From an uncultured Pelagibacteraceae bacterium (GTDB lineage Bacteria > Pseudomonadota > Alphaproteobacteria > Pelagibacterales > Pelagibacteraceae): a DNA stretch of 64,000 nt. Shown one piece after another: positions 1 to 64,000 of this stretch. The stretch lies in assembly GCA_902561585.1 (NCBI GenBank), contig CACEQK010000001.1, forward strand, positions 62,001 to 126,000, in the 5' to 3' direction. Positions within the stretch are counted from its first letter, which is position 1; every line of letters starts with the position of its first letter. Below the pieces are notes generated by a model, which had not been told where the DNA came from, did no database searches, and saw only the letters and a list, made by a program, of their open reading frames with translations. The position numbers were made by a program, and so were the translations under genes.

Positions 1-200
1 CTGACTGGCTTTATACAACAAAAGAAAATAAGGATATAGTAATTGCATTAAATGCATCTGGCGCTGATGTTTCCTACTCAGAAATAGTAACAGATAAGGG
101 ACACGACGCCTTCTTATTAAACGAACCAGAATTTTTAAAAACTCTTAAGGGTTTTATAGACTCAATGTACGAAAAGTTTAAAAATGAAAAAAGAATTTAA
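1..200 (+). CDS. metX: Homoserine O-acyltransferase, C-terminal fragment (partial)
   Basis: The reading frame is open from position 3 to the TAA at 198-200, giving the last 65 residues of a protein that begins before the window. The tail carries GHDAFLL, the catalytic-histidine motif of the alpha/beta-hydrolase-fold homoserine O-acetyl/succinyltransferases, followed by a typical final helix. The next gene is metW and overlaps it by 17 bases; the metX-metW pair is common in proteobacteria. It would activate homoserine for methionine synthesis in the cytoplasm. The acyl donor cannot be told from this fragment. Confidence 0.8.
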   Translation, partial: DWLYTTKENKDIVIALNASGADVSYSEIVTDKGHDAFLLNEPEFLKTLKGFIDSMYEKFKNEKRI

Positions 201-777
201 AGTAATAGCTGAATTGTTGCCTAACAACACGAGAGTATTGGATGTTGGTTGTGGAGATGGATTTCTAATGAATTTCCTTAGAGAAGAAAAAAATATAGAG
301 GTACGCGGATTGGAACTTAATCAAGAAAATGTGCAACTGTGCATACGTAAAGGATTGCCAGTCATACAAGGAAACGCTGAAACTGAACTTCATCAATTTC
401 CCAATCAATCTTTTGACTATGTTGTGCTAAGTCAAACATTACAAGCTTTTTATAACCCAGAGAAAGTTTTAAAAAATCTTTTGAGAATAGGTAAAGCAGT
501 GATTGTCTCAATTCCAAATTTTGGATATTGGAAAGTAAGAATGAAGCTTTTATTTTTTGGAGAAATGCCAGTTACAAAAACATTACCAAATACTTGGTAC
601 AACACTCCTAACTTACATATGTGCACTATTAAAGATCTATTTAAGTTTTGTGATGAAAAAAATATAAATATCAAACAAGTAGTTGGTGTTAATGAAGATA
701 AAACTTCATTAATAAAAAAAAGTAATTTAGAAATAAAAAATCTCTTTTCAAAATTAGGGATTTTTTTAATAGGGTAA
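184..777 (+). CDS. metW: Methionine biosynthesis protein MetW
   Basis: This 197-residue class I SAM-dependent methyltransferase-like protein has the nucleotide-binding loop VLDVGCGDG at residues 18-26, an acidic motif II (GLELN) near 40-44 and the MetW-typical stretch IPNFGYWKVRM near 110-120. It starts inside the metX reading frame (17-base overlap), so the two are probably translationally coupled. MetW acts with MetX in methionine biosynthesis; its precise biochemical role is not settled. Length matches the family. The stop at 775-777 abuts the ATG of the next gene. Confidence 0.9.
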   Translation: MKKEFKVIAELLPNNTRVLDVGCGDGFLMNFLREEKNIEVRGLELNQENVQLCIRKGLPVIQGNAETELHQFPNQSFDYVVLSQTLQAFYNPEKVLKNLLRIGKAVIVSIPNFGYWKVRMKLLFFGEMPVTKTLPNTWYNTPNLHMCTIKDLFKFCDEKNINIKQVVGVNEDKTSLIKKSNLEIKNLFSKLGIFLIG

Positions 778-1536
778 ATGATAGTAGAGATTATTCCATG
801 CTTAAGTGACAATTACAGTTATTTAATTCATGAAAAAGAAACAGACACTGTTTCAATAGTAGATCCTTCTGAATTTAAAGCCTGTAATAAAATAATTAAT
901 AAATATAAAAAGTTAAATTTTATATTAAATACTCATCATCATGCTGATCATGTTGGGGCTAACCTTGAACTTAAAAAAAAATATAACTCAAAAATTTTAG
1001 GCTCAAATTCAGATAAAAATCGTATTCCAGGAATAGATATATTGCTTGAAGAAAATCAAAAGCACAAAATAGGAAATCTAGAATTTAAAGTAATTTTTAT
1101 TCCAGGTCACACAAATGGTCATATAGCTTTTTTCTTTAAAAAGGAAAAAATTGCTTTTACTGGAGATACATTATTTTCTTTAGGATGTGGTAGAGTATTT
1201 GAAGGCACTCATAAAGAAATGTTTAATTCTTTAAATAAAATAAAAAAGCTTCCTTCTGATACTAAAATCTATTGTGGACATGAGTACACTTACTCAAATT
1301 TAAATTTCTGTTTAAAGCATGATCCAAAAAATACTTATTTAAAAGATAAAAAAATTGACATCGAAAGAAAGCTAAACTCTAACCAGCCAACTATTCCGTC
1401 TACTATAGCTGACGAAATTAAAACGAATATTTTCCTAAGGTGTGATGTCCCTGAAATAAAGCAAGGCCTAGGCTTAAAAGATTCATCCGATGTTGAAGTT
1501 TTTTCAAAATTAAGAGATTTAAAGGACTCTTTTTAG
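778..1536 (+). CDS. gloB: Hydroxyacylglutathione hydrolase (glyoxalase II)
   Basis: This 252-residue metallo-beta-lactamase-fold enzyme hydrolyses S-lactoylglutathione to D-lactate and glutathione in methylglyoxal detoxification. The metal ligands are visible: THHHADH (residues 52-58), PGHTNGH with His111, TGD with Asp130, and CGHEY with His168. The C-terminal HAGH-type domain is present (LKHDP, then FLRCD near the end). The ATG follows the metW TAA directly, so it belongs to that transcript. The D-lactate product could feed the 2-hydroxyacid oxidases encoded further along, but that link is inference. Confidence 0.92.
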   Translation: MIVEIIPCLSDNYSYLIHEKETDTVSIVDPSEFKACNKIINKYKKLNFILNTHHHADHVGANLELKKKYNSKILGSNSDKNRIPGIDILLEENQKHKIGNLEFKVIFIPGHTNGHIAFFFKKEKIAFTGDTLFSLGCGRVFEGTHKEMFNSLNKIKKLPSDTKIYCGHEYTYSNLNFCLKHDPKNTYLKDKKIDIERKLNSNQPTIPSTIADEIKTNIFLRCDVPEIKQGLGLKDSSDVEVFSKLRDLKDSF

Positions 1537-1547
1537 CTTCAATAATC

Positions 1548-1575
1548 TTGACTTGCTAGCACTGATGGCTATATT
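1548..1575 (+). promoter_or_regulatory. Likely sigma-70 promoter for rplU-rpmA
   Basis: TTGACT at 1548-1553 and TATATT at 1570-1575 are separated by 16 bases, which is a close match to a housekeeping promoter. A transcript would begin near 1582, downstream of the in-frame GTG at 1578. This supports the ATG at 1602 as the true rplU start. It lies in the 65-base gap after gloB. Confidence 0.6.
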
Positions 1576-1601
1576 GCGTGGAAATTAAAAAAAGAGATTT
1601 T

Positions 1602-2009
1602 ATGTCATTTGCTATAATTGAAACCGGTGGAAAACAATACAAAGTAACTGCGAGTAAAATATTAGAAATAGAAAAACTTAATGCTAAAGTTGGTGAAACA
1701 ATTAAATTTGATAATGTTTTACTTTTAAACGACGACAAAAGCACTGAGGTTGGAAGTCCTAAAGTTGAAGGTGCTACAGTGGAAGCTAAACTTTTAGACA
1801 ATATTAAAGATAGAACTATATTAATTTTTCATAAAAGAAGAAGAAAACACTCAAGAAAAAAGAATGGACATAGGCAACGTCATTCTAAAATACAAATAAC
1901 AAAAATTTTAGCAAAAGGTGGAAAAGTTATAGATGAAGCCAAAATTGTTGACAAAAAGAAACCTGTTAAAGAAGATAAAAAGGTTATAAAAAAGGAAGCA
2001 AAAAAATAG
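1602..2009 (+). CDS. rplU: 50S ribosomal protein L21
   Basis: This 135-residue protein begins MSFAIIETGGKQYKV, matching the L21 N-terminus, and carries the basic RRRKHSRKKNGHRQRHSKI segment near residues 76-95 that contacts 23S rRNA. An in-frame GTG at 1578 would add eight residues but lies upstream of the predicted transcript start, so the ATG at 1602 is preferred. After the L21 core there is a lysine-rich tail (VDKKKPVKEDKKVIKKEAKK), longer than in many L21 proteins. rpmA follows after 8 bases, the usual L21-L27 pairing. Confidence 0.93.
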   Translation: MSFAIIETGGKQYKVTASKILEIEKLNAKVGETIKFDNVLLLNDDKSTEVGSPKVEGATVEAKLLDNIKDRTILIFHKRRRKHSRKKNGHRQRHSKIQITKILAKGGKVIDEAKIVDKKKPVKEDKKVIKKEAKK

Positions 2010-2017
2010 GAAATTAA

Positions 2018-2272
2018 ATGGCAACAAAAAAAGCAGGTGGATCATCAAAGAATGGCCGGGATAGTAAAGGTAGACGTCTAGGAGTGAAAAAGTATGGTGA
2101 TCAAGTAGTAATACCTGGAAACATTATAGTCAGACAGAGAGGAACGAAAATTCATCCTGGCGATAATGTCGGTATGGGTAAAGATCACTCAATTTTTTCT
2201 TTGGTCAAAGGAAAAGTAAAATTCAAAAAATCTAAATTAAACAGAACTTTTGTTTCTGTAATCCCCAATTAA
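2018..2272 (+). CDS. rpmA: 50S ribosomal protein L27
   Basis: This 84-residue protein starts [20 protein letters not shown], the glycine- and basic-rich N-terminus of L27 that reaches the peptidyl-transferase centre. It continues with [22 protein letters not shown] and ends with the expected beta-barrel. There is no cleavable N-terminal extension of the Firmicutes type. It sits between rplU and obgE, the classic L21-L27-Obg order that places ribosome assembly genes together. Confidence 0.96.
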
Positions 2273-2277
2273 ATCTA

Positions 2278-2301
2278 TATAAATAACCCAAGTTATTTAT
2301 A
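2278..2301. other. Small perfect inverted repeat between rpmA and obgE
   Basis: TATAAATAAC at 2278-2287 and GTTATTTATA at 2292-2301 are perfect complements around a CCAA loop. The stem is 10 bp but A/T-rich, so it would be only a weak terminator or attenuator. TATAAT at 2303-2308 follows immediately, 4 bases before the obgE ATG. The site could lower read-through into obgE or be a chance A/T palindrome. Confidence 0.35.
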
Positions 2302-2312
2302 TTATAATAAGA

Positions 2313-3296
2313 ATGAAATTTTTAGATCAAGCAAAAATTTATATTAAAGCTGGAAATGGTGGGACAGGTTCTGCAAGCTTTAGAAGAGAAAAGTTTGTGG
2401 AATTTGGTGGGCCAGATGGTGGAGATGGTGGAGATGGTGGATCTATAATTGTTCAGTCTGATAGAAACCTTAATACTTTAATTGATTTCAGGTACGCTCA
2501 ACATTTTAAAGCTCAGCATGGAAAACCTGGGAGTAAACGAAATAAAACTGGAGCTAATGGGAAAGATTTGATTTTAAAAGTTCCATTAGGGACCCAAGTA
2601 TACGAAGAGGATAATAATACTTTAATTTATGACTTTACAAAAAATAGAGAAAAGTATCTTGTGGCATCAGGCGGAAAAGGTGGACTTGGAAACGTAAGAT
2701 TTAAAAGTTCGACGAATAGAGCACCAAGAAAAAAAACTAGTGGAAAATTAGGTGAAGAATTTTGGATATGGCTTCAATTAAAAGTAATTGCTGATATTGG
2801 AATTATTGGTAAACCAAATGCTGGTAAATCCAGTTTGCTCGCAGCATTAACAAGGGCTAAGCCAAAAATAGCAAACTATCCTTTTACAACAATAAATCCA
2901 AATTTAGGAGTGTCTTACTACGGAGGGAAAGAAATTACTTTAGCTGATATTCCTGGTTTAGTAGAGGGTGCACATAAAGGTGTTGGTCTTGGAGATAAAT
3001 TCTTAAGACATATAGAAAGGTGTAAAATTTTACTTCACTTAATAGATTTATCAGAAGATGATTTATTAAATTCTTATAAGAAAATTAAATCAGAGTTATC
3101 TAATTATGATAAAGATTTAATAAAAAAGAAAGAAATCATTTTTTTTAATAAATCTGATTTATTAGATGAAAATGAGATAAATGAAAAATTAAAAGAATTT
3201 AAAAAAAAAGTTAAAACAAATTATGAAGTTGTATCTGTTTATTCTAACAATGACATTCAAAAAATAAAAAAATTATTGATTAAATATGCTAATTAA
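2313..3296 (+). CDS. obgE: Obg/CgtA ribosome-assembly GTPase
   Basis: This 327-residue protein has the glycine-rich Obg fold at residues 1-158 (GGPDGGDGGDGG near 32-43), then the G domain: G1 GKPNAGKS (166-173), FTT switch near 191-193, G3 DIPG (212-215) and NKSD near residue 280. It lacks the variable C-terminal OCT extension of some Obg proteins. Obg is a GTPase involved in late 50S assembly and stress control. The C-terminus overlaps the proB start by 11 bases, suggesting coupled expression. Confidence 0.95.
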   Translation: MKFLDQAKIYIKAGNGGTGSASFRREKFVEFGGPDGGDGGDGGSIIVQSDRNLNTLIDFRYAQHFKAQHGKPGSKRNKTGANGKDLILKVPLGTQVYEEDNNTLIYDFTKNREKYLVASGGKGGLGNVRFKSSTNRAPRKKTSGKLGEEFWIWLQLKVIADIGIIGKPNAGKSSLLAALTRAKPKIANYPFTTINPNLGVSYYGGKEITLADIPGLVEGAHKGVGLGDKFLRHIERCKILLHLIDLSEDDLLNSYKKIKSELSNYDKDLIKKKEIIFFNKSDLLDENEINEKLKEFKKKVKTNYEVVSVYSNNDIQKIKKLLIKYAN

Positions 3297-4377
3297 AAAT
3301 GTAAATAAAATAGTTTTAAAACTTGGATCTGCGACTGTAGTTGACGGTAAAGGTATTTTCAAAAAAAGGTGGGTAGCTTCCCTTATTAAAGATATAAAAA
3401 AATACGGAAAAGGAAAAAACTTTGTAATTGTCTCATCAGGAGCAATTGCTCTTGGCCAAAAATATCTAAAGATCAAAAAAGGAAAAATTAAATTAGAAAT
3501 GAGCCAAGCTATTGCTGCAGTTGGCCAAATTCATCTTGCAGGAGAGTTTCAAAAACTATTTGATAAATATAAGATTAAAACTGGTCAAATTTTAATTAGT
3601 CCAGATGACACCGAGCAAAGAAGAAGAGCTATTAATGTAAGAAGAACATTTGATAATTTATTTAAACTTAAAGCTATCCCTGTAGTCAATGAAAATGACT
3701 CAACAGCAACTAGTGAAATAAAATACGGAGACAATGATAGGCTGGCTGCGCGAGTGGCTCAAATTATAGGAGCAGATATGCTGATTTTATTCTCTGATGT
3801 TGATGGACTATACGATAAGTCGAAAGGTAAAAAAATTGTAAGAGAAGTAACCTCAATTAATGAGAGAGTAATATCTATGATAGATAAAAAGAAAAATAAA
3901 TTTGGCTCAGGAGGTATTGCTACAAAGTTAGACGCTGCTAAGATTTGTATGAATTCTGGTAGTCATATGTTTATTGCTAATGGTAAGGTAAATAGTCCAA
4001 TTTCAAATATGATTAAAAATAAAAAATATACTCATTTCTTGCCAAAAATTTCTACATTAGACGCCAGAAAAAAATGGATTATCGGTTCCCTTAATTACAA
4101 TGGAACTATTTACATTGATAATGGAGCAGCTAAAGCTTTATCAAATGGGAAAAGCTTGCTCGCAGCTGGCATAATTAAGATTAATGGAAATTTCAAAAAG
4201 GGAGAAAATGTAATAATCTTAGATCAAAATAATAATCAATTAGCTCGGGGGCTATCATCATTTAGCTCTGTTGAGATAGATAAAATTAAAGGTAAGCAAA
4301 GTAGAGAGATAGAAACAATTCTTGGTTATCTAAGCAAATCTGAGGTCATTCATAAAGATGATATGGTATTATTATAA
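3286..4377 (+). CDS. proB: Glutamate 5-kinase
   Basis: This 363-residue amino-acid kinase phosphorylates glutamate in the first step of proline synthesis. It starts MLIKNVNKIVLKLGSATV with the substrate-binding K-x-G-S. It carries SSGAIALG near residues 45-52, VNENDSTAT and GDNDRLAARVA near 135-160, and LFSDVDGLY near 170. A C-terminal PUA domain follows (about 275-360), as in full-length bacterial ProB. The start lies inside the end of obgE. The stop is immediately followed by the proA ATG. Confidence 0.95.
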   Translation: MLIKNVNKIVLKLGSATVVDGKGIFKKRWVASLIKDIKKYGKGKNFVIVSSGAIALGQKYLKIKKGKIKLEMSQAIAAVGQIHLAGEFQKLFDKYKIKTGQILISPDDTEQRRRAINVRRTFDNLFKLKAIPVVNENDSTATSEIKYGDNDRLAARVAQIIGADMLILFSDVDGLYDKSKGKKIVREVTSINERVISMIDKKKNKFGSGGIATKLDAAKICMNSGSHMFIANGKVNSPISNMIKNKKYTHFLPKISTLDARKKWIIGSLNYNGTIYIDNGAAKALSNGKSLLAAGIIKINGNFKKGENVIILDQNNNQLARGLSSFSSVEIDKIKGKQSREIETILGYLSKSEVIHKDDMVLL

Positions 4378-5619
4378 ATGAATTATTTAGAAACAGTCGG
4401 CAAAAATGCGAAAAAAGCCTTTGAGGATTTGAGGGACGTTAAACATAAAAAAATAAAAAAAGTTTTAGATAATTACAATCAATCTCTACTAAAAAATTCA
4501 AATAAGATAATCAGAGAAAATTTAAAAGATGTAAAAAATGTTAAAAGAAAACATTTAGTTGATAGACTGATTTTAAATAAAAAGAGAATAGAAGGTATTA
4601 GACACTCAATAAATGAAATAGCAAAATTTAAAAACCCGGTTGGAAGAGTTTTAGAAACATGGCGCAGACCAAATAATTTGACTATTAAAAGAGTTACAAC
4701 TCCAATTGGTGTCATAGGCGTAATATATGAGAGCAGACCTAATGTAACTGCTGATGTTGCAGCATTATGTTTAAAATCGGGAAACTGTTCTATTTTAAGA
4801 GGTGGATCTGAAGCTTTCAATTCAAATAAATTATTAGCTAATTTGTTTAGAGATAATTTACGAAAAAATAATATCAATCAAAACTGTGTTCAATTTATTG
4901 AAAATAAAAATAGAAAAATAGTAGATCAATTATTATCTAAAATGAGTGCATACATTGATGTAATTGTACCAAGAGGAGGGAAAGGACTTGTGGCAAAAGT
5001 ACAAAAATTTTCTAACGTACATGTAATTGGTCATCTTGAAGGATTATGTCACATTTATATTGAGAAAACTGCAAATATTAAAATGGCGAGGGATTTAATT
5101 ATTAATGCAAAAATGCGAAGAACAAGCATTTGCGGTGCGGTTGAAACTCTTCTAATCGAAGAAAAAGCTTTAAGCTCACACGCTAAAGAAATAATAAACG
5201 CTCTTTTAGACTCAGGTTGCGAAGTAAGAGCTGATAAAAAAATTTACAAAATTTTTAAAGGAAAATTAAAAAAAACTACTGAAAAAGACTGGAAGACAGA
5301 ATATCTAGATGCAATTATTTCAGTAAAAACAGTTAAAAATGTAAAAGGTGCTGTCGAACATATTTTAAAATACGGTACAATGCATACTGATAGTATTATT
5401 ACTAACAACAAAAAAAATGCTGAAGTTTTTTTAAATGGAGTAAACAGCTCAATAGCTATGCATAATGTTTCAACTCAATTTGCTGATGGTGGTGAATTTG
5501 GTTTTGGTGGCGAAATTGGTATCTCTACTAACAAACTTCCACCTAGAGGTCCTGTAGGGATTAATCAATTAACTTCATATAAGTATCTTGTATCTGGAAA
5601 AGGAATTATTAGACCATAA
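4378..5619 (+). CDS. proA: Gamma-glutamyl phosphate reductase
   Basis: This 413-residue aldehyde-dehydrogenase-fold enzyme reduces gamma-glutamyl phosphate to glutamate-5-semialdehyde with NADPH. The catalytic cysteine is in RRTSICGAVETLL (Cys252), and GVIGVIYESRPNVTADVAALCLKSGN-type signatures are present near residues 111-135, quoted here in part. The C-terminus has FGFGGEIGISTNKLPPRGPVG. TAA of proB runs straight into this ATG, so proBA are one unit giving the proline precursor. Length is normal. Confidence 0.96.
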   Translation: MNYLETVGKNAKKAFEDLRDVKHKKIKKVLDNYNQSLLKNSNKIIRENLKDVKNVKRKHLVDRLILNKKRIEGIRHSINEIAKFKNPVGRVLETWRRPNNLTIKRVTTPIGVIGVIYESRPNVTADVAALCLKSGNCSILRGGSEAFNSNKLLANLFRDNLRKNNINQNCVQFIENKNRKIVDQLLSKMSAYIDVIVPRGGKGLVAKVQKFSNVHVIGHLEGLCHIYIEKTANIKMARDLIINAKMRRTSICGAVETLLIEEKALSSHAKEIINALLDSGCEVRADKKIYKIFKGKLKKTTEKDWKTEYLDAIISVKTVKNVKGAVEHILKYGTMHTDSIITNNKKNAEVFLNGVNSSIAMHNVSTQFADGGEFGFGGEIGISTNKLPPRGPVGINQLTSYKYLVSGKGIIRP

Positions 5620-5623
5620 ATAA

Positions 5624-6160
5624 ATGGCAAATATCCAAAAAAAATACGTCGGAATATTGGGTGGTAGCTTTGACCCTGCACATAAAGGACACTTGAGTAT
5701 ATCAAAAATTGCTATCAAAAAATTAAAATTAAAAAAAATTTATTGGGTTATAACCAAAAAAAATCCCTTCAAGAATAAAACTTTTTATTCTTTAAATGAA
5801 AGAGTTAAGTTAGCAAAACAAATATCTAGAACACAAAGAAAAATTCAAACAATACATCTTGAAAATATCATCAAATCCTCCAGAACCATTGATATGATCA
5901 ATTACTTTATAAGAAAAAAAAATATTAAAAATTTATATTTTATAATTGGTTCTGATAATTTAATCAGATTTCACAAGTGGAAAAGCTGGAAAAAGATTGT
6001 AAAATTGGTGAAATTAATAGTTTTTTATAGAAAGGGATATGATAGAAAGGGAATGAAATCAATTGTGGTAAAAAAATTTAAAAATAAAATCATATTCATC
6101 AAAAACAAACATATTACAATTTCATCTACACAGTTAAAAACCAAAAAAAATATTAAATAA
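5624..6160 (+). CDS. nadD: Nicotinate-mononucleotide adenylyltransferase
   Basis: This 178-residue nucleotidyltransferase makes deamido-NAD from nicotinate mononucleotide and ATP. GGSFDPAHKGH (residues 13-23) is the (H/T)xGH adenylyl-transfer motif, and IIGSDNLIRFHKWKSW is the family signature near 105-122. ISSTQLKTK near 166-174 corresponds to the ISSTxIR motif, but the protein stops only a few residues later. The usual C-terminal helix is therefore missing or very short, and the motif's Arg is Lys. It precedes rsfS, the usual partner. Confidence 0.9.
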   Translation: MANIQKKYVGILGGSFDPAHKGHLSISKIAIKKLKLKKIYWVITKKNPFKNKTFYSLNERVKLAKQISRTQRKIQTIHLENIIKSSRTIDMINYFIRKKNIKNLYFIIGSDNLIRFHKWKSWKKIVKLVKLIVFYRKGYDRKGMKSIVVKKFKNKIIFIKNKHITISSTQLKTKKNIK

Positions 6161-6163
6161 TTA

Positions 6164-6511
6164 ATGGAAGTTGCTGAAATAAAAAAGAATATCGAAAAAA
6201 TATTAGACGATAATAAAGCTCAAAGCATCACTTCCATAAATCTTAAGAATAAATCCTATATAGCTGATTACATGATAATTGCCTCAGGTACATCTTCAAG
6301 ACATCTTCAATCGCTTTCAGAAATTCTTGTTAATGAACTTAAAAAAAAAGGAATTGAAAATTGTAGAATAGAGGGAAGAGACAGTAATGATTGGAAATTA
6401 GTTGATGCCCATGATGTAATAGTTCACATTTTTCATCCTGAAAAAAGAGAGTTTTACGACCTTGAAAAAATGTGGTCTGAAGAAATACCCAAAGAGAGGG
6501 CTACATTATGA
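6164..6511 (+). CDS. rsfS: Ribosome silencing factor RsfS
   Basis: This 115-residue RsfS/Iojap protein binds L14 and blocks 30S-50S joining under starvation. Family signatures include YMIIASGTSSRHLQSL (about 31-46), EGRDSNDWKLVDAHDVIVHIF (split here for length, about 67-87) and FYDLEKMWSE at the end. It follows nadD by 3 bases and overlaps the next ATG by 4 bases, consistent with the conserved nadD-rsfS unit. Confidence 0.93.
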   Translation: MEVAEIKKNIEKILDDNKAQSITSINLKNKSYIADYMIIASGTSSRHLQSLSEILVNELKKKGIENCRIEGRDSNDWKLVDAHDVIVHIFHPEKREFYDLEKMWSEEIPKERATL

Positions 6512-7641
6512 TAAAATTTTTATTTTTGTTAATATTTATGTTAAATTTAAACACGACTGCGTTCTCCAAAAATGATCTTTATGAAAAAATTGATTTGTTT
6601 GGTGAAGTTATAGAAAATATTAAAAAAGATTATGTAGATGAAGTAGATCAAGCTGAAATGATGGACTCAGCAATTAATGGTGTTTTGCAGTCTTTAGATC
6701 CTTATTCTGCTTATATGTCTCCTGAGCTTTTTAAAGAAATGCAAACTGATACAAAAGGTGAGTTTGGCGGTCTTGGAATAGAAATTGGAATGGAAGCTGG
6801 AGTAGTAAAAGTTATCTCACCCATTGATGATACACCAGCCGCTGAAGCAGGCATAAAAGCTGGTGATTACATTGTAAAAATTGGTAATGATCAAGTTCAA
6901 GGTAAAACTTTAATGGAAGCTGTAAAATTAATGCGAGGTCCAATTGGAACTTCAATTGATCTTACAGTTAAAAGAAAAAATGTAAAAAAACCTTTAGAAT
7001 TTAAAATAACCAGAAAAATAATAGAAGTTAGATCTGTTAACTCTGAAATTATAAGTAAAGAAAAAAATATTGGATACATAAGATTAAAATCTTTTAATGA
7101 AAATAGTGATAAACAATTCTTAAAATCAATTAAAAATTTTGAGAAAAATAAAAAAATTAAGGGTTATATTCTCGATTTAAGAAATAATCCTGGAGGACTT
7201 TTAACACAAGCTATTAATATAACTGATTTTTTTTTAGACGATGGTGAAATAGTTTCAACAAAAGGTAGAAATGTTTCTGAGACAAGAAAATTTTTTGCTA
7301 GAAAGGGTGATGAAGTTAAGGGAAAACCAATTGTAGTACTTATAAATAATGGTTCAGCATCTGCGGCTGAAATATTCGCTGGAGCATTAAAAGATCACAA
7401 GAGAGCAATAATTTTAGGTGAAAGCTCTTACGGTAAAGGATCTGTTCAATCTATAATACCACTAAAAAATGGTGGTGGTATTAGATTAACAATTTCAAAA
7501 TACTACCTTCCATCTGGCAAGTCTATTTCTGAAGTAGGTGTCACTCCTGATATTTTGGTAGAGGAAATAGGCGATGATTTTAAAATTAAATCAGAAAAAG
7601 ATAACCAATTGAATTACGCTATTAAACTGTTTAATTCTTAA
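6508..7641 (+). CDS. ctpA: S41 family C-terminal processing protease with PDZ domain
   Basis: This 377-residue protease has a hydrophobic signal peptide (residues 1-20), a PDZ domain at about 85-165 and an S41 catalytic domain. SASAAEIFAG holds the nucleophile (Ser283 or Ser285), and SYGKGSVQ holds the general-base lysine (Lys310). It would cleave C-termini of periplasmic or membrane proteins. The C-terminus ends soon after the catalytic domain, shorter than some CtpA. It overlaps rsfS by 4 bases (ATGA) and is followed by rppH. Confidence 0.93.
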   Translation: MIKFLFLLIFMLNLNTTAFSKNDLYEKIDLFGEVIENIKKDYVDEVDQAEMMDSAINGVLQSLDPYSAYMSPELFKEMQTDTKGEFGGLGIEIGMEAGVVKVISPIDDTPAAEAGIKAGDYIVKIGNDQVQGKTLMEAVKLMRGPIGTSIDLTVKRKNVKKPLEFKITRKIIEVRSVNSEIISKEKNIGYIRLKSFNENSDKQFLKSIKNFEKNKKIKGYILDLRNNPGGLLTQAINITDFFLDDGEIVSTKGRNVSETRKFFARKGDEVKGKPIVVLINNGSASAAEIFAGALKDHKRAIILGESSYGKGSVQSIIPLKNGGGIRLTISKYYLPSGKSISEVGVTPDILVEEIGDDFKIKSEKDNQLNYAIKLFNS

Positions 7642-7642
7642 G

Positions 7643-8113
7643 ATGATAGAACAAAGACTCCCATTAAGAACAGGAGTTGGCATAATAGTTTTAAATAAAC
7701 AAAATAAAATTTTTGTAGGAAAAAGAAAAGATAACCCTGGAAACAAATGGCAAATGCCACAAGGCGGTGTAGATGAAGGGGAGGATTATATCACTGCAAT
7801 GAGAAGAGAACTGTTGGAAGAAACTAGTATTCAAAATATTAAAATCATCAAAGAAATTGAAAAAATTTATCAATATGAATTACCTGAAAATTTAGTTGGT
7901 ATAATTTGGAAAGGTAAATACAGAGGACAAAAACAAAAATGGTTTATTACGAGATTTTTAGGAGAGGAAAAAGAAATAAATTTAAATACTAAACACGCCG
8001 AATTTATTGATTGGAAGTGGATTGAGCCTAAATTGTTGCCAAAAATTATAGTTAATTTTAAAAAAGATTTATATCTTAATCTTCTAAAAGAAATTAATCT
8101 TGTTATTGGCTAA
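7643..8113 (+). CDS. rppH: RNA pyrophosphohydrolase (Nudix)
   Basis: This 156-residue protein has a Nudix box at about residues 41-63 (GGVDEGED then RRELLEET), with Ser62 in the usual Gly position. KWQMPQGG before it and a C-terminal EFIDWKWIEP are characteristic of the RppH/IalA group, which converts 5' triphosphate of mRNA or dinucleoside polyphosphates. It closes the plus-strand operon, and its last 11 bases overlap the atpC end on the other strand. RppH is preferred over a generic Nudix call because of the WQMPQGG motif and length. Confidence 0.9.
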   Translation: MIEQRLPLRTGVGIIVLNKQNKIFVGKRKDNPGNKWQMPQGGVDEGEDYITAMRRELLEETSIQNIKIIKEIEKIYQYELPENLVGIIWKGKYRGQKQKWFITRFLGEEKEINLNTKHAEFIDWKWIEPKLLPKIIVNFKKDLYLNLLKEINLVIG

Positions 8114-8488
8114 TTTCTTTTAAAGTTTCTAATTTGTAAGATGCTAAGTATCTATCTTTATCAGTAGATTGAGTATTTAGGTTTGCTTCTGCTTTTTGGA
8201 GAAGTTTGTTAATTTTGCTTTTATCTAGATGGGCTATATCTCTTGCTGTTAAAGTTAAAATTAATAAATTATTATTTGAAAACTCAACTGTTCCCTCTTC
8301 TACGTAATATTTTTTTTCGCCTTCAGCCTTAATTGTAATGATCCCAGGCCTCAAAAATGTAATTAGAGGAATATGGTTACTTAAAATTCCCATTTGGCCT
8401 TCAAAAGAAGGAATTATTACTTCATTGGTTTGTTGTTTTAAAATTGTTTGATCTGGACTTATTATTTCAACTGTGAACTTATCTGACA

Positions 8489-8489
<1 letters not shown>
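8103..8489 (-). CDS. atpC: ATP synthase F1 epsilon subunit
   Basis: This 128-residue subunit has the N-terminal beta sandwich (FTVEIISPDQTIL, GILSNHIPLITFLRPG, YYVEEGTVEFSNN) followed by the helical hairpin at about 88-128. It couples rotation to the F1 headpiece and can inhibit ATP hydrolysis. It is the last gene of atpHAGDC. The atpD stop and its ATG overlap by one base. Its 3' end overlaps convergent rppH by 11 bases, leaving no room for a separate terminator. Confidence 0.94.
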
Positions 8490-10787
<2,298 letters not shown>

Positions 10788-10788
<1 letters not shown>

Positions 10789-12311
10789 TATTTTTTTTTA
10801 TATTTCTCTATAACTTGTTTTAATTGATTTTCTGTATCTTCATCTAATTTTCCTGAGGATTGAATAGCCTCAATAATTTCTGGTTTATCATTTTTGATTT
10901 TTTCGATTATATCTTTCTCAAATCCTTTAATTTTTCCTAAATCAACGTCATCCAAATATCCTTTTACTCCGGCAAAAACTGAAATTACTTGTTCTGCAAC
11001 AGTCATTGGAGAGTATTGGTCTTGTTTTAATAATTCTGTTAATTTTGCTCCTCGATTTAATAGTTGTTGTGTAGAAGCATCTAAGTCTGATCCAAATTGA
11101 GCAAAGGCTGCCATTTCTCTATATTGAGCAAGTTCTAATTTAATAGAGCCAGCTACTTTTTTCATCGCTTTAGTTTGTGCTGCAGATCCTACTCGCGATA
11201 CTGATAAACCAACGTTAACCGCAGGTCTTATTCCTTGGTTAAATAATTCAGTTTCTAAAAATATCTGTCCATCAGTTATAGAAATCACATTTGTAGGAAT
11301 ATAAGCAGAAACATCACCAGCTTGTGTCTCAATAATTGGTAATGCAGTTAATGATCCGCCTCCATTAGCGTCACTTAATTTTGCAGATCTTTCTAAGAGT
11401 CTACTGTGAAGATAAAAAACATCACCAGGGTAAGCTTCCCTTCCTGGAGGTCGTCTAAGTAAAAGTGACATTTGTCTATATGCTACTGCCTGTTTTGACA
11501 AGTCATCGTAAACTATTAAAGCATGCATTCCATTATCTCTAAAATATTCACCTATTGTGCAGCCAGTGTAAGGAGCCAAAAACTGAAGTGGTGCAGAGTC
11601 TGATGCTGTTGCGGCAACTATTGTTGTGTATTTAAGCGCGCCTGCTTCTTCTAAAGTTTTAGTTATTTGTGCTACAGTTGAACGCTTTTGTCCAATTGCT
11701 ACATAAACACAGTAAAGTTTTTTCTTTTCATCAGATGACTCGTTAATTTTTTTTTGATTTATTATTGCATCAATCGCAACTGCAGTTTTACCAGTTTGTC
11801 TGTCACCGATAATTAATTCCCTTTGGCCTCTTCCTACAGGTATAAGTGAGTCGATAGATTTTAAACCTGTCTGCATTGGTTCACTAACAGATTGTCTAGG
11901 AATTATTCCTGGTGCTTTTACTTCAACTCTTTTTCTTTCTTTAGAAGAGATAGCTCCTTTTCCATCTATTGGATTTCCTAAACCATCAACAACTCTTCCT
12001 AATAATTCTTTTCCAACAGGAACATCCACAATTGCGTTAGTTCTTTTTATTGTATCGCCTTCTTTAATTTTTCTATCATCTCCAAAAATTACAACTCCAA
12101 CATTGTCATTTTCTAGATTTAATGCCATACCTTTAGAACCATCTTCAAACTCAACCATTTCTCCAGCCTGAACATTGTCCAAACCGTAAACTCGTGCAAT
12201 TCCATCACCAACTGATAAAACTTTTCCAATTTCTGAAACTTCAGCTTTTTCACCAAAATTTTTAATTTGATCTTTAAGTAATTTAGTAACTTCCGAAGGA
12301 TTTATAGACAT
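10788..12311 (-). CDS. atpA: ATP synthase F1 alpha subunit
   Basis: This 507-residue regulatory subunit has the N-terminal barrel with [11 protein letters not shown] (34-44), Walker A GDRQTGKT (169-176), [31 protein letters not shown] near 265-295 (given here only as a location, key residues R and P), and [17 protein letters not shown] near 365-380. It lies second in atpHAGDC, one base after atpH. Full length and unambiguous. Confidence 0.98.
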
Positions 12312-12312
12312 A

Positions 12313-12870
12313 TTAATTTTCTAACATTTCTTGTTTATATTTATTTAATTTGTTTTTAATCGAGGTATCGATCATAAAGCTTCCGATTTGAAGTTTTAAT
12401 CCTCCAATAAGTTCTTTATCAACCTTATAATTAAATTTTATAGTTGAGCTTGTTGAATAAGATAATTCTTTACTTATATTCTCAAGTTCAGTCTCTGATA
12501 GTTCTTTAGAAGATATTAAAGAAGCTTTTACTTCCCCTCTTTTTTGCGCACATAATTTTAAAAAACTATCAATAATTTTTTCAACAAAAAATATCCTTCT
12601 TTTTTCAATTAATAAAAACATAAAATTTTTTAAATTTTTTGAAAAGTTTAACTTTTCAGCTAATAGTTTTAATACGTTGTTTTGATTTTCTTTACTTTGA
12701 GTTGGATTGTGTATGAAATTTTTTATCTCTAGGCTATTATTCAATATAGAGGCGAAGTTCTTGATGTCATTTTCTATTTTCTTTAATTCACTAGCTTCTT
12801 GGGCTACTTCAAAAAGTGCGCGAGAGTATCTTTCTGAAGTTTCTGTTGAGAAAGATTTATTTGTGCTCAT
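12313..12870 (-). CDS. atpH: ATP synthase F1 delta subunit
   Basis: This 185-residue stator subunit (OSCP homologue) has the N-terminal helical bundle ([14 protein letters not shown] near 13-26) and the C-terminal [23 protein letters not shown] signature, located at about 155-177. It heads the operon. The 78 bases upstream, before priA, should hold the promoter: TATGAT on the minus strand (12909-12914) and a palindrome CTTGATCAAG (12924-12933) are visible, but no clear -35 box. Confidence 0.93.
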
Positions 12871-12948
12871 TTTTTATTGAAATTATTATGAAATAATGAG
12901 CGTGTCGTATCATAAGAGTATACCTTGATCAAGTTTCCAAATAATAAA

Positions 12949-14898
12949 TTATCCGAAATTTACGGGATCGACATCAACCGTAAGTTTAATTTTGCTTGAG
13001 ATTTTCAACGAATTTAGGAGGTTAGAAACCATTTTTTGCTTTAAACTTTTCTCATTAAACTTAATTAATAATCTTGATCTAAATTTTTTTTTTATTTTCA
13101 GTAAAGGCGAGTCTACAGGGCCCATAATTTCTAAACCATTAATCTTATTGAGACGTGATTTAATTTCTCTAGCTCCTTCAATACTTAAAGATTGATTATT
13201 AGATGATATGATTATTGCAATAAGTCTACAAAAAGGAGGTAGAGAATTTTCTTTTCTCGAAATAAGCTCTTTTTTTAAAATTTCATCAGGATTGTTTTTT
13301 ATCAACTCATTTAAAGTAATGTTCTCTGGAGATAACGTTTGGTATACAATTAGAGACTCAGAGCTAAATCTACCAGCTCTTCCGCTTAATTGATTATACA
13401 ATTGAATATTTTTTTCAGTAGTTCTTAAGTCATAACCTCTTCCTGAAAAATCTGCATCAATTACAACTATGCAATTTAGTTTAGGAAAATTAAAACCTTT
13501 TGAAATCATCTGAGTTCCGACTAAAATATCTATCTGATTATTTCTGATTCTGTGAAACAAAGAATTAGTGTGATCCTTTTTTTTCATATAATCACTTGAA
13601 AAAATTTCTATTTTGCTAGTTGGAAATAATTTACTTACTTCCTCATAAATTTTTTCAACACCTGGCCCATACATTATAAAGTCACAATTTTTTTCATCTT
13701 TACATTTATTAGATATTTTTTTTTCAGAGGAACAATGATGACATACAGCTTTATTTTTACTTTTGTGGAATGTTAGATACATCGAGCAATTATTACAGAT
13801 CTGTTTATATCCGCAATTTTTACAAATTAAATATGGAGCATAACCTCTTCTATTTAAAAAAAATAAAACTTGTTCATTTTTCTCAAGAAATTTTTTAACA
13901 ATTTTAATGCTTTCATCAGAAACAAAACTATTTTTTATTTTTTTTAAATTTAAATTGACAATTTTTGTTTTTGGTAAAGGATAGTCAGCATATCTTTTAT
14001 TGATTTTAAAATGTCTAAATTTTTTATTTTGAATGTTATTAAAAGTTTCAAGTGACGGTATCGAAGTGACCAAATGAATTGGTATTTTTTCAAAAGAAGC
14101 TCTGGCTATTGCCATGTCTCTCGCATGATATATTACACCTTCATCTTGCTTGTAAGAAGTGTCATGTTCTTCATCAACAATTATAACTCCAAGTTTTTTA
14201 AAAGGTAAAAGTAAAGAAGATCTTGCTCCAACTACTAATTTTATATTATTATTAATTATACCATTCCAAATAATTCTTTTATTTTTTGGCGTTATTTTGG
14301 AATGCCAAATTGCAGGCTCGAAACCAAAAAAATCATAGAATCTTGTCTTAAATTCATTAGTTAAAAAAATTTCAGGAAGTAAAACTAAAGCTTGCTTATT
14401 TTCAGCAATAATTTTTTTTATTCTCTCAAAATATACAAGTGTTTTGCCTGAACCAGTTGTTCCTTGAAGAACAGAAACATCGAATCTGTTATTTTTTGAA
14501 TTTAAAAATTTTAAGGCATTTTTCTGTTCTTGATTTAAGTAAAATTTTTTTGCTTTAGTGACTCTTAGATGAAAGTTTTTATCAATTTTTATAAATAAAT
14601 TTTTATTTCCTCCAATAACCATTTTAAGAACAAGCCCCAAGGGTGTTACGTTATACACCGCAAACCATTTCATAAAATTAATGAAATTTTTATTTAAAGA
14701 AATTTTAGCTATCTTTTTCTGTATATTTTTAATTTTTATATCTTTTGGAGCAAAACTTTTATCTGGCCACACTACACCAATCACCTTTTCTTTTCCAAAA
14801 GGGACTTCAACAATATCACCTGGGGTCAATTTTTCTTTTTTTGTTTCATATGTAAATGAAAAATTAAATATTTTAGGCAGCAGTACTTGCGCTTTCAT
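12949..14898 (-). CDS. priA: Primosomal replication-restart helicase PriA
   Basis: This 649-residue superfamily 2 helicase has an N-terminal DNA-binding region (1-100), Walker A GTTGSGKT (146-153), the DEEH box (242-245) and LFFLNRRGYAP near 345-355. Eight cysteines for two zinc sites lie at about 359, 362, 368, 371, 386, 389, 399 and 405. VGTQMISKGFNFPKL and SGRAGR-type helicase motifs follow. It remodels stalled forks to reload the replicative helicase. It is transcribed toward atpH, 78 bases away. Length is slightly below the E. coli protein. Confidence 0.96.
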   Translation of the reverse strand: MKAQVLLPKIFNFSFTYETKKEKLTPGDIVEVPFGKEKVIGVVWPDKSFAPKDIKIKNIQKKIAKISLNKNFINFMKWFAVYNVTPLGLVLKMVIGGNKNLFIKIDKNFHLRVTKAKKFYLNQEQKNALKFLNSKNNRFDVSVLQGTTGSGKTLVYFERIKKIIAENKQALVLLPEIFLTNEFKTRFYDFFGFEPAIWHSKITPKNKRIIWNGIINNNIKLVVGARSSLLLPFKKLGVIIVDEEHDTSYKQDEGVIYHARDMAIARASFEKIPIHLVTSIPSLETFNNIQNKKFRHFKINKRYADYPLPKTKIVNLNLKKIKNSFVSDESIKIVKKFLEKNEQVLFFLNRRGYAPYLICKNCGYKQICNNCSMYLTFHKSKNKAVCHHCSSEKKISNKCKDEKNCDFIMYGPGVEKIYEEVSKLFPTSKIEIFSSDYMKKKDHTNSLFHRIRNNQIDILVGTQMISKGFNFPKLNCIVVIDADFSGRGYDLRTTEKNIQLYNQLSGRAGRFSSESLIVYQTLSPENITLNELIKNNPDEILKKELISRKENSLPPFCRLIAIIISSNNQSLSIEGAREIKSRLNKINGLEIMGPVDSPLLKIKKKFRSRLLIKFNEKSLKQKMVSNLLNSLKISSKIKLTVDVDPVNFG

Positions 14899-14926
14899 AT
14901 TTTAATAGTAGTTGAATTTTTTTTTT

Positions 14927-16333
14927 TTAAAAATGAATTGGTCTTTTATCAACAGCTAAAGCTGCTTCTTTAATGGCTTCTGTGTGTGTAGGATGAGCAT
15001 GACACGTTCTAGCAATATCTTCTGAACTTGCTCCAAATTCCATTGCTAAAGCCATCTCTGCAATCATGTCTCCACAATGAGGACCAATGATATGGACGCC
15101 TAAAACTTTGTCAGTTTTGCTATCAGCGAGTATTTTAACAAAGCCTTCAGTTTCATTGTTTACTTTGGCTCTAGAGTTGGCAAGAAATGGAAATTTGCCA
15201 ATCTTATAAGATTTGTTTTCCTCTTTTAATTGTTCTTCTGTTTTTCCAACAGTAGCAACTTCTGGCGATGTATAGATCACACCTGGTATTACATCGTAAT
15301 TAACATGACCTGCTTGACCTGCTAAAATTTCTGCAACAGCTATGCCTTCTTCCTCTGCTTTATGAGCTAACATTGGTCCTTTGATGACATCACCTATAGC
15401 GTAAATATTATTCACTGAAGTTTGTAATTTATCATTAACTTCTATTCTTCCTTTATTGTCTTTTTTAATTCCAACTTTTGAGAGATTTAATCCTTCTGTG
15501 TATGGTTTTCTTCCTACTGATACTAAAACTTTATCTACTTCCAATTTCTCTTTTTTTGAACTCTTAACATTTGTATATGAGATAGATACTGAGCCCCCTT
15601 GATCTTTTACTGACTCAACTTTTGAGCCCATCTTAAACTTAATTCCTTGTTTTATTAAAATTTTTTGAAATTCATCTGAGACTTCTCTATCCATTCCAGG
15701 AGTTATGTAGTCTAAGTACTCTACAACTGTAACTTCAGAGCCTAATCTTGACCAGACAGATCCCATTTCCAAACCAATATAACCTCCCCCAATAACTGCA
15801 AGTTTTCTAGGGACTTTGTCAAAAGACAAGGCGCCAGTAGAAGATACAATATTTTTTTCATCTATTTCTATTCCAGGTAATGAGGATACAGTTGATCCAG
15901 TGGCTATAACAATATTTTTAGATTTAACGTTAGTTCTTTTATTATTATCTTCATAAACTACAATATCGTTTTTTGAAAAAAGAACACCTTTGCCTTTAAA
16001 ATATGTCACTTTGTTTTTTTTAAATAAGAACTCTACTCCTTTAGTTAACACTTGAATAGATTTGTTCTTATTAGACATCATTTTTTCAATATTAAGTTTT
16101 ATTCCGTCAATTTCTATACCTTGTTTATTAAAGTCTTTTTTTGCTTTATGAAAATTTTCAGATAAATTTAATAAGCTTTTAGACGGTATACATCCAACAT
16201 TTAAACATGTGCCACCTAAGGCCCCTCTTGACTCTATACAAGCTGTTTTTAACCCTAACTGTGCAGCTCTTATTGCGCAGACATAACCACCTGGACCGCC
16301 GCCAATAACAACTAAATCAAAATTACTTTCCAT
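14927..16333 (-). CDS. lpdA: Dihydrolipoyl dehydrogenase (E3)
   Basis: This 468-residue FAD disulfide oxidoreductase has GGGPGGYVCA (11-20) for FAD, the redox pair Cys43 and Cys48 in GGTCLNVGCIPSK, a second dinucleotide fold IGGGYIGLEMGS near 180, and the dimer-interface catalytic HAHPTHTE near the C-terminus. It reoxidises the lipoyl group of SucB, and possibly of other 2-oxoacid dehydrogenases and glycine cleavage. It is 2 bases downstream of sucB, the end of sucCDAB-lpd. Confidence 0.96.
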   Translation of the reverse strand: MESNFDLVVIGGGPGGYVCAIRAAQLGLKTACIESRGALGGTCLNVGCIPSKSLLNLSENFHKAKKDFNKQGIEIDGIKLNIEKMMSNKNKSIQVLTKGVEFLFKKNKVTYFKGKGVLFSKNDIVVYEDNNKRTNVKSKNIVIATGSTVSSLPGIEIDEKNIVSSTGALSFDKVPRKLAVIGGGYIGLEMGSVWSRLGSEVTVVEYLDYITPGMDREVSDEFQKILIKQGIKFKMGSKVESVKDQGGSVSISYTNVKSSKKEKLEVDKVLVSVGRKPYTEGLNLSKVGIKKDNKGRIEVNDKLQTSVNNIYAIGDVIKGPMLAHKAEEEGIAVAEILAGQAGHVNYDVIPGVIYTSPEVATVGKTEEQLKEENKSYKIGKFPFLANSRAKVNNETEGFVKILADSKTDKVLGVHIIGPHCGDMIAEMALAMEFGASSEDIARTCHAHPTHTEAIKEAALAVDKRPIHF

Positions 16334-16335
16334 AA

Positions 16336-17673
16336 TTATATGTTAAGAAAAAGTCTTTGAGGTTTTTCTAGACACTCTTTTACTATCTTTAAAAATGAAA
16401 CTGCCTCTTTTCCATCAATAATTCTATGGTCATAAGATAATGCCAAATACATCACCGGTCTAGGTTCAACATTTCCATCAACTACAACAGGTCTTTGTAC
16501 AATATTATGCATTCCAAGAACTGCTGATTGAGGTGGATTTAAAATTGGAGTAGATAACATAGAACCATATATTCCTCCGTTAGTGATAGTAAAAGTTCCA
16601 CCTTGTAAGTCTTCTATAGTAATTTTTCCATCTCTAGCTTTTTGACTAATATCGCCAATATTTTTTTCAATATCTGCGAAAGACATTTCATCAGTCTCTT
16701 TTAAAACAGGAACCACTAAACCTTTATCAGTTCCAACGGCTATACTTATATTATAATAATTTTTGTAAACGATTTCATTGCCTTGTATTTCAGCATTGAT
16801 TGCAGGATAATTTTTTAAACCAATTACACATGCTTTTACAAAAAAAGACATGAAACCTAGTTTTACTCCGTATTTATTTAAAAATTCATCTTTATATTGA
16901 TTTCTCATCGATATAACTTCACTCATATCTACTTCATTAAATGTCGTTAGCATCGCTGCATTTTCTTGAGCTTCCTTTAATCTTTTTGCAATTGTTTGTC
17001 TCAACCTTGTCATTTTAATTCTCTCTTCAGGGCCGTATTTAATTTTTCTTTCTGATGGAGAGGGTTTGGAGCCCATTAAACTCATGATATCTTCTTTTAA
17101 AATTGTTCCATTTTTTCCTGTTCCTTGAATTTTAGATAAATCTATATTTGACTCTACTGCCATTTTTCTCGCAGAGGGAGCTATTCTTGCTTCTTGCGGG
17201 TTTTGAGAAATATTTTTACTAACTGAAACCTCCTCATGTACTTGATCGAGTATCAAAGGTTCTTCTTGCTTAGTAGTTTGTGCTACTTCAATTTTTTTAA
17301 CTGGTGTTGATTTTTTTGTTGAAGGTGTTTTTTTTATTTCCTCTAAAATTATTTTAGCTTCTTTTTTAATTTCTTTTTCTTGTTTAAAAGGAGGGCTATA
17401 TTTTTTTACCTCTTTTACCGCTGGTTGATCTCTTTTACCTCCATTAATTGTTCCAAGAAGAGATCCAACATTGACTGTTTCACCCTCTTTTACTGCAATA
17501 TTACTTAATACACCATTACTTGGTGCTGGCACCTCAACATTTACTTTATCTGTTTCGAGCTCAACAATGGGTTCATCAGCTACGACTTTCTCTCCTTGAT
17601 TTTTTAGCCATTTTGATACTGTTGCCTCTGTGACTGATTCACCAAGAGTGGGAACTGTTATTTTTTCTGCCAT
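16336..17673 (-). CDS. sucB: 2-oxoglutarate dehydrogenase E2 (dihydrolipoyl succinyltransferase)
   Basis: This 445-residue protein has one lipoyl domain (Lys43 in [12 protein letters not shown]), a charged Lys/Pro/Glu linker (about 80-160), a peripheral E3-binding domain ([15 protein letters not shown], near 165-180) and the acyltransferase core ending [11 protein letters not shown] with catalytic His416. The position after sucA (stop and ATG overlap by one base) fixes it as the succinyl rather than acetyl enzyme. It forms the multimeric core of the complex. Confidence 0.96.
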
Positions 17674-20567
17674 TAGTCTTTTAATATCTTTTCTAATATT
17701 TCTTTTTGTTGTGCAAGATGTTTATTGAGATTTCCTGTCGCTGTAGAAGAAGAAGCGTCTCTGCCTACATATTTCACTGATTTATCACCAAGATTAATCA
17801 TTTCCAAAGTTCTATCTATATAATTTCTTACAGTATTCCAGGCACCCATATTTTTTGGTTCTTCCTGGCACCAAATAAATTCTGCTTTATTGTATCTTTT
17901 TAAGATGTTGGCTAAAGTTTTAGCAGGAAAAGGATACAACTGTTCGATTCTAACAAAAGTAACTTTATCATTTTTTATTTTTTCTCTTGCTTCAAGTAAG
18001 TCATAGTAAATTTTTCCAGAGCACATCACAACTTTTTCGATTTTTTCATCTCTTTTTTTAAGCTGTAATAAATTATTTACATTTGAATAAGCATCATCTT
18101 CTAAAACTCTATGGAACGTACTTTTTTTAGAGAAATCTGATATATTTGAAAGACATCTTTTGTGTCTCAATAAAGATTTTGGTGTCATTACTATTAATGG
18201 TTTTCTAAATTCTCTGTGCATTTGACGTCTTAAAACATGAAAATAATTTGCTGGTGTAGTACAATTTACAACTTGCATATTTTCACCAGCACACAACTGT
18301 AAGAATCTTTCTAACCTTGCAGAAGAATGCTCGGGTCCTTGTCCTTCATAACCATGTGGTAGGAGCATTACTAAACCACTAGCTCTTCCCCATTTCGACT
18401 CACCTGAAGAGATAAATTGATCTATAATTATCTGAGCTCCATTAGCAAAGTCTCCAAATTGAGCTTCCCATAAAACTAAGGTTTCAGGTTCAGAAAGCGA
18501 GTATCCAAACTCAAAACCTAATACTGCAAATTCTGAAAGCAAACTATCTATTACTTCAAAATTCTTTTGTCCTACTTTAACGTTATTCAATGGTATGTAT
18601 CTTTGATGATTATCTTGATTTCTTAGAACAGCATGTCTTTGACTAAAAGTTCCTCTTCCTGAGTCTTGCCCTGATAGTCTTACTGAAAAACCCTCGGCTA
18701 GTAGTGTTCCAAATGCAAGACTTTCGGCTGTAGCCCAATCTATACTACTTTCCCTTTCTATTGATTGATTTCTTAAATCAAATATTTTTTTTAAAGTTTT
18801 GTGAACAGAAAAACCTGCAGGAATTGTAGAAATTTTTTTTCCAACAGCTTTTAATAATTTGCTTTCAACGCCACTTACTCCTCTTTTATCTTTACCTAAA
18901 CCTGGCTTAAATCTTGACCATACACCGTCAAACCATTTTAAATCAGATTTATAGCTTTTAGATTTTTCAAACTCGTTTTCTAACCATTTTTTAAAATTAG
19001 TTTTATCTTTTTGTAGTTCGTCATCTGAAGTAAGTCCTTCATTACTTAGTTTTTGACCGTATAAAGTAAGTGTAGATGGATGTGACTTAATTTTTTTATA
19101 CATTAACGGCTGTGTAAATGACGGTTCGTCTCCTTCATTATGTCCAAATCTTCTATAACAAACCATGTCTATCACAACATCTCTGTTAAATTTTTGTCTG
19201 TACTCTGTTGCTACCTTAGCGCAGTGAACCACTGCTTCTGGATCATCTCCATTGACATGAAAAATTGGAGCTTGAGCGATTTTTGCGACATCAGATGGGT
19301 ATGGCGAGGATCTTGCAAATCTTGGAGCTGTTGTAAATCCGATCTGATTATTTACAATGATATGAATTGTACCTCCAATGTTATGGCCTGGCAGTCCGGA
19401 CATCGCAAAACATTCAGCAACGATACCTTGTCCGGCAAACGCAGCATCACCATGCATTAAAACAGGAATAACTTTTTTTCTTTCTTTATCTTTGTGAAAA
19501 AATTGTTTTGCTCTAACCTGGCCGAGCACTACTGGATTAACAGCTTCTAAATGAGATGGATTATCTGTTAAGCTGATATGAACGATATTTCCATCAAAGT
19601 CTCGATTTGAGGAGGCGCCTAAATGATACTTTACATCTCCTTCAAAGTCTTTTTTTGAAGAAACTGTTTTCCCAAAAAATTCACTAAATATAGCTCTGTA
19701 AGATTTTCCCATAACATTTGCCAATACATTTAATCTTCCTCTGTGCGGCATTCCAATTTTAATTTCTTTCGCCCCAAGATTTCCCCCTCTTTTAATTATT
19801 TGCTCTAGTGCAGGTATAAGAGCCTCACCTCCATCTAATCCAAATCTTTTTGTGCCAACAAATTTAACATGCAAATATTTTTCAAATCCTTCAGCCTGAA
19901 CAATTTTATTTAGAATTGCTTTTTTTCCATTTTCTGTAAAGGTGATATCTTTTTCTGGTCCTTCTATTCTATCTCTTATCCATGCTTTTTCGTCTGGGTC
20001 ACCCATATGCATAAATTCATACCCAATGGTAGAACAGTATGTTCTTTTTAAAATATCTAAAATTTGATTTAAGTCGGCATACTGAAGTCCTAAAACACCA
20101 TCTAAAAAAATTTTTCTTTTGTAATCACTTTTAGTAAAACCATATGTTTCTGGCTTAAGTTCAGGGTGCTCTTCTTTTTTTTGTATAGAAAGTGGATCTA
20201 AATTAGCAATTAAATGGCCTCTTATTCTAAAGGCTCTAATTAACATTATCGCTCGAACAGAATCTTTTGATGCCTGTTTAGCAGATTTTGAGTCTGTATT
20301 GATGTTTTCTTCCACTAATTCTTTTTTATCTTCTAATACTCCTTCAAGTTTTTTTAACTTTTTTTCTGGTGACCAAGTTGGTCCTCTTAAATCATTGAAA
20401 ACAAGTTTCTCATCATCACTTAACCCATCAAAAAAATTTTTCCAGCTTTCGGGTAATGATTTTGGATCAGAAATATAATCAGCATAAAACTCATTAATAA
20501 ACTCTGAGTTCATTCCTGCAAGAAATGAAGTTTTTTTATAAATTGTATTATCGTTTGAGAAAGACAT
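17673..20567 (-). CDS. sucA: 2-oxoglutarate dehydrogenase E1
   Basis: This 964-residue thiamine-diphosphate enzyme decarboxylates 2-oxoglutarate. It shows the N-terminal OGDH segment ([18 protein letters not shown]), [17 protein letters not shown] near 265-280, [19 protein letters not shown] with the ThDP/Mg motif, and [15 protein letters not shown]. The C-terminal transketolase-like domain includes [15 protein letters not shown]-type residues near 715. Length is normal for OdhA/SucA. It sits between sucD (31-base gap) and sucB. Confidence 0.97.
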
Positions 20568-20598
20568 TAAAATTTATTTTAACATAAACTATAAAAAA

Positions 20599-21474
20599 TC
20601 AACCATTAAGTTTTTGATGAAGTGTTTTTCCAATATCGGCGGGCGATTTAGAAATAGTAATACCAGCAGATTTCATTGTTTCAATTTTATCCTCTGCTCC
20701 TCCTTTGCCTCCAGAAATAATTGCACCAGCGTGTCCCATTCTTCTTCCAGGTGGTGCTGTCAAACCAGCAATAAAACCAACCATAGGTTTTTTAACTTTC
20801 TCTTTTTTAAGAAATTCTGCTGCCTCTTCCTCTGCTGAACCTCCTATTTCACCAATCATAACAATAGATTTTGTATCTTCATCTTTTAAGAAAAGTTCTA
20901 AGCAGTCTATAAAATTTGTTCCATTTATCGGATCTCCACCAATACCTATACAAGTTGACTGACCCATGCCGTTCACTGAAGTTTGAGCCACTGCTTCATA
21001 TGTAAGAGTGCCTGATCTAGAGACTATACCTACAGATCCTTTTTTATGAATATTGCCTGGCATTATCCCAATTTTACATTCATCAGGAGTTATTATTCCA
21101 GGGCAGTTTGGCCCAATTAATCTTGATGAGCTTTTATTTAAAACCTGTTTTACTTTAAGCATGTCTAAGACTGGAATTCCCTCAGTAATACAAACTATCA
21201 ATTCTATCTTTGCTTCAATTGCTTCTATTATTGCTGCACCAGCAAATTTAGGTGGGACGTATATCATTGTGGCATTAGCTGATGTTATGTCCTTAGCCTC
21301 TTGAACAGTATTAAATACTGGTAAACCAAGATGTTTTTGCCCTCCTTTTTTCGGTGTAACTCCTCCTACTAGTTTAGTTCCATAATTTAAAGCTTGTTCA
21401 GAGTGAAATGTTCCATGTGTTCCGGTAAATCCCTGGCAAATAACTTTTGTGTTTTTATCAACTAAAACAGACAT
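20599..21474 (-). CDS. sucD: Succinyl-CoA synthetase alpha subunit
   Basis: This 291-residue subunit begins with [14 protein letters not shown] (CoA-binding, residues 16-29), carries [12 protein letters not shown] near 118-129 and the phosphohistidine in [11 protein letters not shown] (His248). It produces ATP or GTP from succinyl-CoA together with SucC. It starts one base after the sucC stop and precedes sucA. All key residues are present. Confidence 0.97.
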
Positions 21475-21475
21475 T

Positions 21476-22639
21476 TTATTTTATTGCCTCAACTATTTTC
21501 TTAGCCGCATCATTTAAATCTGAAGCTGATAAGATTTTTAAATTTGACTTATCTAGTATTTCTTTACCTTCTTTAAAATTTGTACCAGCTAATCTAACAA
21601 CTAATGGGACAGATAAATTTATTTCTTTTGCGGCATCAAGCACACCTTGTGCAAGTACGTCACATCTCATGATTCCCCCAAAAATATTTATCAATATTCC
21701 TTTAACATTTTTGTCTGATAGAATTAGTTTAAAAGCTGCTGATACTTTTTCTTTAGAAGCTCCGCCTCCAACATCTAAAAAGTTAGCTGGTTCTTCTCCA
21801 TAAAGCTTAATTATATCCATTGTGGCCATGGCTAATCCTGCTCCATTAACCATACAACCAATTGATCCATTTAATTTAATATAAGCTAAATCATGCCTAC
21901 TTGCCTCTATTTCAGCTGGCTCTTCTTCGTTAAGATCTCGAAGTTTTAAAATCTCTGGATGTCTAAAAATAGCATTATCATCAAAATTCATTTTTGCATC
22001 TAAACAAACCAAATTGTTTGATTTTGTAATAATTAATGGATTGATTTCAATTAAGCTGGCATCTTTTTTAATTATAATTTCATAAAGCGAGTTCAATAAT
22101 TTTGATGCTATTTTTTTTTGCTTATCATCTAATTTAAAAATTGAAATAATATTTTCTATTTCTTTTTCATTTAATCCCTCTTTTTTAAATTCAATCTTAT
22201 TAGTTGTAATTTTCTTTGGTGTTTCAGCTGCAACCTTCTCAATATCCATGCCTCCCTCGGTGCTAGAAATAAAAACTATTTTTGATGACTCTCTATCAAT
22301 TAGACAAGATAAATAAAATTCTTTCGAAATATCAGAGGCTTCTTCTATATATAATCTTTTAACTTGTTTGCCTTCAGGTCCAGTTTGATGGGTTATTAAA
22401 GTTTTTCCCATCATTTTTTCAGCTTCGGTTTCTAAATCAGAGATATTTTTAACCAACTTTACACCTCCGGCTTTTCCTCTTCCTCCAGCATGGATTTGCG
22501 CTTTTAATACAAATTCTTTTGTATTTAGCTTTGAAATTTTTTCTTTAATTTCATCAATAGAATTAATTACAACACCATTAGATACAGGTGCACCAAATTC
22601 TTTCAAAATTTCTTTAGCTTGATGTTCATGAATATTCAT
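21476..22639 (-). CDS. sucC: Succinyl-CoA synthetase beta subunit
   Basis: This 387-residue ATP-grasp protein starts [19 protein letters not shown] and carries [15 protein letters not shown] near 46-60, EINPLIIT near 197-204, [11 protein letters not shown] and GGGASKEKV, and [10 protein letters not shown] near 318-327. It forms the heterotetramer with SucD. Only 10 bases separate its ATG from the upstream membrane-protein gene on the same strand, so its promoter must lie inside that gene or before it. Confidence 0.97.
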
Positions 22640-22649
22640 TACAAAAATT

Positions 22650-24230
22650 TTATTTTTTACATTTAACTATTTCATGCATAGAAAATCTATATGGAATGAT
22701 TGTTTTACTTTTAAAGCATGTATCGGTAAAGTAATTTTTAACATTCTTAAAGTTTATTTCATTTTTTTGTCCTAATAAGTAGACAACTTTAACCTTATTT
22801 TTTTTAATATTCTTATCTACTAATGACTTATAAAACTCAAAATATTTATGATTTTCTGTTGGATGGGTATTATTGTCCCATAAGTACCACCTATTAAGTA
22901 TATTAAGAGATTTATCCAAAAAAGTAGATATAAATTGATAATGCGTAATTAGAGTTTTTTCTCTATTATCGTTATCAATAACTTTTAAAGCTTCTTTTAT
23001 GACTTTTAGTTCATTATTAGGTTGATCAGATTTACTAATCCATTTTAAATTTTTAAAATTTTCATTAATAATATTAGCTTGCACTGCTTTAGTCTTATCA
23101 ATATTTTCTAAATCGTGAAATTTTCTATCTATATTGAACCTTAAATGGAATTTGATTGAAGCAAATAGTACTACAAATAAAATTAAATAAAATATTTTTG
23201 GATCAATCTTTGATTTATTCAAATTTACATGGATTACTGCTGCTAAAATTGGAATTAAGCTAAATATATAAATCTGATTTGCTGTAATTAATTGATTAAA
23301 AAAAAATGCGATAGACGAAAAAATAATTACAAAATTTAAAATATTTAAATTTTTATTATTCTTTTTAAAATTTTTCAATGAGAGAAAAATTAATGGAAAT
23401 AAGAGAAAATGTATAAATTTAAATTCACCAAATATTCTTTTCAAATTTAATTGATCTAATAAACCTATATATGCTGTCTCATCACTGGAAATTCTTCCCT
23501 CTCCAATTGTGATCGGAAATAAAATATACTGGTATATAAAATTTATTAATGGAGTTTTTGTTAAAAGTAGAAAAAGGAAAAATAGTAAAATACTTGTAAT
23601 ACTCCCATATAAAAAAAATTTTAAATTTTTAAAATTTCTCTCTTTTAGAAAATAATAAATTATAAAAAATATTAATATTATTAAAATATAAGCTGTTGGG
23701 GTTTGCATCGAAAGAAATGCAAAAAAACACACATACGGAAATAAAAACCATAAATAACTATTTTTTTTTTTAATAGCAATCAAGAGAATAAAAATTGCAA
23801 GCATAGAGAAGATATATGCATGAATATATGCAAAAGGAGTTCCGCTTAACGGATAACATAACGTAGCAAAACTCAAACAATAAAAAATAATATGAATTGA
23901 TTTTAATTCGTATTCTTTTAAAAAAAAGTATAGGCCAATAGCGCCTAAAATATTTATGAAAGAGCTGTGAGCTAAGTGACTATTCCAGTTATTACCAAAT
24001 AGAAAAAGAAATAAAGCCTCCATGTAGTCAACTAATAAACCTGTAAAAATCCAAAAATCTCTTATTGGCAAATGTCCTTTGGTAATACTGTAGCCAGTAT
24101 CAAGAAACCCAAATGAATCGATAGGCATTATTCCAATATTTCCACTTTGCCAATTTATGAAGTACGAATATATTGAAATACCAATTAGAACTGTGATTTC
24201 TTTATATAATTTTTCTTTTTTTAAAAACAT
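22650..24230 (-). CDS. Polytopic membrane protein, GT-C glycosyltransferase-like
   Basis: This 526-residue protein has about ten or more hydrophobic segments between residues 10 and 365, then a soluble C-terminal part (about 370-526). An early loop has DSFGFLDTGYSITKGHLPIRDFW-like residues (acidic D, then GY, then G-LP-RDFW), which resembles the first periplasmic loop of GT-C glycosyltransferases that use polyprenyl-linked sugars. Function is not established. It is strongly A/T-rich with Phe/Ile/Lys bias. It lies between mdh and sucC, next to a divergent methyltransferase, and reads into sucC. A role in surface glycan modification is inference. Confidence 0.6.
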   Translation of the reverse strand: MFLKKEKLYKEITVLIGISIYSYFINWQSGNIGIMPIDSFGFLDTGYSITKGHLPIRDFWIFTGLLVDYMEALFLFLFGNNWNSHLAHSSFINILGAIGLYFFLKEYELKSIHIIFYCLSFATLCYPLSGTPFAYIHAYIFSMLAIFILLIAIKKKNSYLWFLFPYVCFFAFLSMQTPTAYILIILIFFIIYYFLKERNFKNLKFFLYGSITSILLFFLFLLLTKTPLINFIYQYILFPITIGEGRISSDETAYIGLLDQLNLKRIFGEFKFIHFLLFPLIFLSLKNFKKNNKNLNILNFVIIFSSIAFFFNQLITANQIYIFSLIPILAAVIHVNLNKSKIDPKIFYLILFVVLFASIKFHLRFNIDRKFHDLENIDKTKAVQANIINENFKNLKWISKSDQPNNELKVIKEALKVIDNDNREKTLITHYQFISTFLDKSLNILNRWYLWDNNTHPTENHKYFEFYKSLVDKNIKKNKVKVVYLLGQKNEINFKNVKNYFTDTCFKSKTIIPYRFSMHEIVKCKK

Positions 24231-24258
24231 GTTTGAGACGAAATTTAATAATATAAAA

Positions 24259-24286
24259 TTAACATTTTTTATCTATAACCTATATA
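24259..24286 (+). promoter_or_regulatory. Candidate promoter for the methyltransferase gene
   Basis: TTAACA at 24259-24264 and TATATA at 24281-24286 are 16 bases apart on the plus strand, in the 65-base divergent gap. A transcript would begin only a few bases before the ATG at 24296, so the message may be nearly leaderless. The A/T richness makes chance matches likely. Confidence 0.35.
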
Positions 24287-24295
24287 ACAAACCAA

Positions 24296-25105
24296 ATGTT
24301 AAAAATTTCAAAAAAAATACAGTTTTCAAGTGACGAAAATAAGATGAATTCTTTAGCTAATACAAAAATAGCTCGAGATTTATATTATTCTGCAAAAAGC
24401 CAAAATGTGAAGTTTCTTCTAGAAAAAAGATTTTCTTGGATGAACGAATATATTTATGAGAATGATGTTGGAATTGAAGTTGGATCCGGTGCTGGATTTA
24501 CCAAAGATTTTATTAAAAATAAGAATTTTAAATTAACCGATTTAGGTTCTGATGAACATCTAGACTTCAAAAATATAGATGCACAGGATACTGGATTTCA
24601 TAATGAAAGCTTCGATTATGTGATCGCATCTAATATGATTCATCATATTCCTTATCCAATGAAATTCTTTCGAGAGATGAATAGAATTTTAAAAAAAGAT
24701 GGAAAGTTATTAATTTTTGAGTCTCATTGCTCTATAATATTTCAAATTGCAACATCAATTATGAAACATGAAGGTTTTGATTTTACCTTGAATGTTTGGG
24801 ATGAAAAAAATCCTAAAAGTGATGAGAATGATGCTTGGCACGGAAATATAGCAGTTCCTCACTTAATTTTTGATGACAGAGAAGGTTATAAAAAATTTTT
24901 AGGAAATATTTTTAATGTTGAGTATGACAAATTTACTGAATGTTTTATCTTTTTAAATTCAGGAGGTGTTACGTCAAAGACAAAATGTATACCAATGAAT
25001 AGATTTTTTCTTAATATTCTGGATTTTATTGATAGGATTATTGTTAAAATTTTCCCAAATATTTTTGGTATGGGAAGAAGAATTGTATTAAAAAAAATTA
25101 ATTAA
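24296..25105 (+). CDS. Class I SAM-dependent methyltransferase
   Basis: This 269-residue protein has motif [16 protein letters not shown] (about 55-69), the aspartate-containing LTDLGSD near 80-86, and a motif IV/post-I segment [17 protein letters not shown] near 102-118, followed by [14 protein letters not shown]. This is the Methyltransf_11 pattern. The substrate is unknown; SNMIHHI and the neighbouring GT-C-like protein suggest a small molecule or glycan substrate rather than DNA. It stands alone on the plus strand and its last 4 bases overlap convergent mdh. Confidence 0.75.
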
Positions 25106-26058
25106 AGTGTCGAGTCTATTTTTTTAGCAGCATTGAATAATTCTTTGACTGCGTCAATTGATTTTTCAAAATTTTTCTTTTCATCGGAAGATAAATTCAA
25201 TTCTATAATTTTTTCAACACCGCCAGATCCAATAATTACTGGTACACCGGCATATATATCTTTGGTTCCATATTCTCCATTTAAATATGCTGCACATGGT
25301 AGCTGTTTTTTTGAGTCCTTTAAATAGCACTCTGCCATCTCAACTCCTGAAGCTGCTGGAGCATAAAAAGCCGAACCTTTTTCTAAAAACTTTACAATTT
25401 CGGCTCCCCCTTTTTTTGTTCTATCAACTATTTGATCTAGTCTTTCTTTAGACAATTTTCCTTCTTTTACTAGCTCACTAATTTTTTTTCCTTCTACTTC
25501 AGTTGACTCCAACATTGCAACCATACTATCCCCATGACCTCCAAGAACAAATGACTTTATTTTATTCACTGGGACTTTTAATTCTTCAGATAAGAAATAA
25601 ATAAACCTTGATGAGTCCAATATACCAGCCATCCCAACAACTTTATTTTTTGGTAAACCAGAATATTTTTGAAGTGCCATTACAATAACGTCTAACGGGT
25701 TAGTAATACATATTACAAATGCACCAGGTGAGGTTTTTTTAATTCCTTCAGCTACTTGTTTAATTATTTTTAAATTAATGCCAAGTAAATCATCTCTTGT
25801 CATCCCAGGTTTTCTAGGTACTCCAGCTGTTATTATTATCACATCAGAGTTTTTTGTGTCCTCATAATTATCTGTCCCTGAAAGGTTTACGTTAAAACCT
25901 GAAACAGGTGAAGATTGAGCTATATCTAGTGCTTTTCCTTTTGCAATGCCTGATGCTACATCAAACAAAACTACATCAGCTAATCCTTTAAGCGCTATTA
26001 GATGTGCTAGAGTTCCACCAATTTGGCCTGCTCCGATTAAAGTTATTTTTTTTCTCAT
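25102..26058 (-). CDS. mdh: Malate dehydrogenase (LDH-like type)
   Basis: This 318-residue NAD-dependent enzyme has the Rossmann motif [12 protein letters not shown] (8-19), the substrate-binding loop [13 protein letters not shown] (about 80-92), ITNPLDVIV and the catalytic GGHGDSMV (His about 174). These are signatures of the LDH-like MDH group of alphaproteobacteria. It interconverts malate and oxaloacetate. It is 14 bases downstream of mmsA, ending the sdhCDAB-mmsA-mdh run. Its 3' end overlaps the methyltransferase. Confidence 0.95.
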
Positions 26059-26072
26059 TAATCTCTTATTTA

Positions 26073-27566
26073 TTATTTCATTGTTGGCATAACAAATTCT
26101 GGGTCAGATCTGAGACCTGATGGCCATCTAGATGTTATTGTTTTAAGTTTAGTATAAAATCTCACACCTTCTGGACCGTGCATATGTTGATCTCCAAACA
26201 GAGATCTTTTCCAACCACCAAAACTATGAAATGCCATGGGAACTGGTATTGGAATATTAATTCCAACCATACCTATTTTGGCTCTATTAGAAAAAGTTCT
26301 CCCAGAGTCACCGTCTCTTGTAAATATGCTTACACCGTTACCAAACTCATGGTCATTTACTAATTGTAAAGCTTCATCAAAATCTTTAGCTCTGACTACA
26401 GATAAGACAGGTCCGAATATTTCTTCTTTGTAAATCCTCATGTCCTTTGTAACATGATCAAACAAACATCCTCCAATATAATATCCTTTTTCATATCCTT
26501 GAATTTTAAAATTTCTCCCGTCGACAACTAATTTAGCTCCTTCTTTTTCTCCAATGTCTACATAGCTTTTTACTTTTTCAAGATGTTCTTTAGTAACTAA
26601 GGGTCCCATTTCAGATTGTTTATCCATACCAGGACCAACTTTTAACGCTTCAACCTTTTTTGCTAAAGAAGATACTAGCTTATCTCCAATTCCTCCAACG
26701 GCTACTGCTACTGATTGTGCCATACATCTTTCACCTGCTGAACCATAAGCAGCGCCCATTAAACCATTAACTGCTTGATCTAAGTCACAGTCTGGCATAA
26801 CAACGCAGTGATTTTTAGCTCCACCTAATGCTTGTACTCTTTTTTCATTCTTAGCACAATTTTCATAGATATATTTTGCGATTGGTGTTGAACCAACAAA
26901 GCTCATAGCTACAACATCTTTGCTATTAATTAATGCATCAACAGCTTCTTTATCTCCATTCACTACATTTAAAACTCCATCAGGTAGGCCTGCTTCTTTT
27001 AAAAGTTCTGCTAATCTAATAGAACAAGAAGGATCTTTTTCTGATGGTTTTAATACAAATGTATTTCCACATGCTATTGCCATTGGGAACATCCACATTG
27101 GTACCATTGCAGGAAAATTAAAAGGTGTAATACCAGCACAAACTCCTAATGGTTGTCTAACAGACCAACTATCTACGTTAGTTCCTACGTTTTCAGTAAA
27201 CTCCCCTTTAAGCATTTGCGGTATTCCACAAGCATACTCAACCACTTCTAAACCCCTTGTTAAAGATCCTTTTGCATCTTCATAAACTTTGCCGTGCTCT
27301 GAAACGATAATTTTTGTAAGTTCATCAGATTTTTTTTCTATTAACTCTTTAAATTTAAACATTATTCGAGCTCTCTGCAGTGGAGGTTTATTTGACCAAG
27401 ACTCAAAAGCATTTTTTGCATTAGCAATTGCTTCATTAACATCTTTAGTGCTAGCTAATCTTACTTCTGCACTTTGTTCTCCTGTGGCTGGATTAAATAC
27501 TTTTCCTACTTTTTTTGAATTACCAGTAAAAGATTTACCATTTACAAAGTGATTAATCGTTTTCAT
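26073..27566 (-). CDS. mmsA: Methylmalonate-semialdehyde dehydrogenase (CoA-acylating)
   Basis: This 497-residue aldehyde dehydrogenase has [17 protein letters not shown] (145-161), the nucleotide fold [13 protein letters not shown] near 223-235, and the nucleophile Cys281 in SAGERCMAQ. The ERCMA sequence and the C-terminal [13 protein letters not shown]-type segment are features of MmsA, which converts methylmalonate or malonate semialdehyde to propionyl- or acetyl-CoA in valine and inositol degradation. It lies between sdhB and mdh, so its CoA product is made next to the TCA genes. Confidence 0.92.
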
Positions 27567-27589
27567 GATGTTATTGAATAAATAAGGAT

Positions 27590-28366
27590 TTAACCTGTTG
27601 CAAGCATTTTCTTAATAGAACCAATTGCTTTTGCAGGATTTAATCCCTTTGGACAAGAATTAGTGCAATTCATGATAGTATGACACCTATATAATTTTAG
27701 CTCGTCCGCTACTTTTTTTAACCTCTCTTTTTTATCTCCGTCTCTACTATCGTTAATCCACCTATAAGCTTGCAATAAAACAGCGGGACCTAAATACTTA
27801 TCGCCATTCCACCAATAACTTGGACACGATGTTGAACAGCAAGCGCAAAGAATACACTCATAATATCCGTCTAGTTTTTCTCTATCTTTTTGGGATTGTT
27901 TTAATTCAATTTTTTCTTCACCGGTTTGTTGTGTTTGAAGCCAAGGTTTAATTGACTCGTATTGTTTATAAAGAGTTGTCAAATCACCAATTAAATCTTT
28001 TACCACTTTTAAATGTGGAAGAGGGTAAACATTTAAATCTCCATTGATATCTGAGTGAGATTTAATACAAGCTAGAGTATTTACACCGTCAATATTCATT
28101 GCACATGAACCACAAACCCCATGAGCGCATGATCTTCTAAAAGTGAGCGATGAATCTATTTCATTTTTAATCTTAAATAAAATGTCTAGTACTTTTGGAC
28201 CACAATTATCCATGTCCACTTCAAAAGTATCTACTCTAGGATTTTTGCCCGTAGATGGATCCCATCTGTATACGTTTACTTTTTTTAAATTTTTGGAATT
28301 TGTTTTATCTTTATAATATGCACCAACTTCAATTTTTGAATTTTCAGGCAGGTTAAATTGAGCCAT
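27590..28366 (-). CDS. sdhB: Succinate dehydrogenase iron-sulfur subunit
   Basis: This 258-residue subunit has the plant-type [2Fe-2S] cysteines ([15 protein letters not shown], about 78-92), the [4Fe-4S] motif [12 protein letters not shown] near 170-181 and the [3Fe-4S] motif [14 protein letters not shown] near 228-241. It passes electrons from SdhA to the membrane quinone site. It abuts sdhA (TAA/ATG directly adjacent). Full length. Confidence 0.97.
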
Positions 28367-30142
28367 TTAATAAACTCTTTCCTTTGGTGGAAAGTACTGA
28401 ACATCATTAGTTAAGGTTCTAGAATGTACATCTCTATACTTTATCTTTACCTTTTTGTCACTTTGCCAAGCCAAAGTGTGTTTCATAAAGTTTTTATCGT
28501 CCCTTTTGCTATAGTCTTCTCTTGCATGAGCTCCTCGGCTTTCTTTTCTATTATATGCAGAGTCCATTGTAGTTAAAGCTTGTCTTATTAAATTATCAAA
28601 CTCCAAAGTTTCTACTAAATCAGTATTAAATAGTAATGATTTATCTTTTACTGATACATCTTGAAGACCGTCATAAGGTTTTCTAATTTGTTCAACACCT
28701 TCTTTTAAAGTTTTTTCTGATCTAAACACTGCACATTTTGATTGCATTGTTTTTTGCATCTTTAATCTTAGTTCTGAAGTTTTCGTCGAACCATTAGAAT
28801 TTCTAATTTTATCAAATCTATCTAAACACTTGTCGGTTTCAGATTTTGAAACTTCTTCATGCGGCATTCCAGGTTTAACAAGTTCTGATGCTCTTTTTGC
28901 GGCCGCTCTTCCAAATACTACAAGATCAATTAATGAGTTAGAACCAAGTCTATTCGCACCATGCACTGAAACACATGCAGCTTCTCCAATTGCCATTAAT
29001 CCTGGAACTGTTTTTTCTGATCCATTTAATGTTAAAACTTCCGCTTTATAATTTGTTGGTATACCTCCCATGTTATAATGTACAGTAGGCACAACTGGTA
29101 TTGGTTCTTTATTAATGTTAACATTAGCAAATGTTTTTGCTGCTTCTGTAATTCCTGGAAGTCTTTCTTCTAATACTTCTTTATCTAAATGATCTAAGTG
29201 TAAGTTAATGTGATCTTTATCCTTTCCAACTCCTCTTCCTTCGTTAATTTCCATTTCCATTGATCTACTTACAACATCTCTTGAAGCTAAATCTTTTGCG
29301 TTAGGAGCATATCGTTCCATAAATCTTTCACCTTTTCCATTAACTAAAAAGCCACCTTCACCTCTTGCTCCTTCAGTGATTAAGCAACCAACACCATAAA
29401 TTCCTGTTGGGTGAAACTGAACGAACTCCATATCCTGTAACGGCAAACCTGCTCTTAAAACCATCGCGTTTCCATCTCCGGTACAAGTATGAGCTGATGT
29501 TGCAGAGTAATAAACTTTTCCATAACCACCTGTTGCTATAATTGTTATATGTGATCTGAATCTGTGAATAGTTCCATCAGTTAAGTTCCAAGCAATCACT
29601 CCTTTGCACTCACCGTTTTTCATAATTAAATCTAATGCAAAGTATTCAATAAAAAATTCTGTATTATGCTTCAATGCTTGGCCATAAAGTGTGTGTAGAA
29701 TTGCATGACCTGTTCTGTCAGCAGCTGCACAAGTTCTTTGTGCTGTTCCATTTCCATAATTTTTTGTCATTCCACCAAAAGGCCGCTGATATATTTTTCC
29801 ATCATCTGTTCTGCTAAATGGTACGCCGTATCTTTCAAGCTCTACAACTGCTCTAGGTGCTTCTTTACACAAATATTCTATTGCATCTTGGTCTCCTAAC
29901 CAGTCTGATCCTTTAACAGTATCGTACATATGCCATCTCCAATCATCTTCACCCATATTTCCAAGGGCTGCAGAGATACCTCCTTGAGCTGCAGAAGTGT
30001 GACTTCTAGTTGGAAAAACTTTTGAAATACAAGCAGTTTTTAATCCTGCTTCGGATAAACCAACAGCTGCTCTTAAACCTGAGCCGCCAGCTCCAAGTAC
30101 AACAACATCATATTCATGATCAATAATTTTGTATGCAGTCAT
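28367..30142 (-). CDS. sdhA: Succinate dehydrogenase flavoprotein subunit
   Basis: This 591-residue flavoprotein has [18 protein letters not shown] (17-34) for FAD, the covalent-flavin histidine segment [16 protein letters not shown] (about 47-62), [21 protein letters not shown] and [19 protein letters not shown] near 385-405. The catalytic Arg segment HAREDY is at the C-terminal part. It oxidises succinate to fumarate at the cytoplasmic face. It follows sdhD directly. Confidence 0.98.
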
Positions 30143-30466
30143 TTATAAATTAAATATTCCAATAATAGTAATTAATGGCATTAATATAGCAAATATATTA
30201 AGTAGTTTATTTGCGACATTTTTGATTTTTTCATCCTGTACATAGTCTTCAAATATCTCACTTATTGTTAATGCTGAAAAAAAGAAGGCTATAATTATAA
30301 AAATCGAGAACAGAATTTGAGAAGGCTGTTCTGAAAAGAATAAAGCTACCTCTGTGTAATTATTTTTGTAAATGGATATAAAGTTCAAAATAAACCAAAC
30401 CATAAAAGGCAAAAGCAAAAATGAGCTTAATTTAGTGAATAACCATTTTTTTGTTGAAACGTGCAT
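30143..30466 (-). CDS. sdhD: Succinate dehydrogenase membrane anchor SdhD
   Basis: This 107-residue protein has three hydrophobic helices (about 12-33, 45-66 and 83-105) and GISEIFEDYVQDEKIK between the second and third, a loop equivalent to the H-x-x-x-D-Y-region of SdhD: here ISEIFEDYV retains the D-Y pair. Sequence conservation is low in this family; the call depends mainly on position between sdhC and sdhA. It helps bind quinone and heme b. Confidence 0.88.
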   Translation of the reverse strand: MHVSTKKWLFTKLSSFLLLPFMVWFILNFISIYKNNYTEVALFFSEQPSQILFSIFIIIAFFFSALTISEIFEDYVQDEKIKNVANKLLNIFAILMPLITIIGIFNL

Positions 30467-30467
30467 A

Positions 30468-30854
30468 TTAAAAAAAATTAGCTCCTATTAAATAAAATAT
30501 GATTGTTAATATAAAAGAACCAACTAAAGCTAACACTCCAGTTATCTTTGATATTTTTAAATCAAATCCATAGCCGAGATCCCAAAATAAATGTCTTAGC
30601 TCATTTAGGATATGAAAACTAAAAGTCCAACAAAGTCCAATCGCTATAAATTTTCCAAAAAAACTGTTAAAAAATGTATAAATGATTTCATAGCTTTCTC
30701 CTCCTAGTAATAAAGATAAACTCCAAAAACAAATTAGTGTAATTGCAAAAAAGTTTACTACTCCAACTATTCTATGAGTTATTGAAAGCAAAGATGAAAT
30801 TTGCCATTTATAAATTTGAAGATGTGGACTTAAGGGACTTTTATTATCTTGCAT
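30468..30854 (-). CDS. sdhC: Succinate dehydrogenase cytochrome b556 subunit SdhC
   Basis: The SdhC signature SPLSPHLQIYKWQ follows the ATG at 30854 closely, so this start (128 residues) is preferred over an upstream ATG at 30896, which would overlap asd by 22 bases. SITHRIVGVVN (about 24-34) is the quinone-site segment, and HILNELRHLFWDLGYG (about 85-100) carries the heme-ligand histidine. Three transmembrane helices. It heads sdhCDAB. Confidence 0.93.
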   Translation of the reverse strand: MQDNKSPLSPHLQIYKWQISSLLSITHRIVGVVNFFAITLICFWSLSLLLGGESYEIIYTFFNSFFGKFIAIGLCWTFSFHILNELRHLFWDLGYGFDLKISKITGVLALVGSFILTIIFYLIGANFF

Positions 30855-30874
30855 AAAGAATTTATAAACTAAAG

Positions 30875-31867
30875 TTATAATTTTTTCACTAAACACTCTG
30901 CTATTTGCACAGTATTTAAAGCCGCTCCTTTTAATAAATTATCAGATACAACCCACATATTAATAGCTTTCACATTTGAATTATCTTTTCTAATTCTAGA
31001 AATGTAAGTGGTATAATCTCCTTCTACTTCTAGAGGTGTTATATACCCACCATCACTACGATCATCGACCACTTTACAACCTGGAGCTTTTTTTAAAATT
31101 CTTATTACGTTTTCTAAATCAAATAAATTATCAAATTCAATATTAATTGACTCCGAGTGTCCGGTTTTTACAGGAACACGCACACAAGTAGCAGTAACAT
31201 CAATGTCTTCATCTAATATTTTTTTTGTCTCATTTGTCATCTTAAGCTCTTCTTTTGTATAACCATCAGCACCGAAAGTGTCTATATGAGGTATCAAGTT
31301 AAAGGCAATTTGTTTTGTAAAATTTTTTGAATTTATTTTTTTTTCATCTAAAAAATCTTTTGTCTGAGAAAAAAGTTCATCCATTGCAGCTTTTCCAGCG
31401 CCGGATACAGCCTGGTATGTTGATACAACGACTCTGTTTATTTTATACTCATCATGTAGAGGTTTTAATGCAAGAACCATTTGCATAGTTGAACAATTAG
31501 GGTTTGCAATTATATTTTTATGTTTGTCTAAAGCTTCTGGATTAACTTCAGGTACAACTAAAGGAATTCCTTTCACCATTCTGAAGTAACTAGAATTATC
31601 AATAACAACAGTTTTTTTTGCTGCTTTATGAGCCCACTCTTTTGCAATCTGACTTCCTGCTGCAAAAAATGTTATTTTTGCTTTAGAAAATTCATATTTT
31701 TCTAAATCAATTATTTCGATCTCTTTGTCTCTAAATTTAATTTTTTTTCCAGCACTTTTTGCTGATGCTACTAAAAAAAGTTCTTTAAATGGAATTTTAG
31801 ATTTCTCTAGAATTTCTATGGTTTTTCTACCCACATTTCCAGACGCTCCAATTATTGCAAAGTTCAT
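30875..31867 (-). CDS. asd: Aspartate-semialdehyde dehydrogenase
   Basis: This 330-residue NADPH enzyme reduces aspartyl phosphate to the semialdehyde, the branch point for Lys/DAP, Met and Thr. It has GASGNVGRKTIEIL (7-20), the catalytic Cys125 in NPNCSTMQM and the downstream QAVSGAGKAAMDEL and LIPHIDTFG segments with the catalytic His. It sits between leuB (10-base gap) and sdhC. dapF, which uses a downstream product, is about 6 kb away. Confidence 0.96.
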   Translation of the reverse strand: MNFAIIGASGNVGRKTIEILEKSKIPFKELFLVASAKSAGKKIKFRDKEIEIIDLEKYEFSKAKITFFAAGSQIAKEWAHKAAKKTVVIDNSSYFRMVKGIPLVVPEVNPEALDKHKNIIANPNCSTMQMVLALKPLHDEYKINRVVVSTYQAVSGAGKAAMDELFSQTKDFLDEKKINSKNFTKQIAFNLIPHIDTFGADGYTKEELKMTNETKKILDEDIDVTATCVRVPVKTGHSESINIEFDNLFDLENVIRILKKAPGCKVVDDRSDGGYITPLEVEGDYTTYISRIRKDNSNVKAINMWVVSDNLLKGAALNTVQIAECLVKKL

Positions 31868-31877
31868 AATAACTATA

Positions 31878-32984
31878 TTATTTCAATTTTGCTATGATTG
31901 CATCACCCATATCAGATGTAGAAACTTCTTTCATGTTTTTAGACATGATATCTTTGGTTCTTAGACCGTCATCTAAAACACTTTGAACGGCTTTATCTAA
32001 TTGATCAGCTTCTTTATCTAGATCAAGAGAATACTTTAATGCCATTGATAAACTTAATATTGTTGCAATAGGGTTAGCTATATTTTTTCCAGCTATATCT
32101 GGCGCCGATCCATGAACGGGCTCATACATTGATCTAATTTTTCCATTCTTATCTTTTGCCCCGAGTGAAGCTGATGGTAATAAGCCTAGTGAGCCGGTTA
32201 GCATAGCTGCTTCATCAGATAAAATATCTCCAAATAAATTATCTGTAACAATCACGTCAAATTGTTTTGGATTTCTTAAAAGTTGCATTGCACAATTGTC
32301 AGCTAACATATGGTCTAATTCAACTTTTTTGTATTCTTTCTCTTTAAGAGCTTGGACTTCTTCTCTCCATAAAATTCCAGCTTCCATTACATTTGATTTT
32401 TCACATGATGTAACTTTATTTTTTCTTTTCTTGGCTAAATCAAAAGCAACTCTTGCAACTCTTTGAATTTCACTTGTCGTATAAGTATGAGTATTAATTC
32501 CCTTTCGCTCACCATTTTCAATAGGTTCTATGCCTCTAGGTTCGCCAAAATAAATTCCACCTGTTAGTTCTCTAACAATCATTATATCTAAACCTGAAAT
32601 TATTTCTGATTTAAGAGATGAGGCTTCCACTAATTGTTTAAAACAAATAGCTGGACGTAAATTAGCAAAAAGTTTTAATTCTTTTCTTAGTTTTAAAAGT
32701 GCTCTTTCAGGTCTTTTTGAGAACTCTAAGTTATCATATTTAGGTCCTCCTACAGCCCCAAGAATTACAGCTTCGCTTTCAAGTGCTTTATAAAAAACTT
32801 CATCTGTAATAGGTATTTTGTGTTTTTCATAAGAGGCCCCTCCAACTAAACCTTCTTCAATTTTAAAATCTAAAGATTTGTTTTTGTTAAACCATTCTAT
32901 GATTTTTTTTACCTCTCTTACTACTTCAGGACCTATACCGTCTCCTGGAAGAAGTAAAAGCTTTCTATCTTTTACTTTAATCAT
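31878..32984 (-). CDS. leuB: 3-isopropylmalate dehydrogenase
   Basis: This 368-residue oxidative decarboxylase has [11 protein letters not shown] (11-21), GAVGGPKYD near 76-84, [14 protein letters not shown] near 136-149 and [26 protein letters not shown] near 245-270 (key residues D, N, D). [18 protein letters not shown] confirms the beta-decarboxylating family. LeuB rather than isocitrate dehydrogenase by neighbours leuD and leuC. Its start overlaps the leuD end by 8 bases. Confidence 0.96.
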
Positions 32985-33585
32985 TCTTTAATAGCCAAGG
33001 TGAATTTTCTTTTATATTTTTTTCAAAATTATCTATTTGTGATGTTTTTTCTAATGACAGGGCAATATCATCTAATCCTTCTATCAGACATTTTTTTTTA
33101 AAAGAATCGACTTCAAATTTTATAACTTTATTTCCATATTTAATTTCTTGTTTTTCTAAATCAATTTCGATTTCTTTTTTTCTTTTTGAATACTCTGATA
33201 ACTCCACAACAATTTGTTCGTCGATTTTTATTGGCAAGATTCCATTTTTAAAACAATTATTGTAAAATATATCAGCAAAGCTAGAACTTATTACACATTT
33301 AATACCAAAATCTGAAAGTGCCCATGGAGCATGTTCCCTGGATGAACCGCATCCAAAATTTTTTCCTGCTAATAAAATTCTAGATTTATTATAAGGTTCT
33401 TTGTTTAAAATGAAATCTTGAATAATTTTTCCATTTTCATCATATCGCATTTCATAAAATAAGCTTTTGCCTAAACCGGTTCTTTTAATGGTCTTTAAAA
33501 ACTGCTTAGGAATTATCATATCCGTATCAATGTTCTGTAAAGACAAATAAGAAGGGATTGATTTTAAATTTGTAAATTTTTCCAT
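32977..33585 (-). CDS. leuD: 3-isopropylmalate dehydratase small subunit
   Basis: This 202-residue swivelling domain has [15 protein letters not shown] (17-31), [17 protein letters not shown] (about 74-90) and [16 protein letters not shown] near 103-118. It completes the isopropylmalate isomerase active site with LeuC. One base separates it from the leuC stop, and it overlaps leuB by 8 bases. Length is normal. Confidence 0.96.
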
Positions 33586-34983
33586 TTAAATTTTTCTCAC
33601 ATCGGCTAAATGCCCTTTAATTGCAGCTGCAATTGCCATACCTGGACTTACTAAATGTGTTCTTCCTCCACGTCCTTGTCTACCTTCAAAGTTTCTATTT
33701 GATGTTGAGGCACATCTTTCTTTTGGTTTTAATTGATCTGGATTCATTCCTAAACACATGGAGCAACCTGGTTCTCTCCATTCAAATCCAGCGTTCTTAA
33801 AAATTTTATCTAATCCCTCTTTTTCAGCTTGTTCCTTTACTAATCCTGATCCAGGAACGACCATTGCACTCACTTTTGAAGAAATTTTTTTACCTTTTAA
33901 AAGATCAGCTGCCAATCTTAAATCTTCAATTCTACCATTGGTGCAACTGCCTATGAAAATTTTATCAATTTTGATATCAGAAATTTTTGTATTAGCTTTA
34001 AGACCCATATATTCAAGTGATCTTTCCATAGCAATTTTTCTATCTTCATTTTTTTCATTAGCTGGATCTGGTACTACTCCTGTTATTGGAGAGACGTCTT
34101 GAGGAGAAGTGCCCCAAGTAACAAGAGGTTCGATATCTTTTCCTTCGATGTTTATTTCTTTATCAAATTTACAATCTTTGTCAGAATACAAAGTTTTCCA
34201 AAATTCTAATGCTTTTTTCCAATTTTCTCCTTTTGGAGACATTGTTTTTCCTTCTAAGTATTTAAATGTCTTCTCATCTGGTGCAATTAAACCTGCCCTT
34301 GCTCCTGCTTCTATTGTCATATTACAAACGGTCATTCTCTCTTCCATGCTTAAGTTTTTGATTACATCGCCGGCGAATTCAACTACATATCCGGTACCGC
34401 CAGCAGTTCCGATTGTCCCTATTATTTTTAAAATTACGTCTTTAGCAGTTACACCTTTAGGTAATTCTCCATTGACATTAATTCTTAAATTCTTGGATTT
34501 TTTTTGAATCAAAGTCTGAGTGGCAAGAACATGTTCCACTTCTGAGGTGCCTATTCCAAAAGCTAATGAACCAAATGCTCCATGGGTTGCTGTATGACTA
34601 TCACCACAAACAATAACTGTTCCGGGCTGAGTAAACCCTTGTTCTGGTCCAATGATATGAACTATTCCTTGTCTTTTATCATTTACATCAAAAAGTTCTA
34701 CTCCAAATTCTTTACAATTTTTTCTTAGTGTTTCAACTTGAATTCGAGATTCCTCATCATCGATTCCTTTTGATCTATCAGTTGTAGGAACATTATGATC
34801 AGGTACAGCTAAGGTAAGTTCTGGTCTTCTTACTTTTCTTTTTTGTAATCTTAAACCTTCAAATGCCTGCGGGCTAGTTACTTCATGAACTAGATGTCGA
34901 TCAACATAAATTAAACACGTTCCATCATCTTGTTTATGAACAAGATGGTTTTCCCATATCTTATCGTATAGAGTTTTAGACAT
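33586..34983 (-). CDS. leuC: 3-isopropylmalate dehydratase large subunit
   Basis: This 465-residue aconitase-family subunit has [15 protein letters not shown] (30-44), [19 protein letters not shown] near 128-146 and the [4Fe-4S] cysteines in [11 protein letters not shown] and [23 protein letters not shown] confirms LeuC. It is the first of leuC-leuD-leuB-asd and follows rplS by 6 bases. leuA is not in the window, so the pathway entry enzyme is elsewhere. Confidence 0.97.
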
Positions 34984-34989
34984 TAAATC

Positions 34990-35499
34990 TTATTTTTTTT
35001 CGCTAGCTGGCTTTTCAGATTTAGTTTCAACTTTTGGAGTTTCTTTTTTTTCCTCATTAGCTTTAACTTCTTCAGTTTGTGGTGCTATTGAGGTTACTTT
35101 TGGTTCTTCGGGTTTTACTGAAACATCAACACCAATTTTCTTTTTAATTTTTTCAGCAATTCTTGCAGATTTTCCTTTTCTGTCTCTTAGGTAATAAAGC
35201 TTTGCTCTTCTTACTTTTCCTGATCTTATGACCTTAATTGACGCAACGTTTGGACTGTAAAGTGCAAAAGTTCTTTCAACTCCTTCACCAAATGATATTT
35301 TTCTGACTGTAAAAGAAGAATTTAAATCTCTATTTTTTTTGGCAATACACACACCTTCAAAATACTGAATTCTCTCTCTTTTTCCTTCGACAATTTTAAC
35401 ACCAATTTTTATTGTATCTCCTGGAGAAAACTCAGTGATTTTTTTGTTAGCAGTTAATTTTTGTATAGCTGCTTTATTTATGTCTTCAATATTTTTCAT
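34990..35499 (-). CDS. rplS: 50S ribosomal protein L19 with charged tail
   Basis: This 169-residue protein holds the L19 core ([22 protein letters not shown]..., about 24-43; [22 protein letters not shown] near 63-84; [20 protein letters not shown] near 96-115). Beyond about residue 125 is an acidic/lysine/proline tail ([20 protein letters not shown]), which most L19 proteins lack. The ATG lies inside the trmD end (14-base overlap), consistent with the rpsP-trmD-rplS operon. Confidence 0.95.
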
Positions 35500-36184
35500 T
35501 TTTTTTTAAGTATTTTTTCCATAGATCAGGTCTCTGGCGACGTGTTATAGCCTCAGATTGGGATAAACGCCACCCCTTTATTTTAGCGTGATCACCAGAA
35601 AATAGCACTTCTGGCACTTTTTTTCCCTCCCATTCTCTAGGTTTAGTGTATTGAGGATATTCTAAAAGATTATTTTCAAAACTTTCCTCTAAAGTTGAAT
35701 TCTCATTACCAAGAACTCCTGGCAGAAGTCTAATCAAAGCATCAATTAAAACAAAAGAAGCACTCTCACCACCTGATAAAATAAAATCACCAATGCTATA
35801 TTCCTCAATATTCCTTGTTTCGAGAAGTCTTTGGTCTACACCTTCAAAATGACCACATAGGATATTTATATTTTTCAACTTGCTGAAAGATTTTATTGTA
35901 TGTTGATCAAGTTTTTTTCCTTTAGGTGAAAGATAAATAATCTTATCTTTTGGAGTAACATTTTTATCTATTGCAGCCGCAACCACATCTGGCTTAAGAA
36001 GCATCCCACTACCACCACCAAATGGAGTGTCATCAACCGTACGATTATTATCAAAAGCGTAATCTCTTATATTTATTACTTCAAGACTCCATTTGTTATT
36101 TTCTTTTGCTTTTTTATATATTCCAACATCAAGCAATCCCGGAAATAAATCTGGGTACAAAGTAAATAATTTTACTTTTAGCAT
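35486..36184 (-). CDS. trmD: tRNA (guanine-37-N1)-methyltransferase
   Basis: This 232-residue SPOUT enzyme methylates G37 in tRNAs to prevent frameshifting. It has [11 protein letters not shown] (6-16), the knot motifs [16 protein letters not shown] (about 105-120) and [12 protein letters not shown] (128-139), and [10 protein letters not shown]. It lies between rpsP (14-base gap) and rplS (overlap), the classic order. Confidence 0.97.
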
Positions 36185-36198
36185 CTTTAAACCTCGGT

Positions 36199-36621
36199 TT
36201 AAGCTTTAGGCTTTTCCTTTTTAGCTTCTGCTTTAGGCTCTTCCTTCTTAGCTTCTGCTTTAGGCTCTTCCTTTTTAGCTTCTGCTTTAGGCTCTTCTTT
36301 ATTTTCTTCGCCTGCTTTTTTTCTATCTTTTTTAGGAATTGCTTTATTAGGATTATTACCAGGTTTAGGCATTGGCATTATTTGCGCCTCACCTAAAATT
36401 CTAGAAACTCTAAGAGTTGGTTGAGCTCCTTTACTCATCCAATACTTAACTCTTTCTGCCTCTACTTTTATTCTTTCTTTTTTATCTTTTGGAAGCAATG
36501 GATTGAAAGAACCAATTTTTTCGATAAATTTACCATCCCGCGGGTATCTGCTATCGGCTATAACTATTTTATAGACTGGTCTTTTTCTAACTCCTCCCAT
36601 TGATAGTCTTATTCTTAACAT
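36199..36621 (-). CDS. rpsP: 30S ribosomal protein S16 with repetitive tail
   Basis: This 140-residue protein has the S16 core at residues 1-80 (MLRIRLSMGGVRKRPVYKIV, then SRYPRDGKFIEKIGSFNP). After a basic linker, residues 108-140 form a repeat of EEPKAEAKK. Standard S16 is about 80-90 residues, so the tail is an addition and probably disordered. It begins the rpsP-trmD-rplS unit and follows ffh by 10 bases. Confidence 0.96.
   Translation of the reverse strand: MLRIRLSMGGVRKRPVYKIVIADSRYPRDGKFIEKIGSFNPLLPKDKKERIKVEAERVKYWMSKGAQPTLRVSRILGEAQIMPMPKPGNNPNKAIPKKDRKKAGEENKEEPKAEAKKEEPKAEAKKEEPKAEAKKEKPKA
36202..36300. repeat. 27-base tandem repeat coding the S16 tail
   Basis: On the plus strand the unit begins GCTTTAGGCTCTTCCTT and recurs every 27 bases with few changes, about 3.5 copies. 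In the reading frame it encodes EEPKAEAKK. The near identity at the DNA level suggests recent slippage or unequal exchange, so copy number may vary between strains. Confidence 0.9.
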
Positions 36622-36631
36622 TTTATACCTT

Positions 36632-37984
36632 TCATTTTAGTTGATTGAGCATTTCATCTGGTATCATTCCAGATGGAATTTTTTTTCCTTGTGACATCTT
36701 TTTCATCATATCTGACATCATTTTAAATTGTTTAAGTAATTTATTTATTTTAGCAACATCTACTCCGGCTCCTTGGGAGATTCTTTTTCTCCTAGAACCA
36801 CTTATGATTTTTGGATTTTCTTTTTCTTTTTTTGTCATAGATAAAATTATAGCCTCATTTTCAATAAGCATTTTCTCATCTATATTAGCCTGATCCATTT
36901 TAGCTTTCATTTTATTTACACCAGGTAGCATCGACATAACTCCTTCCATGCCTCCCATTTTTTTCATTTGTCTCAATTGGGAAAGATAAGAGTCCATTGT
37001 AAAAATACCTTTTTTAAAATCTTCTTCAGTTTCTTTAATTTTTTCTTCACTTAAATCTTGAGCTGCTTTTTCAACAAGTGTAACGACATCACCCATTCCA
37101 AGGATTCTGTTTGCTAATCTGTCTGGATGGAACATTTCAAAGTCAGATACTTTTTCACCAACACCTATATATTTTATTGGTTTACCAGTAACGTGCTTCA
37201 TACTTAAAGCGGCTCCCCCTCTTGCATCACCGTCTACTCTAGTAAGTATTATTGATGAAAGATTTACTGATGTATCAAATTCTTTTGCAACGTTTACAGC
37301 TATTTGACCAGTTAAAGAATCAGCAACCAGAATAGTTTCGGCTGGTTTCGTTAAATCTTTAATTTGTTTTATTTCAGACATCATTGGTAAATCTATCTGA
37401 GTTCGGCCAGCAGTATCAAAAATTATAACATCCGAACCACTTAGATTTGCTGCATTGAGCGCTCTTTTAGCAATATCAATCGGTTGTTGATTTTCTATGA
37501 TCGGTAGATTTTGTATATTATTTTTTTCTGCTAATAATTTAAGTTGTTCTTGAGCAGCAGGTCTATAAACGTCCAAGCTTACAAGCATAACTTTTTTTTT
37601 ATGATTTTTTTCAATTAACTTAGCTAATTTAGCGGCTGAAGTTGTTTTTCCTGACCCTTGTAAACCTACCAATAATATAGAAACTGGTGGAACCGCTTTA
37701 AGATTAATTTCCTCATTCTTTGAACCAAGTATGTTAACTAATTCATCATAAACAATCTTTACTATCATTTGACCAGGTGAGGTTGATCTAATGATTTCCT
37801 GGCCAATAGCTTTTGGTTTTACGTTTTCAATGAAATCTTTCACAACTGGCAAAGCTACGTCGGCCTCTAATAAAGCTAAGCGAATTTCTTTAAGACCAGA
37901 GTCCACTTGTTCTTCCTTTAAGGAAGGTGCACTTTTTAGTTTAGAAAAAATATTTTCTAATTTATTTGTTAAGTTTTCAAACAT
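36632..37984 (-). CDS. ffh: Signal recognition particle protein Ffh
   Basis: The preferred start is the ATG at 37984 (MFENLTNKLENIFSKL), giving 450 residues; an upstream in-frame ATG at 38002 would add six residues that families do not share. It has the N domain, G1 GLQGSGKTT (about 107-115), DTAGR near 190 and TRVDGDARGG near 245, and an M domain with LPGVNKMKAKM and RRKRISQGAGV. It binds signal peptides and SRP RNA. A hairpin-rich leader precedes it. Confidence 0.96.
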   Translation of the reverse strand: MFENLTNKLENIFSKLKSAPSLKEEQVDSGLKEIRLALLEADVALPVVKDFIENVKPKAIGQEIIRSTSPGQMIVKIVYDELVNILGSKNEEINLKAVPPVSILLVGLQGSGKTTSAAKLAKLIEKNHKKKVMLVSLDVYRPAAQEQLKLLAEKNNIQNLPIIENQQPIDIAKRALNAANLSGSDVIIFDTAGRTQIDLPMMSEIKQIKDLTKPAETILVADSLTGQIAVNVAKEFDTSVNLSSIILTRVDGDARGGAALSMKHVTGKPIKYIGVGEKVSDFEMFHPDRLANRILGMGDVVTLVEKAAQDLSEEKIKETEEDFKKGIFTMDSYLSQLRQMKKMGGMEGVMSMLPGVNKMKAKMDQANIDEKMLIENEAIILSMTKKEKENPKIISGSRRKRISQGAGVDVAKINKLLKQFKMMSDMMKKMSQGKKIPSGMIPDEMLNQLK

Positions 37985-38151
37985 TTTTATAACGTCCAAC
38001 ACCTATCGCACTAGTGGGCGAACCTTCGCTGACTAGTGTCGACACTCTTGTTTTCAAGAGCACCGCAAAAACTTAAGTATTTGCGGAAAGTTTGAGGAAC
38101 CTACAATTTGGGGTTTTAAAAGTCAATGAATAATTATACTAATCTACTGTT
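37985..38151. ncRNA. Hairpin-rich ffh-dapF intergenic region, possible structured RNA
   Basis: Three hairpins follow each other: CACTAGT/ACTAGTG (38009-38015 with 38032-38038), which encloses GCGA/TCGC; CTCTTG/CAAGAG (38045-38050 with 38055-38060); and CCGCAAA/TTTGCGG (38063-38069 with 38080-38086). A 12-base palindrome AGTGTCGACACT (38035-38046) offers an alternative fold. This is unusually G/C-rich for the window. TTGACT on the minus strand (38121-38126), with TAGGTT 17 bases on, could start a transcript toward ffh. The SRP RNA GGAA-loop motif is not present. dapF may use TATACT at 38135-38140. Confidence 0.55.
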
Positions 38152-38982
38152 ATGCCTTTGATAAATGCTTTCAGAATGGATGGTTTAGGTAATAGATTTA
38201 TCATCATAGATAGAAGAGAAAAATCCATAAATATACCAAAAGAAAAAATAATTCATTTGGGAAATTTAAAGTCTTTTCATCGTAATATTGTATTTGATCA
38301 AATTATATTTATTGAAAAAGAAATTAATAATACTTTTCCAATAACCATTTTTAATTCAGATGGTGGTGAAGTAAGTGCATGTGGAAATGGTAGTAGGTGT
38401 GTAGCTTACTTGTTAGGCAAAGATTTGAATTATAAAGAAATTAAATTAAAAACTAATAATAGATTGCTTAATGCAAAAATTGTTGGAGAGTACGATGTTC
38501 AACTGGAAATGGGGAAACCTGTATTTGAGTGGAATAAAATTCCATTAAAAGAAAAGTTAAATCACAAAAATATAACTCTTGATATTGATGGTAAAGAATT
38601 CACCGATGGATTTAGCCTCAACGTAGGGAACCCTCATATAGTTTTTTTTGTTAAAGATTGTTTCGAGAATGATTTAAAGATATTAGGACCAAAAATAGAG
38701 CATCACGAATTATTTCCTGACAGAACCAATGTTACTTTTGCTCAAATAGATGATGAAAATAATATTACAGTTAATGTTTGGGAACGAGGTGCAGGATTAA
38801 CAAAAGCGTGTGGAACAGCTGCTTGCGCTACTGCTGTTGCAGCGTTTATCAAAAAATTAACTAAAAATGACATCAATATTAAATTTGAAGAAGGAAGTTT
38901 AAATATTAAAATTGATACGGATCTTAATATATTTATGAGAGGCCCGGTTTCAGAAATAAAACATACTAGCCTTGAAATCTAA
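38152..38982 (+). CDS. dapF: Diaminopimelate epimerase
   Basis: This 276-residue enzyme converts LL- to meso-diaminopimelate using two cysteines. They are visible in ACGNGSRCVAY (about 81-91) and KACGTAACAT (near 221-230). FRMDGLGNRFIIID at the start and NVGNPHIVFFV near 160-170 fit the family. The stop abuts the ftsY ATG. It supplies lysine and cell-wall precursors, with asd about 6 kb away on the other strand. Confidence 0.96.
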   Translation: MPLINAFRMDGLGNRFIIIDRREKSINIPKEKIIHLGNLKSFHRNIVFDQIIFIEKEINNTFPITIFNSDGGEVSACGNGSRCVAYLLGKDLNYKEIKLKTNNRLLNAKIVGEYDVQLEMGKPVFEWNKIPLKEKLNHKNITLDIDGKEFTDGFSLNVGNPHIVFFVKDCFENDLKILGPKIEHHELFPDRTNVTFAQIDDENNITVNVWERGAGLTKACGTAACATAVAAFIKKLTKNDINIKFEEGSLNIKIDTDLNIFMRGPVSEIKHTSLEI

Positions 38983-39903
38983 ATGGGTTTATTTGATAAA
39001 TTTAAAATAGGATTAGGTAAAAGTTCAGATGGGCTCTCTTCTGGCTTTAAAAATATATTTTCTAAAAAAAAAATTGATGAAAATGTTCTTACAGAATTTG
39101 AAGAATTAATTATAACATCTGACGCGGGAGTAGAAGTTGCAAAAGAACTTAGAAAAGATTTTGAAAACTTTAAAGTTGATAAGAAATTAGAAGATCATAA
39201 AGAAATTTTAAAACTGATAGCGGATAAATTAGCAATTAATCTTCAAAAGTACGAAAAAGATCTAAGCCTGATGGGAAATGCAAAGTCTGTTGTGATAGTT
39301 GTATCTGGTGTAAATGGGGTTGGAAAAACAACTAGTATCGGAAAACTTGGAAAGTATTTTAAAGACAATAACAGATCTGTTGTTTTTGGAGCAGCGGATA
39401 CTTTTAGAGCGGCCGCCATAGATCAATTGCAAGTTTGGGCCGCAAAAGTCAAAGTTGATATTATTAAATCTGAAATCAATAGTGATCCGGCTTCTGTAGC
39501 TTTTAAGACTGCTGAATTTGCAAAAAAAAATGAAATTGATGTAGCTTTGATTGATACAGCAGGAAGACTTCAAAACAAAAAGAATTTAATGGAGGAATAT
39601 AAAAAAATTATTGGTGTACTTAAAAAAATTGACCCTTCATATCCTAACGAAGTAATTCTTGTCTTAGATGCAACAACAGGACAAAATGCACTTAATCAAG
39701 TTGAAGAATTTAGCAAGATACATGATTTAACTGGTCTAATTATTACTAAACTTGATAGTACTGCTAAAGGTGGGGTTGTTTTAGCAATTTGTAAAAAATA
39801 TAATTTACCTATAGTTGCAGTAGGGATGGGTGAAAAGGAAACTGATTTACAGCCCTTTAATGCTGAATATTTTTCAAAGGCTTTATTAGGTATTGAAAAC
39901 TAA
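38983..39903 (+). CDS. ftsY: SRP receptor FtsY
   Basis: This 306-residue SRP GTPase has the N domain (1-95), G1 GVNGVGKTT (about 107-115), ADTFRAAAIDQLQ near 142-154, DTAGRLQNK near 193-201 and TKLDSTAKGG near 256-265. The long acidic A domain of E. coli FtsY is absent, as is typical for alphaproteobacteria. It docks Ffh-ribosome complexes at the membrane. Its 3' end overlaps the convergent hydrolase by 18 bases. Confidence 0.96.
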   Translation: MGLFDKFKIGLGKSSDGLSSGFKNIFSKKKIDENVLTEFEELIITSDAGVEVAKELRKDFENFKVDKKLEDHKEILKLIADKLAINLQKYEKDLSLMGNAKSVVIVVSGVNGVGKTTSIGKLGKYFKDNNRSVVFGAADTFRAAAIDQLQVWAAKVKVDIIKSEINSDPASVAFKTAEFAKKNEIDVALIDTAGRLQNKKNLMEEYKKIIGVLKKIDPSYPNEVILVLDATTGQNALNQVEEFSKIHDLTGLIITKLDSTAKGGVVLAICKKYNLPIVAVGMGEKETDLQPFNAEYFSKALLGIEN

Positions 39904-40689
39904 AAACTTTTTTAAAGAATTTAAAAGTTGATCATTAAATTCCATCATATGATCATCGATATCAGAAAAATAACTAAACTTAGGTTGATTAGCATTTTCA
40001 AATAATTTTATCCCCATTTCGAAAGGAACAACATTATCTTTCTTACCGTGCATCACCAAGATAGGAACATTTATATTTTTGATTTTTTCTAAAGAGTCGT
40101 ATCTGTCTTTTATTAATAAATCGATTGGCAAATAAGGATAATAAATTTTTGCCGCATCAGCAATCGAGGTAAAAGGTGACTCTAAAACAATTCCTGCAAA
40201 AGAATTATTCTGACCCAATTCTGTAGCTACACCTGTGCCTAGTGACTCGCCATATAAAATTATATTTTTATTTGTAACGCCGGCCTTGTTAAGCCATTCG
40301 ACTGATTTTCTAGCATCATTATATAAATTTTTTTCTGTAGGCTTACCTGGATTACCACTAAATCCTCTCCATGAAATTATAAGAATATTTACATCTAGTT
40401 TATTAAGTTCATTAAGCTTATGAACCCTATTAGTTAGATCACCTGCATTACCATGAAAGTATAAAATGGTTTTATTTTTTTTTAGGTCTTTTTCCAAAAA
40501 CCAAGATTTAAGTTTTACATCTTTATCAACTTCAATAAAAACTTCTTTGTAATCAAATTGAATTTCGTCTCCCGTGTAGTTATTTTCACTTGGGTGATAA
40601 AGTAATTTTCTTTGGTATAGATAAGTGAAAAGTACAATTATAATGTAGGCTAATATTATTGATGATAAAGCTAAATAAAAATACTTCAT
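39886..40689 (-). CDS. Alpha/beta hydrolase, membrane-anchored (BEM46-like)
   Basis: This 267-residue protein has an N-terminal transmembrane helix (about 4-26), an oxyanion segment YFHGNAGDLTNR near 78-89, the nucleophile elbow GESLGTG (Ser about 148), an acid in HGKKDNVVPF and a final His in DDHMMEF near 245. This is the DUF/BEM46-type serine hydrolase group; the substrate is unknown. Its ATG lies inside the end of the EamA gene (4-base overlap), so it belongs to the TRAP-amidase-EamA transcript. Confidence 0.8.
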   Translation of the reverse strand: MKYFYLALSSIILAYIIIVLFTYLYQRKLLYHPSENNYTGDEIQFDYKEVFIEVDKDVKLKSWFLEKDLKKNKTILYFHGNAGDLTNRVHKLNELNKLDVNILIISWRGFSGNPGKPTEKNLYNDARKSVEWLNKAGVTNKNIILYGESLGTGVATELGQNNSFAGIVLESPFTSIADAAKIYYPYLPIDLLIKDRYDSLEKIKNINVPILVMHGKKDNVVPFEMGIKLFENANQPKFSYFSDIDDHMMEFNDQLLNSLKKFLVFNT

Positions 40690-41588
40690 ACTTTTTTCCT
40701 AGCTAAATAAACTCCAGTAAACACCAGTAAGCCTCCTAAATAATGAAAATTGAGAAGGGGTTCTTCAAAAATTATAATTCCAAAAATAGATCCATAGACT
40801 GCAAATAAATATAAAGTAAAACCGGCAAAGGAAGCACCTACATATTTTTGTAATCGTGTATACAAGGAAAAAGCTATGATACTAGGAGAAATAGCTGCAA
40901 ATATAATCCAGAACAAAAATGTCTGATTATAGTTTGTCTTTGCAAAGTAAATATTTTCTAAAATAAAAAATGGGAAAAGTGATATAAATCCAAACATGGC
41001 GATTAAAGTAAATCGGGCCATCAAACTAAATTTTGATTTCCAATTTAATAAATAAATTGAGTAAAGAGCCCAGCCTAAAGCTGCTCCCAAAACCCATAGA
41101 TCGCCAGTTGTAAAATTTAGATTAATTAAAAAATCTAAATTACCTTTAGATATAATTGTAAAAACACCTGTAATACAAATTAATAAGCCTAATATCCTTA
41201 AATAATTAATTTTTTCTTTAAAGAATAGAATTGATAAAAAAATTATTATTACTGGTGAAGATGTATATATTATACCAATATTGGCCATTGTTGTTGTCAT
41301 ACCTGCAAGATTTGGGAAAGCTCCACATATACCACATCCCATTGAACCTAAGAAAAACAGCTTAGAAAATTCTTTATTAAATTCTTTTTTATGTTTTAAA
41401 ATTTCATTAAAAAAAAAAGGAAATAATATGATGAATACTGTAAACCATCGCCAAAACGCTAGAGAGATAGGAGGCACGAACTCCACACCTCCTCTTGCAA
41501 CAATAGTATTTGTAGCCATAAAAATTGGCTGGATTAACAAAAGTAAATAAGGAGCGTAAGGATTATTTTTTGTCAATGAAGGCTTCAT
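40686..41588 (-). CDS. EamA-family (DMT) transporter
   Basis: This 300-residue protein has about ten transmembrane helices in two EamA repeats. The first spans residues 12-150 (FMATNTIVARGG; AFWRWFTVFIILFP); the second runs about 160-298 (DLWVLGAALGWALYSIY; GGLLVFTGVYLARKK). Such proteins usually export metabolites or amino acids. The substrate cannot be told. Its first 26 bases overlap the small membrane ORF upstream. Confidence 0.88.
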   Translation of the reverse strand: MKPSLTKNNPYAPYLLLLIQPIFMATNTIVARGGVEFVPPISLAFWRWFTVFIILFPFFFNEILKHKKEFNKEFSKLFFLGSMGCGICGAFPNLAGMTTTMANIGIIYTSSPVIIIFLSILFFKEKINYLRILGLLICITGVFTIISKGNLDFLINLNFTTGDLWVLGAALGWALYSIYLLNWKSKFSLMARFTLIAMFGFISLFPFFILENIYFAKTNYNQTFLFWIIFAAISPSIIAFSLYTRLQKYVGASFAGFTLYLFAVYGSIFGIIIFEEPLLNFHYLGGLLVFTGVYLARKKV

Positions 41589-41742
41589 AAAACATCATTA
41601 CAATTACCATACCCATTAAAATGTAAACAGGAAGCACATCAAAAAAACCTATCATCATTGATCTAGTTAATGTCGTAGCTAGACCAATTAAAAAAAATGT
41701 ACAGAGTGCAACTCCAATAATTATTGTAACTTTATCCTTCAT
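41563..41742 (-). CDS. Small two-helix membrane protein (59 residues)
   Basis: Reading the minus strand from ATG at 41742 to TAA at 41563 gives 59 residues: MKDKVTIIIGVALCTFFLIG at the start, a short polar stretch LTRS, a second hydrophobic segment MGMVIVMMF, and the end EAFIDKK. Two transmembrane helices (about 5-23 and 37-52) with a charged end are clear. It fills the 143-base space between amidase and EamA, overlapping the amidase end by 11 bases and the EamA start by 26. The function is unknown. It could be a small transporter accessory subunit. Confidence 0.6.
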   Translation of the reverse strand: MKDKVTIIIGVALCTFFLIGLATTLTRSMMIGFFDVLPVYILMGMVIVMMFYEAFIDKK

Positions 41743-43066
41743 CTTTGCAACTTTTCTCTAACCAGTTCGCTGTTCCCAAGAATCTTAAGTCATCAAGTTT
41801 GTCACCAACTACCTGGACACCTAATGGTAGGTCATTTTCACCTGTAAGTAAAGGCAAGGAAATTGTGGGTAATCCAAGATAAGTCCAAATCTTTTGAAAG
41901 TCTGCACTTCCAGTAGATTTTAATCCTTTGTCAGCAACACCGCTTGATGATGGAGTTACAATTCCATGATAATCTTCAAATACTTCTTTGTATGACTCAT
42001 AGCTTTGCTTCATAAAATCTGCAGCGTCTCCATATTCTTTTGCTGAATATTTTAATCCTCTAGAAATAGCTTCTCTCATTTCTTTTGATAGTTTTGTTTT
42101 ATCTTTTTTATAATAAACCTGAAAATTATTTGCCATGTCAACTTCATGAATTATTTGATGATACTTTGGAATATCATCAAAATATGATGGTGTATCAAAT
42201 ACCTCAATATTCTTTTTAAAATTTTTAATTAAAAATTCAAAAGCCTCTTGAGATTTCTTGTTTATATTTTTCCAATTTTTTGTTTTATAAAAAATAAACT
42301 TAGGGTCAAAAACGGGACCTTTCTCACATTCCTCCACCATCTTTTCAGCAGCAAAATAAACTGTGGAAGGATCGTGTAAATCTTTTCTAATTAGTGACTT
42401 AGCAAGTAAAGCAACATCTTTAACCGTTTTACCAAATACACCCATTGTATCTAATTTGTCTGAAACCTTTAGGACGCCATTTCTTGAGATCAATCCATAA
42501 GAAGGTTTATAACCAACAACTCCACAATATGATGCTGGTCTTATTACTGAACCTCCAGTTTGAGAACCAACAGATAATGGCGCCATATGAGCTGCTACTG
42601 CAGCTGCTGATCCACTTGACGACCCTCCTGGTGTTCTTGAGTAATCAAAAGGATTTTTAGTTTTAGAAGGGTGTATGTATGCAAGTTCGCACGTAACAGT
42701 CTTACCCATTATAATTGCTCCCGAATTTTTTAGTAAATTTACAATTTCAGAGTCTTGTGAATTCGACATTTTTTTTCTAAAAACTGTCCCACATTCAGTT
42801 GGCATGTCATAAGTTCCAATAATATCTTTTATTGCGACTGGCATACCATGCAATGGCCCTAGTGGTTTTCCTGATTTTCTATAAGTATCTGCTTCCTCAG
42901 CTTTTTCTATTAAAAGTTTTTTATCTATAAATTGCCAAGCTTGAACATCTTTTTCAAATTTTTTTATTCTATCTAAATAAGCTGTGCAGAGATCAACGGA
43001 AGATATATCACCTGAATGAAGTTTTTGAGATAATTCGTAAGCACTTAAAGATGTAACGTCTATCAT
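41732..43066 (-). CDS. Amidase-signature family hydrolase
   Basis: This 444-residue protein carries the Ser-cisSer-Lys triad: Lys in VAIKDIIGT (about 73-81), GGSSSGSAAAVAA (about 144-156) and GSQTGGSVIRPASYCG (about 162-177). The family includes GatA and many catabolic amidases; no GatB or GatC partner is near and the C-terminal half is unlike GatA. It lies 9 bases after dctM, so it may act on the compound taken up by the TRAP system. Substrate unknown. Confidence 0.85.
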   Translation of the reverse strand: MIDVTSLSAYELSQKLHSGDISSVDLCTAYLDRIKKFEKDVQAWQFIDKKLLIEKAEEADTYRKSGKPLGPLHGMPVAIKDIIGTYDMPTECGTVFRKKMSNSQDSEIVNLLKNSGAIIMGKTVTCELAYIHPSKTKNPFDYSRTPGGSSSGSAAAVAAHMAPLSVGSQTGGSVIRPASYCGVVGYKPSYGLISRNGVLKVSDKLDTMGVFGKTVKDVALLAKSLIRKDLHDPSTVYFAAEKMVEECEKGPVFDPKFIFYKTKNWKNINKKSQEAFEFLIKNFKKNIEVFDTPSYFDDIPKYHQIIHEVDMANNFQVYYKKDKTKLSKEMREAISRGLKYSAKEYGDAADFMKQSYESYKEVFEDYHGIVTPSSSGVADKGLKSTGSADFQKIWTYLGLPTISLPLLTGENDLPLGVQVVGDKLDDLRFLGTANWLEKSCKDEG

Positions 43067-43075
43067 TTAAATTCA

Positions 43076-44437
43076 TTAATTAGCAAATAATGTATCTGGC
43101 AACCAAAGAGCTATTCCTGGGAAGAGGTACATTAAAAACATAGCTAATATTACAATACCTAGAAAAGGCATAATACCTTTGAATATATCTAACAACTCGA
43201 CGTTTTTAGTTTGCACACCTTTCAAATAGTATGCAGACATCGCCATGGGTGGAGTTAAAAATGAGGTTTGTAAATTTAGTGCTATTAACATTGCAAAAAA
43301 GTAAGGGTTAACGCCAAAAAATTCCACTAGAGGTAAAAATATTGGAACAAAAATAATTAATATCTCTGTCCACTCTAATGGCCAACCTAGTAAGAAAATT
43401 ATTATTTGCGTTATTACTAGAAACTGCCAAGGCTGTAGGTTCATTGATTTAAAGAAATGTTCAAATACTTCGTGTCCACCTAAATACGAGAAGACTGATG
43501 CAAAAGTCCATGATCCAATAAATAGCCACATAATCATAGCTGTCGTTTTTGCAGTTAAAAATACTGACTCTTTGAAGTTTTTCCACTTAAGCGTTTTATA
43601 AAAATACGAGAGCACTAACGCTCCGAATGCTCCAACTGCTGCTGCCTCTGCAGGTGTTGCAAGTCCTCCTAAAATAGTTCCTAAAACTAATATTATTAAT
43701 GAAAACAATGGTAAAAAAGAAACCAACACTTCTTTGAGAATTACCGATCTTGGTGGAATATCTTCTTTCGGAGGTTTAGGTGCGATCGAAGGATTAAAAT
43801 AAGCTAAAGTTACAGCATAACCGATATAAAGTCCTGCTAATAATAATCCTGGAAAAATTGCTGCAGCAAATAATCTTAGAGGAGAAAGTTGAGCAATTAC
43901 TGAGTAAACGATTAACATGATACTTGGTGGAATTAAAATTCCCAAACAACCTCCAGAACAAATTACTCCAGATGCAAATTTTTTGTCATATCCTGCTTTA
44001 ATCATTGCCGGCCAAGCAAGAAGTCCCATTAATGTAACTACAGCTCCAATAATTCCAGTCGCTGTAGAAAATAATGCACATGTAACTAATGCAGCTACTG
44101 CCATTGAGGCTGGTAGTCTATGAGAAGCTAATCTAATTGCGAAAAACAATCTGGATACTATACCTGCTCTTTCAACCAGATACCCCATAAACAAAAAGAG
44201 TGGGACCGCTGTTAAAACTGTATTATCCATCACGGTGTATGTATTTTGGACAAATAGTTGAAAAATTCTATTATCAAGAAGATGTTCCATTCTTGTTGGG
44301 TCAAAATAAGCGTAATAACCAAATCCAACGCCCATCGCCATTAATGTAAATGCTATTGGGAAACCAAGTAATACCGCAAACAGGAATATTCCCATCATTA
44401 GAATTGCAATTTCAGGATTTGTTAAACTAAATAACAT
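43076..44437 (-). CDS. dctM: TRAP transporter large permease DctM
   Basis: This 453-residue protein has about twelve transmembrane helices with the TRAP signature ATGIIGAVVTLMGLLAWPAM near 122-141, GGCLGILIPPSIMLIVYSV near 160-178 and TPAEAAAVGAFGALVL near 275-290. It forms the sodium-coupled transport channel. It overlaps the dctQ end by 11 bases and is followed by the amidase. Length and motifs fit the FcbT3/TakP-type subfamily, but the substrate is not readable. Confidence 0.95.
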   Translation of the reverse strand: MLFSLTNPEIAILMMGIFLFAVLLGFPIAFTLMAMGVGFGYYAYFDPTRMEHLLDNRIFQLFVQNTYTVMDNTVLTAVPLFLFMGYLVERAGIVSRLFFAIRLASHRLPASMAVAALVTCALFSTATGIIGAVVTLMGLLAWPAMIKAGYDKKFASGVICSGGCLGILIPPSIMLIVYSVIAQLSPLRLFAAAIFPGLLLAGLYIGYAVTLAYFNPSIAPKPPKEDIPPRSVILKEVLVSFLPLFSLIILVLGTILGGLATPAEAAAVGAFGALVLSYFYKTLKWKNFKESVFLTAKTTAMIMWLFIGSWTFASVFSYLGGHEVFEHFFKSMNLQPWQFLVITQIIIFLLGWPLEWTEILIIFVPIFLPLVEFFGVNPYFFAMLIALNLQTSFLTPPMAMSAYYLKGVQTKNVELLDIFKGIMPFLGIVILAMFLMYLFPGIALWLPDTLFAN

Positions 44438-45011
44438 CTTTTTGGTCCTCGTCTTGTGAAGTTCTCATTAACATTTTTTCTGTCTCTTCTGCTACAACCA
44501 TTCGAGCAGGCCAATGACCGGTTTGAATACAAATTAGTGATCTACAAACTTCACTAATACCTTGAATAATTAATAAAATTCCTGCAGCAGGAATTAAAGA
44601 TTTAGCCATGTAAATTTGAATTTGTGCAGGACTATTCCAGCTTGTTTCTTTTATCTTCCAAGCAAGAGCTGCATATTCGTAACCATAAAATGCAAGAGCA
44701 AGCACACCTGGAAAGAAAAAAATAAAATATAAAACTAAATCGATGTAACCCTGAGTTCTTGGTTTAAAAAGTCTATAAATTACATCACCTCTTACATGAG
44801 CTTCTGTGGATAGAGTGTAAGCACCTGCCATCATAAAAATCGCGCCGTACATTTGTAAGCTGAAATCAAAATTCCATAAGGTTGGGGCATTAAAGGCATA
44901 TGCCATAACAACTTCATAACAAGTTCCGCCCATCAAAATTACGATACACCAAGAAAACGCCTTCCCAACGGAAGTGCTTAGAGTATCTGCAAAATGAATA
45001 AATCCCCTCAT
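44427..45011 (-). CDS. dctQ: TRAP transporter small permease DctQ
   Basis: This 194-residue protein has four transmembrane helices (about 15-37, 48-72, 92-112 and 138-158). FMMAGAYTLSTEAHVRGDVIY near 54-74 is the DctQ signature (A-x-x-L-x-x-x-x-H-V-R-x-D). The extended hydrophilic C-terminus (EETEKMLMRTSQDEDQKDV) is typical. It lies 87 bases after dctP, separated by a strong hairpin, and overlaps dctM. Confidence 0.92.
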   Translation of the reverse strand: MRGFIHFADTLSTSVGKAFSWCIVILMGGTCYEVVMAYAFNAPTLWNFDFSLQMYGAIFMMAGAYTLSTEAHVRGDVIYRLFKPRTQGYIDLVLYFIFFFPGVLALAFYGYEYAALAWKIKETSWNSPAQIQIYMAKSLIPAAGILLIIQGISEVCRSLICIQTGHWPARMVVAEETEKMLMRTSQDEDQKDVI

Positions 45012-45052
45012 GAATTTTTAAACTATGCTAATTTTTTTATTATTTCCATAAA

Positions 45053-45080
45053 AAAAGGGGGTGAAAAATCACCCCCTTTT
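45053..45080. terminator. Strong hairpin between dctP and dctQ
   Basis: AAAAGGGGGTGA at 45053-45064 pairs with TCACCCCCTTTT at 45069-45080 around an AAAA loop, a perfect 12-bp stem. On the minus strand the dctP message would end with the stem and a T-run, a rho-independent terminator form; the stem would also protect a processed dctP message. Either way it should make dctP more abundant than dctQM. Confidence 0.85.
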
Positions 45081-45098
45081 AAACGTTTAAACTTATAA

Positions 45099-46247
45099 TT
45101 AAATTTTAACTTTAGCTATAGAGCCGAATTCATTCTCATAAGCCAACTTGTAATTGGGTTGGTTCATGAGTAAGTATTTCATAACTCTTTTCGCGTAAGC
45201 TTTTTGTGAATCTACAATCTTTTTAAAGAACGGATCTTTCTTATTGAAATCACCAATTACTTTATCCCAACCTTTTAATTGTTGAGCTAAGATCGCATCA
45301 GATGTTTGATACACATTTACTTTATGCTGATTCATCAATTTAGATAAGTCAGCAGAGTATCTTACTAATGCTTTAAAGTAGTTATCACTGTTCGCAGCAT
45401 AAGCAGCATTTTTTAGAATAGCCTGATGTTTAGGCGATAATCCATTAAATGTCTTCTTGTTTACTGGAATTTCAAACATCTCTTGTGATTGGTGGAAGCT
45501 TCCTAAGTGATAGTGCTTAGAAACATCTTGCATACCAAACTGAGAGTCTGATGTTGGGTTGTTAAACTCAGCAGCTTCAATCAAACCTGTTTTCATTGCA
45601 GGCTGAATTTCACCACCTGGTAATTGTCTTACAACCATTCCCATTGCTGTTAATACGTTAGTAGCTAATCCTACTGTTCTGTACTTCATACCTTTTACAT
45701 CAGATACTTTTGTCACGTTCTTTTTGAACCATCCAAAAGGCTGTGCAGGCATAGGCATATGGAAGAAACCAATATAGTCGAAACCTACTTTTGCAAGTGT
45801 TTCATCGTAAAGTTTTCTACCTCCACCATACTCAATCCATCCCATGATTTCTTGAGATGACATTCCGTATGACGGACCAGTACCGAATAGAGAAGCTGCT
45901 GGATTTTTTCCATACCAGTAAGCTGTTACCCAGTGTCCCATATCAAGTACACCTGAACTTACTGCTTGTCCAATCTCCGAAGTCTTAACTACAGCTCCAA
46001 CTGGCTGAAGATCAATTTTTAATTCACCTCCAGACATGTCGCCTACCATTTTTGCGTAGTCGCCAGCCATTTCAAAGAAAATGTTAGCGCCTGACGGCCA
46101 AGCCGCTTGCATCTTTAAAGTTTGAGGAGCACCTAAAGCAATGTTTGGCATTGCAACGGTTGCTGCCGCTGCAGCACCCGTAGCTGCTGCTGCTTTAAAG
46201 AACTTACGTCTTGATGGAGTTTTTACTCCTTTTATTTTTTTTGACAT
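45099..46247 (-). CDS. dctP: TRAP transporter solute-binding protein, Tat-exported
   Basis: This 382-residue periplasmic binding protein has a twin-arginine signal (SRRKFFKAAAATGAAAAAT, about residues 12-30) ending near MPNIALGAPQ. The mature part shows DctP-family features: WPSGANIFFEMAGDYAK, FGWFKKNVTKVSDVKGMKYRT near 172-192 and TGLIEAAEFNNPTSD near 229-243. The last matches the conserved R/N ligand region of 2-oxoacid- and hydroxyacid-binding (TakP/FcbT1-like) members. It has an unusually good Shine-Dalgarno sequence. Confidence 0.93.
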   Translation of the reverse strand: MSKKIKGVKTPSRRKFFKAAAATGAAAAATVAMPNIALGAPQTLKMQAAWPSGANIFFEMAGDYAKMVGDMSGGELKIDLQPVGAVVKTSEIGQAVSSGVLDMGHWVTAYWYGKNPAASLFGTGPSYGMSSQEIMGWIEYGGGRKLYDETLAKVGFDYIGFFHMPMPAQPFGWFKKNVTKVSDVKGMKYRTVGLATNVLTAMGMVVRQLPGGEIQPAMKTGLIEAAEFNNPTSDSQFGMQDVSKHYHLGSFHQSQEMFEIPVNKKTFNGLSPKHQAILKNAAYAANSDNYFKALVRYSADLSKLMNQHKVNVYQTSDAILAQQLKGWDKVIGDFNKKDPFFKKIVDSQKAYAKRVMKYLLMNQPNYKLAYENEFGSIAKVKI

Positions 46248-46250
46248 ATG

Positions 46251-46270
46251 TCCTCCGTTAGTTAATTAAC
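46251..46270 (-). promoter_or_regulatory. Strong ribosome-binding site and palindrome before dctP
   Basis: On the minus strand CGGAGGACATATG places GGAGG (46252-46256 complement) about 4-5 bases before the dctP ATG, a near-consensus site that most genes here lack. A perfect palindrome GTTAATTAAC sits at 46261-46270 just upstream. The rest of the 114-base gap to 46361 is A/T-rich; I see no confident -35/-10 pair. Confidence 0.6.
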
Positions 46271-46361
46271 TTAAAGATTTAAGCATAAACTCAAATCAGA
46301 GTCTCCATATTTTTTTAGAATTATTTTAAAGTAAATTAAGAAGATTCAATCTAAAGGTGTA

Positions 46362-47318
46362 TTAATTTACCTGATCTTGTGGTTTTTTTCCTAAAAAAAA
46401 ATCTTCCAAATTTTTTGTAGCTCTAAATGCCATATCCCACCTTGTCCTTTTTGTTGCACTTCCTAAATGTGGAAGTAAAAAAATATTTTTTAACTTCAAA
46501 TATTCAGGATGAATTTTGGGCTCCCCATTATAAACGTCTAAGCCATAAGCGAATACTTTTCCGCTTTTTAATGCTTCAATCATCGCATCATCATCAACTA
46601 TATCTCCTCTGGCTGCGTTACCTACAACAGTATTTTCTTCTAAATAACTTAGTGTTTCTTTATTAACAAGTTTTGTTGTTTCAGGAGTTGCAGGACAATT
46701 TATAGATAAAAATTCACTTTGCTTAAAAAGACTTTTTAGATCTTTATGATAAATTGCTCCATCTTCTAATTCTGGTGAAAGTTTAGATCTGTTATGATAA
46801 TGAATTTCCATATTAAAAGCTTTAGCTCTTTTAGCAACCGCCCTACCTATTCTACCCATTCCAAGTATCCCAAGTTTTTTATTAGACATTTGTTTTCCTA
46901 ACAAGAAATCCCATGACCATTTCCAATTTTGAGTTTCGGCCGCTAAACGTCCCTCATAAGCTTTTCTTGAAGCACCTAATAAAAGTAAAATCTGAATATC
47001 TGCTGTAGCATCTGTAAGTACATCAGGTGTATTCGTTACGGTAATTCCTTTTTCTTTTGCAGCTTTTATATCTATATTTCCAAAACCAACTGCGCCATTA
47101 GCAATAATTTTTATGGAACTCGAAAGTTTAGAGATGGTATCAGCGCTGATAGGATCAGAAACAGAACTTAATATCCCGTCAAAATTTTTGGAGCCATCTA
47201 TTATTTCTTGAGGTTTATAAATCTTATCGTCTTTATTTAAAGTAACTTCAAATAATTCTTTAAGTTTCTCCTCATTTTCTTTGAGAAGTTTTCTTGTAAC
47301 AAAAATTTTTTTTTTCAT
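46362..47318 (-). CDS. D-isomer-specific 2-hydroxyacid dehydrogenase (glyoxylate/hydroxypyruvate reductase-like)
   Basis: This 318-residue NAD(P)H enzyme has GILGMGRIGRAVAKRA (about 150-165), VGNAARGDIVDDDAMI with the catalytic Arg near 236, and the Glu and His in NGEPKIHPEYL and LPHLGSAT near 285-292. It fits the glyoxylate/hydroxypyruvate reductase (GhrB-like) group. It lies 1 base from glcF on the same strand and ahead of dctP, so it could interconvert glyoxylate and glycolate within this locus. Confidence 0.88.
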   Translation of the reverse strand: MKKKIFVTRKLLKENEEKLKELFEVTLNKDDKIYKPQEIIDGSKNFDGILSSVSDPISADTISKLSSSIKIIANGAVGFGNIDIKAAKEKGITVTNTPDVLTDATADIQILLLLGASRKAYEGRLAAETQNWKWSWDFLLGKQMSNKKLGILGMGRIGRAVAKRAKAFNMEIHYHNRSKLSPELEDGAIYHKDLKSLFKQSEFLSINCPATPETTKLVNKETLSYLEENTVVGNAARGDIVDDDAMIEALKSGKVFAYGLDVYNGEPKIHPEYLKLKNIFLLPHLGSATKRTRWDMAFRATKNLEDFFLGKKPQDQVN

Positions 47319-47319
47319 T

Positions 47320-48618
47320 TTAAGAATTATTTAGTTTATACGGCTTGGGTCCTCCGGTAAACCAATCAAGTAACTCTACGGTATGGATAATTGGTATTCG
47401 AGTACCAGCTGAAATTTGTGTCATACAACCAATATTACCTGTTGAAATAAAATCAGGTGAAATTTTTTCTATATTATTTACCTTATTCTTTAAAAGTGAT
47501 TTAGCCATCTTTTGATGTAAAATATTGTAAGTACCCGCGGAGCCACAACACAAATGTCCTTCTGGAATATCTAGTACTTCGTTACCAGTTTTTGAAATTA
47601 AATCTTTTGGTTGATCGTGAACTTTTTGTCCATGTTGCATCGAACATGCTGAATGATACGCTATTCTATATTTTTTTTCTGAGTTTAGATTTATGTTTAA
47701 TTTTAAATTTTCGTCAAGGTATTCGGTAATATCTTTAGTTAATTCTGAAATTTTTTTTGCTTTCTTTTTCAGGTCTTTATCATTTTTAAAAATATGACCA
47801 TAGTCTTTTAATGTTGTCCCGCATCCAGATGTATTACTTATTATCGCATCCAATCCATTTTTAAGATACTCTTCGTGCCAGCTCTCAATATTATTCTTAA
47901 ATGACTCGTGTGCTAATTTTTGTTTACCCAAATGATGGTTTAAAGATCCACAACAATTAATGTCTGGCATTACTACTACTTCAACATTATGCCTATTTAG
48001 AAGTCTTATAGTAGCTTCGTTTATTTCAGGAGAAATAACTCTTTGAACACAACCAGTCAATAAAGCGACCCTTGAAACCTTCTTACCTTTATTAACCTCA
48101 TAAACTTTTTGATCTTTTAATTTTTTTCCTGGGATTTTATCTGGCATTAAATTTAATGCATTTCTAATAAATTTTGGAAATAAAAAACTAAATGGTTTAA
48201 TTAGTTTAGATGATAAAGCCATTAACAAAAACATTTTTGGTCTCGGTAGTACAAAAGAAAGTATATTTCTAAATACTCTATCTAAAAAAGGCCTTTTGTA
48301 AGTTTCTTCAACATAATTCCTACCATGGTCAATTAAATGCATATAGTTCACTCCTGAAGGGCAAGTCGTCATACATGAGTAACAGGATAAACAGCTATCA
48401 ATGTGTTTTGCTATTTCTTTTGTGGCTGGTTTTTTATTCTCTAACATATCTTTGATAAGATATATTCTTCCTCTTGGTCCTTCTAACTCCTCTCCATTTA
48501 CTTGATAAGTAGGGCAAGTAGCATTACACATGCCGCAGTGTACGCATTTCCTTATAATTGTTTCACTCGTTTTATTATCTTTGTCTTGAAGTTGTTTATC
48601 TGTAAATGATGTTTGCAT
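47320..48618 (-). CDS. glcF: Glycolate oxidase iron-sulfur subunit
   Basis: This 432-residue protein has two [4Fe-4S] sites: CVHCGMCNATCPTY (about 25-38) and CLSCYSCMTTCPSG near 76-89. Two cysteine-rich CCG domains follow, with CCGSLNHHLG near 222 and CCGSAGTYN near 358. It passes electrons from GlcD/GlcE to the quinone pool. It is directly after glcE (abutting) and before the D-hydroxyacid dehydrogenase. Confidence 0.94.
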   Translation of the reverse strand: MQTSFTDKQLQDKDNKTSETIIRKCVHCGMCNATCPTYQVNGEELEGPRGRIYLIKDMLENKKPATKEIAKHIDSCLSCYSCMTTCPSGVNYMHLIDHGRNYVEETYKRPFLDRVFRNILSFVLPRPKMFLLMALSSKLIKPFSFLFPKFIRNALNLMPDKIPGKKLKDQKVYEVNKGKKVSRVALLTGCVQRVISPEINEATIRLLNRHNVEVVVMPDINCCGSLNHHLGKQKLAHESFKNNIESWHEEYLKNGLDAIISNTSGCGTTLKDYGHIFKNDKDLKKKAKKISELTKDITEYLDENLKLNINLNSEKKYRIAYHSACSMQHGQKVHDQPKDLISKTGNEVLDIPEGHLCCGSAGTYNILHQKMAKSLLKNKVNNIEKISPDFISTGNIGCMTQISAGTRIPIIHTVELLDWFTGGPKPYKLNNS

Positions 48619-49878
48619 TTAAATTCCTGTGTACATTTTCCCTGGATTAAAAATTCTTTTAGGGTCAAAACTCCTTTTAATTTTTTCACTTATTTTATAC
48701 TTAATTGGATCTATTGTAAAAATATCAGCAGAAGCTTTTAGATCCTCTTCAACTTTTATTAAAGTAATATATCCTTGATGTTTTTTTACCGTATCCTTGA
48801 TTTCACTAAGAATTTTTGTGTTCAATTGATCAAATGAGGCCCAGATTAGACCGCCTCCCCAATCAATAAAATATTTAATCTCAAAATTTTTAAGTTTTTG
48901 GATAACCTGCAAGGTTTCGCTCATTGGCAAAACTATTCTTAATAAATTACTTTTTAAACTTTTAAAAACCTCTAAATTTTTTGTCCTACTCCAAAAAATA
49001 TTACTTTGCTCACTATCTAAAATAGAAAGCTCGTGATCCAAAAGACCTAATTCTTTAGACAATCTGTTTGCTCTTTGATCCACAGAATTTGTTGGACCTT
49101 CAATCCTTATAGCAGTTAAGCCTCCATCGTGTGTAAGATCATTCAGAACAAAATCTTTTCCAAAATAGTCTGGATAAAAAACTCCACCGGATGGATCTGT
49201 AGAAGATGACAATGCTCTTCCAAGAAAGTCTAGTGCTTTTTTAAGATGAGGATTCTTAATAATTAAAGTTTTACTTGTTTCTGGTTTTGGTAAAACTTTT
49301 ATTGAAAGCTCAGTTAATATCGTGAGTGTGCCAAAAGATCCTGATACTAATTTACTTAAATCATAACCGGTAACATTCTTAACTACTGTTCCTCCTGATT
49401 TAATAGTTTCACCTTTTCCGTTAATCCCTTGAAATCCAAGTATGTGATCTCGAACACTTCCAACTTTAAATCTTCGTGATCCGGCAAAATTACATGAAAC
49501 GACTCCACCAATCGAACCGCTGTTACTTTGTCCAGAAAATAAGTAACCAAAATCATTCGGTTCAAAAGCTAATTGCTGATTATTTTTGTCTAGCTCCCCT
49601 ATTATTTCTTTCAAAGATGTGCCAGCTTTAACTTTGATATAGAGCTCTTCAGGTTTGTAATCAATTATACCTTTGTAATCAGAGAGATCTAAAGTTTTTT
49701 CAGATTGAAAATTTCTTCCAATTTTATTTTTTGATTTTAATCCATTTATTTCTAGAGGTATATTTTTCCTATAACAAGTTTTAACTATCTCAACTATTTC
49801 CTCTCTTGAAGTAGGTTTAAAAATATTTTGATTAAAATCTAGGGATGTCTGGGAATTTTGTTTTTCCTCCATGGACAT
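48619..49878 (-). CDS. glcE: Glycolate oxidase FAD-binding subunit GlcE
   Basis: The ATG at 49878 is preferred because a Shine-Dalgarno (GGGAG) lies just upstream of it; a GTG at 49899 in frame would sit deeper inside glcD. The protein, about 419 residues, has the FAD_binding_4 fold: LEINGLKSKNKIGR, PNDFGYLFSGQSNSGSIGGV, and VKNVTGYDLSKLVSGSFGTLTILTE, as partial quotes near 90-190. It ends FDPKRIFNPGKMY, typical of the vanillyl-alcohol-oxidase family. It overlaps the glcD end by 47 bases. Confidence 0.92.
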   Translation of the reverse strand: MSMEEKQNSQTSLDFNQNIFKPTSREEIVEIVKTCYRKNIPLEINGLKSKNKIGRNFQSEKTLDLSDYKGIIDYKPEELYIKVKAGTSLKEIIGELDKNNQQLAFEPNDFGYLFSGQSNSGSIGGVVSCNFAGSRRFKVGSVRDHILGFQGINGKGETIKSGGTVVKNVTGYDLSKLVSGSFGTLTILTELSIKVLPKPETSKTLIIKNPHLKKALDFLGRALSSSTDPSGGVFYPDYFGKDFVLNDLTHDGGLTAIRIEGPTNSVDQRANRLSKELGLLDHELSILDSEQSNIFWSRTKNLEVFKSLKSNLLRIVLPMSETLQVIQKLKNFEIKYFIDWGGGLIWASFDQLNTKILSEIKDTVKKHQGYITLIKVEEDLKASADIFTIDPIKYKISEKIKRSFDPKRIFNPGKMYTGI

Positions 49879-51334
49879 GAACTCTCCCTTCCTCAGCACA
49901 TTTTCTAAGTATTGGATAAACTTTGCCTGGATTTAATAATGAGTTTGGATCTAAAGCAACTTTAATTGTTAATTGTTGTTGTATATCTCTATCATTGAAT
50001 GCTTCACACATTAATTCTCTTTTCTCTATACCAACTCCGTGTTCACCAGTTAGAGCCCCGCCGACTTTTACACAATACTTTAAAATATCAGCTCCAAACT
50101 CCTCACATTTCCTTAAAGACTCTTTGTCATTTGCATCAAACATAATTAGAGGATGGAGGTTTCCATCTCCTGCATGAAATGCATTGGCAACTGGCAAATT
50201 ATATTTTTTAGAAAGTCTTGAAATTTCATTTAAAACCTCAGCAAGTTTTCCTCTTGGTATTGAACCATCCATACACATGTAATCAGGCGCTAAAACTCCA
50301 CAAGCCGGAAAAGCTGCTTTCCTACCAGCCCAAAATTTTAATCTCTCTTCATTTGTTTTACTGATTTTTAAACTTGATGAATTATTTTTTTCAGCAATTT
50401 CTTTTGTCTTTTGAATGTAAGCTTCAACTTCATGTTCTGTTCCATCAAATTCTACAATCATCATCGCCTCTGCATCAGTTGGGTAACCTGCTTTAGAATA
50501 ATCATTAGTTGCTTTCGTCAGAGCTTTATCCATTATTTCCATCCCAGCCGGTATACATCCCTCTGCAATTATTTCAGCAACACAGTTTCCTGCATCTTCA
50601 ATTGATGGAAACCCAACTAAAGCGGCTTTAACAACTTCAGGCGACTTTAAAATTTTTACAGTAACCTCTGTGATAACTCCAAGTAAACCCTCTGAACCTG
50701 TCATCAAGCCTAATAAATCATATCCCTCCGCGTCCATAGCTTTACCACCAAATTTAGTTACAGTTCCATCCATTAAAACTACTTGAATACCCAAGAGATT
50801 ATTTGTAGTTGCACCGTATTTAAGAGAATGAACTCCGCCTGAATTTTCAGCTACGTTTCCGCCTATGGAACATGCTATTTGACTTGATGGATCCGGAGCA
50901 TAATAAAAACCTTTGTCTTGGACAGCATGAGTGATTGCTAAATTTGTTACACAAGGTTGCGTAACCACACATCTATTTTCATAATCAATCTCAATTATTT
51001 TATTAAATTTTCCCATTGCCATTAGAACACAATCTTCTAAAGGCATCGAACCACCAGATAAACCTGTACCTGCTCCTCTTGGGACTACTTTAACTTTGTT
51101 CTCATTACAATATTTTAAAATTTGACTAACTTCCTCAACTGTCTCAGGCATAACTACTAAAAGAGGCATTTGTCTATAAGCCGTCAAGCCGTCAGTTTCG
51201 AAAGGTCTTAATTCATCAGGATTCGAAAGAACATTTTTAGAATTGATAATTCCACGAAGATCCGATGCAATTTTATCTTTTTTAGACATAATTGCGTTAT
51301 CAACTTTTGGCATTTGTAAACTGCTCATAATCAA
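49832..51334 (-). CDS. glcD: Glycolate oxidase FAD-linked subunit GlcD
   Basis: This 500-residue flavoprotein has VPRGAGTGLSGGSMP (about 85-99), SSQIACSIGGNVAENSGG near 145-162, the HAGDGNLHP metal-site motif near 393-401 and GEHGVGIEKR near 430-439. These are signatures of GlcD/D-lactate dehydrogenase flavoproteins; glcE and glcF beside it decide for glycolate oxidase. It oxidises glycolate (and D-lactate in some homologues) to the 2-oxoacid. Confidence 0.94.
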   Translation of the reverse strand: MIMSSLQMPKVDNAIMSKKDKIASDLRGIINSKNVLSNPDELRPFETDGLTAYRQMPLLVVMPETVEEVSQILKYCNENKVKVVPRGAGTGLSGGSMPLEDCVLMAMGKFNKIIEIDYENRCVVTQPCVTNLAITHAVQDKGFYYAPDPSSQIACSIGGNVAENSGGVHSLKYGATTNNLLGIQVVLMDGTVTKFGGKAMDAEGYDLLGLMTGSEGLLGVITEVTVKILKSPEVVKAALVGFPSIEDAGNCVAEIIAEGCIPAGMEIMDKALTKATNDYSKAGYPTDAEAMMIVEFDGTEHEVEAYIQKTKEIAEKNNSSSLKISKTNEERLKFWAGRKAAFPACGVLAPDYMCMDGSIPRGKLAEVLNEISRLSKKYNLPVANAFHAGDGNLHPLIMFDANDKESLRKCEEFGADILKYCVKVGGALTGEHGVGIEKRELMCEAFNDRDIQQQLTIKVALDPNSLLNPGKVYPILRKCAEEGRVHVHGGKTKFPDIPRF

Positions 51335-51336
51335 TC

Positions 51337-52500
51337 CTACTTAAGCATTTTTGATATTTTATCTAGTGCTTTTTGAATGTTATCCCTTGATGCGGCGAAG
51401 CTAAAACGCACATAATCTACTGATGTTTTGCCAAATGCTGTTCCTGGAACAATTGCCACACCTGCTTCGTGCATACATTTCTTTGAAAATTCACTTCCAC
51501 TCATACCTGTTCCCTTTACATTTGGAAAAGCGTAAAACGCTCCTCCAGGCATACTGCATTCAACACCAGGTAAATCATTTAAACCTTTGTGAATTAATTT
51601 TCTTCTTTGATCAAACTTTTCCATCATATGATGTATAGAGTCGTCGGGTCCATCTAATGCTGCTATTCCAGCAAATTGTGAAGGCGCATTTACGCAAGAA
51701 AAACTATTTATAGCTAATTTAGTTACATGAGGAATTAAATTTTCTGGCCACACGCTCCAGCCCATTCTCCAGCCAGTCATGGAGTAAGCTTTGCTCCATC
51801 CATCTAAAACTATCAACCTGTCTTGTAAATCTGGGTAATTGAAAAAAGTCGGCATCTCTTTTCCATCGAAAATTTGTCTGCTATAAATTTCATCACTAAG
51901 AATTGTAACGTGTGGATGTTTCTTTAAACCTTCAGCAAGAAAATCAATTGCAGGTTTTTCAACAAAACTTCCTGTTGGATTATTGGGATTAATCAGTATC
52001 ACAAGACGAGTTTTGTCTGTTATCAAAGATAAAATTTTTTCAGGATCAAATTTTAAATCTTTTTCTTTTGTTAAATCATATGGAACTGCTTTGGCACCAG
52101 TATAATTAATCATAGACTCATAAATTGGAAAACCAGGTGTTGGATGAACTATTTCTGCGCCAGGCTCGCCGATCATTTGAATGGCAAAGTACATTGTAGG
52201 TTTTCCACCAGGCATAATCATAATCCGCTCGGGACTAACTTCTTTTTTATATAAACTTTTTATTTTTCTTGAAACTGCTTGCCGGCATTCGGCTATCCCG
52301 TTAGCTAAAACATAACCATGATGTCCGTCATCAATTGCTTTTTTTGCTGCGTCCATAATATGTTTAGGAGTCATAAAATCTGGCTGACCTAAACCTAAGT
52401 GAATCATTTCTTTACCTTGAGCTTCCAGCTTCTTAGCTTCAGCTAAGACACTAAAAGCAGTTTCTGTTCCAAGTCTATCTAAATTTTTTGCTAATTTCAT
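51337..52500 (-). CDS. PLP-dependent class I/II aminotransferase
   Basis: This 387-residue aspartate-aminotransferase-fold protein has GLGQPDFMTP (37-46), PTPGFPIYESM near 118-128, NPNNPTGSFV near 173-182, SDEIYSRQIF near 205-214 and the PLP lysine in DGWSKAYSMTGWRMGW near 237-252. It lies between lldD and glcD on the same strand. Given the glyoxylate-forming neighbours it might transaminate glyoxylate or another 2-oxoacid, but the substrate is not shown by sequence. Confidence 0.88.
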   Translation of the reverse strand: MKLAKNLDRLGTETAFSVLAEAKKLEAQGKEMIHLGLGQPDFMTPKHIMDAAKKAIDDGHHGYVLANGIAECRQAVSRKIKSLYKKEVSPERIMIMPGGKPTMYFAIQMIGEPGAEIVHPTPGFPIYESMINYTGAKAVPYDLTKEKDLKFDPEKILSLITDKTRLVILINPNNPTGSFVEKPAIDFLAEGLKKHPHVTILSDEIYSRQIFDGKEMPTFFNYPDLQDRLIVLDGWSKAYSMTGWRMGWSVWPENLIPHVTKLAINSFSCVNAPSQFAGIAALDGPDDSIHHMMEKFDQRRKLIHKGLNDLPGVECSMPGGAFYAFPNVKGTGMSGSEFSKKCMHEAGVAIVPGTAFGKTSVDYVRFSFAASRDNIQKALDKISKMLK

Positions 52501-52549
52501 ATTCTAAACCTAGTATTTATTTACACTTTTGAAAACCAGTTTTTTTGCA

Positions 52550-53698
52550 TCACCTATAGACAATTTTTGTTTTATTTAGCTCTTTTATGCTTTTACATCC
52601 CAATAAAATCATGTCTCTTCTAATCTCATCCCTCATTCTCTTTAAAATTTGCTCAACTCCTTTTTGGCCACCAGCCCCTAATGCAAATAAAAAACCTTTT
52701 CCGAAACTACAAGCTGTTGCTCCTAAAGAAAGTGCTTTCAGAACGTGAGTGCCTCTTCTTACTCCTCCATCTAAAATGATTTCTATTTTACCCCCAACTG
52801 CATCAGCTATTGCGGGCAACTGATCAAAAGGCGATCTGGACCCATCAAGTTGTCTACCTCCATGATTTGAAAGCATTATTGCCGAAGCTCCAATTTCAAC
52901 CGCTCTCTTTGCGTCTTCTACTGACATTACTCCTTTTAAAGCAAAAGGTCCTCCCCATCTCTTTACAACATATTCAGCGTCTTTCCAGCTCATTGCCGGA
53001 TCGTATTGTTCGTTGATGTATTCCATTACCCCTTTTGCAATGCTTGAACCTTTTTTAGTCCAGTGAGAAACGTTTGCGAGTTGAAATTTTTCATGTGTTA
53101 AATAATTGAATGCCCATTTAGGATGCGACGCAAAACTCATCAAACTTTTTAAAGTAAGCTTTGGCGGCGTTGTAAATCCCCATCTATGGTCTCTTTCTCG
53201 ATTACCTGCAACCACAGTATCGACAGTTAAACACATCGCTTTAAATCCAGAACTTTTACACCTATCAATTAGGTTGTCTGTTAGACCTTGGTCTTTATGA
53301 ATGTAAAGTTGAAAAAGTTTTGGACCCCCTGAAATGTTAGCCACTTCCTCAATTGAAGAAGTTGCCATAGTAGACATGCTGTAAAATGTTCCAAATTTTT
53401 CTGCAGCTCTAGCTGAAGCTTTATCGCCATCATGATGATATAAACGTTGCATTGCTGTTGGCGCTAGAAAAAGTGGCATATCAATTTTTTGACCAAATAC
53501 AGTAGTTGATAAATCTGGTTCTCCAACACTTGCTAAAATATTTGGAACTAGATCACATTTTAAAAAAGACTCTGTATTTCTTTTAAGTGTAGTCTCATCA
53601 TCTGAACCACCGTCAATGTAATGAAATATAGGTGCTGGTAAATTTTTTTTCGCTAGTTTTCTAAAATCTTCAAAATTATAACAATCTTTTAGACTCAT
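52550..53698 (-). CDS. lldD: FMN-dependent L-2-hydroxyacid dehydrogenase (LldD-like)
   Basis: This 382-residue TIM-barrel enzyme has FHYIDGGSDDETTLK (25-39), FLAPTAMQRLYHHDGD near 77-92, SNHGGRQLDGSRSPFDQLP with the catalytic His-x-x-Arg near 278-296 and DGGVRRGTHVLKALSLGA near 313-330. It is in the L-lactate dehydrogenase/glycolate oxidase family. L-lactate is likely, but L-glycolate-type or mandelate substrates are possible. It starts the run with the aminotransferase and glcDEF. Confidence 0.9.
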   Translation of the reverse strand: MSLKDCYNFEDFRKLAKKNLPAPIFHYIDGGSDDETTLKRNTESFLKCDLVPNILASVGEPDLSTTVFGQKIDMPLFLAPTAMQRLYHHDGDKASARAAEKFGTFYSMSTMATSSIEEVANISGGPKLFQLYIHKDQGLTDNLIDRCKSSGFKAMCLTVDTVVAGNRERDHRWGFTTPPKLTLKSLMSFASHPKWAFNYLTHEKFQLANVSHWTKKGSSIAKGVMEYINEQYDPAMSWKDAEYVVKRWGGPFALKGVMSVEDAKRAVEIGASAIMLSNHGGRQLDGSRSPFDQLPAIADAVGGKIEIILDGGVRRGTHVLKALSLGATACSFGKGFLFALGAGGQKGVEQILKRMRDEIRRDMILLGCKSIKELNKTKIVYR

Positions 53699-53703
53699 TA
53701 TAA

Positions 53704-54207
53704 TTAAAAGTTTTTAGAAAAAGTTATTTGTTGATTATCTGTTCCTGGATTTGTATCACCCCAATCATTATTTGAAATATGACTATAGCTATAACTCAAT
53801 TTTGAGTTCTCAAATAATTCTAAACCAACTTTAATTTCACTTTTAAATTCTAAGACGCTACCTAAATCTTTTCCATCACCTTTTTCATAATATCCAGGTG
53901 TAAAGCTAGGTAAAATTTTTAATGGACCAATACCGTATTGTCCTTCTACACCAGTATAAAGATAAACAGAACTATCACCTGTCATAAATGCTCCTGTAAC
54001 AGGTTTAAATTTTCCTAAAAATGTATCTCTAAATAAATTTGGATTTTTATGTTCTATTCCAAACAAAGAAGTTTGATCGTCACCTTCTTTATCAATTACG
54101 TCAAAAGTTCCAGTATAAAATGAAATATCAGCGTCACCTTCATCTGCAACTAAATTACTTGTTGCGAATATTGTGAATACTAAAACTAACAGGCTTTTTA
54201 AATTCAT
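53704..54207 (-). CDS. Putative outer-membrane lipid A deacylase (PagL-like)
   Basis: This 167-residue protein has a signal peptide (MNLKSLLVLVFTIFATSNLVA) and then alternating beta strands ending in Phe (NQQITFSKNF), the pattern of an outer-membrane barrel. SYSHISNNDWGDTNPGTDN near 140-158 has the His-x-Ser-Asn triplet and NPG found in PagL-type lipid A 3-O-deacylases, although the catalytic Glu is not obvious. I treat it as a tentative relative. It is 5 bases downstream of lldD on the same strand as ccmH. Confidence 0.45.
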   Translation of the reverse strand: MNLKSLLVLVFTIFATSNLVADEGDADISFYTGTFDVIDKEGDDQTSLFGIEHKNPNLFRDTFLGKFKPVTGAFMTGDSSVYLYTGVEGQYGIGPLKILPSFTPGYYEKGDGKDLGSVLEFKSEIKVGLELFENSKLSYSYSHISNNDWGDTNPGTDNQQITFSKNF

Positions 54208-54251
54208 GCGAAAAAATACAACTAATTGTTTAATAAGTACAGTTTACTTTG

Positions 54252-54614
54252 CTATTTTATTTTTTTTTTAAAAAGTTTAATTATAAAAAAACTACCTAAA
54301 ATTAAGGCCATATAAGGCAAGATCCATAATAATGAATTTTGAATATTTAATTTAGGCTTAAAAACAATCCACTCACCATATTTATCCGACATAAAGGAAT
54401 ATATCTCCTCCTCGGTTAAACCTTCATTAATCAAATCATCTACAACCATTTTTATAGTCTGAGCAAAATCAGAATTTGAGTCAGAAATTGATTGACCTTG
54501 ACAAACTAAACAACGTAAATTTTTCTGAATCTCCTTCGGATCTATCTGTTTTTCGGATGCAAAAATACTTTGAGAAGCTAATAACAATATAATTAAGAGA
54601 TATTTTATATTCAT
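54252..54614 (-). CDS. ccmH: Cytochrome c maturation protein CcmH
   Basis: This 120-residue protein has a signal peptide (1-19), the RCLVCQGQS redox motif (about 34-42), an amphipathic middle with DLINEGLTEEEIYSFM, and a C-terminal membrane helix (about 92-114). It reduces apocytochrome c cysteines. It shares one base with ccmG. No CcmI is fused or adjacent. Confidence 0.93.
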   Translation of the reverse strand: MNIKYLLIILLLASQSIFASEKQIDPKEIQKNLRCLVCQGQSISDSNSDFAQTIKMVVDDLINEGLTEEEIYSFMSDKYGEWIVFKPKLNIQNSLLWILPYMALILGSFFIIKLFKKKIK

Positions 54615-55129
54615 TACTTAATAATCTCCTTTATATAATTGAGATCATTTACAGATAAAGGTCCCACAAACTTTTTTATTACAATAAGCTGTTTATCTAT
54701 AAGAATACTTTCTGGAATTCCATAAATTCCAAATAAAACTGATTGTTTTCCACTCGTATCTTTTGTGGACACGTCATATGGATTACCTAGCTCACCTAAA
54801 AATTTTTTTGCTTGCTCTTTTTTATCTTTAAAATTCACACCAACTATTTTAATATTTTTCTCTTCAGATAATCTAATTAATATTGGATGTTCAATCCGAC
54901 AAGGAGCACACCATGATGCCCAGAAGTTAATTAATGTAAAATTATTTTTTCTTAAATCATTTTTTATAAAAAAATTTTCTTTATCAAGGTATGAAACTTT
55001 AAAATCTGGTATCTCTTTATTAATTTGATTAGCAGTATTGTAATTTGTGTCTCTATTTAAGCCTATAAAAAATATACTTAATATAAATAAAAAAATAAGA
55101 AAAATTATAGTCTTAACTATTTTTTGCAT
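54614..55129 (-). CDS. ccmG: Thiol:disulfide interchange protein CcmG/DsbE
   Basis: This 171-residue thioredoxin-fold protein has an N-terminal anchor (about 6-24) and WASWCAPCRIEHP (about 69-81). GIYGIPESILID near 132-143 holds the cis-proline. It reduces apocytochrome or CcmH in the periplasm. Its start overlaps the ccmF end by 17 bases. Confidence 0.94.
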   Translation of the reverse strand: MQKIVKTIIFLIFLFILSIFFIGLNRDTNYNTANQINKEIPDFKVSYLDKENFFIKNDLRKNNFTLINFWASWCAPCRIEHPILIRLSEEKNIKIVGVNFKDKKEQAKKFLGELGNPYDVSTKDTSGKQSVLFGIYGIPESILIDKQLIVIKKFVGPLSVNDLNYIKEIIK

Positions 55130-56990
55130 TTTTTAAAAATCTTAATAAACCTCCAATAACAATCATGATTACAGAAAGCCAAATCCAGATCATTAATGGT
55201 TTTTCTTGAAACTTAATATTATAATAATCTGATCTATCAATATTACTCATGGTCAAATAATAATCTTTAATAAAACTTGTTTTTATTGAAGCTTCATAAG
55301 TAAGAGTTTTTGGATTACTATAAATTCGAATTTCTGGCTTTAAAATATTTCTGTCTTTTTCTTTCAATATTTCAAATTCACCGACTACAGCTTGATAATT
55401 AGTGAAATTTTTTAATTCCAAGTTTTTAAATTCAATTGAATAATTATCAAATTTTTTTATCTCACCAATTTTCATATTATAATCTTTTTCAATTGAGAAA
55501 ACATGATTTAAGCCGATGAACAAAACTAAAAACCCAAAAGAAGCATGGGCAATTATTCTAGCTAGGTTTAAATTGTTCTTCTTTTTTGAAATAACAAAAT
55601 CTTTTAAGGATGAGAGAATTAGAAATAAAGCGCTTATAATTATAAAATTTGATAAAACACTAAAATTTTTAAAAAATAAAATAATCATCAAATTTATTAA
55701 AATTGCTCCGAGAAGTATTAAAAAATATAATTTAATGTTATCAAATTTATTTTTTATCCAGCTTGCATTAGGTCCTATAGCCATAAAAATTAAAAAAATT
55801 ACAACTACTGGAAAAATAATAGCATTGTAAAAAGGGGGGCCTACTGAAATTTTATTTTGAGAAAGGGCATCAGTAAAAATCGGATAAATTGTACCTAGTA
55901 AAACTGTTACTAAGTAAAACATCATGAACCAGTTATTAACTAAAACAAACGTTTCTTTACTGTTTTGGTTCAAATTATAATTTTCAGTTTTATATTTCTT
56001 AAATAGAAGAAAAACTGAACCAAAAATCATTAAACTTAAAAAAGATAAAATATAAATTCCTCTTGTAGGATCGCTCGCAAAAGTGTGCACTGAGTTTAAA
56101 ATTCCAGATCTAACTAAAAATGTTCCTGTAACACTTAAAATGAAAGTCATTAGGCATAAAATAATTACCCAAAAATAAAATAAATTTCTTTTTTCAAAAA
56201 CTATGATGGAATGAAATAAAGCTGTCATTGCAAACCAAGGGAGCAAAGAAGCGTTTTCAACCGGATCCCAAAACCAAAACCCTCCCCAGCCTAATTCATA
56301 ATACGCCCATATAGATCCAACCAAAATTCCAAGAGTTTGAAAACTCCAAGAAATTAATATCCAATTTTTTATTGAACTAGCAAAATTTTTTTCAGAATAA
56401 TTAGATATTAAAGATGCAATTGCAGCAGAAAAATAAATAGATGAACCCACAAAGCCTATATAGAGTAAAGGCGGGTGTATAGCTAAAGCAGGATCTTGTA
56501 AAATTGGATTTAACCCAAGACCTTCTTTAGGTATTGGAGATAAAGGACTAAAAGGATTAGAATTTATTATAATAAAAAACAAAAATCCTAATATCAAAAT
56601 ATTCTGAATAATTAATGTTAATAGTCTAAATTTTTTCGGGTGATTTTTGTTGTAAATTAAAAATAAGAATGAAAAAATTGTTAAAATAATTACCCATAAC
56701 ATTAAGCTCCCCTCGTGGTTTCCCCAGGTACCAGTAATCTTATATAAAATTGGCTTCATTGAATGCGAGTTTTGATAAACTGTAATTAAAGAAAAATCAG
56801 AAACAATAAACGCCGCTATTAAAGTAAAAAAACAAATTATAACTATAGTGCTTTGAATTAAACTTAACTGAAAAATGTTTTTTGTAATTTGATTGCCATT
56901 TAATTTAAGATTTTTGTTTGAGAGATAAATAATACTTAAGCTTAAAACTACACTTATAAATAATAATAAATTTCCAAAATTACTTATCAT
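55113..56990 (-). CDS. ccmF: Heme lyase CcmF
   Basis: This 625-residue polytopic protein has the WWD heme-handling motif WGGFWFWDPVENASLLPW (about 233-250), TGTWGNHEGSLMLWV near 85-99 and HPPLLYIGF near 172-180 with conserved histidines. About 15 membrane helices. It ligates heme to CxxCH of cytochromes c with CcmH. It overlaps ccmE by 11 bases and ccmG by 17. Confidence 0.95.
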   Translation of the reverse strand: MISNFGNLLLFISVVLSLSIIYLSNKNLKLNGNQITKNIFQLSLIQSTIVIICFFTLIAAFIVSDFSLITVYQNSHSMKPILYKITGTWGNHEGSLMLWVIILTIFSFLFLIYNKNHPKKFRLLTLIIQNILILGFLFFIIINSNPFSPLSPIPKEGLGLNPILQDPALAIHPPLLYIGFVGSSIYFSAAIASLISNYSEKNFASSIKNWILISWSFQTLGILVGSIWAYYELGWGGFWFWDPVENASLLPWFAMTALFHSIIVFEKRNLFYFWVIILCLMTFILSVTGTFLVRSGILNSVHTFASDPTRGIYILSFLSLMIFGSVFLLFKKYKTENYNLNQNSKETFVLVNNWFMMFYLVTVLLGTIYPIFTDALSQNKISVGPPFYNAIIFPVVVIFLIFMAIGPNASWIKNKFDNIKLYFLILLGAILINLMIILFFKNFSVLSNFIIISALFLILSSLKDFVISKKKNNLNLARIIAHASFGFLVLFIGLNHVFSIEKDYNMKIGEIKKFDNYSIEFKNLELKNFTNYQAVVGEFEILKEKDRNILKPEIRIYSNPKTLTYEASIKTSFIKDYYLTMSNIDRSDYYNIKFQEKPLMIWIWLSVIMIVIGGLLRFLKNAKNS

Positions 56991-57408
56991 TGTTATTCAT
57001 AATAGATTGAAGTTCCGGTGGCATATAATTTTCATCATGTTTTGCCAATATTCTATCAGCAATAAAAAATGATTTATCTTGTAGTTTGCCTTCAGCAACA
57101 ACACCTTTTTCTTCAGAAAATAAATTGGGCACGGTTCCGCTGTAACTGATCATTAATTCATTTTTAAAATCTGTAATAACAAATTTTATCTCCTGCTCTT
57201 TAATTTCGAGAGAGTTTTTCTTTACCATTCCTCCAATTCTGATTTTTTTTTTAGAATGTATATCTTGATCATTTTTAATATCTGTCGGAGATTTAAAATA
57301 TAAAATGTTCTTATTTAAAGTTTGTAGAATAAAAAAAATTGCTAATATTGATACTAACAATAAAGTAGCTAAAAGAGACGCTCTTTTTTTAACTTTCTTT
57401 TGAAGCAT
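56980..57408 (-). CDS. ccmE: Cytochrome c maturation heme chaperone CcmE
   Basis: This 142-residue protein has an N-terminal helix (about 12-30), an OB-fold domain with KIRIGGMVKKNSL near 52-64 and the heme-binding segment LAKHDENYMPPEL near 121-133, where the His makes the covalent heme link. It takes heme from CcmC and passes it to CcmF. It lies 8 bases after ccmD. Confidence 0.94.
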   Translation of the reverse strand: MLQKKVKKRASLLATLLLVSILAIFFILQTLNKNILYFKSPTDIKNDQDIHSKKKIRIGGMVKKNSLEIKEQEIKFVITDFKNELMISYSGTVPNLFSEEKGVVAEGKLQDKSFFIADRILAKHDENYMPPELQSIMNNNDK

Positions 57409-57416
57409 TTAATGCT

Positions 57417-57650
57417 TTAGATAGTTTTGCTATATGAAGATATAACTTGTGAAGCTATTTTTGAATTTTCAATAACAGAAGCTTTTTGTTGTCTAGATAA
57501 TTCATTAATTTCTTTTGCAAATTCACTCTCATATTTTTTTAATGTTTTATAAGTTTTGTAGTAAACAACTCCACACACAAGAAATGTTATCGCAAAAGAT
57601 GACCAAACAAAAATGCCGTAACCATTCATTGAAATTAAATTTTGAATCAT
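57417..57650 (-). CDS. ccmD: Cytochrome c maturation protein CcmD
   Basis: This 77-residue protein has one membrane helix (about 10-30) with NGYGIFVWSSFAITF and a charged coiled tail. The order ccmC-ccmD-ccmE supports the call, since CcmD is short and poorly conserved. It links CcmC and CcmE in heme transfer. Its start overlaps the ccmC end by 4 bases. Confidence 0.85.
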   Translation of the reverse strand: MIQNLISMNGYGIFVWSSFAITFLVCGVVYYKTYKTLKKYESEFAKEINELSRQQKASVIENSKIASQVISSYSKTI

Positions 57651-58354
57651 AATCTTTTTAAATTTTTTTTCTTAATTCTAATGATTTCTGTCTTATATTT
57701 CATCAGAAAAATTAACGCACAATATAACAATAACACAAAAAACATAAGAAATAATGGCATTAGCATTGAGGAATGTATTGTGCTTGTTCCTGTAAGTTTA
57801 ATACTTGCTGGTTGATGTAGTGTATTCCACCAATCAACTGAGTATTTGATAATTGGCACATTAATAAAACCAAATATTGCAATTAAACTTGAAACCCTGT
57901 CAGCTTTATCCTCTTGAGCTATTAATTTATTAGCTAAAATAAACCCTATATAAAACAAAGAAAGTACTAACATAGAAGTTATTCTCGCGTCCCAGGCCCA
58001 CCAAGTTCCCCAAGTTGGCTGCCCCCAAATAGCTCCTGTAACTATAGCAAGACATGTAAACATAAGTCCTATTGGGGCAATACTTTTAGTAATTAATTTT
58101 ATGTTTTTTATTTTAAAAATAAAATTTGCTAAAGATAATAACGCAATTGTTGAAAAGGAGGCTAAACCTATCCAGGCTGCAGGAACGTGCACATACATTA
58201 TTCTCACGCTATCCCCTTGTAAGTAATCAGGCGGAGATAAAATTAAAGCAAAAGAGAGTGCAACTAATAATAAAATAAAAAAAATTGAACTAATAAATTT
58301 AGTTAATTTTTCTATCCAAATAAATGTGTTGCTTAAACTAAAAATCTTAAACAT
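57647..58354 (-). CDS. ccmC: Heme exporter/handling protein CcmC
   Basis: This 235-residue protein has six membrane helices and the WWD motif WGTWWAWDARITSML (about 116-130), with MYVHVPAAWIGL near 52-63 and WWNTLHQPASI near 170-180 holding the heme histidines. It presents heme to CcmE. In most operons ccmA and ccmB come before it, but upstream here is hspQ and neither is in the window. Confidence 0.95.
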   Translation of the reverse strand: MFKIFSLSNTFIWIEKLTKFISSIFFILLLVALSFALILSPPDYLQGDSVRIMYVHVPAAWIGLASFSTIALLSLANFIFKIKNIKLITKSIAPIGLMFTCLAIVTGAIWGQPTWGTWWAWDARITSMLVLSLFYIGFILANKLIAQEDKADRVSSLIAIFGFINVPIIKYSVDWWNTLHQPASIKLTGTSTIHSSMLMPLFLMFFVLLLYCALIFLMKYKTEIIRIKKKNLKRL

Positions 58355-58399
58355 CTAAATTGATTACAATAATATTAATTTTATGGGAAGGTGTTTTTA

Positions 58400-58455
58400 A
58401 GCCCAACTGAGAATTAGGAGGGAGTTAACTAAAGAAGTTTATCCTCAATTGGGCT
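58400..58455. other. Long stem-loop in the hspQ-ccmC gap
   Basis: AGCCCAA at 58400-58406 pairs with TTGGGCT at 58449-58455; after one C/A mismatch TGAG (58408-58411) pairs with CTCA (58444-58447), an 11-bp stem. The 32-base loop has GGAGGGAG (58418-58425 approximately) and a palindrome AGTTAACT at 58423-58430. It lies in the 172-base gap from 58355 to 58526, which otherwise shows only A/T-rich sequence. No T-run follows on either strand, so it is not an ordinary terminator. It may be a small RNA or leader. Confidence 0.6.
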
Positions 58456-58526
58456 AAAACATTATTAATTTAAATAATATCTTTGACTTCTATTTGAATA
58501 AAAATTGTTAAATTTTAGGCAGGGAA

Positions 58527-58850
58527 TTAATTAGATATTTTATGGTAACTGGAGCCTTTTTTCCCAGAAAAAATTTCTTCAATTAGGGGATGTTTAACTG
58601 GTTCTTTAGATCGATCCAATAATAGATTTTGCTCTGAAACATATGCTTCGTAAGTCACATCATTGCTTTCAGCTAATAGATGATAAAAAGGTTGATCTTT
58701 TCTAGGTCTCACCTCTTTAGGAATTGACTGATACCATTCCTCTGAATTATTGAACTCGAAATCCACATCGTAAATAACACCTCTAAAATCAAAGTGCCTA
58801 TGTTTTACGACATCGCCTATTGAAAATTTTGCAGTATTGCTTGTAGCCAT
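58527..58850 (-). CDS. hspQ: Heat-shock protein HspQ
   Basis: This 107-residue protein has the YccV/HspQ core FSIGDVVKHRHFDFRGVIYDVD (given as location, about 9-30), FYHLLAESNDVTYEAYVSEQNL near 57-78 with the key residues Y and E. HspQ is a hemimethylated-DNA-binding-type fold that modulates Lon specificity in enterobacteria. The ATG lies 77 bases from the divergent yciB gene. Confidence 0.92.
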   Translation of the reverse strand: MATSNTAKFSIGDVVKHRHFDFRGVIYDVDFEFNNSEEWYQSIPKEVRPRKDQPFYHLLAESNDVTYEAYVSEQNLLLDRSKEPVKHPLIEEIFSGKKGSSYHKISN

Positions 58851-58927
58851 AAGTAATAGTTAGTAATTTTTTTGTTAAAATCAATATCTAATTTATTAAA
58901 ATTTTATAATGTGTTAAAAATCTTACT

Positions 58928-59473
58928 GTGAATAAGTCTTTTTTAAAATTTATCACCGATTTTGGACCTCTTCTTATATTTTTTATTATTTATTACAAGA
59001 GTGAAAATAATTTAAAAGCCGCTATTCCTCCACTAATAATTTCAACATTGATTGCCGTAGCGATAATGTACGTAGTTGAGAAAAAAATTCCTTACGTTCC
59101 TTTAGTTGGAGCCGTAGTAATATCTTTATTTGGAGGATTAACTTTATATTTTGATAATCCGATATTTATTTACATGAAGCCCACTATAGTAAATGTAATT
59201 TTTGCATTAATACTAATAGTCAGTAAGGTTTTTTATCAAAAAAATTTTCTAAAATTTTTTTTACAAACAGCTATTCAATTAAATGAAGAGGGATGGAGCA
59301 AGCTTAATTTTAGATGGGCATATTTTTTTATTTTTTTAGCAATTTTAAATGAGATTGTCTGGCGAACACAACCTGAAACAACATGGGTAAATTTTAAGGT
59401 TTGGGGAATGTTGCCAATCACAATCATTTTCACTGCAATGCAGGTTCCTTTAATTAACAAATATAAAGTATGA
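58928..59473 (+). CDS. yciB: Inner-membrane intracellular septation protein YciB/IspZ
   Basis: This 181-residue protein starts with GTG and KFITDFGPLLIFFIIYY, the YciB signature, followed by five or six membrane helices and the conserved end FRWAYFFIFLAILNEIVWR near 125-143. TATAAT at 58905-58910 may be its -10 box. It takes part in envelope synthesis and septation. The next gene overlaps by 4 bases. Confidence 0.9.
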   Translation: MNKSFLKFITDFGPLLIFFIIYYKSENNLKAAIPPLIISTLIAVAIMYVVEKKIPYVPLVGAVVISLFGGLTLYFDNPIFIYMKPTIVNVIFALILIVSKVFYQKNFLKFFLQTAIQLNEEGWSKLNFRWAYFFIFLAILNEIVWRTQPETTWVNFKVWGMLPITIIFTAMQVPLINKYKV

Positions 59474-59817
59474 GTAAAATTAGATTAGTAATAAATAATA
59501 ATAACCAACAAAGAGAAAAAGAAAAATTTTTTATTAAAAAAGAATTACAAAGTATATTAAATTTATATGCAAAGATGGTTTCTAATGGTTCGTGGAAAGA
59601 TTATTCTTTTTCGTCAGGTATCAAAGAAGTTTCATTTAATGTCTACCAAAGAGCATCTGAAAAACCTGTAATAAGAATATCGAAAAATCTTAAACCTAAG
59701 TATTTTAATGAAAGATATTTTATTAAAGATAGAGACGGGACTATTCTAAAAAAATCAGAAAACCTAAATCAACTTATTAATAAAATGAGTTGGAATAAAT
59801 TAAGAATTATAAAGTAA
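59470..59817 (+). CDS. DUF2794 family protein
   Basis: This 115-residue basic protein matches the DUF2794 pattern of alphaproteobacteria: FFIKKELQSILNLYAKMVSNGSWKDYSF near 19-46 (location), VYQRASEKPVIRISK and YFIKDRDGTILKKSENL. No function is known. It overlaps yciB by 4 bases. Its TAA and the convergent BAX-inhibitor stop are directly adjacent (TAATTA). Confidence 0.85.
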   Translation: MSKIRLVINNNNQQREKEKFFIKKELQSILNLYAKMVSNGSWKDYSFSSGIKEVSFNVYQRASEKPVIRISKNLKPKYFNERYFIKDRDGTILKKSENLNQLINKMSWNKLRIIK

Positions 59818-60570
59818 TTATCTTCTTTGACCAAAAAGTCTTAGAAGCATTATGAAAAGATTTATGAAATCTAGGTAGAGTGTTAATGCTCCCATAACAG
59901 CTTTTTTGCCCATTAGCTCTCCGCTGTCACTAACTAAATACATGTTTTTAATTTTTTGAGTATCATAAGCTGTTAATCCAACAAAAATTAAAACACCAAT
60001 GATTGATATAACAAAATACATCATAGGTGATTTCATAAATATATTTACTAATGAAGCAATTATAATTCCAAAAAGACCCATCATCAAAAATGAACCAAGT
60101 TTAGTTAAATCTCTTTTAGTAGTGTAACCATAAATGCTCATTGCTCCGAAAGTACCCGCGGTTATGAAGAATACTCTAGTTATACTCGTGCCGGTGTACA
60201 TTAAAAAAATTGAAGAGAGCGAAGCTCCCATTAAAGCTGCAAAAATCCAAAAAGTTGTTTGTGCCTTAGCTGCAGACATTTTTGCAATTCCAAAACTCAT
60301 ATAAAAAACTATAGCAAGTGGAGCGAGCATAATTACCCACTTAAGCCCAGATGCATAAATTGTGTTTCCAAAATTTGTTAAACCAACAATTTGCCCACCA
60401 TCGGAAGTTACAACTGCCATTTTAAAAAATGCTAAAGCAATAAAGCCAGTTAATAGTACACCTGAAGCCATGTAGTTATAGACTTTCAGCATGTATGATC
60501 TTAACCCCTGATCTATAATTGCTTCTGAAGCGGAAGATCTTACGGTTGATGTTTGTTTGTTAAATTCCAT
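59818..60570 (-). CDS. ybhL: BAX inhibitor-1/YccA family membrane protein
   Basis: This 250-residue protein has seven hydrophobic segments from about residue 33 to 240, FGAMSIYGYTTKRDLTKLGSFLMMGLFG near 138-165 (location; signature residues G-Y-T-D), and the end LTLYLDFINLFIMLLRLFG. These match the BI-1/YbhL family of calcium-leak or protease-regulating proteins. The gene stands alone on the minus strand. Confidence 0.93.
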   Translation of the reverse strand: MEFNKQTSTVRSSASEAIIDQGLRSYMLKVYNYMASGVLLTGFIALAFFKMAVVTSDGGQIVGLTNFGNTIYASGLKWVIMLAPLAIVFYMSFGIAKMSAAKAQTTFWIFAALMGASLSSIFLMYTGTSITRVFFITAGTFGAMSIYGYTTKRDLTKLGSFLMMGLFGIIIASLVNIFMKSPMMYFVISIIGVLIFVGLTAYDTQKIKNMYLVSDSGELMGKKAVMGALTLYLDFINLFIMLLRLFGQRR

Positions 60571-60576
60571 ACGTTA

Positions 60577-60605
60577 TATATAAGATTTTTTAATAACTTT
60601 TCAAT
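60577..60605 (-). promoter_or_regulatory. Candidate promoter for ybhL
   Basis: On the minus strand TTGAAA (complement of 60600-60605) and TATATA (complement of 60577-60582) are 17 bases apart. The -10 box ends only 6 bases before the ATG at 60570, so the message may be leaderless. The 79-base gap to the aldo/keto reductase shows no other signal I trust. Confidence 0.3.
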
Positions 60606-60649
60606 AGGCAAAATATGACCTAAAACTGTTAAGAAAACATTACAAATTA

Positions 60650-61687
60650 ATGAAATTCAAAAAACTTGGAAATACAGATCTAGATGTAAGCTTAATTTGT
60701 TTGGGTACTATGACATGGGGAACTCAAAACACTGAAAAAGATGCTTTTGAGCAAATGGATTATTCTGTCAGTCAAGGAGTAAATTTTTTTGATACTGCAG
60801 AAATTTATTCAGTTCCACCAACTTCTGACTCTTACGGAAAAACAGAGGTCATGATTGGTAATTGGTTTGAAAAAAGAAAAAATAGAGACAAAATAATTTT
60901 GGCTTCTAAAGTAGCTGGACCTGGGTGTGATTGGATAAGAGGTGGCGGGAATAATTTTGATGAAAAGAAAATCGGAGAAGCAATAGATGGTAGTTTAAAA
61001 AGATTAAAAACTGATTACATCGATTTATATCAGTTACACTGGCCGGAACGTTCGACTAATTTTTTTGGAAGAAGAGATTATTCATTTAATAATAAAGAAG
61101 GTGAATGGAATAGTTTTGAAAATATTCTAGATGCTCTAGGCAAATACATAAAGAGTGGTAAAATTAGGTATATAGGCATGTCTAATGAAACACCCTATGG
61201 ATTATCTAGGTATCTTGAAATTTCTAAAAATAAAGGTGCTCCTAGAATGATGTCAGTTCAAAATCCTTACAACTTAGTGAATAGAACTTATGAAATTGGA
61301 ATGTCTGAAATCTCAATTAGACAGAAATGTGGTTTGCTTGTTTATTATCCTCTTGCAGCTGGAGCATTGTCGGGAAAATATAGAAATGGCAAGATGCCGG
61401 AAAATACTAGAATGGCTCTTTTCAAAGGTTGGGAACGTCATTTAAATCCTTTAGCAATGCGAGCTTATGATGAGTATTACAAACTTGCCAAAGATTTTAA
61501 TTTAACTATGGTTCAACTTGCACAGTCTTTTGTTAACTCAAGACCATTTGTTACTAGTAACATTATTGGGGCCACAACGATAGAGCAACTAAAAGAAAAT
61601 ATTGACAGTGTTAATATTGATTTCACAGATGAAATGATGGAAAGGGTTGATAAAATTCACAATGAAAATCCAAATCCTTCACCATAA
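60650..61687 (+). CDS. tas: Aldo/keto reductase (Tas-like)
   Basis: This 345-residue (beta/alpha)8 NADPH enzyme has LGTMTWGTQNTE (18-29), the catalytic Asp and Tyr in FFDTAEIYSVPP (about 46-57), Lys in LASKVAGPG and His in DLYQLHWPERS near 118-128, and GATTIEQL near 318. The TMTWG and the GRRD-x-YSF insert fit the Tas/AKR subgroup. Substrate is unknown. Confidence 0.9.
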   Translation: MKFKKLGNTDLDVSLICLGTMTWGTQNTEKDAFEQMDYSVSQGVNFFDTAEIYSVPPTSDSYGKTEVMIGNWFEKRKNRDKIILASKVAGPGCDWIRGGGNNFDEKKIGEAIDGSLKRLKTDYIDLYQLHWPERSTNFFGRRDYSFNNKEGEWNSFENILDALGKYIKSGKIRYIGMSNETPYGLSRYLEISKNKGAPRMMSVQNPYNLVNRTYEIGMSEISIRQKCGLLVYYPLAAGALSGKYRNGKMPENTRMALFKGWERHLNPLAMRAYDEYYKLAKDFNLTMVQLAQSFVNSRPFVTSNIIGATTIEQLKENIDSVNIDFTDEMMERVDKIHNENPNPSP

Positions 61688-61727
61688 CAATCTTTATAAT
61701 AGAATAGATTTAGTATAAAAAAGAATC

Positions 61728-62228
61728 ATGTCCTTTAATAAAATTTTGGTATTTATTTTCTTCATTACTTTCTCTCTGGAGGCTGTTGCTAACACTCCAA
61801 GATCAACCGGAAAATATAAAAACTGGGAAAGTTTTGTTGCAGAAACAGATCAAGGAAAAATATGTTTTGCACAAACAAAACCTACTAAAAGAGCTCCTGG
61901 TGCTATTAAAAGAAATGAGTCAAAATTATTTGTAACCTTTAGACCTGCAGATAGTATAAGCGATGAAGTAAGCATTACAAGTGGCCATGATTACAAAGCT
62001 TCGAGTGTTTCTGCTAGCTCAGGGAAAAGAAAATACTCATTCTTTTCTCAAAAAGATTTCGCCTGGTTACTAGATGATCAAGAAGAAAAAAATTTCATCA
62101 AGTTAATGAAAAGAGCAACAGATTTAATTGTAAAAGCTAGAACTACTAAAGGCGCAGAAACTACTGACCATTATTCCATGATGGGATTCACAAAAGCTTA
62201 TAACACGGCAAAAAAAACCTGCGGCTAA
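61728..62228 (+). CDS. Exported IalB-like protein
   Basis: This 166-residue protein has a signal peptide (1-21: FILFFITFSLEAVA-type residues) and WESFVAETDQGKICFAQTKPTKRAPGAIKR-like N-terminal mature part, near 34-63. This is the invasion-associated locus B pattern (W..f......G..C........R), present in many free-living alphaproteobacteria. Function is unsettled. argG follows with no gap. TATAAT at 61695-61700 may be its -10. Confidence 0.7.
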   Translation: MSFNKILVFIFFITFSLEAVANTPRSTGKYKNWESFVAETDQGKICFAQTKPTKRAPGAIKRNESKLFVTFRPADSISDEVSITSGHDYKASSVSASSGKRKYSFFSQKDFAWLLDDQEEKNFIKLMKRATDLIVKARTTKGAETTDHYSMMGFTKAYNTAKKTCG

Positions 62229-63413
62229 ATGAAAAAAATTGTTTTAGCTTATTCAGGAGGTTTGGACACCTCGATTATTCTTAGATGGTTACAAGAAAAC
62301 TATAAAGCAGAAGTAATTGCTTACACTTCTGATATTGGTCAGGAAATTGATAGAAAAAAAATCATTAGGAATGCTAAGCGCCTAGGTGTTAAAAAAATAA
62401 TTATTGAAGATCTAAAGAATATTTTTGTAAAAGATTATGTCTTTCCCATGATAAGAGCTCATGCGGTTTATGAAGGAGTTTATTTACTTGGAACATCGAT
62501 AGCTAGACCTTTGATTGCTAAAAGGCAGATTGAAATAGCAAAGAAATTTAAAGCATATGCTGTATCACACGGGGCTACTGGAAAAGGAAATGACCAGGTA
62601 AGGTTTGAGCTAGGTTATGCTTTTTTTGGCAGTAAAAAAATTAAAACCATTGCTCCATGGAGAGAATGGAAATTACAATCAAGAGCAGATTTAATAAAAT
62701 ATGCAAAGAAAAATAATATTCCGATACCTAAAGACAAAAAGGGTGCGCCTCCCTTTTCTGTAGATGATAATATTTTTCATACTTCAACTGAAGGCAAAGT
62801 TTTAGAAAACCCAAAAAACTCAGCTCCAGAATTTATTTTTCAAAGAACTATGTCTCCAGAAAAAGCTTCTAACAAAAAAACAAAAGTAAGAATTACTTTT
62901 AAAAATAGTGATCCTGTAGCTGTTAATGGAAAAAAATTGAAACCAGAAAAAATTTTAGAGAAATTAAATATACTCGCAGGCAAAAATGGAATTGGAAGAG
63001 TTGATCTTGTTGAAAATCGCTTTATCGGCATAAAATCAAGAGGTGTTTATGAAACACCTGGAGGAACTTTGTTATACACTGCTCACAGGGCGATTGAGTC
63101 TGTAACTTTAGATAAAAAAACAGCACACGAAAAAGAAAGAGTAATGCCTGAGTATGCTGAGCTAGTTTACAATGGATATTGGTTCTCCAAAAAAAGAATA
63201 AAACTTCAAAAAATAATTGATAAAAATAAAAGTAAAGTTTCTGGAGATATAGTTCTTGGATTATATAAAGGAAATATTACAATTCTCTCAAGAAGGACAA
63301 AAAATAAAGCTTACTCTATGAAAAAAGTTTCATTTGAAGAAAATAAAACCTTTAATAAGAAAAAAGTTGAAAATTTTATAAAATTTCATTCTAAACAGTT
63401 AAATAAAAGTTAA
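62229..63413 (+). CDS. argG: Argininosuccinate synthase
   Basis: This 394-residue enzyme condenses citrulline and aspartate. The N-type PP-loop AYSGGLDTSIILRWL (8-22), YLLGTSIARPLIAK near 87-100 and SHGATGKGNDQVRFE near 114-128 are all visible. The C-terminal EEARGGKP-type region is replaced by family-typical SRGVYETPGGTLL near 266-278. The ATG follows the IalB-like stop directly. Length is normal. Confidence 0.97.
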   Translation: MKKIVLAYSGGLDTSIILRWLQENYKAEVIAYTSDIGQEIDRKKIIRNAKRLGVKKIIIEDLKNIFVKDYVFPMIRAHAVYEGVYLLGTSIARPLIAKRQIEIAKKFKAYAVSHGATGKGNDQVRFELGYAFFGSKKIKTIAPWREWKLQSRADLIKYAKKNNIPIPKDKKGAPPFSVDDNIFHTSTEGKVLENPKNSAPEFIFQRTMSPEKASNKKTKVRITFKNSDPVAVNGKKLKPEKILEKLNILAGKNGIGRVDLVENRFIGIKSRGVYETPGGTLLYTAHRAIESVTLDKKTAHEKERVMPEYAELVYNGYWFSKKRIKLQKIIDKNKSKVSGDIVLGLYKGNITILSRRTKNKAYSMKKVSFEENKTFNKKKVENFIKFHSKQLNKS

Positions 63414-63435
63414 ATTTTTGATACAGTACTATTAA

Positions 63436-63822
63436 ATGAACAATTCGATTCGAAATATTCAACTAGTTGCTGTTGTTATTGTCTTAATCTCAACAATCGT
63501 TGCTTTCTTTTTGGAAATGAGAGAAATGTACGAGAATAGAGATATTACATTAGCAGATTTGCTTTTAATGTTCATCTACATAGAAGTTATTGGATTAGTT
63601 AGATCTTATTGGGAAACAAGAGCAGTTAGAATTACTTATCCTCTAGTAATTGCAATAACAGCCTTAGCCCGATTTATTATATTACAAGACAAAGAGAGTG
63701 ATCCTACGAACTTAATTTATATATCTGTTGCGATTTTAATCGTTGCCTTAGCTACTGTAATAATTAGATTTAGAAACAGTAAGTACTTAAAAATTGATAA
63801 AACAAAGTCTAACGAGCTTTAA
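63436..63822 (+). CDS. PsiE-like phosphate-starvation-inducible membrane protein
   Basis: This 128-residue protein has four membrane helices (about 8-25, 38-54, 68-84 and 92-112) and [22 protein letters not shown] near 39-60, which carries the E and the R-S-Y-W residues of the PsiE family. Its role is unknown; in enterobacteria it responds to phosphate starvation. Its last 14 bases overlap folD. Confidence 0.75.
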
Positions 63823-64000
63823 AACAGTCTAGAGTATTTTTAAGTAAACAAGCAATAGTCATTGGTCCCACCCCTCCAGGTACTGGAGTAATAGCTTTGG
63901 ATTTATCTTTTACGGCATCAAAATCAACATCACCAACAATTTTATCTCCTACTTTATTTATTCCTACATCAATAATTATTGAGTTTTTTTTTACCCAATC
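63809..64000 (-). CDS. folD: Bifunctional FolD, C-terminal fragment (partial)
   Basis: The minus-strand frame is open from the window edge to TAG at 63809-63811 and gives 63 residues, including [15 protein letters not shown] and [16 protein letters not shown], the second FolD signature. FolD interconverts methylene-, methenyl- and formyl-tetrahydrofolate. The start is beyond the window. It is convergent with the psiE-like gene and overlaps it by 14 bases. Confidence 0.92.

Follow-up and report, generated by a model that had tools for sequence, protein, structure and literature searches.

The window, that is, the whole stretch of 64,000 nucleotides analysed here, comes from a group that ranks among the most abundant bacteria of the ocean. 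An operon on its minus strand begins with ffh and continues with rpsP, trmD and rplS, and dapF lies across the leader gap. The gap between rpsP and trmD (36185-36198) is only 14 nt long and therefore holds no rimM. The genes and the elements of the leader are collected in Table 1. The original prediction had described hairpin stems between ffh and dapF and had proposed a structured leader RNA reading toward ffh. All of these stems are present on the minus strand, upstream of ffh, with P2 ending 24 nt before the ATG. When the minus-strand RNA 38092-37985 was folded alone, it formed P0, P1 and P2 at -37.0 kcal/mol (z = -3.78 against dinucleotide shuffles), and 1 of 200 shuffles was as stable or more stable. 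The fold and the family match described below both support a structured leader.

Table 1. Genes and leader elements at the ffh-dapF locus of the window
Feature	Position	Strand	Remarks
rplS (bL19)	34990..35499	-	
trmD	35486..36184	-	14-nt gap from rpsP
rpsP (bS16)	36199..36621	-	10 nt past ffh; the gene that the motif stays with
ffh	36632..37984	-	first gene of the operon here; ATG at 37984, a small correction to the original prediction
3' tail GUUGG	37996..38000	-	8 nt past P2; GUUUGG, GUUGG or GCUGG there in many relatives
RF01793 match	38001..38053	-	42.4 bits, gathering cut-off 35
P2, core hairpin of the "ffh motif"	38009..38038	-	7-bp lower stem, C.C mismatch, A.C, 4-bp upper stem, loop AGGU; arms 38009-38022/38025-38038 (86% complementary)
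Palindrome AGTGTCGACACT, 12 bases	38035..38046	.	arms 38035-38040/38041-38046
P1 hairpin CUCUUG-AAAA-CAAGAG	38045..38060	-	directly 5' of P2; arms 38045-38050/38055-38060; a stable hairpin recurs at the same place in relatives
P0 hairpin CCGCAAA/UUUGCGG	38063..38086	-	arms 38063-38074/38075-38086 (92% complementary); similar hairpins in many relatives by eye
Putative -10 box TAGGTT, weak	38098..38103	-	17-nt spacer to the -35 box; by eye
-35 box TTGACT	38121..38126	-	TTGAC at a similar distance in relatives
dapF	from 38152	+	other flank of the leader gap

The window was compared with Rfam 15 at curated thresholds. The hairpins belong to a known family, RF01793 ("ffh sRNA", the ffh motif), although the original prediction had found no family that clearly fitted them. 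The only other match in the region 37950-38160 was a chance-level one to SNORA12 (E 2). Likewise, no Rfam family besides RF01793, L19_leader included, was found at the motif in eight further loci and the window at E ≤ 5, with overlapping matches within one clan merged. The bacterial SRP RNA (4.5S, RF00169) resembles the motif as a hairpin RNA with internal mismatches that is tied to Ffh by gene name, but it sits elsewhere in Pelagibacterales genomes. As the covariance search returned no RF00169 match at the motif locus, SRP RNA was rejected as its identity, in agreement with the original prediction.

The ffh motif was reported by Meyer et al. in 2009 (PMC2704228) from the ffh/dapF gap of Pelagibacter as well as from Rhodobacterales, Sphingomonadales and Rhizobiales. 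The published description, one hairpin that has a bulge, two conserved cytosines and a stem with covariation, applies to P2 (38009-38038), so that the RNA and the gap are the same in both studies. That paper cites metatranscriptome detections of the motif, considers a role in ffh regulation possible and otherwise leaves the function open. The present results differ in that the motif was also found with rpsP in genomes without detected Ffh, and that the one hairpin of the published text is extended here by P1 and a 3' tail. Thus, the RNA itself is already published, and the association with rpsP, the P1 hairpin, the 3' tail and the retention without SRP appear to be new here; no earlier report of these four appeared in the extracts of the literature matches listed, which were mostly open-access. 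Expression has been recorded twice more: an "ffH leader RNA" is among the expressed RNAs of Bartonella bacilliformis (PMC7717549), and an RF01793 transcript is listed for an intergenic region of megaplasmid b of Mesorhizobium huakuii (PMC5596092), unlike the chromosomal operon position described here. Plasmid records searched with leader queries gave no credible match.

To describe the core hairpin, 77 distinct P2 sequences from across the class were aligned, with the PS1/OCS116 clade and the genome G306, which are treated below, left out. In the consensus, a lower stem of 7 bp is followed by the C.C mismatch, and an upper stem of 4 bp carries a loop of 3-5 nt. The position next to C.C, which is A.C in the window, is a standard pair in 24 of the 77 hairpins and mostly A.C in the rest. 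Both sides change in 11 of the 12 pairs while 94.2% of the cells remain paired, and 160 cells are changed on both sides; shuffles gave 47.5 such cells and slid controls 3-37. The core hairpin thus covaries strongly, and the paired substitutions that the original prediction had named as supporting evidence are present. The invariance of C.C in this alignment is partly a matter of construction, because the scan for P2 demanded this mismatch; the scan missed one of 130 leaders, that of locus L155, which also has C.C by eye.

The elements around P2 were compared in 152 distinct leaders, among which close relatives remain, and stability z-scores were calculated for 76 of them. P1 recurs as a structure, with a mean z of -2.15 in the 76 leaders; the control values were -0.05 in 32 nt taken from farther upstream and -0.42 within the gene. 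At a fixed window, P0 gave a mean z of -0.47 in relatives, that is, no stability signal, and it is not claimed as a conserved element. The GUUUGG/GUUGG/GCUGG-like tail recurs 3' of P2, most often 8 nt past the stem, and was missing by the pattern used from 19 of 86 distinct hairpins. Upstream, TTGAC occurs 134 times within 130 nt of P2 in the 152 partly closely related leaders, and 121 of these occurrences lie 70-99 nt from P2. This clustering fits a promoter just before the hairpins. As to the minus-strand promoter of the original prediction, TTGACT and TAGGTT 17 bases on were confirmed by eye, but a generic promoter scan did not list the pair.

The palindrome AGTGTCGACACT had been read as a sign of alternative folds. 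It exists in the sequence and overlaps P1 and P2, so its pairing could compete with both hairpins, but it is not conserved: it was found in 16 of 277 loci, all of them, the window included, returned by a search within its own genus. A separate search of E. coli 16S and 23S rRNA, made at the level of hairpins, found none like P2 (best match 7.6 bits, flanks only) and gave no sign of rRNA mimicry.

The genes that follow the motif were then compared by their coordinates. Of 197 genomes sampled from the window's order, 175 gave a match to RF01793; in a class-wide sample of 152, the Rfam model found it in 40, 34 of them over the cut-off. These counts, like that of SRP RNA in Pelagibacterales given below, were obtained with stricter filters, by which weak matches were lost. 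The model detected no motif in the other 112 class genomes, though 140 of the 152 have rpsP; Ffh was found in 132 of the 152 (E ≤ 1e-80). In 37 of the 40 genomes with the motif, rpsP follows it on the same strand at a distance of no more than 3.7 kb; ffh comes immediately after the motif, likewise in 37 of the 40. The three matches without rpsP all end at a contig edge. In G315, ffh follows the motif and then the contig ends. In the other two, G238:C15:45603-45653 and G224:C63:3975-4027, the contig ends within about 100 nt of the motif, with neither ffh nor rpsP before the end; in these two genomes as well, the motif might stand apart from ffh. One genome, G266, has rpsP downstream of the motif and no ffh. 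A set of 80 named loci, the best 80 of more matches, was fetched together with rpsP, so that rpsP is present there by construction; the motif count in this set (76 of 80) is not independent, because 32 of the 77 training rows of the model used (R1) come from the same loci.

G266 is one of the 18 genomes of an order, the PS1/OCS116 clade (G266 and G368-G384); six of the 18 have a completeness of 90% or more and a contamination of 5% or less. RF01793 was found in 14 of the 18, and rpsP is the next gene after the motif in all 14. On the far side of the motif, dapF is divergent in 13 of the 14 loci; at the 14th, the contig begins too near the motif. Five named loci of this order (L165-L169), whose scores are identical, probably come from the same genomes as some of the 14 and were not added to the count. 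A structured RNA thus precedes a ribosomal-protein operon in 37 of the 40 class genomes and in 14 of the 14 PS1 genomes, G266 being part of both counts.

The signal recognition particle (SRP) is near-universal in bacteria. In the PS1 order, the Ffh query, which was also the one used on the class sample, found nothing in any of the 18 genomes at E ≤ 1e-20. The profile of the SRP54 GTPase domain (PF00448) was positive in 14 of 14 controls and in none of the 18 PS1 genomes over the cut-off, where it gave one sub-threshold fragment of 20.5 bits. Since this profile covers both SRP GTPases, Ffh and FtsY, it is also the basis for the absence of FtsY in the order. SRP RNA (RF00169) was detected in none of the 18 genomes and in 11 of 14 controls. 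This result weighs less than the protein searches, because in 117 sampled Pelagibacterales genomes the same model found SRP RNA in 97 (77 over the curated cut-off) and missed it in 20. SRP RNA was likewise missing from the window's own genome, and we read this gap as incompleteness because that genome is 71.6% complete and seven genomes of the same genus have the RNA. Judged from these genome searches, the PS1/OCS116 order appears to have lost SRP altogether. No report of such a loss was found in the extracts of the literature matches listed; survival without SRP is known from the laboratory, for example in Streptococcus mutans (PMC8546722). An order in whose 18 genomes SRP was not found would offer a natural experiment on membrane-protein targeting without SRP.

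Some further features of the PS1 loci were recorded by inspection. At L166, the stretch read beyond rpsP contains dapF, an MtaB-like gene and a redoxin-like gene by eye, and no ftsY. A match to rimM was lacking at several PS1 loci and found at others. The rpsP of G266 (L126, 952-1467, minus strand) carries a long repeat tail rich in alanine, proline and glutamate past the S16 part, and an acidic repeat tail of another kind is present at L166.

A second comparison was provided by genomes with ffh unlinked to rpsP or undetected. For this, the region upstream of rpsP was searched in 20 genomes, 11 with ffh on another contig and 9 without an Ffh match at E ≤ 1e-80. In G306, a model whose training left this genome out found the motif upstream of rpsP (E 3e-4), while ffh lies on another contig behind a GcrA-like gene (by eye), with no motif near it. 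By the Rfam model, the same motif scores 25.1 bits, which is below the cut-off, and it was not reported at E ≤ 1 in the genome search. A weaker match upstream of rpsP was obtained in G285 (17.8 bits, E 0.026 and 0.007), whose leader shows, by eye, a TTGACT box and a hairpin resembling P1. It may be a third case of the motif with rpsP apart from ffh, the status of ffh in this genome being given by the missing match at E ≤ 1e-80. The other 18 genomes showed no credible motif at rpsP (next best E 0.44); some of their stretches end at contig ends, and they say nothing either way. In the 11 stretches around unlinked ffh genes, no motif was found below E 2.

The motif thus stays with rpsP when other genes of the operon have been lost or moved, as seen in the PS1 order and in G306 and, more weakly, in G285. 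It occurs upstream of rpsP with or without ffh and persists where SRP components were not found. As the PS1 order and G306 keep the motif at rpsP without ffh, we conclude that the RNA goes with rpsP, not with ffh. The description of the RNA as a leader for ffh therefore holds for its position in the window, but the comparative evidence links it to rpsP, and the name of RF01793 probably points to the wrong gene.

A structured RNA that is kept before a ribosomal-protein operon and is not tied to ffh is most simply explained as a ribosomal-protein leader. We consider it likely that RF01793 is a protein-bound leader of the rpsP operon. The identity of the protein was approached through the genes after rpsP in 60 motif loci whose sequence extends at least 5.5 kb beyond it; rpsP is present in all of them by the design of the fetch, and some queries were picked at random, so that a repeat may differ slightly. 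On the same strand, rimM, trmD and rplS follow rpsP in 58, 55 and 49 of the 60 loci. This order would also suit a leader of the same operon with another ligand, namely bL19, TrmD or RimM. Within at least 5.5 kb downstream of rpsP, however, rplS was not found in 11 of the 60 loci, trmD in 5 and rimM in 2, although a longer operon or a gene acting in trans is possible in such cases; moreover, the rpsP-trmD gap of the window holds no rimM, and several PS1 loci gave no match to this gene. A ligand other than bS16 is accordingly a possibility that we regard as unlikely. Since each of the three genes was not found in some loci, bS16 is the best-linked candidate ligand.

On the comparative data, it appears fairly probable that the RNA is the leader of the ffh-rpsP-trmD-rplS operon and, most likely, an autoregulatory site for bS16. 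From its position and conservation we infer regulation of the operon, bS16 as the ligand and repression as the effect. In the proposed mechanism, the RNA would act in cis at the 5' end of the ffh-rpsP-trmD-rplS mRNA, the gene served being rpsP and ffh a passenger. Free bS16 that is not taken up into 30S subunits would bind P2, with the C.C mismatch between covarying stems and the GUUUGG-like tail as its presumed contacts, and the operon would be expressed less as a result, on the pattern of other ribosomal-protein leaders. The step affected may be the translation, the attenuation or the stability of the mRNA. The distance from P2 to the start codon ranged from 17 to 121 nt in the leaders compared, because of which simple masking of the ribosome-binding site by P2 cannot be a general mode of action. 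Counting against the bS16 reading are the result of the rRNA search, the 112 class genomes without a detected motif, the credible motif at rpsP in no more than 2 of the 20 genomes with ffh unlinked or undetected, and the Mesorhizobium transcript listed from a megaplasmid. A candidate S16 leader has been proposed in Flavobacteria by Eckert et al. in 2020 (PMC7247131), where a structured RNA lies upstream of rpsP(-rimM) and S16 is the suggested ligand. This candidate gives a precedent; its likeness to RF01793 lies in the description, a structured RNA before rpsP, and the Flavobacteria belong to another phylum.

A general element of the 5' untranslated region without a dedicated protein ligand, such as an RNA stabiliser, a processing site or an attenuator that yields a short RNA, seems improbable to us. 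The transcripts recorded in Bartonella bacilliformis, in Mesorhizobium and in metatranscriptomes (PMC7717549, PMC5596092 and PMC2704228) are compatible with such an element, and a run of at least four T within 12 nt past P2 is found in 51 of the 152 leaders. The run is missing in the other 101, however, which led us to reject P2 as a general intrinsic terminator, and the fixed architecture of 7 bp, C.C and 4 bp with a recurrent tail, tied to one operon, suggests specific recognition.

Autoregulation of ffh by a leader that senses the status of Ffh or SRP would agree with the position of ffh directly downstream in 37 of the 40 class matches and with the possible role in ffh regulation named in PMC2704228. 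This explanation is very doubtful given the 14 PS1 genomes in which the motif persists although Ffh, SRP54 GTPase and SRP RNA all went undetected, and given G306, whose motif accompanies rpsP instead of ffh. A DNA operator, with palindromes bound by a dimeric repressor, has a negligible likelihood and was rejected: ACTAGT and AGTGTCGACACT are indeed exact palindromes in the window, but the latter was found in 16 of the 277 loci, all of one genus, and the stems change on both sides with the pairing kept, which fits an RNA.

Returning to the bS16 leader, we lean slightly toward the whole of the following reading: RF01793 would be a widespread alphaproteobacterial autoregulatory leader for bS16, misnamed after ffh, and the free-living marine PS1 order would have lost the entire SRP pathway (Ffh, FtsY and 4.5S RNA), ffh having been cleanly excised between the leader and rpsP. 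An orphan RNA family that has been named for protein targeting since 2009 would thereby become a testable ribosomal-protein leader.

Elsewhere in the window, a second Rfam match was recorded on the minus strand at 7177-7489, where RF02800 ("Rickettsia sRNA47") scores 60.4 bits against a cut-off of 60, here outside Rickettsia.
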